Origin: Betaproteobacteria bacterium
GTDB lineage: Bacteria; Pseudomonadota; Gammaproteobacteria; Burkholderiales; Burkholderiaceae_C
Length of the DNA stretch: 36,566 nucleotides
Reading direction: 5' to 3'
Assembly: GCA_010030205.1 (NCBI GenBank)
Contig: RGQD01000009.1
Span: 1 to 36,566, forward strand
The notes under the pieces were generated by a model. The model saw only the letters and a list, made by a program, of their open reading frames with translations. It was not told where the DNA came from and made no database searches. The stretch's first letter is position 1. Each line of letters starts with the position of its first letter. Positions 1 to 36,566 of the stretch are shown one piece after another. A program made the translations under genes and the position numbers.

Positions 1-780
1 AGGCTGGTCAATTTCGGCCACGGCCAGATGTACATGCTGGGCGCTTTCGTCACATGGTGGGCGGTGGTCAAGGCTGGCGTGCCTTATGCGCTGGCATTGC
101 CGATCGCGATGGCCATCGGTGCGCTGTTCGGCCTGCTGATGCAGCGCGTGATGCTCAAAGCCACTTTCGAGCAGAACCTGGTCTCGATCATGATCATGAC
201 GCTGGGCTTCGGCTATGTGCTGCAAGGCGGTGCGGCGCTGGTCTTCGGCTCGACCGGCCAGATCCTAGACACCGCGCTGTCGCGCAGCGAGATCAAGCTC
301 GGCGAGCTGTGGTTGACGCAGCAGGACCTGGCCATCGTGCTGGTGGCGATCGCGGTCTTTGTCGGCCTGAAATGGTTGCTCGACGGCACCCGCATTGGCA
401 GGCTGGTTCGCATGGTTGCCGAAGACCCCAAGCTCGCGCAGTTGGCTGGCGTGAACGTTCGTCGGGTCTATTACGGCGTTTTCGCTTTCGAGGGTGCGGC
501 GGTGGCTTTCGCTGCCGGCATGGTCGCGCCGCGCACACCGATCCTGACCTCGATGGGTTTCGAGGAGGTCATCATGACCTTTGTCGTCGTCGTGCTCGGT
601 GGCATCGGCAGCGTCACCGGTAGCTATGTCGCTGGCGTCGCGCTGGGCCTGTTCACGGCCTTGTTCGGCGCGCTGGTCTCGCCGGCCTACACCACGGCAG
701 CTTGCTTTCTGGTGTTGATCGCGGTGCTGGTGCTGCGGCCGGGCGGCCTGGGCGCCGGGTCGACAGCGGGGGTGCACTGA
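1..780 (+). CDS. livH: Branched-chain amino acid-type ABC transporter permease (LivH family), 5' end outside window
   Basis: Frame 1 is open from base 1 (RLVNFGHGQMYMLGAF...), matching the LivH N-terminal N-F-x-H-G-x-x-Y-M-L-G motif; hydrophobic throughout; ends at TGA 778-780. Confidence 0.88.
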   Translation, partial: RLVNFGHGQMYMLGAFVTWWAVVKAGVPYALALPIAMAIGALFGLLMQRVMLKATFEQNLVSIMIMTLGFGYVLQGGAALVFGSTGQILDTALSRSEIKLGELWLTQQDLAIVLVAIAVFVGLKWLLDGTRIGRLVRMVAEDPKLAQLAGVNVRRVYYGVFAFEGAAVAFAAGMVAPRTPILTSMGFEEVIMTFVVVVLGGIGSVTGSYVAGVALGLFTALFGALVSPAYTTAACFLVLIAVLVLRPGGLGAGSTAGVH

Positions 781-1742
781 TGCAGCGCCGCTGGCTCAAG
801 CGCCTGGCGCTGCCGCTGTTCGGTCTGCTGGTGTTCGCAGCGCCCACGCTGCTGGGCGGCAGCGGTGCGGTCTACAGCGCCGCCGTGCTGATCGCGATTT
901 TCGCGGTGATGGCCTACGGGCTTGACGTGATCGTCTCCGACCTCGGCGAAGTCAGCCTCGCGCACCCGGTGTTCTTCGCCGTCGGCAGCTACACCACCGC
1001 CTGGCTGTCAACCCGCGCCGGCCTGGGCTCCTGGGCCACGCTGGCGGCGACTATCGTGGTCGCGCTGTTGTTCGCCGCGGCGATCGGTCTGGTGACCCTG
1101 AGGCTGCGCGAGTTCGTCTTCTCGCTGGTCACTTACGCGGTCGGTGTGGTCGCGATCACGGTCGCGTCGAACTGGGCCTTCCTCGGCGGCTCGGATGGCA
1201 TCCGCGGCATCCCCTTGCTCGACCTGTCGGTCGGCGGCTTGCAGCTGAGCGCGCGCAACGACCGCGAGCTCTGGCCTTATGCCTTCGCGTTGCTGGCGGT
1301 CACGGTCTATCTGATCGACCGATTCCGCCGCTCGCTGCTCGGCGCAGCGGCGATCATGGTCCACCTGAACCCGCGTCTGGCGACGATGGCGGGCACCGAC
1401 CCGGCGCGCGTGCGGCTGCAGGTCTTTCTGTTCTCGGCGCCCATCAGTGCCGCGGCGGGCTGGCTCTACGCATACCAACGCGCCTATGTCAGCGCCGACG
1501 TGCTCGAGAACTACTTCCTGATCCTGATGCTGACTGCTGTGGTGTTGATCGGCCGGCGCCAGCTGCTCGGGCCCTTGATTGCGACCGCGATGGTGCTGGT
1601 GCAGGAGAAGTTCTTCTCGCTCGGCGGCAATGTCGACAAGATCGTCCTCGGCGCCGTGCTGATCGTGATCTTGGGTTTCTTCCCGCAAGGTTTGATGGGG
1701 CTGTTGCAGCCGCTGCGGCGCTTGCTGCAGCGCGGTCGCTGA
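780..1742 (+). CDS. livM: Branched-chain amino acid-type ABC transporter permease (LivM family)
   Basis: ATG at 780 overlaps the livH stop by 1 nt (TGATG). Polytopic LivM-like protein MQRRWLKRLALPLFGLL...GGSDGIRGIPLL. Confidence 0.85.
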   Translation: MQRRWLKRLALPLFGLLVFAAPTLLGGSGAVYSAAVLIAIFAVMAYGLDVIVSDLGEVSLAHPVFFAVGSYTTAWLSTRAGLGSWATLAATIVVALLFAAAIGLVTLRLREFVFSLVTYAVGVVAITVASNWAFLGGSDGIRGIPLLDLSVGGLQLSARNDRELWPYAFALLAVTVYLIDRFRRSLLGAAAIMVHLNPRLATMAGTDPARVRLQVFLFSAPISAAAGWLYAYQRAYVSADVLENYFLILMLTAVVLIGRRQLLGPLIATAMVLVQEKFFSLGGNVDKIVLGAVLIVILGFFPQGLMGLLQPLRRLLQRGR

Positions 1743-1933
1743 CGCGTGGCAAGCCTGGTTCGGCCAGCGTGTGAGCTGGCGCTGCTGCAAGAATTTTCGG
1801 GCTGGCAGGCGCCAAGCCTAGTGTTGGAGGCGAATTCTCGCTGACCCGTTTGGCGCGAAGTATCGCGCTATCTCTGCGTTTCTTGGGCTGCGGCCAGCAT
1901 GTTTACTGCATCGCCTGGCAGCACCGCTGAGGC

Positions 1934-1970
1934 GGTCAAACCGCGCGCATTTCATGTCGCGCGGGTGACC
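1934..1970. promoter_or_regulatory. Extended imperfect stem-loop in the livM/hydrolase intergenic region
   Basis: GGTCA-aa-CCGCGCG-catttcatgt-CGCGCGG-g-TGACC: 12 pairs with one small internal loop; no following T-tract. Confidence 0.5.
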
Positions 1971-2067
1971 GACGCTGACTCGATGGATCGCCGAGCATTG
2001 CCATAGGCTTCGCTGGCGCGGGTCCCAGTTGCGGCCTGTGGCCGCGTCCACACTTTGAGAATCTTCA

Positions 2068-3303
2068 ATGACCGTCAAACCTGAATCCCTGGGCATGTGC
2101 TCGCAGCGCCTGGCGCGCATCGACCGCTTCATCGCCGACAAGTACATCGCGTCGGGCAAGCTGCCTTGCGCGCAATTGCAGATCACGCGCCAAGGTCAGC
2201 TCGTTCACCAGTCTGTGCTCGGCAAGGCCTCGCTCGAGACCGGCGCGCCGATGACCGAGGACAGCATCGTTCGCATCTACTCGATGACCAAGCCGATCAC
2301 CAGCGTGGCCTTCATGATGCTGGTCGAAGAGGGCCTGGTCGCGCTGGAAGATCCGGTGACCCGGTTCATCCCCGAGTGGCGTGATCTGGGTGTGTACGTC
2401 TCAGGTCTGCCAGGCGCCTTCCAGACCCGGCCCACCGATTCGCCGATGCGAATGATCGATTTGCTGCGCCACACCTCGGGCCTGACCTACGGTTTCCAGT
2501 ACCGCACCAATGTCGATTCAGCCTACCGCAAAGGCCGCCTCGATCCGACCGAGCGGACCGGCGGGCTGGACGACTTCATCTCAGCGCTGGGCAAGATGCC
2601 GCTGGAGTTCTCGCCGGGCAGCGCCTGGAACTACTCGGTGGCCACCGACGTGCTGGGCTACCTGGTCGGCAAGATATCGGGTGTACCGTTTCAGGACTTT
2701 TTGCAGCAGCGAATCCTCGGGCCGCTGGGCATGGTCGACACCGCTTTCCACGTGACCGATGACAAGGCCGCTCGTTTCGCGCAGTGCTATGTCCAATCGC
2801 CAGAAGGCCGGTTGACGCCGCAGATCGTGGGCCCGAGCTTTCGCGAGCCGCCGTCAGCGCCCTCGGGCGGTGGCGGTCTGGTCAGCACGGCGGCCGACTA
2901 CATGCGTTTTTGCGAAGCGCTGCGCCTCGGCGGTGTGTCGGGGACCGGGCCCAATGCAGCGCGGCTGCTCGGACCCAAGACCCTGGCGCTGATGCGATCG
3001 AACCACCTGCCGGGCGGACGCGACCTGGCCGATATGTCGGTGTCGATGTTCTCCGAAGCGACCTACCGCGGCGTGGGTTTTGGCCTGGGTTTTGCGATGA
3101 CCACCGATGTCGCCCGCACCGGCATCTCGGGCTCGCTGGGCGAATACTGGTGGGGCGGTGCGGCGTCGACGGCTTTCTGGATCGACCCCGTCGAGGACCT
3201 TTGCGTCGTCTTGCTGTCCCAGTTCAGACCCTCCAGCCTGTACCCTATCCGTCGCGAATTGCGAACGATGATCAGCGCGGCCGTGATCGATTCCAAGGCA
3301 TGA
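2068..3303 (+). CDS. Serine hydrolase, class C beta-lactamase/EstB-like family
   Basis: SxxK motif in YSMTKPITS, Tyr motif in WNYSVATDVLGYL, full-length 411 aa. Confidence 0.85.
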   Translation: MTVKPESLGMCSQRLARIDRFIADKYIASGKLPCAQLQITRQGQLVHQSVLGKASLETGAPMTEDSIVRIYSMTKPITSVAFMMLVEEGLVALEDPVTRFIPEWRDLGVYVSGLPGAFQTRPTDSPMRMIDLLRHTSGLTYGFQYRTNVDSAYRKGRLDPTERTGGLDDFISALGKMPLEFSPGSAWNYSVATDVLGYLVGKISGVPFQDFLQQRILGPLGMVDTAFHVTDDKAARFAQCYVQSPEGRLTPQIVGPSFREPPSAPSGGGGLVSTAADYMRFCEALRLGGVSGTGPNAARLLGPKTLALMRSNHLPGGRDLADMSVSMFSEATYRGVGFGLGFAMTTDVARTGISGSLGEYWWGGAASTAFWIDPVEDLCVVLLSQFRPSSLYPIRRELRTMISAAVIDSKA

Positions 3304-3340
3304 TGGCGCACAGAGCCCCTCAACCTCCGCAAAGACGCCC

Positions 3341-4510
3341 ATGAACCCTGACACCACCGCCTGCATCGCCGGCGCTTACGAGCATCCGCTGCGTTTTGCG
3401 CCCGACAAGTCGATCGCGCAGCTGCATGCCGAGTGCGCCCGCGGCGCGCTGGACGACGCCGGGCTGAGCTTTGCCGACGTCGATGGTTATTTCTGTGCCG
3501 CCGATGCGCCCGGCGGCATTCCGGCCTTGATGGTCGACTACATGAACCTGAAGGTCAAACAGGTCGACGGCACCGAGTCGGGCGGCTGCTCGTACATCAG
3601 CCATGTCGGCAAAGCGGCGCAAGCCATCGCCGATGGCCGGTGCTCGGTGGCGCTGATCACCTTGGCCGGCAAACCGCGAAGCAGCGGCCAGGCCACCGGT
3701 ACCGAGATCCGCGTGCTACCGACCGATCGTCCCGCTTCGGCCTGGGAGGCGCCTTATGGCTGGACCGTCGCGGGTCTGTACGCCAACTACGCGCGTCGCC
3801 ACATGCACGCGTACGGCACGACGCCCGAGCAAATGGCCTGGGTCAAGGTCTCGGCATCGCGGCACGCGCAGCACAACCCGAATGCGCTGCTGCGCAAGCT
3901 GTACACGGTCGAGGACGTGCTGGCGTCGCCGCTGGTGGCCGACCCACTGCGCCGCCTAGACTGCTGTGTGATCACCGATGGCGGCGGCGCGCTCGTGCTC
4001 GTCAGTGCCGCAGTGGCCCGGACTTTGAAGCGCCCGCTGGTGCGTGTCAGAGGATTCGGGGAGACGGTCAGAACCAACGAGGCTGGCCGCTGCGACATGC
4101 TCGAGACCGGCGCTGCGGTCTCGGGTGCGAGGGCCTTCGGGCAGGCGGGTCTGAAGCCTGCTGACGTGCACTATGCGTCGATCTACGACAACTTCAGCAT
4201 CATGGTGCTGATGCAACTCGAAGACCTGGGCTTTTGTGCCAAAGGCCAGAGCGGGCGCTTCGTCGAAGAGGGCAACCTGATCTCGGGCGTGGGCAAATTG
4301 CCTTGGAATACCGACGGCGGCGGCCTGTGCAACAACCATCCGCAGAACCGCGGTGGCATCACCAAAGTCATCGAAGCCGTGCGCCAGCTGCGCGGCGAGG
4401 CCCACCCCGCAGTCCAGGTCAAGAACTGTGGCGTCGCCATCGCCAGCGGCCCCGGCATGGTGCTGGGCATCGGTCATGCACACGCCACCGTCGTGTTGGA
4501 GAGAATGTGA
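3341..4510 (+). CDS. Thiolase / lipid-transfer-protein (SCPx/Ltp2-like) family protein
   Basis: 389 aa; thiolase-like ESGGCSYISHVGKA and NTDGGGLCNNHPQNRGG; directly followed by a DUF35 gene. Confidence 0.82.
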   Translation: MNPDTTACIAGAYEHPLRFAPDKSIAQLHAECARGALDDAGLSFADVDGYFCAADAPGGIPALMVDYMNLKVKQVDGTESGGCSYISHVGKAAQAIADGRCSVALITLAGKPRSSGQATGTEIRVLPTDRPASAWEAPYGWTVAGLYANYARRHMHAYGTTPEQMAWVKVSASRHAQHNPNALLRKLYTVEDVLASPLVADPLRRLDCCVITDGGGALVLVSAAVARTLKRPLVRVRGFGETVRTNEAGRCDMLETGAAVSGARAFGQAGLKPADVHYASIYDNFSIMVLMQLEDLGFCAKGQSGRFVEEGNLISGVGKLPWNTDGGGLCNNHPQNRGGITKVIEAVRQLRGEAHPAVQVKNCGVAIASGPGMVLGIGHAHATVVLERM

Positions 4511-4902
4511 TGAGCGACCTAGCCAAAGACCCCTACGTCGCCGCTTTCCCGGAGACGCTGCCGTTCTGGGCGGCAGCAGCGAACGGTGTGTTCATGCTGC
4601 CGCGCTGCAAGCGCTGCACCAAAGTCCATTGGCATCCGCGCGCTTTTTGCCCGTTCTGCCACGACACCGACCTGGAGTGGATCGCCGCATCGGGGCGCGG
4701 CAAGGTCTACTCGTATTCGATCGTTCGCCATCCGAAATCACCTTATGTGCTGGCCTATGTCGAGATCGAAGAGGGTTTGCTGTTGATGAGCAACATCGTC
4801 GATTGCGAGTTCGATGCGGTGCATGTCGACATGCCGGTGCAGGTGCAGATGCGGGCCACGCCGGAAGGCCGGCATGCGCCGGTGTTCGGGCCGGTCCGCT
4901 GA
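4510..4902 (+). CDS. Zn-ribbon/OB-fold DUF35-type acyl-CoA-associated protein
   Basis: ATG at 4510 overlaps the thiolase stop. MLPRCKRCTKVHWHPRAFCPFCHDTDLEW is a CxxC...CxxC rubredoxin-like zinc ribbon, followed by an OB-fold-like region. Confidence 0.87.
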   Translation: MSDLAKDPYVAAFPETLPFWAAAANGVFMLPRCKRCTKVHWHPRAFCPFCHDTDLEWIAASGRGKVYSYSIVRHPKSPYVLAYVEIEEGLLLMSNIVDCEFDAVHVDMPVQVQMRATPEGRHAPVFGPVR

Positions 4903-4950
4903 AACAGCGCCGCCCGCCGATTTCACCATTCGTTTCAAGCGCCAAACTCC

Positions 4951-5748
4951 ATGACGAGACAAGACAAACCGATTCGAACCGACATCGGCTGGAGCGACGC
5001 CAGCAGCATCACGATCTTCGGCAAGGACTTTCCCAGCGAGATCCTCGGTCACCTGAATCTGGGTGACATGGGATTCATGGAGCTCACCGGGCGTGTCCCG
5101 AATGCCCAGGAATCGCGCATGTTCAACGCGATGGTCGTCACGCTGGTCGAGCATGGCATCACGCCGAGTGCCTTGGTGGCACGAATGACCTATCTGGGTG
5201 CGCCCGAGTCCATGCAGGGCGCGGTGGCAGCGGGTCTGAATGGCTTGGGGACAGTCTTTGTCGGCAGCATCGAAGGGGCTGCCAAGATGCTGTCCGAGGC
5301 GATGCCCGCAGCGCTCGCCGATGCAGACTTGGCGGCTTTGGCAGGGCCGATTGTGGCGTCGTTTCAGGCCCAGAAACGCATCGTTCCCGGTATCGGCCAC
5401 CCCTTCCACAAACCGATCGATCCGCGCACACCGCGCCTGCAGGAGATCGCCAGGGAGACGGGTTTCGACGGACCCTACCTGGCTTTGATGACAGCGATCG
5501 CGACCGAAGCGACGCTGCGCAGCGGCAAGCCCTTGCCGATGAATGCGACAGGGGCCATCGGTGCGCTGTGCTGCGAGATGGGCTTTGATTGGAAGATTTG
5601 CCGGGGCCTGGGCGTGATGGCGCGCGCGGTCGGCCTGGTGGGCCATATCCTCGAGGAGTCACGCCGGCCTATGGCCGCCGAGATCTGGCACTCGATCGAG
5701 GCGCGCGCCACGGCTCACTTCCATGAGCCGCCAGTCCAGGGCGAATGA
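4951..5748 (+). CDS. Citryl-CoA lyase / short citrate-synthase-like C-C lyase
   Basis: 265 aa; ...ITIFGKDFPSEILGHLNLGDMGFMELTGRVPNAQE... and GIGHPFHKPIDPR resemble citrate synthase superfamily lyases. Confidence 0.75.
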   Translation: MTRQDKPIRTDIGWSDASSITIFGKDFPSEILGHLNLGDMGFMELTGRVPNAQESRMFNAMVVTLVEHGITPSALVARMTYLGAPESMQGAVAAGLNGLGTVFVGSIEGAAKMLSEAMPAALADADLAALAGPIVASFQAQKRIVPGIGHPFHKPIDPRTPRLQEIARETGFDGPYLALMTAIATEATLRSGKPLPMNATGAIGALCCEMGFDWKICRGLGVMARAVGLVGHILEESRRPMAAEIWHSIEARATAHFHEPPVQGE

Positions 5749-5761
5749 ACCTGGCAGTGCG

Positions 5762-7030
5762 TCAGCGATGGCGCATCAAGTGCAAGGCCATCGCATGGTA
5801 GGCCGGCAGTGAGTGTGGATCGATGCCCATGTTGCCCGCGACATGGTGCGATGCGTAACGGGCGATGACCATCTCGGCAGTTGGGTCGATGTACAGCGCC
5901 TGGCCATGGACACCGCGCGCCATGAAAGCGCCGTGGGCGTTGTGCGATACCCACCACATGTTGCGATAGCTCCAGCCAGGCAGGGTCAGGTAGCCCGCAG
6001 GCTTGAACTTGACCGGGTCTGCACCAGCTCGGATGTCATCGACCACAGCCTTCGGGATCAGTTGTCGGCCATCGGCCTGGCCGTTGTTGCGCATCATCTC
6101 GCCGAAGCGGGCGAGGTCGCGCAAGGTCGTGTTGAGCCCGCCGCCGGCAAACTCGGTGCCCGTGGTGTCGACGCTGATGTAAGCGTCATGCTCAGCGCCG
6201 AGGTGGCGCCAAATCCGTTGCGAGAGATTCTCGGCCAGCGACATCCCGGTCAGGCGCTGGATGATCCAGCCCAGCGCGTCAGTGTTGACGGTCTTGTAGG
6301 CAAATTGCTCGCCATGGCTGCCTTGACACTTCACGGTCGTCAAGTACTCGTAAAAGCTTTGCGGGCCCTGATAAGCCGCAGGCCTTGGCATGATGTGGCC
6401 GGCGCGCACATAGTCCCAGATTTCGGCCTTGGGGTCGGTGTAGACCTCGCTGTACTGCAGCCCTGTCGTCATGTCCATCAACTGACGCACCGTGGCCTGA
6501 CCGAAAGCGCTGGGACCGAGTTCCGGGACGTATTGCGAAACCGGTGCACGGTCGTCGAGCAGACCTTCGTGCACCAAGCACGCGGCGATGCTGCCGATGA
6601 ATGATTTGGTGACCGAAAACGCAATGTGCGGTCGGTCGGCGTCGAGCACGCCAAAGTAGCGCTCATCGACGACACGGCCTCGGTGCAGCACCAAGATGCC
6701 ATCGGTGTAGTTGGCGTCCATAGCTTGCGCCCAGGTCATCGGCACTTGGCTGCCGATGGGCCTGAAGCTGACAGTGTCGAGGTCGTCGCGATCCGCGCGA
6801 GGCAGCGCGAGCGCTGCGGCGCCTCGCGCAACAGTCTTGGTCGGCACCAGGGCCCGCATATTGCTGTAGGCCCACCGGCTTTGCGGAAATTTCCGCATGC
6901 TGCCGTCGGCAAAGCACACGAGTTTTTCGGCCGGCGGCGGTGAGCCCACCATCCAAGCGAGTCGCTTCGGGTCGCTGTCCCAGGCATTGGCCATCGATGG
7001 CGACGGATCGGGCGAAGTGGTTGTGGTCAT
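5762..7030 (-). CDS. Serine hydrolase, beta-lactamase family (6-aminohexanoate-dimer hydrolase NylB-like)
   Basis: SVTK nucleophile motif (IAFSVTKSFIGS), Y-x-N-like YKTVNTDALGW, 422 aa. Confidence 0.83.
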   Translation of the reverse strand: MTTTTSPDPSPSMANAWDSDPKRLAWMVGSPPPAEKLVCFADGSMRKFPQSRWAYSNMRALVPTKTVARGAAALALPRADRDDLDTVSFRPIGSQVPMTWAQAMDANYTDGILVLHRGRVVDERYFGVLDADRPHIAFSVTKSFIGSIAACLVHEGLLDDRAPVSQYVPELGPSAFGQATVRQLMDMTTGLQYSEVYTDPKAEIWDYVRAGHIMPRPAAYQGPQSFYEYLTTVKCQGSHGEQFAYKTVNTDALGWIIQRLTGMSLAENLSQRIWRHLGAEHDAYISVDTTGTEFAGGGLNTTLRDLARFGEMMRNNGQADGRQLIPKAVVDDIRAGADPVKFKPAGYLTLPGWSYRNMWWVSHNAHGAFMARGVHGQALYIDPTAEMVIARYASHHVAGNMGIDPHSLPAYHAMALHLMRHR

Positions 7031-7122
7031 GATGCGATGGGCGAGCTGAGGGGTGAGGTGACGGGAGGACCGCCACGCTCAAGGAGATGTCGCGCGTTTG
7101 GCACGCGGCCTGCGGATCTGGC

Positions 7123-8397
7123 TCAGATGTTCGAGCCCGCGATGATGTTGCCAAAACGCTGCCACGTCTTGCCGTCCCAGCGCATCAGCTGCATCTGGGT
7201 CAGCGGGTGGTGGTTGGTCGGGCTGGTGTTGACCTTGATGCCTGGCAGCAGCATCTGATTTTCCAGGTTGTGCAGGTTGTTGACCTGGGCCATGATGTTG
7301 GCGCGGGTGAAGTTGCCGTTGCACTGCTCCAGCACACGTTGCAGCACCTGCGCGACCATGTAGCCATAGGCGTTATAGGCTTCGTTCGGATTGCCTTCCG
7401 GGTAGTACTTGGCCATGAAAGCCTTGTAGGTCTTGATCGCGGCGTCGTCTGCCCAGCTCGGATCGCTGGGGTCTTTGATGTAGACCGAGCTGATCACACC
7501 GATAGACCTTTCAACGCCGGCCGGCACGATGGTGGAGGTGACCGATGCCACCCCGCTCGGGACCAAGTGCAGCGCTTTCCAGCCGATTTCATTGACGCGC
7601 CGAATCGCCATCGCGCCGAACTTGCCGGTCACGCCAGAGATCAACACGTCAGCGCCAGTGGCTTTCAGCGTGATCAGTTGGGAGTCTATGGTCGGGTCGG
7701 TGACTTCATAGGACAGCGCCGTGGCTGTGCTGTCGAATTGCGCGCCCAGCACCTCTTTCGCGCCGGCGAGGAAGTCGCGGCCCAGATCGTCGTTCTGGTA
7801 CAGGATCGCGAACTTCGCCTTCGGGTTTTGTTGCAGTGCGTACTTGACGAAGATCTGGCTCTCGATTCTGGCGCTGGGCGCAAACGGGATGGTCCAGGGG
7901 TAGCTCTTGTAGTCACCCCATTTGTCGCCATTGACCGACAGGAACAGATGCGGAATGCCCAGGCCATTGAGGTACTTGACAATCGCTGAATTGGGCCCGG
8001 TGCCGAGCTGCGAGAACAAGAAAGCGACCTCGTCTTGTTCGACCAATCGCCGCGTCTGCTCCAGCGTCTTGGGTGGCGAGAAGCCATCGTCCAGGATGAT
8101 GTAGTTGATCTTGCGACCGGCAATGCCGCCCTGCTCGTTGAGCATCTTGAAGTAAGCACCTTGCGCACGGTTGGTCGTGCCGAGCGCCGAGACTGGCCCA
8201 CTCAAGGACGTGGTGGTGCCGATCTTGATTTCGCTGGCTGTGACACCCGGTGTTGCCTGTGCGTTGGCCAGGCCAGGCGCGAGCAACGCGCCCGCTGCCG
8301 CTGCGGCCGCGCCGCTGAGCAGCAGCCGACGGTCTCCGGAAAAAGCCTTGTCGGTATCGGGGCCGGTGCTTGTCTTCGTTGTGTTCTTTGAATTCAT
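7123..8397 (-). CDS. Liv-type ABC transporter substrate-binding protein
   Basis: Start chosen at MNSKNTTKTSTG... (8397), with a hydrophobic signal segment RRLLLSGAAAAAAGALLAPGLANAQ; periplasmic binding protein core EIKIGTTTSLSGPVSALG. Confidence 0.87.
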   Translation of the reverse strand: MNSKNTTKTSTGPDTDKAFSGDRRLLLSGAAAAAAGALLAPGLANAQATPGVTASEIKIGTTTSLSGPVSALGTTNRAQGAYFKMLNEQGGIAGRKINYIILDDGFSPPKTLEQTRRLVEQDEVAFLFSQLGTGPNSAIVKYLNGLGIPHLFLSVNGDKWGDYKSYPWTIPFAPSARIESQIFVKYALQQNPKAKFAILYQNDDLGRDFLAGAKEVLGAQFDSTATALSYEVTDPTIDSQLITLKATGADVLISGVTGKFGAMAIRRVNEIGWKALHLVPSGVASVTSTIVPAGVERSIGVISSVYIKDPSDPSWADDAAIKTYKAFMAKYYPEGNPNEAYNAYGYMVAQVLQRVLEQCNGNFTRANIMAQVNNLHNLENQMLLPGIKVNTSPTNHHPLTQMQLMRWDGKTWQRFGNIIAGSNI

Positions 8398-8501
8398 GGT
8401 CTCTTCCTTGAAAAATTTCGTCGTTGATCGGCTGTCTCGACTGTCATTCACTATACGGTCTTAACAATCGAGTGGCAGACGAAACGGGGTGCTGCGTAGT
8501 T

Positions 8502-10148
8502 TCAGGCGCTGACCTTGAATCCCTCGTAGCCACGGGCGACCACTTCCTCGCATCGCTGCACATAGGCCGGGTAGCCTAGCAAGGGCATGAATACCCGGGA
8601 CTTGCCGGGAACATTGGCGCCGAGGTACCAGGAGTTGCAGGTCGGATACAAGGTCGTGCCCGCCACGGCATTGACATGGCCGACCCAGGCGTCCTGGGCT
8701 TGAGGCTCGGCTTCGATCGTGCGCTGGCCGCCGGCGCGCAGCCAGACGATGCAGTCGGCGATCCAGTTCACATGCTGCTCGATCGAGACGATCATGTTGG
8801 TCAGCACACTCGGGCTGCCAGGTCCCGAGATGGTGAACAGGTTCGGAAAACCGGCGACGTTCAGCCCGAGGTAGGTGCGCGGTCCGGCGCGCCAGGCTTC
8901 GCGCAGTGCCAGCCCGTTGCGGCCGCGGATGTCGATCTTCAGCAGCGAGCCGGTCATTGCGTCGAAGCCGGTCGCGAACACGATGCAGTCGACCGCGAAC
9001 TCGCGTCCGCCGGCCCTCACGCCCTGGGCGGTGATCTCTTCGATGCCGCCGGCGCTGATGTCGACGAGCTTGACATGCGCTTGGTTGAAGGTCTCGTAGT
9101 AACCGGTGTCGACGCAGATTCGCTTGCAGCCTATGACCTGGCGCGGCGCCAACAACTCGGCGGTCGCGGGGTCGTTGACGACGGTGCGAATCCTGTCGCG
9201 AACGTATTCGGCCGCCAGTTCATTGGCTTGGGCGTCGATCATCAGATCGTTGAACGCGCCCGTGAAACCCAGGCCGCCGCGGGTCCAGCGTTCTTCGAAG
9301 CGTCGCTGGCGCTCCTCGGGGCTGGCGGCCAGCGCCGGTGCCTCGTTGCGCGGTGTGCTGGCGCCGAAGGCCCCCATCATCAGGCTGTTGCGGGCCCGGA
9401 AAGCCGGGTACTCGGCTTTGACGGCAGCCTCTTTGACGGGATCGAGCGCTGCGTTGCGGGCCGGGATCGAGAAATTCGCGGTGCGTTGAAACACCGTCAG
9501 CTCGGCAGCCTGCTTGGCGATGATGGGAATCGACTGGATCGCCGACGAGCCCGTGCCGATCACGGCCACGCGCTTGCCGCTGAAATCGACTGGTTCATGC
9601 GGCCAGGCGCCGGTGTGGAAACGCTCGCCTTTGAAGCTGTCCAGGCCTTTGAAATCAGGCATGTTGGTCGACGACAAGCAGCCGGTGGCCATCACCACAA
9701 ACTGGCTGCTGAGTGCATCGCCGCGGTCGGTTCGTACCTGCCAGCGGGCACTCGCTTCATCGAAATATGCGCTGAGCACCCGGGTCTCGAAGTGGATGTC
9801 GCGCCGCAGATCGAAACGGTCGGCCACATGGTTGGCATAGCGCAGGATCTCGGACTGGGGCGCGAAGCGCTCGGTCCAATGCCACTGCTGTTGCAGTTCG
9901 TTGGAGAACTGGTAGGAATACTCCAGGCTCTCGACGTCGCAGCGTGCGCCCGGGTAGCGATTCCAGTACCAGGTTCCGCCGACGCCGTCGCCGGCCTCAT
10001 AGACGATGGCCCTCAGGCCCAGGCTGCGCGCGCGGTGCAGCATGTACAGGCCGGCAAAGCCGGCGCCGACGATGACCAGGTCGACAGGCGGATCGGCCTG
10101 GGCGTTGTTGATGGAAGCCTTCAGGCCTGGTTCTGGCGAGTTGTGCAT
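8502..10148 (-). CDS. Flavin-containing / Baeyer-Villiger-type monooxygenase
   Basis: Rossmann GAGFAGL, BVMO fingerprint FKGERFHTGAWP (FxGxxxHxxxWP), second GTGSSA; start at MHNSPEPG (10148). Confidence 0.88.
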   Translation of the reverse strand: MHNSPEPGLKASINNAQADPPVDLVIVGAGFAGLYMLHRARSLGLRAIVYEAGDGVGGTWYWNRYPGARCDVESLEYSYQFSNELQQQWHWTERFAPQSEILRYANHVADRFDLRRDIHFETRVLSAYFDEASARWQVRTDRGDALSSQFVVMATGCLSSTNMPDFKGLDSFKGERFHTGAWPHEPVDFSGKRVAVIGTGSSAIQSIPIIAKQAAELTVFQRTANFSIPARNAALDPVKEAAVKAEYPAFRARNSLMMGAFGASTPRNEAPALAASPEERQRRFEERWTRGGLGFTGAFNDLMIDAQANELAAEYVRDRIRTVVNDPATAELLAPRQVIGCKRICVDTGYYETFNQAHVKLVDISAGGIEEITAQGVRAGGREFAVDCIVFATGFDAMTGSLLKIDIRGRNGLALREAWRAGPRTYLGLNVAGFPNLFTISGPGSPSVLTNMIVSIEQHVNWIADCIVWLRAGGQRTIEAEPQAQDAWVGHVNAVAGTTLYPTCNSWYLGANVPGKSRVFMPLLGYPAYVQRCEEVVARGYEGFKVSA

Positions 10149-10280
10149 GGAATGCCCCGGAGAGTGGACGCGCTCAAAGGATAGCGTGCCAGCGCCTGGG
10201 CCAGTGACGCGCAGGCTACTGCCGCGACAACTAACGCCCGCCCGCTCGCCGACCGTCAAACCAGCAAGGAGTGCCGCGCC

Positions 10281-11228
10281 ATGAACCTATCGATCACGAC
10301 CACGCCTGTCTTTGCCGAAGTGCTCGCGGCCCAAGCCGGGGCCGGCCTGACCTGGCGCGACAGGTCGCGTCAGCGCAGCCGCAGCCTGTCGCTGCGGCGT
10401 GAGGCGGTGGAGGCTGAACCCGTGGACAGGGCGTCTGACTTCAGCGCACAGTGGCGGGGCTTGCTGCTGCAGCAGTTGGTGCGCCAGGCTGGGGTGGTCG
10501 CATTCCACGGCGCGATGGCCAAAGGCTTTGCGGTCTTGGCCGACGGCATGCCGATCGCCGCCGCGCAGCAAGACCAGCGTCGCTCGCTCGATGCCGGTCT
10601 TGAAGTCTTCAGGCAGATCGCAATCGAGATCGATCAGCTCAACCTTGCGTTGGCAGCATGCGGTCCGGGCGCAGCGCCAGTGCTGCTGGGCCGGCGCCAT
10701 GCGCTGCTGCTCGAGGCCGGCCATTGGGTCGGTGGTGACCTGGTGCTGAACCCGTTCGGGCAGGCCGGTTTGTCCGTGGACGGCCAGGCGCTGATGGGTG
10801 ATGCCGGCTCGTTGGAACCCGCTCAGCTCGCCTCGCGCTTCGTCAGGCGCGACGCATCAGGGCAGCCTGTCACGGTGTTGCGAGGCGAGCTGGGCGCCAT
10901 GCTGGCGCTGGCGCATTGGGCGGCTATGCCTTCATCGACCAGCGCTGAGGCAGGCTTGCGAGCCGAGGATGGCTGGCGCGGCCTGGCGGCCGAGCACCGT
11001 CTGGCCCATCACATCGCTGTTGCGGTGCAGTCCTGTCTCGAGGACGATTGGCGTTCATCGGCCGGTCTTCAGCTCGACCAGGGGACATCGCAGCTGTGGC
11101 CGTTTCAACAGGCATACGCTGGCGCCACGTCCTTGCTGGCAGGCGGAAGCTTGCTGATCGGCGGATTGCTGCAGGTGATCGACCAGACGACCGCCCGAGA
11201 GCGGTCGCCCGTGCCAGCCACCGCCTGA
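10281..11228 (+). CDS. Hypothetical protein, family not recognised
   Basis: 315 aa ORF with AAGGAG upstream (about 10264-10269) and GC-rich third positions; no motif recognised; C-terminal hydrophobic stretch AGATSLLAGGSLLIGGLL. Confidence 0.6.
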   Translation: MNLSITTTPVFAEVLAAQAGAGLTWRDRSRQRSRSLSLRREAVEAEPVDRASDFSAQWRGLLLQQLVRQAGVVAFHGAMAKGFAVLADGMPIAAAQQDQRRSLDAGLEVFRQIAIEIDQLNLALAACGPGAAPVLLGRRHALLLEAGHWVGGDLVLNPFGQAGLSVDGQALMGDAGSLEPAQLASRFVRRDASGQPVTVLRGELGAMLALAHWAAMPSSTSAEAGLRAEDGWRGLAAEHRLAHHIAVAVQSCLEDDWRSSAGLQLDQGTSQLWPFQQAYAGATSLLAGGSLLIGGLLQVIDQTTARERSPVPATA

Positions 11229-11241
11229 GCTGGCCATCGCG

Positions 11242-12933
11242 TCAAGTCGTGGCACGCGCCTCGGGCAGGAAACGAACGCCGCTGCGCGCATAGCCGCCGC
11301 TGACACCGATAGGCGTGCCGTCGGCGCGCCAGCAGGACGCACCCTCCAGGTCGCCGTTGGCGTGGAAGCGGATCGCACCCATGCCACCGCCGACATTGGG
11401 CACGCGCTGGATCTGGTGGCCGCGCGATCGAAGCGAATCGGCCACGGCGTCCGGGAACTGTGGCTCGAGCTCTAGGCCGAAGCCCTGCGTCCAGACGCGC
11501 GGCGCCTCGACCGCTTCTTGCAAGCTCATGCCGTGGTCCAGCAGGTTGATCACCGCCTGCAGCGCCGACGGGAAAATCCTCAAACCGCCGGGCAGACCGA
11601 GCGCGAACTGCGGCTTGCCGTCCTTCAGAACGATCAGCGGCGACATCGACGAGGTCACCCGTTTGCCCGGTGCCATGGAGTTGGCCAGCCCGGGCCTGGG
11701 GTTGAAGACGTAGAGATAGTTGTTCGGGATCATGCCGGTGCCAGGCACCATGTAGCGCGCGCCGAACAGCGAGTTGATGGTCTGGGTCGCGCAGACGATT
11801 CGCCCATCGGCATCGGCCACCGTCAGGTGGGTGGTGTTGGCGCTCTCGGTCGGCGCGATCCCCGACTGCCAGTCCTGTGCCCGAGCCGGGTCTATCGCTG
11901 CGCGGCGTTGCGCGGCGTAGCCCGGTGACAGCAGCCTGTCCACGGGCACCGGGACGAAATCCGGGTCGGCGGTGCAGGCTGCCCGGTCGGCGAAGGCGAT
12001 TTTGAGCACCTCGGCGAGCAAATGCACGTTGTCGGCGCTGCCGAAGCCGCCCGCAGCCAGGTCGAAGCCCTCGAGGATGTTGAGCATCTGGCTGATGTGC
12101 AGCGGGCCGGCGCAGGGCGGCGGCGGCCCGGTGATCTCGAAGCCTCGGTAGTGGCTGCGCAAGACCTCCAAATCGTGGGTGCGGTATTGCTGCAGGTCGG
12201 CCAGCGTGAGGTAGCCGCCGTGGCGCTGCATGTCCTGGGCCACAGCGCTGCCCAGCGCACCGCCGTACAGCACTGCCGGACCTTCGCGCGCGACCAGGCG
12301 CAGCGTGTCGGCGTAAGCCCCGTTGACAACCCGCGTGCCCCGTGCCAGCGGCCTGCCGCCGGGCATGAAGATGCGGCTGATTTCGGGGTCTAGCGCCAGG
12401 TCTGCGGCGCAGTCTTTGACGCAGTCGGCCAGGTAATGGGTGGCGGCAAAGCCGCGCGAGGCATGGCGGATCGCCGGCTCGGTGACATCGGCGAGCGACA
12501 GGCTGCCGTGGCGCGACAACATCTCGCACCAGGCCATCAGGTTGCCCGGCGTCGCGACGGCGGCCCGCCCGACGCTGTTGCGCCGCCCGACCGCGTCCAG
12601 CATCCCGGGCGCCGCATCGGGGTCGGGCGTGAAGCTCGACTCGCCCACCGCCATCGGGCAACGGCCCTGGCCCTCAAGGATCGTCTGCTGCCCGTCAGCA
12701 AGCCGCAGGTTGGCGAAACCGCCGCCGAAGATGCCGACCATCATCGGCTCGACCACGGTCAGCGTGAACAGCGCTGCGATCGCCGCATCGACGGCGTTGC
12801 CGCCGGCTGCCAGCATCTCGGCGCCCGCGGCCGACGCCAGCGGGTGGTTGGTCACGACCATGCCGCGGCTGCCGGTGGCGGGTCGCTTCTCGTTCTCGAA
12901 AGGCGTCGCCGCCCGTTGTCGCCAATCGCTCAT
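11242..12933 (-). CDS. ggt: Gamma-glutamyltransferase family protein
   Basis: GGNAVDAAIA near the N terminus, FGGGFAN, and the ANTTHLTVADADG nucleophilic Thr region; 563 aa. Confidence 0.92.
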   Translation of the reverse strand: MSDWRQRAATPFENEKRPATGSRGMVVTNHPLASAAGAEMLAAGGNAVDAAIAALFTLTVVEPMMVGIFGGGFANLRLADGQQTILEGQGRCPMAVGESSFTPDPDAAPGMLDAVGRRNSVGRAAVATPGNLMAWCEMLSRHGSLSLADVTEPAIRHASRGFAATHYLADCVKDCAADLALDPEISRIFMPGGRPLARGTRVVNGAYADTLRLVAREGPAVLYGGALGSAVAQDMQRHGGYLTLADLQQYRTHDLEVLRSHYRGFEITGPPPPCAGPLHISQMLNILEGFDLAAGGFGSADNVHLLAEVLKIAFADRAACTADPDFVPVPVDRLLSPGYAAQRRAAIDPARAQDWQSGIAPTESANTTHLTVADADGRIVCATQTINSLFGARYMVPGTGMIPNNYLYVFNPRPGLANSMAPGKRVTSSMSPLIVLKDGKPQFALGLPGGLRIFPSALQAVINLLDHGMSLQEAVEAPRVWTQGFGLELEPQFPDAVADSLRSRGHQIQRVPNVGGGMGAIRFHANGDLEGASCWRADGTPIGVSGGYARSGVRFLPEARATT

Positions 12934-13034
12934 CGTTGTTGTCTCCTCGGTGTTGGGGCTGTGTCGTCAAGTCTGTCCGACCGCTGCGCAGCATAGTGCA
13001 ATTCGTCTGGCGACGCGGGTCTGGCTCAGCATCT

Positions 13035-13088
13035 GGGCGGTCGACAGGGCGGTCGACAGGGCGGTCGACTGGGCAGTCGACTGGGCAG
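13035..13088. repeat. 12-bp tandem repeat, 4.5 copies, each full unit containing GTCGAC
   Basis: gggcggtcgaca x2, gggcggtcgact, gggcagtcgact, gggcag; read directly from sequence. Confidence 0.9.
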
Positions 13089-13120
13089 CGTTTGCCGAGA
13101 TGCCTGAAAATCCCCCCGCG

Positions 13121-14809
13121 ATGGACAACATCTTCTTAGACACCCCGTTCAAGGACAAGGACAAGGTCAAGGCGCTTGGCGCCCGTTGGGACCCAGCCTT
13201 GCGCAAGTGGTACGTGCCCGAGGGCACAGACTTGCAGGCCTTTGCGGCTTGGTTGCCGGCGGCCGAAGCCGCCGCGTTGCCGGCAGCTTTGCCGGCAGCT
13301 GTGCCGGCACGCCTGGTGCCGGGTCGCGTCGCCACCGATCTCGCGCTGCCTGGGCGTGGCATCAGCCTGTCGCAGTTGCTGGGCGGGGTCGCTCAGGCGG
13401 TCTCGCAATCGTTCACCGCGGGGGTCTGGACCTTGGTCGAGGTGCTCGACGCCAGGCTGCGTGGCGGCCATGTCTATGTCGAGGTCTCGGAGCGCGACGC
13501 CGCTGGCACGGTGCTGGCCAAGGCCGGCGCGGTGATCTGGGCCAGCACTGCCGGCCGCATCCTGCCCGAGTTCGAGCGCGCCACCGGCGCCAAGCTCGGG
13601 CCGGGCATCAAGCTGCTGGTTCGGGCCCGACCGGTGTTCAAACCGCAATATGGTTTCAGCCTCGAGATCGACGCGATCGACCCTGACTACACGCTCGGTG
13701 ATTTGGAGGCCAGGAAACGCGAGATCCGCAACCGGCTGCGCCAGGAGCAGTTGTTCGACGCCAACCGTCTGCTGCCGCCGCCCTGGGACTTCAACCAGGT
13801 GCTGGTGCTCGCGCCGCAGGGCGCTGCCGGGTTGGGCGACTTCCGCGCCGAGGCGCAGCGACTGGAGCGTTTCGGCCTGTGCCGCTTCCGCTATGCCTTC
13901 AGCCGTTTCCAGGGCGAGGGCGCTGCGGCCGAGATCCGCCAGGCGCTGCTCGCTGCGCTGGGGCAGGGCGCTGTCGCGACAGCGTTTGATGCGGTCGTGA
14001 TCATCCGCGGGGGCGGTGCGGTCAACGACCTGGCCTGGCTCAACGACTATGCGCTGGCGCGCTGCCTGTGCGAGCTGGCGATCCCGGTGCTCACAGGCAT
14101 AGGCCATGAGCGCGACAGCACCGTGCTCGACGAGGTCGCCAACCAGTGTTTTGACACACCGTCCAAGGTGGTGCTCGGGATCGAGCAGCTGATCGCCAAG
14201 CGCGCTGCCGAGGCCAAGGCGCACTTTCACCAGATCGCCAGGTCGGCCGGCGCCAGCTTGCAATCGAGCCGGCGCGCCATCGACCAGGCCGACGCGGCTG
14301 TCCGAAGCGGCGCCCAGCGCCAGCTCGCGCTGGCGCGCCAGCGCGTGGCCGAGCGCATCGCCGCGCTGCGCGCCGGATCCTGGCAGGCGATCCAGCGCGC
14401 CTCGGACGCGTCGCGCACGCTCAGCGTCGAAGTCCGCGCCGAGGCCAGACAGTCGCTGCGCGCTGCGCGCGCCGGCTCGCAGGTCGCGCTCGCGACTGTG
14501 CTCGAGCGCGCCGCGCTCGACGCCCGCCAGGCTGGCGCCTTGCTCGACCGGCAGCGCAGCGATGTCGCCACAGGCGCCCGGCGTTCGCTGGTCGAAGCCC
14601 GAACCCGGTCGCAAGCGCTGCTGCGAGAAATCGCCGGCCAGGGACCTGAGAAGACGTTGGCGCGCGGCTTTGCACTGGTGCGCGACGCCGATGGCCGGAC
14701 AATCACCCGCGCGGCACAGGCCGGGCCGCAGCAGACGCTAGAGATCACGTTCAGGGACGGCTCTTTGGCCGCCCGAACCCGTGGCGCAACCGGAACCCAA
14801 GACCCATGA
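13121..14809 (+). CDS. xseA: Exodeoxyribonuclease VII large subunit-like protein with N-terminal DUF5710-like domain
   Basis: MDNIFLDTPFKDKDKVKALGARWDPALRKWYVPEG (DUF5710-like), then OB-fold LSQLLGGVAQAV..., then VVIIRGGGAVNDLAWLNDYALARC...GHERDSTVLDEVA...DTPSK (XseA core). Alternative in-frame ATG at 13100. Confidence 0.85.
   Translation: MDNIFLDTPFKDKDKVKALGARWDPALRKWYVPEGTDLQAFAAWLPAAEAAALPAALPAAVPARLVPGRVATDLALPGRGISLSQLLGGVAQAVSQSFTAGVWTLVEVLDARLRGGHVYVEVSERDAAGTVLAKAGAVIWASTAGRILPEFERATGAKLGPGIKLLVRARPVFKPQYGFSLEIDAIDPDYTLGDLEARKREIRNRLRQEQLFDANRLLPPPWDFNQVLVLAPQGAAGLGDFRAEAQRLERFGLCRFRYAFSRFQGEGAAAEIRQALLAALGQGAVATAFDAVVIIRGGGAVNDLAWLNDYALARCLCELAIPVLTGIGHERDSTVLDEVANQCFDTPSKVVLGIEQLIAKRAAEAKAHFHQIARSAGASLQSSRRAIDQADAAVRSGAQRQLALARQRVAERIAALRAGSWQAIQRASDASRTLSVEVRAEARQSLRAARAGSQVALATVLERAALDARQAGALLDRQRSDVATGARRSLVEARTRSQALLREIAGQGPEKTLARGFALVRDADGRTITRAAQAGPQQTLEITFRDGSLAARTRGATGTQDP
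13277..13312 (+). repeat. In-frame 12-bp coding repeat in the DUF5710-XseA linker
   Basis: ttgccggcagct x2 then gtgccggcacgc, encoding LPAA LPAA VPAR. Confidence 0.8.
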
Positions 14810-15081
14810 GCACACCGACTTTCCGCAGCGCCTACGGCGTTCTGCAGCGCCATGCCGAGACGCTGCGCAACCAGTCAGAGCCCAATATCGACGACCTGCT
14901 CAAGATCGTCACCGAGTCGGTCAGTGCTTACAAGCATTGCCAGGCCCGGATCGAGGCGGTCGAGCAAGCGCTGGAGCAGGCCTTGGGCACTGCCGATGCC
15001 GGGCCTGCCGCGATGCCGGACGATACCGTGCATGCGGCGGCCGGACCAGACGCTGCGGATGACGACGATCCACCGTTTTGA
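14806..15081 (+). CDS. xseB: Exodeoxyribonuclease VII small subunit-like protein with acidic C-terminal tip
   Basis: ATGA overlap with xseA; helical N-terminal region, low-complexity linker, terminal ...AADDDDPPF. Confidence 0.78.
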   Translation: MSTPTFRSAYGVLQRHAETLRNQSEPNIDDLLKIVTESVSAYKHCQARIEAVEQALEQALGTADAGPAAMPDDTVHAAAGPDAADDDDPPF

Positions 15082-15084
15082 TGG

Positions 15085-15154
15085 CCTGGCACTTGCCGCC
15101 TGGCACTTGCCGCCTGGCACTCACCGCCTTGAACTCATCGCCTTGAATTTCGCA
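15085..15154. repeat. Degenerate 14-bp tandem repeat, 5 units, immediately 3' of xseB
   Basis: CCTGGCACTTGCCG, CCTGGCACTTGCCG, CCTGGCACTCACCG, CCTTGAACTCATCG, CCTTGAATTTCGCA. Confidence 0.85.
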
Positions 15155-15195
15155 GCATTGATCGAAAAATCGATCGCAGATGGGCTGAAACCAAT

Positions 15196-15497
15196 ATGAA
15201 AAAACCTGCCACCGGCGGGCTGGTCTATTCCACCGACAGCGGCCGGATGTGCCCGGTCTGCCGCCAGCCTCAGCTGCGCTGCAGACCAAGGGCCGCGGCG
15301 GCAAGGCGGTGACGCTGGTGCGCGGATTGCCGCTGGATGCCGAAGCGCTGTCGGCGCTGGGCAAGCGGCTCAGGACAGCCTGTGGCTCGGGTGGCACGGT
15401 GAAAGACGGGGTGGTCGAGCTGCAGGGTGACCACTGCGAGCGGGTGATCGTCAGCTTGAAGGCCGAGGGCTGGCAGGTCAAGCGGGCAGGCGCTTGA
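15196..15497 (+). pseudogene. SUI1/YciH-family translation factor, frame-disrupted
   Basis: ATG 15196 gives MKKPATGGLVYSTDSGRMCPVCRQPQLRC..., stopping at 15310-15312. The SUI1 core QTKGRGGKAVTLVRGLPLDAEALSALGKRLRTACGSGGTVKDGVVELQGDHCERVIVSLKAEGWQVKRAGA lies in a different frame (stop 15497). Confidence 0.8.
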
Positions 15498-15543
15498 AGG
15501 TGGCAGCTTGAAGGCGGCAGCTTGACCGTGGAGGCTTGATGGC
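15489..15543. repeat. 14-bp tandem repeat, 4 units, spanning the SUI1/YciH stop codon
   Basis: ggcgcttgaaggt / ggcagcttgaaggc / ggcagcttgaccgt / ggaggcttgatggc; TGA at 15495, 15509, 15523, 15537. Confidence 0.85.
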
Positions 15544-15561
15544 GGCGTGGCCTGTGCGGCG

Positions 15562-17928
15562 ATGAGCGACCCCTGCTACCGCGTCGCGGTGCGAACGCTG
15601 TGCGAGTTCGCTGCCAAGCAAGGCGACCTCGACCTGCGCTTCACGCCGTCGCCGACCGCGCAACAAGGCATCGCAGGCCATCAGGCCGTCACCTCTCGGC
15701 GCGGGCCGGCTTACCGCGCCGAGCTGGCGCTGAGCGGCCAATACCGCCAGCTCAGCGTTCGGGGTCGTGCCGACGGCTATGACCCTGAGCTGCTGCTGCT
15801 CGAGGAGATCAAGACCTACCGGGGCGACATCGACCGGGTGCCAGACAACCACCGCCAACTGCACTGGGCCCAGGCCAAGGTCTATGGCCACTTGCTGTGC
15901 CAGCATTTCGACCTGCCGTCGCTGACCGTCGCGCTGGTCTACTTCGACGTCGGCTCGCAGCAGGAGGCGCCGCCGCTGCACCAAGTTTGCAGCGCGCAGT
16001 CGCTGCGCGAATTCTTCGAGGCCTTGTGCGAGCGTTTCCTGGCCTGGGCCGACCGCGAACTCGCGCACCGCAGCCGGCGCGACGCCGGGCTGCTGGCGCT
16101 GCGATTCCCGCACCCAGCGTTCCGAACAGGCCAGCGCGCGCTGGCTGAAGCGGTGTTCAAGGTCGCGCGCGCCGGCCGCTGTCTGCTGGCCCAGGCGCCC
16201 ACCGGCCTGGGCAAGACGATCGCCACCTTGTTTCCGCTGCTCAAGGCTTGCCCGGCGCAGGCGATCGACAAAGTGTTCTTTCTCAGCGCCAAGGGTTCAG
16301 GCCAGGCGCTCGCGCTGGCAGCGCTGGCGACGATCAGCCAGGCGGCGTCTGCACCGGCCTTGCGCGTGATGACCTTGGTGGCGCGCGACAAGGCCTGCGA
16401 GCATCCCGACAAGGCCTGCCACGGCGAGTCCTGCCCGCTGGCCAAAGGTTTTTACGACCGGCTGCCAGCCGCACGAAGCGCTGCGATCGACCAAGCGTCT
16501 GCCGGCATCACGCTCGACCGCGAGACCTTGCGCAGCGTTGCGCTCGCGCACCAGGTCTGCCCTTATTACCTCGGCCAAGAACTGGTGCGTTGGTGCGATG
16601 TGGTGGTCGGCGACTACAACCACTACTTCGACGCCAGCGCGCTGCTGCACAGCCTGACCTTGGCCAATGGATGGCGCGTGGGCTTGCTGGTCGACGAGGC
16701 GCACAACCTGATCGACCGCGCCCGTGCGATGTACAGCGCCGAGCTCGACCCGGCACAGCTGCAAGCGGCCCGCGCCAGCGCAGCGCCGGCGTTGAAAAAA
16801 TCGCTAGACCGCTTGCACCGCAGTTGGCGGCGACTGGGCAAAGTCCAGACCGAGGTCTACCAGGCCCACGCCGAGCCGCCGGCAGCCTTGGCCGCAGCCC
16901 TCAAGGACGCCACCGCCGCAATGGCCGAACACCTCGCCGCGCACCCGGTCGACGCGGACCCGGATGTGCAGCGTTTTTTCTTTGAAGCGCTGCAGTTTGG
17001 CCGGCTGCTCGAATCCTTAGCCCGCCACTCGATCTTCGATGCGACGCTGCCGGGACTTGCGCTTTCGCGCCGCCAGCCCAGCCCGACGCTGTGTGTTCGC
17101 AACGTCGTGCCTGCGCCGTTCTTGCGGCCGCGCTTTGCCGCAGCGCATGCGGCGGTGCTGTTCTCGGCGACGCTCACGCCGCAGCACTTCTATGCTGACA
17201 CCCTGGGATTGCCTGAGAACCTGGCCTGGATCGACGTCGAATCGCCTTTCAAGCCCGAGCAGTTGTCGGTACACATCGTCCGCGACCTGTCGACCCGCTT
17301 CGCGCACCGTGGCCAATCCTTGCTGCCGATCGCCGAACTGATGGCGGCCCAGGTCGCGCGACGGCCCGGCAACTACCTCGCGTTCTTCAGCAGCTTCGAC
17401 TACCTGGAGCAGGCCGCTGCAGCCTTCTCGACCCGCCACCCGGCAGTCCCGACCTGGCAGCAGAGCCGGCGCATGGACGATGCCGCTCGGCAAGCTTTTC
17501 TGGCGCGCTTCGAGCCTGAGGGTTGCGGCATCGGCTTTGCCGTGCTCGGCGGCTCGTTCGCCGAGGCCGTCGATCTGGCCGGCACCCGCTTGATCGGCGC
17601 TTTCATCGCAACGCTGGGCCTGCCGCAGTTCAACCCTGTCAACGAGGCGCTGCGCCAGCGTCTGGACGCCGACTTCGGCGCGGGCTACGACTACACCTAT
17701 CTGTTCCCGGGCATACGCAAGGTGGTGCAAGCCGCGGGCCGGGTGATCCGAACGGTGTCGGACCAGGGCAGCGTGCACTTGATCGACGACCGCTTTGCGC
17801 GGCAAGAGGTGCTTTGTTTGCTGCCGAGTTGGTGGAAAGTCGAGCGGCAGTCGATCCGCCGCCTAGGCCTTGAACTGCCGTCGACAGGTGAATTGCAGGT
17901 CTTGGCGCCGACCCAACCCGAGGGTTGA
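15562..17928 (+). CDS. DinG/XPD-like ATP-dependent DNA helicase with N-terminal Cas4-like PD-(D/E)xK nuclease region
   Basis: Walker A QAPTGLGKT, DEAH box LLVDEAHNLID, Cys cluster CEHPDKACHGESC...VCPYY suggesting an Fe-S domain; N-terminal GRADGYDPELLLLEEIKTYRG...HWAQAKVYGHLL. Confidence 0.86.
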   Translation: MSDPCYRVAVRTLCEFAAKQGDLDLRFTPSPTAQQGIAGHQAVTSRRGPAYRAELALSGQYRQLSVRGRADGYDPELLLLEEIKTYRGDIDRVPDNHRQLHWAQAKVYGHLLCQHFDLPSLTVALVYFDVGSQQEAPPLHQVCSAQSLREFFEALCERFLAWADRELAHRSRRDAGLLALRFPHPAFRTGQRALAEAVFKVARAGRCLLAQAPTGLGKTIATLFPLLKACPAQAIDKVFFLSAKGSGQALALAALATISQAASAPALRVMTLVARDKACEHPDKACHGESCPLAKGFYDRLPAARSAAIDQASAGITLDRETLRSVALAHQVCPYYLGQELVRWCDVVVGDYNHYFDASALLHSLTLANGWRVGLLVDEAHNLIDRARAMYSAELDPAQLQAARASAAPALKKSLDRLHRSWRRLGKVQTEVYQAHAEPPAALAAALKDATAAMAEHLAAHPVDADPDVQRFFFEALQFGRLLESLARHSIFDATLPGLALSRRQPSPTLCVRNVVPAPFLRPRFAAAHAAVLFSATLTPQHFYADTLGLPENLAWIDVESPFKPEQLSVHIVRDLSTRFAHRGQSLLPIAELMAAQVARRPGNYLAFFSSFDYLEQAAAAFSTRHPAVPTWQQSRRMDDAARQAFLARFEPEGCGIGFAVLGGSFAEAVDLAGTRLIGAFIATLGLPQFNPVNEALRQRLDADFGAGYDYTYLFPGIRKVVQAAGRVIRTVSDQGSVHLIDDRFARQEVLCLLPSWWKVERQSIRRLGLELPSTGELQVLAPTQPEG

Positions 17929-18006
17929 ACCCCAGCGGGAAAGTCCTGCCCGTCGGCCGACGCCTGCGTCCTTAGAATGATCTGGCCCGTTCAAGGAGTC
18001 TTCGCC

Positions 18007-18585
18007 ATGCCACCTACCCGCCGCAGCGCAGCCAAACCGAGCGCGCCGGACGCCGCCGAGGGCAGCATCCGAGTTCTCAAGAAATACCCCAACCGCCGTC
18101 TCTACGACACGCAGACCAGCAGCTACATCACGCTGTCCGATGTCAAGCAGATGGTGCTCGACGGCGAAACCTTCGAGGTGCGGGACGCCAAGACCGGCGA
18201 CGAGATCACCCGCAGCATCTTGTTGCAGATCATTCTTGAAGAAGAGACCGGCGGCATGCCGATGTTCACGACCCAGATGCTGGGCCAAGTGATCCGCTTC
18301 TACGGCCATGCGATGCAAGGCCTGATGGGCTCGTACCTGGAGAACAACCTGCAGTCCTTTGTCGACATGCAGACCCGCTTGGCCGAGCAGAGCAAAGGCC
18401 TGTACGACCCCAAGACCTTGACGCCCGAAACCTGGGCCCAGTTCATCAGCGGCCAGGCGCCAATGATGCAAGGCTTGATGGGCAACTACCTCGAGCAGAG
18501 CAAGAGCTTGTTCGCGCAGATGCAAGAGCAGATGCAAGCCGGCGTGCTGTTCCCCGGCATGCCCGGTCTGACCCCTAAGCGCTGA
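18007..18585 (+). CDS. phaR: Polyhydroxyalkanoate synthesis repressor PhaR
   Basis: RVLKKYPNRRLYDTQTSSYITLSDVKQMVLDGE DNA-binding domain; AAGGAG upstream of ATG 18007. Confidence 0.93.
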   Translation: MPPTRRSAAKPSAPDAAEGSIRVLKKYPNRRLYDTQTSSYITLSDVKQMVLDGETFEVRDAKTGDEITRSILLQIILEEETGGMPMFTTQMLGQVIRFYGHAMQGLMGSYLENNLQSFVDMQTRLAEQSKGLYDPKTLTPETWAQFISGQAPMMQGLMGNYLEQSKSLFAQMQEQMQAGVLFPGMPGLTPKR

Positions 18586-18590
18586 TCGCC

Positions 18591-19501
18591 ATGCGCGTCG
18601 TCCACCAGTTTGCTCCACCGATGTCGGCCTTGATCGCCAGCCTGCCGGGTGTCACCAGCGTCGAGCACATGCCGACTGGAGACCGTTGGAACCTGCCCGT
18701 CGATGCCGACGTGTTGTTCGTCGTCCAGGGCGAAGGCAAGCTCAAAGCGGTCGACGGGGTGCCGCGTCCTGCCGGCTGGCCAGGCGCGACGATTACCCGG
18801 ATTGGTTGTTCGATGCGCCGCGGCTGGCCTGTGCTTCGGGCACGACGGCGAGGCCGATCGCCGAGCATGTGATGGCGGTGATCCTGGCCCATGCCAAGCG
18901 GCTGACCGCGACCACCTTGAAAATGGGTCAGAGTTGGCCTCTGCGCGAGTCGCTGCTCGACCGGCCGCTCGGCACGCTGCAACAGCGCACGCTGGGCTTG
19001 CTCGGGCTCGGGCAGATCGCGCAACAGGTGGCGCGCTTTGCGGCGGCCTTCGACATGAAGATCATCGCGACCCGGGCTTCCGGCAAGCCGTCGCCCGATG
19101 CCAATGTCCATCTGGTGTCACTGCAGGAGCTGGCGGCGCAGTCTGACCACCTCGTCCTCGCCGCACCGATCGATGCGACGACCCGCGGTTTGGTCGGCGC
19201 CGAGTTTCTGGCGGCGATGAAAGCCGATGCGCACATCGTCAACGTCGCGCGTGGCGCGATCATCGACGGCGAAGCCTTGAAGGCCGAGTTCGACCGCGAC
19301 CGGCTCTGGGCCTCGATCGATGTCACCGATCCTGAGCCGCTGCCCGACGGCCATTGGTTGATCGGTCACCCACGCGCCCGGGTCACGCCTCACCTGTCAT
19401 GGAGTTCGCCCGACACCGCGCGCCGTGTGCTGGACCGCTTGAGCGACAACATCCGGCGCTTGCAGGCTGGTGAGCCGCTGATGGGCGAGGTCACGCGCTG
19501 A
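18591..19501 (+). pseudogene. D-2-hydroxyacid dehydrogenase (NAD-binding), frame-disrupted near codon 65
   Basis: N-terminal MRVVHQFAPPMSALIASLPGVTSVEHMPTGDRWNLPVDADVLFVVQGEGKLKAVDGVPRPAGWPG in frame 0. DDYPDWLFDAPRLACASGTTARPIAEHVMA...LGLLGLGQIAQQVARFAAAF...NVARGAIIDGEAL follows in frame 2. Confidence 0.82.
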
Positions 19502-19647
19502 ACCGGGTCGCTCCGAGCCAAGCGCAACGTAGCGGCTGACGCTGAGAGCAACGCGGGCCGGGCGCGACAAGCGACATGATCGGATGTTCGGACCGGCCTG
19601 GCTGACCCCTCGCGCTGTCCAGCGCGCTTGTCGCCGACAATCGAGCC

Positions 19648-21054
19648 ATGCATTCGTCTACTTCTGCCCCTATTGACGCCCTGTTGATCCAGCCCGCCGC
19701 GACCCAGCCGGCGCCCAGGATCGGCTTTGTCTCGCTTGGCTGCCCCAAGGCGCTGACCGACTCCGAACTGATCCTGACCCAGCTCAGCGCCGAGGGCTAC
19801 CAGACCAGCAAGACCTTTGCTGGCGCCGACCTGGTGATCGTCAACACCTGCGGCTTCATCGATGACGCGGTTCGCGAGAGCCTCGACACCATCGGCGAGG
19901 CGCTGGCGGCCAACGGCAAAGTCATCGTCACCGGTTGCCTCGGTGCACGAACCGGTGACGGCGGCGGCAACCTGGTGCGCGAGATGCACCCCAGCGTGCT
20001 GGCTGTCACCGGACCGCATGCGACGCAGGAGGTGATGGACGCGGTCCACCTGCATGTGCCCAAACCGCACGACCCGTTTGTCGACCTGGTGCCTGAGCAG
20101 CGCGCCCAGTTCCGTGGCGAGGCCGGCATCAAGCTGACGCCGCGCCACTACGCCTACCTCAAGATCAGCGAAGGCTGCAACCACCGCTGCACCTTCTGCA
20201 TCATTCCCAGCATGCGCGGCGACCTGGTCTCGCGCCCGGTCGGCGACGTGCTGGGCGAGGCCAGGGCGCTGTTCGAGAACGGCGTCAAGGAGTTGCTGGT
20301 CGTCAGCCAGGACACCAGCGCCTACGGCGTCGATGTCAAGTACCGCACCGGCTTTTTCGACGGCCGACCGGTCAAGACCCGGATGACCGAGCTGTGCGAG
20401 CAGCTGGCCGAGCTGGCCGCAGCCCACGGCGCCTGGGTCCGGCTGCACTATGTCTACCCCTACCCGCATGTCGACGAGTTGCTGCCGCTGATGGCCGCTG
20501 GCCGGATCCTGCCTTACCTGGACGTGCCGTTCCAGCATTCGCATCCCGACGTGCTGCGCCGTATGAAGCGCCCGGCCAGCGGCGAGCGCAACCTCGACCG
20601 GCTGCTGCAGTGGCGCGCCGCCTGCCCCGAACTGGTGATCCGCTCGACCTTTATCGCTGGCTTCCCCGGCGAGACGGAAGAAGAGTTCCAGCACCTGCTC
20701 GATTTCGTCCGCGAGGCGCAGATCGACCGCGCCGGTTGTTTTGCGTATTCGCCGGTGCAAGGTGCTGCGGCCAACGCGCTGCCCGGTGCGCTGCCGACCG
20801 AGTTACGCGAGGAGCGCCGCGCCCGCTTCATGGCGGTGGCCGAAGAGGTGTCGATTGCCCGCTTGCAGCGCCGCATCGGCGCGACCATGCAGGTGCTGAT
20901 CGACCGTGCGCCGGCGCTGGGCCGCAAGGGCGGCGTCGGCCGCAGCTATGCCGACGCGCCCGAGATCGACGGCACGGTGCGGCTGCTGCCGCCCGAGAAA
21001 GCCAGCAAGACCTTGAAAGTGGGCGAGTTCACGCGCGCCCGCATCGTTGGCTGA
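19648..21054 (+). CDS. rimO: Ribosomal protein S12 methylthiotransferase RimO
   Basis: [28 protein letters not shown], radical-SAM CNHRCTFC, C-terminal TRAM-like region; 468 aa. Confidence 0.96.
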
Positions 21055-21095
21055 CATGGCGGGCCGAGCGCCGGGCCGCTCCCAAGCCGGCCCGC

Positions 21096-21132
21096 ATCCC
21101 CTGGGGGGATCGCCCGACGTACCCGTCGGGCG
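21096..21132. repeat. Compound palindromic element (two adjacent hairpins)
   Basis: ATCCCC-tgg-GGGGAT (21096-21110) abutting CGCCCGACG-tacc-CGTCGGGCG (21111-21132). Confidence 0.8.
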
Positions 21133-21142
21133 AGGGGCTGAC

Positions 21143-22297
21143 ATGACGACCGATCTGATCCACCACCCCTACCAGCCGCCAGCCGGCTGGGACGCGGTGC
21201 CACCCGGCGTGTTCAAGGCCTCGACGGTGATCTTCCGTGACGTCGCCGCGCTGCGGGCACGGGACTACACCGCCAAGACCGGCTACACCTACGGCCTGCG
21301 CGGCACGCCGACGACCTATCTGCTCGAAGAGCGGCTCGCGACGCTCGAGGGCGGGCGCTTCTGCATCCTGTCGCCGAGCGGGCTGGCGGCGATCATGAAC
21401 GTCAACCTGGCGCTGCTGGCGCAGGGCGACGAGCTGCTGTTGCCGAACAACGTCTACTTCCCATCCAGCGACATGGCCGCGAGCGTGCTGTCGCGCTGGG
21501 GCATCTCGCACCAGTTCTATGACCCGATGAACGCTGCCGACCTGGCCGCAAAGATCAGCGAGCGGACCAAGCTGGTGTGGATCGAAGCGCCGGGCTCGGT
21601 GACGATGGAGTTTCCTGACCTGCCCGGGCTCGTGGCCGCAGCCCGGGCGCGCGGCGTGCTGGTGGCGTTGGACAACACCTGGGGCGCGGGACTGGCCATG
21701 CGCGGTTTCGACCAGGGCGCCGACATCGTGATGCAGGCGCTGACCAAATACCCCTCGGGCGGCGCCGATGTGTTGATGGGCTCGGTGGTCACGCGCGACG
21801 AGGCCTTGCACCTGCGGATGCTGAAGGTGCACGGCCAGCTCGGCCTCGGCGTGGCCGCCAATGACGCTGAATTCATCTTGCGCTCGCTGCCGACGATGGC
21901 GTTGCGCTACCACGCCCACGATGCGGCGGCTCGACAGCTGGCGGCCTGGCTGGGCTCGCAGCCGGCCGTCACCCAAGTGCTGCATCCTGCGCTGCCGGGC
22001 TCGCCCGGCCACGCGCACTGGGCGGCGACCTGTAGCGCAGCGGCCGGCCTGTTCTCGGTGATGCTAGACGCTGCGCTGTCGCGAGCCCATGTCGATGCTT
22101 TCGTCGACGCGCTGCAGCTGTTCAAGATCGGCTATTCCTGGGGCGGCCCGGTCAGCCTGGTCGTGCCTTACGACCTGGGTGCTATGCGTGATGACCGCTC
22201 GGCGATGCCCGGCCACCTGGTGCGATTTTCGATCGGTCTCGAAGCCGTCGCCGACCTGCAGGCCGACTTGGCGCAGGCGCTGTTGGCGCTTGGCTGA
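21143..22297 (+). CDS. PLP-dependent Cys/Met metabolism enzyme (cystathionine beta-lyase-like)
   Basis: TYGLRGTPTTYLLEERLATLEGG, DNTWGAG, QALTKYPSGGADVLMG (PLP Lys), FSIGLE; start ATG 21143. Confidence 0.88.
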   Translation: MTTDLIHHPYQPPAGWDAVPPGVFKASTVIFRDVAALRARDYTAKTGYTYGLRGTPTTYLLEERLATLEGGRFCILSPSGLAAIMNVNLALLAQGDELLLPNNVYFPSSDMAASVLSRWGISHQFYDPMNAADLAAKISERTKLVWIEAPGSVTMEFPDLPGLVAAARARGVLVALDNTWGAGLAMRGFDQGADIVMQALTKYPSGGADVLMGSVVTRDEALHLRMLKVHGQLGLGVAANDAEFILRSLPTMALRYHAHDAAARQLAAWLGSQPAVTQVLHPALPGSPGHAHWAATCSAAAGLFSVMLDAALSRAHVDAFVDALQLFKIGYSWGGPVSLVVPYDLGAMRDDRSAMPGHLVRFSIGLEAVADLQADLAQALLALG

Positions 22298-22334
22298 CGA
22301 AATGCGGCTGACGAAATGCGGCTGACGAAATGCG

Positions 22335-22344
<10 letters not shown>
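22293..22344. repeat. 14-bp tandem repeat (gctgacgaaatgcg), 3 exact copies plus a 10-nt partial, starting on a stop codon
   Basis: 22293-22306, 22307-22320, 22321-22334 identical; 22335-22344 gctgacgaag. Confidence 0.95.
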
Positions 22345-23766
<1,422 letters not shown>

Positions 23767-23842
23767 TTAGGCGGCGGCCATCGCCTGCGACCGTGTGCTT
23801 GGCATTGCCTCAGTCGCGGTCATCGCATGGCGAGGCCTCATG

Positions 23843-24361
23843 TCAGGGCTTCCAGGGTTTACAGACAGCACCCTCCAGCCGCAACAGCGTTTGCTTGCGG
23901 TCCAGGCCACCGGCATAGCCTGTCAGCGAGCCATCCCGGCCCAGCACCCGGTGGCATGGCACGAGGACAGACACCGGGTTGCGGCCGATCGCCGCCCCGA
24001 CGGCACGCACCGCTGCTGGCGACCCCACCGCGATGGCGATCTGGCCATAGCTGGTGGTCTGGCCGCGCGCCAGCGCTTGCAAGGCCTGCCAAACGGCTTG
24101 TTGGAACGCAGTGCCGTGCAGGTCCAGCGCCAGGCTATGCAGCGGATGGGCTGCGCCGTCGAAATAGGCAGCCAGCGCTCTTGCGCCCGCTTCGAGCATC
24201 GGGTGGTCCGGTGCCAATGGCGCGTCCAGCGGCCCCGGGTGGTGGGCCTGGCCGTCGAACCACAGGCCGGCCAGGCCATGGTCGGTGGCTGCGGCAGTCA
24301 GAGGCCCTAGCGGGGTCGCGATGCGCGATTGCGCAGTCAGGCGGTGAGAGGATTTGGTCAT
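23843..24361 (-). CDS. ogt: Methylated-DNA--protein-cysteine methyltransferase
   Basis: VPCHRVLGRDGSLTGYAGGLDRK active-site motif; start MTKSSHR at 24361 overlaps the upstream stop. Confidence 0.92.
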   Translation of the reverse strand: MTKSSHRLTAQSRIATPLGPLTAAATDHGLAGLWFDGQAHHPGPLDAPLAPDHPMLEAGARALAAYFDGAAHPLHSLALDLHGTAFQQAVWQALQALARGQTTSYGQIAIAVGSPAAVRAVGAAIGRNPVSVLVPCHRVLGRDGSLTGYAGGLDRKQTLLRLEGAVCKPWKP

Positions 24362-25860
24362 CACGGCTCCAATTGTTGCCACAGTTTCATCACGGCGTAG
24401 GCGCGCCACGGGCGCCAGCGTTCGGCATGGGCTTCGGCAAGCTTGGCGTTGCGCTCACCGCCCGTTTGCTCGCGCAGCGCGTTGAGAACACCGATGTCGG
24501 TTGCCGGCCAGGCGTCGGGCCAGGCCAGCGCACGCATCGCGATCAGCTGGGCGCTCCAGTCGCCGATGCCAGGCAGCGCGCGCAGCGCGTCGAGCGTCGC
24601 TTGCAGCGGGGCCGAGCGCTGCAGTTCGATGCGCCCGGCAGCGACCTCCGCTGCCAGCGCCTGCAGCGCTGCGACCCGTTGGCGCACGATGCCCAGCGTG
24701 CCGATCGACTCGGCCGATGCGTCGGCGATCGTTCGCGACGACGGGAACAATCGGCCCAGGTCGGCATACGGTGTGGCAATCGCCTCGCCGAAACGCTCAA
24801 CGAGTCGCAGCGTCAATGTTCGGGCCGCCGCGACCGTGACTTGCTGGCCCAGGATCACACGGGCTGCGATCTCGAAGCCATCCAGACCACCGAGCAGGCG
24901 CATGCCGGGCTGGCCGGCCTTGGATCCACTGCCGATGTCGGCGAGCACCGGATCGATCAGCGCCGGGTCGGCGTCAAGATCGAAGGCCTGGCGAACCCGG
25001 TTCAGCAGCAGGCCAAGCGCCGGCAGCATGGACGGCGAGACGCTGAGCGCGAGTTCATGGCGGTCGGGTCTGAAACGCAGCGTCAGCCAACCGGCCAGCT
25101 GCTCGCCGCGATGCTCAACAGCAAGCGTTCGCCGCAGCGTCAGGCCCTCCACTGTTTCGACACCGGGCACGGCGCGGCGGGCAAAAAATCCGAGCACTGC
25201 GTCCACATCGTATGGCGGGCGCCATGCCATGCGAAGCATGGGCTCGCGCGTTGCATCGGGTCCGTCCGCCGCAGGGCTGGCCTTGCGCAGCGCGCTCGGG
25301 CTCATCCGGTAGCGTTCGACGAACGATGCGTTGAAGCGCCGCAGGCTCGCATAGCCTGTTGCGAGCGCGACCTCGGTGACAGGGATCGCTGTGTCGGTCA
25401 ACAACTGCTTGGCCAGCAGCAGGCGCTGCGTGCTGAGGTAGGCCAAGGGCGAAACGCCATGGACCTGGTTGAAGATGCGTCGCAGATGCCTGTCGGTCAC
25501 GCCCAGGCGCTGCGCGAGCGCGGGCAGCGTCGGGTCCAGGCCTTCGTGGGCCGCTTGGCCGAGCATCGTCGCCGCCCGGCATGCGAGCGCTTGCGACGAA
25601 TCCATCATCGACAAGCCGGGCGCTTGTTCGGGGCGGCAGCGCAGGCAGGGTCTGAAACCCTGTTGCTCGGCGAGCGCGGCATTGGCGAAAAAGCGGCAGT
25701 TCTTGCGCATTGGCGGCCTGACCTTGCAAACAGGCCGGCAATAGATGCGGGTCGACGTGACGCCGACGAAGAACCTGCCGTCAAAGCGCGCGTCGCGGGT
25801 CTGAAGCGCCAGGTAGGCCGCGTCATCGTCGAGCAGGATCGAGGTCGGGTTTCGCGTCAT
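24361..25860 (-). CDS. Ada (metal-binding + AraC HTH) / AlkA DNA-3-methyladenine glycosylase fusion
   Basis: FFVGVTSTRIYCRPVCKVRPPMRKNCRFF...CLRCRPE (Ada zinc motif), AraC-type HTH, then AlkA GLDGFEIAARVILGQQVTVAAA...LRALPGIGDWSAQLIAMRAL. Confidence 0.92.
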   Translation of the reverse strand: MTRNPTSILLDDDAAYLALQTRDARFDGRFFVGVTSTRIYCRPVCKVRPPMRKNCRFFANAALAEQQGFRPCLRCRPEQAPGLSMMDSSQALACRAATMLGQAAHEGLDPTLPALAQRLGVTDRHLRRIFNQVHGVSPLAYLSTQRLLLAKQLLTDTAIPVTEVALATGYASLRRFNASFVERYRMSPSALRKASPAADGPDATREPMLRMAWRPPYDVDAVLGFFARRAVPGVETVEGLTLRRTLAVEHRGEQLAGWLTLRFRPDRHELALSVSPSMLPALGLLLNRVRQAFDLDADPALIDPVLADIGSGSKAGQPGMRLLGGLDGFEIAARVILGQQVTVAAARTLTLRLVERFGEAIATPYADLGRLFPSSRTIADASAESIGTLGIVRQRVAALQALAAEVAAGRIELQRSAPLQATLDALRALPGIGDWSAQLIAMRALAWPDAWPATDIGVLNALREQTGGERNAKLAEAHAERWRPWRAYAVMKLWQQLEP

Positions 25861-25885
25861 GCCTCGATGATAGGCAAGTCGAGGC
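25861..25885. promoter_or_regulatory. Inverted repeat directly abutting the ada/alkA start codon
   Basis: GCCTCGA-tgataggcaag-TCGAGGC (7-bp perfect arms); CAT start complement at 25858-25860 is adjacent. Confidence 0.6.
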
Positions 25886-25991
25886 TTGGGACTCGCCGTT
25901 TTCGGACCTGTGGCTTTGGTGGGGCGACAATTCGCTCGCAAGGGCTTCGTAAAATGGAAGAACAGCCATCAGAAACGGGAAATACAAAGCC

Positions 25992-27380
25992 ATGCATGTC
26001 CAAACCTCTGCCTTCAAGGCCTATGACATCCGTGGCATCGTCGGCGCCGGGATCGACGAGATCTTTGCCGAGCATCTGGGTCGCGCATTCGGCTCCGAGG
26101 CGATCGCTGCTGGCGAGCGGGCTGTTGCTGTCGGTCGCGATGGCCGTTTGTCGGGTCCCAGCCTCGTTGCCGGGCTGATACGAGGTCTTGTCTCGACGGG
26201 GCTCGATGTTGTTGACATCGGCGCTGTCACGACACCGATGCTGTATTACGTTGCTGCCACTCGCGGCGACCATGGCTGCAACTCTGGCATCCAGGTCACG
26301 GGCAGCCACAACCCGAAGGACTACAACGGCTTCAAGATGGTTCTCGCCGGCCGCGCGATTTATGGCGATGACATCCAGAAGCTGCGCGAGCGCATGGTTT
26401 CCGAGACCTACACGACCAAGCGCGGCCGCAAGGCCGTGATGAACATCGTGCCCGAATACACGGCCCGCATCGTCGGCGATGCGAGGCTTGCTAGGCCGAT
26501 GAAAATCGTCGTCGACTGCGGCAATGGCATCCCGGGTGCGAGCGCGCCGGCCATCCTGCGCGCGCTTGGCTGCGAGGTGATCGATCTCTACAGCCAGGTC
26601 GATGGCGACTTTCCGAACCACCACCCTGATCCGAGCAAGCCCGAGAACCTGGCCGACCTGATCAAGGTCGTCCACGCGACCGGCGCCGAACTGGGGCTCG
26701 CATTCGACGGCGATGGTGACCGGCTCGGCGTTGTCACGAAGGCCGGCCACATCATCTACCCGGATCGTCAGTTGATGCTGCTCGCGCGCGATGTGCTGTC
26801 GCGCAACAAGGGCGCAACGGTGATCTTCGATGTCAAGTGTTCGCAGCGCCTGGCGCCGGTGATCAAGAAAGCCGGTGGCATACCGATGATGTACAAGACC
26901 GGCCACTCGCTGATCAAGGCCAAGATGCGCGAGATCGGAGCGCTTATATCGGGTGAAATGAGCGGCCATATATTTTTTGGCGAACGCTGGTATGGCTTTG
27001 ATGACGCGACCTACACGGCCGCGCGAATGCTTGAGATCCTGTCTCGAAGCAAGGACCCGAGCGCCGTGCTCGACGCGCTGCCGACCTCGTTTTCGACGCC
27101 TGAGCTCAATGTTGCCTGTGCCGAAGGCGAGCCACCGCGTGTTGTCGCCGCCCTGCAGGCCAGCGCGCAATTCCCGGGCGCCGTGATCAACACGATCGAC
27201 GGCTTGCGGGCCGATTACCCCGATGGCTTCGGTTTGGTCCGCGCGTCCAACACCACACCGGTGCTGGTGCTGCGCTTCGAGGGCCACACGGCCGAGGCTT
27301 TGCACCGGATCGAGACCGATTTCATGGCGGCCTTGCGCGCCGTCAAGCCCGATGCCCAGCTTGCCATGGCGGCGCATTGA
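25992..27380 (+). CDS. Phosphomannomutase/phosphoglucomutase
   Basis: FKAYDIRGIVG, TGSHNPKDYNGFK (phosphoserine loop), AFDGDGDRLG (metal loop), GEMSGHIFFGERWYGFDD; 462 aa. Confidence 0.95.
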   Translation: MHVQTSAFKAYDIRGIVGAGIDEIFAEHLGRAFGSEAIAAGERAVAVGRDGRLSGPSLVAGLIRGLVSTGLDVVDIGAVTTPMLYYVAATRGDHGCNSGIQVTGSHNPKDYNGFKMVLAGRAIYGDDIQKLRERMVSETYTTKRGRKAVMNIVPEYTARIVGDARLARPMKIVVDCGNGIPGASAPAILRALGCEVIDLYSQVDGDFPNHHPDPSKPENLADLIKVVHATGAELGLAFDGDGDRLGVVTKAGHIIYPDRQLMLLARDVLSRNKGATVIFDVKCSQRLAPVIKKAGGIPMMYKTGHSLIKAKMREIGALISGEMSGHIFFGERWYGFDDATYTAARMLEILSRSKDPSAVLDALPTSFSTPELNVACAEGEPPRVVAALQASAQFPGAVINTIDGLRADYPDGFGLVRASNTTPVLVLRFEGHTAEALHRIETDFMAALRAVKPDAQLAMAAH

Positions 27381-27426
27381 TCCGGTTTGCGCTTTGAACC
27401 GGTTTGTGCTTTGAACCGCTTGCGGG
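27376..27426. repeat. 17-bp tandem repeat, 3 units, starting on the pgm stop codon
   Basis: attgatccggtttgcgc / tttgaaccggtttgtgc / tttgaaccgcttgcggg; TGA at 27378, 27395, 27412. Confidence 0.88.
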
Positions 27427-27427
27427 C

Positions 27428-28723
27428 ATGAAGCCGCTGTTCGAGTCGGCCGCGGCTGCCATCTACGGGGTGCTGCTGCGACTCGCCACGCCGCTCTATC
27501 TTCTGCGGCTGTGGCGGCGTGGTTCGGTCGAGCCCGGCTACCGCGAGGCGATCGGCGAACGCCTGGCCTGGTATCGCGGGCCGGCGCCGGCACCGGGCGC
27601 GCTATGGCTGCATGCGGTCTCGCTCGGCGAAACCCGTGCCGCGATGCCTTTGCTGCAGGCCTTGCGCGTGGCCCGGCCTGGCCTGCGCTTGCTGCTCACG
27701 CATGGCACAGCGACCGGCCGCAGTGCTGGTCGCGAACTGCTGGTCCCGGGCGACCTCCAGGTCTGGCTGCCGTATGACACGCCAGGTGCGGTGCGGCGTT
27801 TTTTGCGTCGCTTTCAGCCTTCTGTCGGCGTGTTGATGGAGACCGAGCTGTGGCCCAACTTGATGCGCGAGGCCGAGCGCAGCGGCTTGACGATGGTGCT
27901 GGCCAATGCCCGATTGAGCGAGCGCAGTGCTCGCAAGGGCCGGCGCTTGCGCGCGCTGCTCTACCCAGCGGCGCGCCGCTTGACAGTGGCCCTGGCGCAG
28001 ACCGAGGACGATGCCAAGCGCTTGGCCGAGGCTGGCGTGCCGCTGATCACGGTCAGCGGCAACCTCAAGTTCGATTCGACACCAGCGCCCGAGTTGATGG
28101 CGCTGGGTCAGCGCTGGCGCGGCACGCTGGACCGAGCGGTCGTGCTCGGCGCCAGCACCCGCGAGGGCGAAGAGGCTCCGCTGCTCGCAGCCTGGTTGGC
28201 GCAACCGGCGCCACGTCCGCTGCTGCTGCTGGTGCCGCGCCATCCTCAGCGCTTCGAGCAGGTCGCTGCGCTGATCCGGTCCCAGGGCATGACGCTGGGC
28301 TGTCGCAGCGACTGGGCCGAGTTGCCGCCGGCGTCGGCAGGCGATGCCGATGTCTGGCTCGGCAATTCGATCGGCGAGATGCCGGCTTATTACGCATGCG
28401 CCGATGTCGCGTTGCTTGGTGGCAGCTTCGCGCCACTCGGCGGTCAGAACCTGATCGAGGCCGCAGCCTGTGGCTGCCCGGTTGTGATGGGGCCGCACAC
28501 CTTCAATTTCGCCCATGCCGCCAAACAAGCGTTGGCCGTGCGCGCTGCGATCCGGGTCGCGAGCATCGAGGATGCCGTGGCGGTCGGTGTGGGCCTGGCG
28601 AAAAACCCCGATCGAGGCGCCTGGGTTCGGCGAGCGCTAGGCTTTGCTGGCGCCCATCGGGGTGCTGCAGCCTTGGTCACGCAGCAGGTGCTCCTGCACA
28701 TCCGGCCCGCTCTTCCTGGCTGA
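27428..28723 (+). CDS. waaA: 3-deoxy-D-manno-octulosonic acid (Kdo) transferase
   Basis: LWLHAVSLGETRAA, METELWPNLMREAERSG, LLGGSFAPLGGQNLIEAAACGCPVVMGPHTFNF; start ATG 27428. Confidence 0.95.
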   Translation: MKPLFESAAAAIYGVLLRLATPLYLLRLWRRGSVEPGYREAIGERLAWYRGPAPAPGALWLHAVSLGETRAAMPLLQALRVARPGLRLLLTHGTATGRSAGRELLVPGDLQVWLPYDTPGAVRRFLRRFQPSVGVLMETELWPNLMREAERSGLTMVLANARLSERSARKGRRLRALLYPAARRLTVALAQTEDDAKRLAEAGVPLITVSGNLKFDSTPAPELMALGQRWRGTLDRAVVLGASTREGEEAPLLAAWLAQPAPRPLLLLVPRHPQRFEQVAALIRSQGMTLGCRSDWAELPPASAGDADVWLGNSIGEMPAYYACADVALLGGSFAPLGGQNLIEAAACGCPVVMGPHTFNFAHAAKQALAVRAAIRVASIEDAVAVGVGLAKNPDRGAWVRRALGFAGAHRGAAALVTQQVLLHIRPALPG

Positions 28724-28766
28724 CCGGCGACTGGCGAGCGCTCGGCCGTTGCCAGATGCCCAGCGC

Positions 28767-30137
28767 TCAGCGCGCCAGCAAGGCGTCGACCGCGTTCACG
28801 TCCTGGGGCTGGAGTTGGCCCGAGGCCTGGCGCAGCTTCAGGCTGTTGACGACGACGTCGTAACGTGCCTTTGCCAGGTCGCGCTGGGCCTGGAACAGCT
28901 GGGTTTGTGAGTTCAGCACATCGAGGTTGACGCGAACGCCGACCTTGTAGCCGAGTTGGGTGGCTTCCAGCGCGAGCTGGCTAGACGACTCGGCCGCTTC
29001 CAAGGCCGTGACCTGGGCCCGCAGCGATCGCACACCGAAAAAGGCGCTTCGGGTGCTCTGGGCCACTGAGCGTCGTGCGGCCTCGAGGTCGCTCTGGGCC
29101 TTGTCTTCGAGCACCAAGGTCTCTTTGATGCGGTTTTGCACCGAATCGCCGGTGTACAGCGGCATGTTGAACTGCAGCGCGATGTTGGTCGTCAAGCCCG
29201 TGCCGGAAAGACTGGGCGGTGACGCGGTCCGGGTCTGGTAGCTCAGACGCGTGTGGGCATCGGTCATCGACGCACTCAAGCCCACGGTCGGCAGATTGCC
29301 TGTACGTGCTTTCTGGGTCTCGAGCTTGGCGACTTCGCGCGCGATGCGCAATTGCTGCAGCTGCGGGCTGACACTGTCAGCCTGGGTCACCCATTCCTCG
29401 ATGTTGGCCGGCATCAGCGTGGGCAGCAGCACCGGCACGGCCATTGGCTTCGGGTTCAGACCAACGCGGCCAACGACGCTCTCGAGCGCCAGGCGCTTGA
29501 CGTTGAGGTCGTTCTCGGCGGCGAGTTCTTGCGCGGTCGCGAGGTCGAAACGGGCCTGCGCCTCGCGCGTGTCGGTGATCGTCGCGGTGCCGACCTCGAA
29601 ATTGCGCTTGGCCGAGGCGAGCTGCTCGGCGATCGCCTTCTTGCCGGTCTGAACCGTGCCGAGCGCGTCGGTGGATGTCAGCACGTCGAAATAGGCTTGC
29701 GCAACCCGAACAATCAGGTCTTGCTCGACGGCCAGCAACTGCGCGCGTGCCAACTCGATGCCGCGTTCAGCCTGTGAGATCGTCGCGTCGTTGCCTCGGT
29801 TGAACAAGGTCTGCTGGGCCGTCAACCCGATCGATTGCTGGACGGTGCTGGTCACGGTGGTCGAGGGGGAGGCCGGTGTGTCGGACCTGATCATCGCGAG
29901 CGAGCCTGTGGCGTTGACGGTCGTGCGGTTCAGGGCCCGGCTCTGTTCAGCCTTGAAGACGGTCGATTCGGCCTGCGATCGCGCCGACTGGTAGCTGGCG
30001 TCATAGGCGCGGGCAGCGTCATACATCTCCAGCAAGCGCTGCGCTTGAGCGTTGCTGGCCAGCGCTGCTCCCAGCGCCAGCACCAGCAGGCTCGGACGGG
30101 CGAGCCGGGGCAGTAGACCTGATTTCTGGCTGTGCAT
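28767..30137 (-). CDS. tolC: TolC-family outer membrane channel protein
   Basis: Signal peptide MHSQKSGLLPRLARPSLLVLALGAALASNAQA, then LLEMYDAARAYDASYQSARSQ...; two TolC-like repeats. Confidence 0.9.
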   Translation of the reverse strand: MHSQKSGLLPRLARPSLLVLALGAALASNAQAQRLLEMYDAARAYDASYQSARSQAESTVFKAEQSRALNRTTVNATGSLAMIRSDTPASPSTTVTSTVQQSIGLTAQQTLFNRGNDATISQAERGIELARAQLLAVEQDLIVRVAQAYFDVLTSTDALGTVQTGKKAIAEQLASAKRNFEVGTATITDTREAQARFDLATAQELAAENDLNVKRLALESVVGRVGLNPKPMAVPVLLPTLMPANIEEWVTQADSVSPQLQQLRIAREVAKLETQKARTGNLPTVGLSASMTDAHTRLSYQTRTASPPSLSGTGLTTNIALQFNMPLYTGDSVQNRIKETLVLEDKAQSDLEAARRSVAQSTRSAFFGVRSLRAQVTALEAAESSSQLALEATQLGYKVGVRVNLDVLNSQTQLFQAQRDLAKARYDVVVNSLKLRQASGQLQPQDVNAVDALLAR

Positions 30138-30223
30138 GGACTGAATCCTCTTGGTGGACTGATCGAAAATTGGGTGGATGGCGGTCGGCGGATTCACCGC
30201 ATCAAGGCATCGGGCGGCGCAGC

Positions 30224-30889
30224 TCAGAACGCGAAACGGCTCGGTTCGGCGATGCCGATCAGGCGTGGTGCGACGGTGTCGAACAGGTCCTCCGACTTCA
30301 GCGCGGTGGCCGACAGCCGGGTGACCCGCACCGCGCGCATCACCGGCTCCTGGCCGACGATGGCCAGCAAGCGGCCGCCGACCTTGATCTGGTCGATCAG
30401 CACTTGCGGCAGTTCGGACACCGAGCCCGACAGCATGATCAGGTCGAATGGCGCTTCGCTGGACAGCCCTTTGGCGCCGTCGATCTCGCGGACGCTGGCA
30501 TTGAGCACGCCGGCACGGCGCAGGTTGGCCGCGGCCATTTCGGCGAGCGCGGGCACGCGCTCAAGCGTGATCACCGATTGCGCCCGGTGCGCCAGCAGCG
30601 CTGCCATGAAGCCGGAGCCGGCACCGATCTCGAGCACCCGCTCGTGACGTTGGACATGCGACTCCTGCAGCAACCTGGCCTCGACACGCGGCGCCAGCAT
30701 GCACTGGCCGTCGCGGCCGCCGAGCGCCAGCGGCACCTCGGTGTCGACAAAAGCCAGCGCTTTGTAGGCTGGCGGCACGAAATCCTCGCGCCGCACCATG
30801 GCCAGCAAGGACAACACGCCGTGATCGAGCACGTCCCATGGGCGGATCTGCTGCTCGATCATGTTGAAGCGGGCCTGTTCGATGTTCAT
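30224..30889 (-). CDS. pcm: Protein-L-isoaspartate O-methyltransferase family
   Basis: MNIEQARFNMIEQQIRPWDV...RVLEIGAGSGFMAALLAHRA SAM-binding motif. Confidence 0.85.
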   Translation of the reverse strand: MNIEQARFNMIEQQIRPWDVLDHGVLSLLAMVRREDFVPPAYKALAFVDTEVPLALGGRDGQCMLAPRVEARLLQESHVQRHERVLEIGAGSGFMAALLAHRAQSVITLERVPALAEMAAANLRRAGVLNASVREIDGAKGLSSEAPFDLIMLSGSVSELPQVLIDQIKVGGRLLAIVGQEPVMRAVRVTRLSATALKSEDLFDTVAPRLIGIAEPSRFAF

Positions 30890-30949
30890 CGTGCTTGTCC
30901 TGGAGGTCTTGGAAAGGAGCGGGCGCTGTCGGGTGGATCGCTGCGGATT

Positions 30950-33900
30950 CTATTTCGACGCAGCCGCAGCACCCAACTGCCCGGCTGGCATGGCGCGCGT
31001 GAGTTTGCGCTGTATCCATGCCCCCAGGTCATCGAGCCAGCAGTAGATCACCGGCACCACCACCAGCGTCAGCAGCGATGAGGTGATGACGCCCCCGATC
31101 ACCGCCTGTCCCATGGGGGCGCGTTGCTCCGACCCTTCGGTCAGCGCGAGCGCCAGCGGCAGCATGCCGAAGATCATCGCCAGCGTCGTCATCATGATCG
31201 GCCGCAGCCGCACCTTGGCGGCCAGCAACAAGGCTTCGTTGCGCGGCAGACCTGGTATTTCCAGGCCTTGGTCGTCGGTCGTGGTCGCGCGGGACCGGAT
31301 CGCAAAGTCGACCAGCAGGATTGCGTTCTTGGTCACCAGCCCCATCAGCATGATCACGCCGATGACAGAGAACATGTTGAGCGTGCTGCGCCAGACCAGC
31401 AGCGCGCCGACCACGCCGATCAGCGTGAGCGGCAGCGAACTCATCAGCGCCAGCGGCTGCAGGAAACTGCGGAATTGCGAGGCCAAGATCATGTAGATGA
31501 AGACCACGCCCAGCCCCAGCGCCGACAGCGCGTAGCCAAAACTCTCTTGCATGTCCTTGGTCGAGCCGCCAAAGCGGTAGCTATAGCCTGGTGGCAGCGG
31601 TGTGGCGGCGAGCAGCTTGCGGACGTCGGTCGAGACTTCGCCCACCGAGCGGCCGTCGGTGTTGGCACTGAGCTCGCTCTCGCGGTTGAGGTCGCGTCGG
31701 TTGACCTGGGCGGCACCGAAGCCGGCGCGGATGTCTGCAACCTGGGACAGCCGAACGCTGCGCGATGAGCCGTCGGGGTTGCTGCCCAGCACCAGGCTGA
31801 TGCGCCCCAGGTCTTGCGGGTTGTCGCGTGACGCTGGCGCCAGTCTGACCTTGATGTCGTAGGTCTGGTCGTTGGCCGCGCGCCAATCGCCCACGGTCTG
31901 GCCAGCCACCATGGCCCGCAAACTGTTGGTGATGCTGCCCACCGACAGGCCCAGGTCGTTGGCAGCGTCGCGCCGCACCTCGATCGCGACGGTTGGCTTA
32001 GGCGGCTTCATACTTGTGTCGGGGTCGACCAGGCCCGGAATTTTCGCCAGCTGAGCCATCAAGGTCGTCGTCAGGCGCTGGAGTTCGACCAGGTCGGTGC
32101 CTTGGATCGACAGCGAGATGGGTTTGCCCCCGCCCACCGAATCGACCAGCCCGACATGGGTGACCGTGATGCCGGCCAGCGCGTTGAGCCTGGCGCGCAG
32201 CGGCACCGACATCTCGTCGACGCTGCGCTTGCGGTCTTTTCGGTCGACCAGCCGGATGAACACCGACACGTAGTTGCGCCCGGCGGCCTGCCCGGTGTTG
32301 ATGGTCGACAGCGTGTACTTCACCTCGGGCATCTCGCGCAGGATCGCATCGACCTGGCGTGCCCTGGCCTCGGTGCTCGCCAGCGACGAGCCGACTGGCG
32401 TGTAGTAGTTCAGGTTGGTCTCGGAGTAATCGGCCTTGGGCACGAACTCTGTGCCCAACATCGGCAGCAGCGCCATCGCGCCGACCAGGGTCGACAAGGC
32501 GATCGAGACCGTCACGCCTTTGTGGCGCAGCGACCATGCCAGGGTTGCGACATAGGCGTCACCCAGCCGGTGAGCGGCTTGGTCCACCGCATGGGTCAAG
32601 CGGCCCAGCGTGTGGTCGTACAGGCCGACCGGCTTGAAGCGTTCGCCGCGTTTGTGCCCGCGGTCTATCGCCGGGTCGTGCCAGACCGAGCTCAGCATCG
32701 GGTCGAGCGTGAAGCTGACAAACATCGAGATCATCACCGCTGCGACGATCGTCAAGCCGAACTCGCGGAAGAACTTGCCGATGATCCCACTCATGAAACC
32801 AATCGGCAGGAACACTGCGACGATCGACAGCGTCGTCGCAAGCACGGCCAGGCCGATCTCGTTGGTGCCCGCCAACGCGGCCTCACGCGCACTCTTGCCC
32901 ATCTGCACGTGGCGCACGATGTTCTCGCGCACAACGATCGCATCATCGATCAGCAGGCCGACGCACAAGCTCATCGCCATCAGCGTGATCATGTTGATCG
33001 TGAAGCCGAACATGTCCATGAACGCGAAAGTGCCGATCAGCGCAATCGGCAGCGTCAGCCCGGTGATCACGGTCGAGCGCCAGGAGTTGAGGAACAGGAA
33101 GACGATCACAATCGTCAGCAGTGCACCTTCGAACAGCGTGCGCTTGACGTTCGCCACCGAGACCCGGATCGAGCGTGAGCCGTCGCGTATCACTTCCAGC
33201 GACATGCCTGGCGGCAACTGCGGCTTGAGCAATGCGATCGTCGACAGCAGGCCGTCGACGACGTCGATGGTGTTTTCGCCTTGGCTCTTCTTGACCTCGA
33301 GCGCGAGCATTCGCTGCCCGTTGTAGAGCGCGAGGTTCTCCAGCTCTTCGGGGCCATCGACCACATCGGCCACCTGCGACAGCCGCACCGCTTGGCCGCC
33401 TGCGCCGCCGCGCCGCGCGACGATCAGCTCGTTGAGATCCTCAGGGCGTTTGAACCGGCCGATGATCTGGACGCTGCGCTCGGCCTCGCGCGAGCGCAGG
33501 CTGCCGGCAGGCAAGTCCTGGTTCTCGGTTCGCACCGCTGCGATCACCGCCTCGACCCCAACACCGAAGGCCTCCATCGCCTGCGGCTTGAGGTAGACGT
33601 TGATCTCGCGCTTGACGCCGCCCACCACCGCAATCGAACCCACGCCCCGGACGTTCTCCAGCCGCTTGGTCAGCACCTGGTCGGCGTAGGTGGTGAGCTC
33701 CTGCACGCTCTTGCTCGCGTCTGGCGAGGTCACGGCGATCGAAAAAATCGGCGTGCTCGCTGGATCGAACCGAGAGACCCGCGGCTCCTTGACCTCGTCG
33801 CGGAAGCTGGCTTTGACGATGGCGAGCTTTTCGCGCACGTCGTCGGCGGCGCGGCGGCCGTTGACATCGAGGTTGAACTGAACAATCACGACCGAGCTGC

Positions 33901-34159
33901 TCTCGTAGCTGCGCGAGAACAGCTGGTTGATGCCGGCGATCGTGTTGACGGCTTCCTCGATCTTGCGGGTGACTTCGGACTCGACGACCTCGGGCGCTGC
34001 ACCCGGGTAATCGGTCTGCACGACGACGGTCGGGAAATCAATCTCAGGAAACTGGTCGACCTTCAGTCGCTGGTAAGAAAACAAGCCCAGCACGACGAAG
34101 GCCAGCATGACCATCACGGCCATCACCGGGTTGCCGATCGACAGGCGAGTGAACCACAT
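30950..34159 (-). CDS. RND efflux transporter permease (AcrB/MdtB family)
   Basis: 1069 aa; LKVDQFPEIDFPTVVVQTDYPGAAPEVVE, RND TM4-type GLLIDDAIVVREN, NAILLVDFA. Confidence 0.95.
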   Translation of the reverse strand: MWFTRLSIGNPVMAVMVMLAFVVLGLFSYQRLKVDQFPEIDFPTVVVQTDYPGAAPEVVESEVTRKIEEAVNTIAGINQLFSRSYESSSVVIVQFNLDVNGRRAADDVREKLAIVKASFRDEVKEPRVSRFDPASTPIFSIAVTSPDASKSVQELTTYADQVLTKRLENVRGVGSIAVVGGVKREINVYLKPQAMEAFGVGVEAVIAAVRTENQDLPAGSLRSREAERSVQIIGRFKRPEDLNELIVARRGGAGGQAVRLSQVADVVDGPEELENLALYNGQRMLALEVKKSQGENTIDVVDGLLSTIALLKPQLPPGMSLEVIRDGSRSIRVSVANVKRTLFEGALLTIVIVFLFLNSWRSTVITGLTLPIALIGTFAFMDMFGFTINMITLMAMSLCVGLLIDDAIVVRENIVRHVQMGKSAREAALAGTNEIGLAVLATTLSIVAVFLPIGFMSGIIGKFFREFGLTIVAAVMISMFVSFTLDPMLSSVWHDPAIDRGHKRGERFKPVGLYDHTLGRLTHAVDQAAHRLGDAYVATLAWSLRHKGVTVSIALSTLVGAMALLPMLGTEFVPKADYSETNLNYYTPVGSSLASTEARARQVDAILREMPEVKYTLSTINTGQAAGRNYVSVFIRLVDRKDRKRSVDEMSVPLRARLNALAGITVTHVGLVDSVGGGKPISLSIQGTDLVELQRLTTTLMAQLAKIPGLVDPDTSMKPPKPTVAIEVRRDAANDLGLSVGSITNSLRAMVAGQTVGDWRAANDQTYDIKVRLAPASRDNPQDLGRISLVLGSNPDGSSRSVRLSQVADIRAGFGAAQVNRRDLNRESELSANTDGRSVGEVSTDVRKLLAATPLPPGYSYRFGGSTKDMQESFGYALSALGLGVVFIYMILASQFRSFLQPLALMSSLPLTLIGVVGALLVWRSTLNMFSVIGVIMLMGLVTKNAILLVDFAIRSRATTTDDQGLEIPGLPRNEALLLAAKVRLRPIMMTTLAMIFGMLPLALALTEGSEQRAPMGQAVIGGVITSSLLTLVVVPVIYCWLDDLGAWIQRKLTRAMPAGQLGAAAASK

Positions 34160-34165
34160 GGCGGT

Positions 34166-35323
34166 TCAGCGGCTCGCGTCGGCCGAGGCCAACGCTGCGG
34201 CAACGGGCGGCATTTTCAGCAGAACGCCTGCAGGCACCAGCCCGGCGCTGGCTGCGAGCACCTGGTCGCCTTCGGCCAGGCCGGCCAGGATTTCGACCAC
34301 AGCGACGCCGTCGGACTGGCCGCGTGTGCCCAGGCTCAACATGCGCTGCTCGGTGCGGCCCTGGTTGATGCGAATCGCATAGGGCTTGGCCTGGTCGCTG
34401 CGCACCGTCGACAGTGGCAGCACCAGCGCGATGCGCTTGTCGAGCGAGATCCAGCCGCGCGCAAACAAGCCATTGCGCAGGCTGGGGTGCGGTGTCACGG
34501 CAAGATAAGCCGTCACGGTGCGTGAGCCGGCCTGGGCGCTGGGGTTGATCCGCACCACGCTGGCAGCCATCGTGTCGGTGCTGCCGTCGACCGTCAACCG
34601 GGCTTGCGCGCCGACCCTCAGCGCGGCCAGGTCTTGCGGTGCGATCGCAGCCTCGAGCTCGATCCGCGACAGGTCGACGATCTCCAGAATCTTGGCGTCG
34701 ACCGCGACCCGCTCGCCGGGCTGGGCCAAGCGCTGTGCGACCAGGCCCGCGATCGGTGCGACCAGCACTGCGTCGGCGCGCGACTTGCGGGCCAGTTCCA
34801 CGGCTGCCAGCGCGGCTTGCAAGGTGGCCTGGGCACCGGCTTCGCTCGATGCCGAGCTGTCCAGCGCGGTGGGCGAGATAAAGCCCTGGGCCACCAAGGC
34901 CTTGTTGTTCGTGAATTGGCGTTGGGCAATCTCCAACTGCGCGCGCGCCGCAGCGGCCTGCTGCTCGGCTTGGCGCAAGCGCCAATCAAACTCGGTCGCG
35001 TCAAGCTGACCGAGTTGTTGGCCGGCGCGCACGGCGTCACCTTCGCGAACGTCGAGTCGCTGGATTTCAGCGGCCACCCGGGCTTTGACGAAAGCGCTGT
35101 TGACCGCCCTCAGGCTGCCCGAGGCGTCCAGAACTCTTGTCAGCGGCAGGCGCATCACCATGGTCACGTCTTGCGTCCCCAACTCCAGCGCGTTGATCGC
35201 GGCGCTGGCCGCCGCGGCGGGCGGTGCCACGGCGGGTTGGCGCGGCCTGAGCGAACGCACGCCGAACACGATCAAGACCAACAGAACAATCGACAGCAGT
35301 AACCAACGGAGCCAGGTTTTCAT
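34166..35323 (-). CDS. RND efflux periplasmic adaptor (membrane fusion protein)
   Basis: N-terminal TM anchor, then biotinyl-lipoyl/coiled-coil region VREGDAVRAGQQLGQLDATEFDWRLRQAEQQ; adjacent to the RND gene. Confidence 0.92.
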   Translation of the reverse strand: MKTWLRWLLLSIVLLVLIVFGVRSLRPRQPAVAPPAAAASAAINALELGTQDVTMVMRLPLTRVLDASGSLRAVNSAFVKARVAAEIQRLDVREGDAVRAGQQLGQLDATEFDWRLRQAEQQAAAARAQLEIAQRQFTNNKALVAQGFISPTALDSSASSEAGAQATLQAALAAVELARKSRADAVLVAPIAGLVAQRLAQPGERVAVDAKILEIVDLSRIELEAAIAPQDLAALRVGAQARLTVDGSTDTMAASVVRINPSAQAGSRTVTAYLAVTPHPSLRNGLFARGWISLDKRIALVLPLSTVRSDQAKPYAIRINQGRTEQRMLSLGTRGQSDGVAVVEILAGLAEGDQVLAASAGLVPAGVLLKMPPVAAALASADASR

Positions 35324-35329
35324 GAAGGA

Positions 35330-36007
35330 TCAGCGAGACAGTGATGGGGTTGGCCGGCCGGCCTTGGGTTGAGCCGCCGGTTGGGCGCACAGCCCGTCGA
35401 GCACCAGGTTCACATGCTGGGCGATGAAGGCCGGGCCATCGAGGTGCCAGTCCAGCGCGCAGGCGCCCAGCGAATGGCGGTGCAGGCAAATCATCACCAG
35501 CGGCAGCACCAAGGAGTGGACCGCATGGCCGATATCGACGCTTCGGAATTCACCTTGTGCGATGCCCCGGCGAACGATGCCGCCGAGCAACTGGTGGGCC
35601 GGCTCGACCACTGCGCTGGCATAGTGTTGTGCGATGTCGGGGAAGTTGCGCACCTCGGTGATCACCAGCTTGAACACGCCGGCGGCCGGGCTGTCGTAGA
35701 GCTGGGTCCACCAGTCGATCAGCATGCCGCGCAGCAACGCGCCCGCGCTGCCTTCAAACCGGGCTGCCATGTCGGCGCCCTCGGCGATTCTGGCCGACAG
35801 GTGGTGGCTGATCACCGCTTTGAGCAGGTCTTCCTTGCTCGGGTAGTAGCGGTACAGCGTGCCTTTGGAGACACCCGCATGCAAAGCCACCTCTTCAGCC
35901 CGGGTCGCCGCAAAGCCTTTTTCGACAAAAAGCTCGAGTGCTGCGGCCAGCAGTTCCTGCGGGCGGGCTTGTTTGCGGCGGCGATGACTGGGTTCGGTGC
36001 TGGGCAT
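35330..36007 (-). CDS. TetR/AcrR family transcriptional regulator
   Basis: MPSTEPSHRRRKQARPQELLAAALELFVEKGFAATRAEEVALHAGVSKGTLYRYYPSKEDLL HTH; start 36007; 6 bp from the MFP gene. Confidence 0.93.
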   Translation of the reverse strand: MPSTEPSHRRRKQARPQELLAAALELFVEKGFAATRAEEVALHAGVSKGTLYRYYPSKEDLLKAVISHHLSARIAEGADMAARFEGSAGALLRGMLIDWWTQLYDSPAAGVFKLVITEVRNFPDIAQHYASAVVEPAHQLLGGIVRRGIAQGEFRSVDIGHAVHSLVLPLVMICLHRHSLGACALDWHLDGPAFIAQHVNLVLDGLCAQPAAQPKAGRPTPSLSR

Positions 36008-36012
36008 TTTAT

Positions 36013-36026
36013 TGACTAATGGGTCA
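36013..36026. promoter_or_regulatory. Putative TetR operator upstream of tetR
   Basis: TGAC-taatgg-GTCA inverted repeat just upstream of the tetR start, between divergent genes. Confidence 0.4.
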
Positions 36027-36122
36027 GTAATGTAGCCGCAGGCCCTCGATGGGTCAAGCTGCCGCCGGCAAGCCACCGCCGAGTGGCCTGGCCGTACACT
36101 GCGCCGCCGCCCAAGAGATGCC

Positions 36123-36566
36123 ATGAACCGACGAAATCTGATGACCGCGATGTCGGCCGCTGCAGCCGCAGGGCTCGCAGGCTGCGCCGGACTCGGCGCA
36201 CCGACGGTGATCACGCTGAGCGAAACCGAGCTCAGGCTGCTGCTCGCAGCCGTGTTCCCGATCCAACGACGGGTGTTGGAGCTGTTGGACCTGGAGCTCA
36301 CAGCGCCGATGCTGCGCTTGTTGCCGGCGCAAAACCGCTTGGCGCTGACGTTGAACATGTCAAGCCGTGAGCGCTTGTCCGGCAAGGTCGGCAGCGGTCA
36401 TCTTGGGTTTGACAGCACGCTGCGCTACGACACCCGCGATGCTTCGGTCCGCCTGAACCAGGTCAGGATTGAAAGGCTGAGTTTCGATGCCAACCCCGCC
36501 GCCAACCCCGCTGCCCAGCCTAGCAGTGTGGCTCGGATAGGCCAGGCATTGGCCGAGCGCGCGCTC
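36123..36566 (+). CDS. DUF1439-like (YceB-type) lipoprotein, 3' end outside window
   Basis: Open frame MNRRNLMTAMSAAAAAGLAGCAGLGAPTVITLSETELRLLLAAVFPIQRRVLELLDLEL...; lipobox LAGC. Absent from the ORF track because no stop lies in the window. Confidence 0.72.
   Translation, partial: MNRRNLMTAMSAAAAAGLAGCAGLGAPTVITLSETELRLLLAAVFPIQRRVLELLDLELTAPMLRLLPAQNRLALTLNMSSRERLSGKVGSGHLGFDSTLRYDTRDASVRLNQVRIERLSFDANPAANPAAQPSSVARIGQALAERAL

Follow-up and report, generated by a model that had tools for sequence, protein, structure and literature searches.

A variant exonuclease VII whose small subunit ends in a candidate docking peptide of the SSB type

The stretch of DNA analysed here (the window, 36,566 nucleotides of contig RGQD01000009.1 from a Betaproteobacteria bacterium) carries on its forward strand a pair of overlapping genes for a variant of exonuclease VII (ExoVII). 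The first (13121–14809) encodes an XseA-like large subunit of 562 residues, matching TIGR00237 (2.5e-62) and PF02601 (6.6e-55). The second (14806–15081), which runs from an ATG start to a TGA stop, encodes an XseB-like small subunit of 91 residues with the C-terminus AADDDDPPF, as the original prediction had read it. The stop of xseA and the start of xseB share an ATGA (14806–14809, forward strand), and the same adjacency with its four-nucleotide overlap (a gap of −4) is found in most homologous pairs. A program-made list of open reading frames (ORFs) began XseA at 12440, a start that we rejected as over-extended, the homologues sharing the methionine at 13121. Part of a second, canonical XseA lies on another contig of the same genome. 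Downstream of the pair are a short stand-alone SUI1/YciH-like gene (15249–15497), between xseB and the helicase gene, and a gene for a DinG/XPD-like helicase (15547–17928) whose first ~190 residues have no Pfam match; both are shared by the nearest relative only. Elsewhere in the window, 24361–25941 encodes an Ada–AlkA fusion, with Ada zinc-binding, HTH, AlkA N-terminal and glycosylase domains.

The large subunit has three regions, all on the forward strand: an N-terminal DUF5710 domain (13130–13258; PF18974, 6.4e-17, residues 231–273 of the over-extended ORF), an OB-fold of the tRNA_anti_2 type (13364–13678; PF13742, 2.3e-7) and the ExoVII catalytic and coiled-coil domain (13751–14773, the PF02601 match). 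Four of its residues, D240, R296, H329 and D332, which we take to be the ExoVII catalytic set from mutant work in E. coli, are invariant columns in an alignment of 13 relatives, so that, as far as the alignment goes, the catalytic positions of the variant are intact. H329 aligns with H238, the histidine mutated in the solved E. coli ExoVII (PDB ID: 8txr), which is also the closest solved relative of XseA in both sequence and fold (model compared by Foldseek, E 2.5e-23). The variant shares with canonical ExoVII (8txr; Bordetella XseB, PDB ID: 1vp7) the two-gene operon, an XseA of OB-fold, catalytic domain and coiled coil, and an XseB built as a two-helix hairpin. It differs in the added DUF5710, present in complete Comamonadaceae XseA of the variant and missing from the Acinetobacter type, and in a small subunit that falls under the Pfam XseB cut-off and adds a linker and an SSB-type tip.

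The profile matches of the small subunit place it as an ExoVII small subunit of a divergent type. It scores 100.5 bits (4.3e-29; cut-off 40) against NCBIfam NF045605, xseB_Acin_var, compared with 28.3 bits (1.3e-6) against TIGR01280 and 21.2 bits (2.9e-4) against PF02609, both under the curated cut-offs of 35 and 24. The attribution of the tip to an XseB-like protein in the original prediction therefore stands, with the refinement that the carrier is not an ordinary XseB but a variant in which an NF045605-type XseB is paired with a DUF5710-bearing XseA. The NF045605 model itself spans only a core of 59 residues, and its Acinetobacter members end without a tail at ~64 residues. An AlphaFold2 model built with 18 sequences gives the helical core (residues 1–63; 14806–14994, forward strand) as a hairpin of helices 6–22 and 28–63 with pLDDT of about 85–95. 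The best fold matches of this model are the solved XseB chains of 1vp7 and 8txr (TMt 0.76–0.78), with E values above 0.1, the chain being short and helical. From about residue 64 pLDDT falls to about 50, and the tail, which ends ...GPDAADDDDPPF, is probably disordered, in agreement with the helical region and low-complexity linker proposed earlier. It consists of the linker (residues 64–82; 14995–15051) and the SSB-Ct-like tip (residues 83–91; 15052–15078), both on the forward strand. A Pfam scan found no SSB OB-fold domain (PF00436) in the 91 residues; the OB-fold of the pair sits in XseA.

To follow the tip we gathered relatives, drawing on whole genomes and plasmids as well as phage records and IMG/VR. 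A terminal PF closes 23 of the 24 variant XseBs of at least 80 residues, the exception ending SAEDDQQTV. All of 22 distinct tipped XseBs have P(−2) and F(−1), −3 is I, V, P or L, and an acidic residue occupies −4 in 21, −5 in 20 and −6 in 19; as this set was picked by the tip pattern itself, the unselected 23/24 is the fairer figure. Their linkers, by comparison, range from 11 to 50 residues, mostly A, P, G and S, and have diverged in sequence. For a background we took the stop-to-stop ORFs of 60 residues or more in all six frames of 37 xseAB loci including the window, 3,836 in total. Only 24 of these end in PF, 19 of them with at least three acidic residues among the six before it, and all 19 are variant XseBs. 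On this count and on the PF ends of the long homologues we reject chance composition as the source of the tip. Between the window and a relative of 93% identity the 60-residue core has no replacements, the linker takes five of the six changes and the tip one (D88G), and the codon of the last Phe differs only silently (TTT to TTC).

Loss of the tip in close homologues had been named as a refutation of the original prediction, which survives this check: the motif holds among the long homologues, if not across the family as a whole. In the window's family 12 relatives, genomes and plasmids taken together, lack the tail, and all the Acinetobacter, Moraxella-phage and IMG/VR copies that we read are tail-less; such shorter variants end just past the core. 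Canonical XseBs, which were said not to end in this way, indeed do not: none of the 15 that we read from the window's family carries an SSB-type tip, and most finish a few residues after ...LKPW.

The likeness to bacterial SSB is borne out by the SSBs of the same genomes. The main SSBs end FDDMDDDIPF, FDDLDDDIPF, FDDFDDDVPF or similar after A/P/G-rich linkers, a comparison made with SSBs whose ends are complete on their contigs (that of the window's host breaks off in the linker), and a few extra SSB paralogues in these genomes have other endings. In several members the XseB tip matches the host SSB tip over 10–11 residues. Many homologues have a more canonical tip than the DDDDPPF of the window, for instance DDDIPF, DDDVPF or FDDMDDDIPF, the last in Caenimonas, a Variovorax plasmid and genome G316; others end EPDDIPF, ADDDVPF, DEDDIPF, TEEDGDLPF or EDGEIPF. 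The window's own genus, with DDDGPPF in the nearest relative, is unlike the host-type DDDIPF. However, PPF is a natural and working SSB ending, as seen in the M. tuberculosis SSB peptide FGGGDDEPPF, which has Pro at −3 as in the window. The layout is that of the SSB C-terminus (SSB-Ct), a disordered A/P/G-rich linker followed by acidic residues and [IVP]PF, although here it sits on a nuclease subunit that lacks the SSB OB-domain and shows the variant form DDDDPPF. These comparisons make it very probable that the XseB tip is a motif of the SSB-Ct type. At the DNA level a Variovorax xseB and one ssb are identical by eye at 38 of 39 nucleotides over the tip; we do not prefer capture from the host ssb, since codon bias may explain the match equally well. 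A second SSB in G316 (L116) has its DDDIPF tip buried under a C-terminal extension of 20 residues (...MDDDIPFIGMALALDMDPVQRRMAKYQ), which should block docking.

The variant scores above the cut-off in 24 of 401 sampled genomes of the window's family; counted from the sequences, 15 of these are tipped, eight tail-less and one frameshifted (L031 in G563, with the break inside the xseB core). It is concentrated in this family and in plasmids and prophages of the Acinetobacter/Moraxella type. A sample across the order yielded it only from the genome of the window and from a single further genus, and a tipped member ending ...DEDEIPF comes from another family of the class (L125/L163). Tipped copies also lie on plasmids (Polaromonas pPNAP03, Variovorax WDL1), and there are relatives on phages. 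On a tree of XseA and the XseB core, with the tail left out, the tip label changes about seven times, at least five of these being forced by well-supported branches. Gene neighbourhoods differ between genera, and apart from one genus that shares a chromosomal site we saw no conserved neighbours beyond the genus that hint at function; with none common across genera, xseAB behaves like a mobile cassette of two genes. Taken together, the sequences identify the variant as a separate, horizontally scattered type of ExoVII with tailed and tail-less forms. In one genus, where the flanks are conserved (G350 against G606, G665, G460 and G537), the tail is an insertion/deletion block of about 130–150 nucleotides, so that gain and loss look the same, and in three frames 3′ of the tail-less genes there are no recognisable frameshift remnants of it. 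Among 22 genomes checked, the variant is the sole ExoVII found in 10 (L081–L083, L087, L076, L089, L090 and L165–L167), five of them tipped and five tail-less, and in some genera it may have taken over from the canonical enzyme.

The reading that we favour, with a probability of roughly 0.6, is that the XseB tail acts as a short linear motif of the SSB-Ct kind, by which SSB partners dock onto ExoVII. What we observe are the sequence of the tip, its conservation, its match to the host SSBs, the operon and the intact catalytic positions; the docking, the identity of the partners, the stoichiometry in the variant and the biological role we infer. The variant would assemble as usual, with the XseB hairpins packed along the XseA coiled coil and many disordered tails projecting outward from the particle. 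The acidic-PF tips would then dock into the conserved SSB-Ct pockets of host proteins of the RecO, RecQ, PriA, chi, ExoI and DinG class, and the nuclease would recruit, or travel with, proteins normally gathered on SSB-coated single strands. The solved E. coli enzyme (8txr) has 16 XseB chains to 4 XseA, and at this ratio a tailed ExoVII would display its tips in many copies. For E. coli SSB, the nine-residue tip is by itself enough to bind RecO, PriA, PriC and chi, however long the linker (PMC7145534), which suggests that a tip moved to another disordered tail should carry docking with it. E. coli DinG, similarly, depends on the terminal Phe of SSB (PMC11981726). Three things count against docking. 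The absence of the tail from the 12 family relatives and the Acinetobacter and phage types, with its repeated changes on the tree, points to a part that is dispensable for the enzyme itself; the window's own DDDDPPF departs from the host-type ending; and a similar tail, that of Deinococcus DdrB, was reported to be unnecessary for radioresistance (PMC3834827). DdrB is a protein that binds and anneals ssDNA and not a nuclease.

The main rival to docking, itself unlikely, is that the tip works in cis: as a mimic of ssDNA it would fold back on XseA, at the OB-fold or in the DNA groove, and hold the nuclease inactive until pushed aside by substrate. This would make use of the OB-fold at the N-terminus of XseA and of the many XseB tails available to each XseA, and it has a precedent in the SSB tip, which transiently occupies the DNA-binding domain of SSB itself. 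That tip is reported to bind such domains when they are unoccupied, and to compete with partners (PMC7145534). However, acidity alone would be enough for a DNA mimic, yet the terminal P-F is invariant, and neither the long match to host SSB tips in several members nor the wide range of linker lengths is what such a mechanism leads one to expect.

Less likely again is a decoy, by which the tip would compete with SSB for its partners or help to displace partners bound to SSB, possibly to the benefit of a mobile element at DNA entry. The tipped copies on pPNAP03 and WDL1, the phage-borne relatives and the neighbourhoods that differ between genera, as they would for a transferred cassette, are all consistent with this. 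Nevertheless the copies in phage and Acinetobacter are the tail-less ones, and where a genus has only one ExoVII, the tipped variant seems to be its resident enzyme. SSB is moreover far more abundant than any nuclease, which makes bulk competition by XseB tips unlikely. Finally, a tail of low complexity that is repeatedly gained or lost might end so by coincidence, as a neutral leftover of Ala/Pro/Asp-rich sequence or as a degradation signal, with no docking at all, a reading rendered very improbable by the restriction of acidic-PF ends to XseB in the 37 loci and by the retention of PF in the long homologues despite their diverged linkers.

If docking by the tail is right, one may go further and suggest, quite tentatively, that an ExoVII bearing a dozen or more SSB docking codes would be an alternative hub, independent of SSB, through which SSB-interacting helicases and nucleases reach DNA ends or gaps. 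The tail would then be a plug-in module gained and lost between lineages and possibly copied from the host ssb in some of them. Both the kind of enzyme and the kind of motif are known, and it is their combination that appears to be new: in a largely open-access literature on ExoVII, XseB, DUF5710 and SSB-Ct-like tips, we found no description of an XseB with a tip of the SSB type. The acidic tip of SSB organises bacterial genome maintenance and is regarded mainly as SSB's own; if a nuclease carries the same tip, the docking code would be transplantable. ExoVII, for which cellular partners are poorly known, would gain a concrete list of candidates, and the natural pairs of tailed and tail-less forms in one genus are ready-made controls.

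A minor observation concerns the Polaromonas plasmid pPNAP03, where an SSB-like gene ending DDLDDGCPLEF (L042:4326–4733) adjoins the tipped xseAB pair on the opposite strand.
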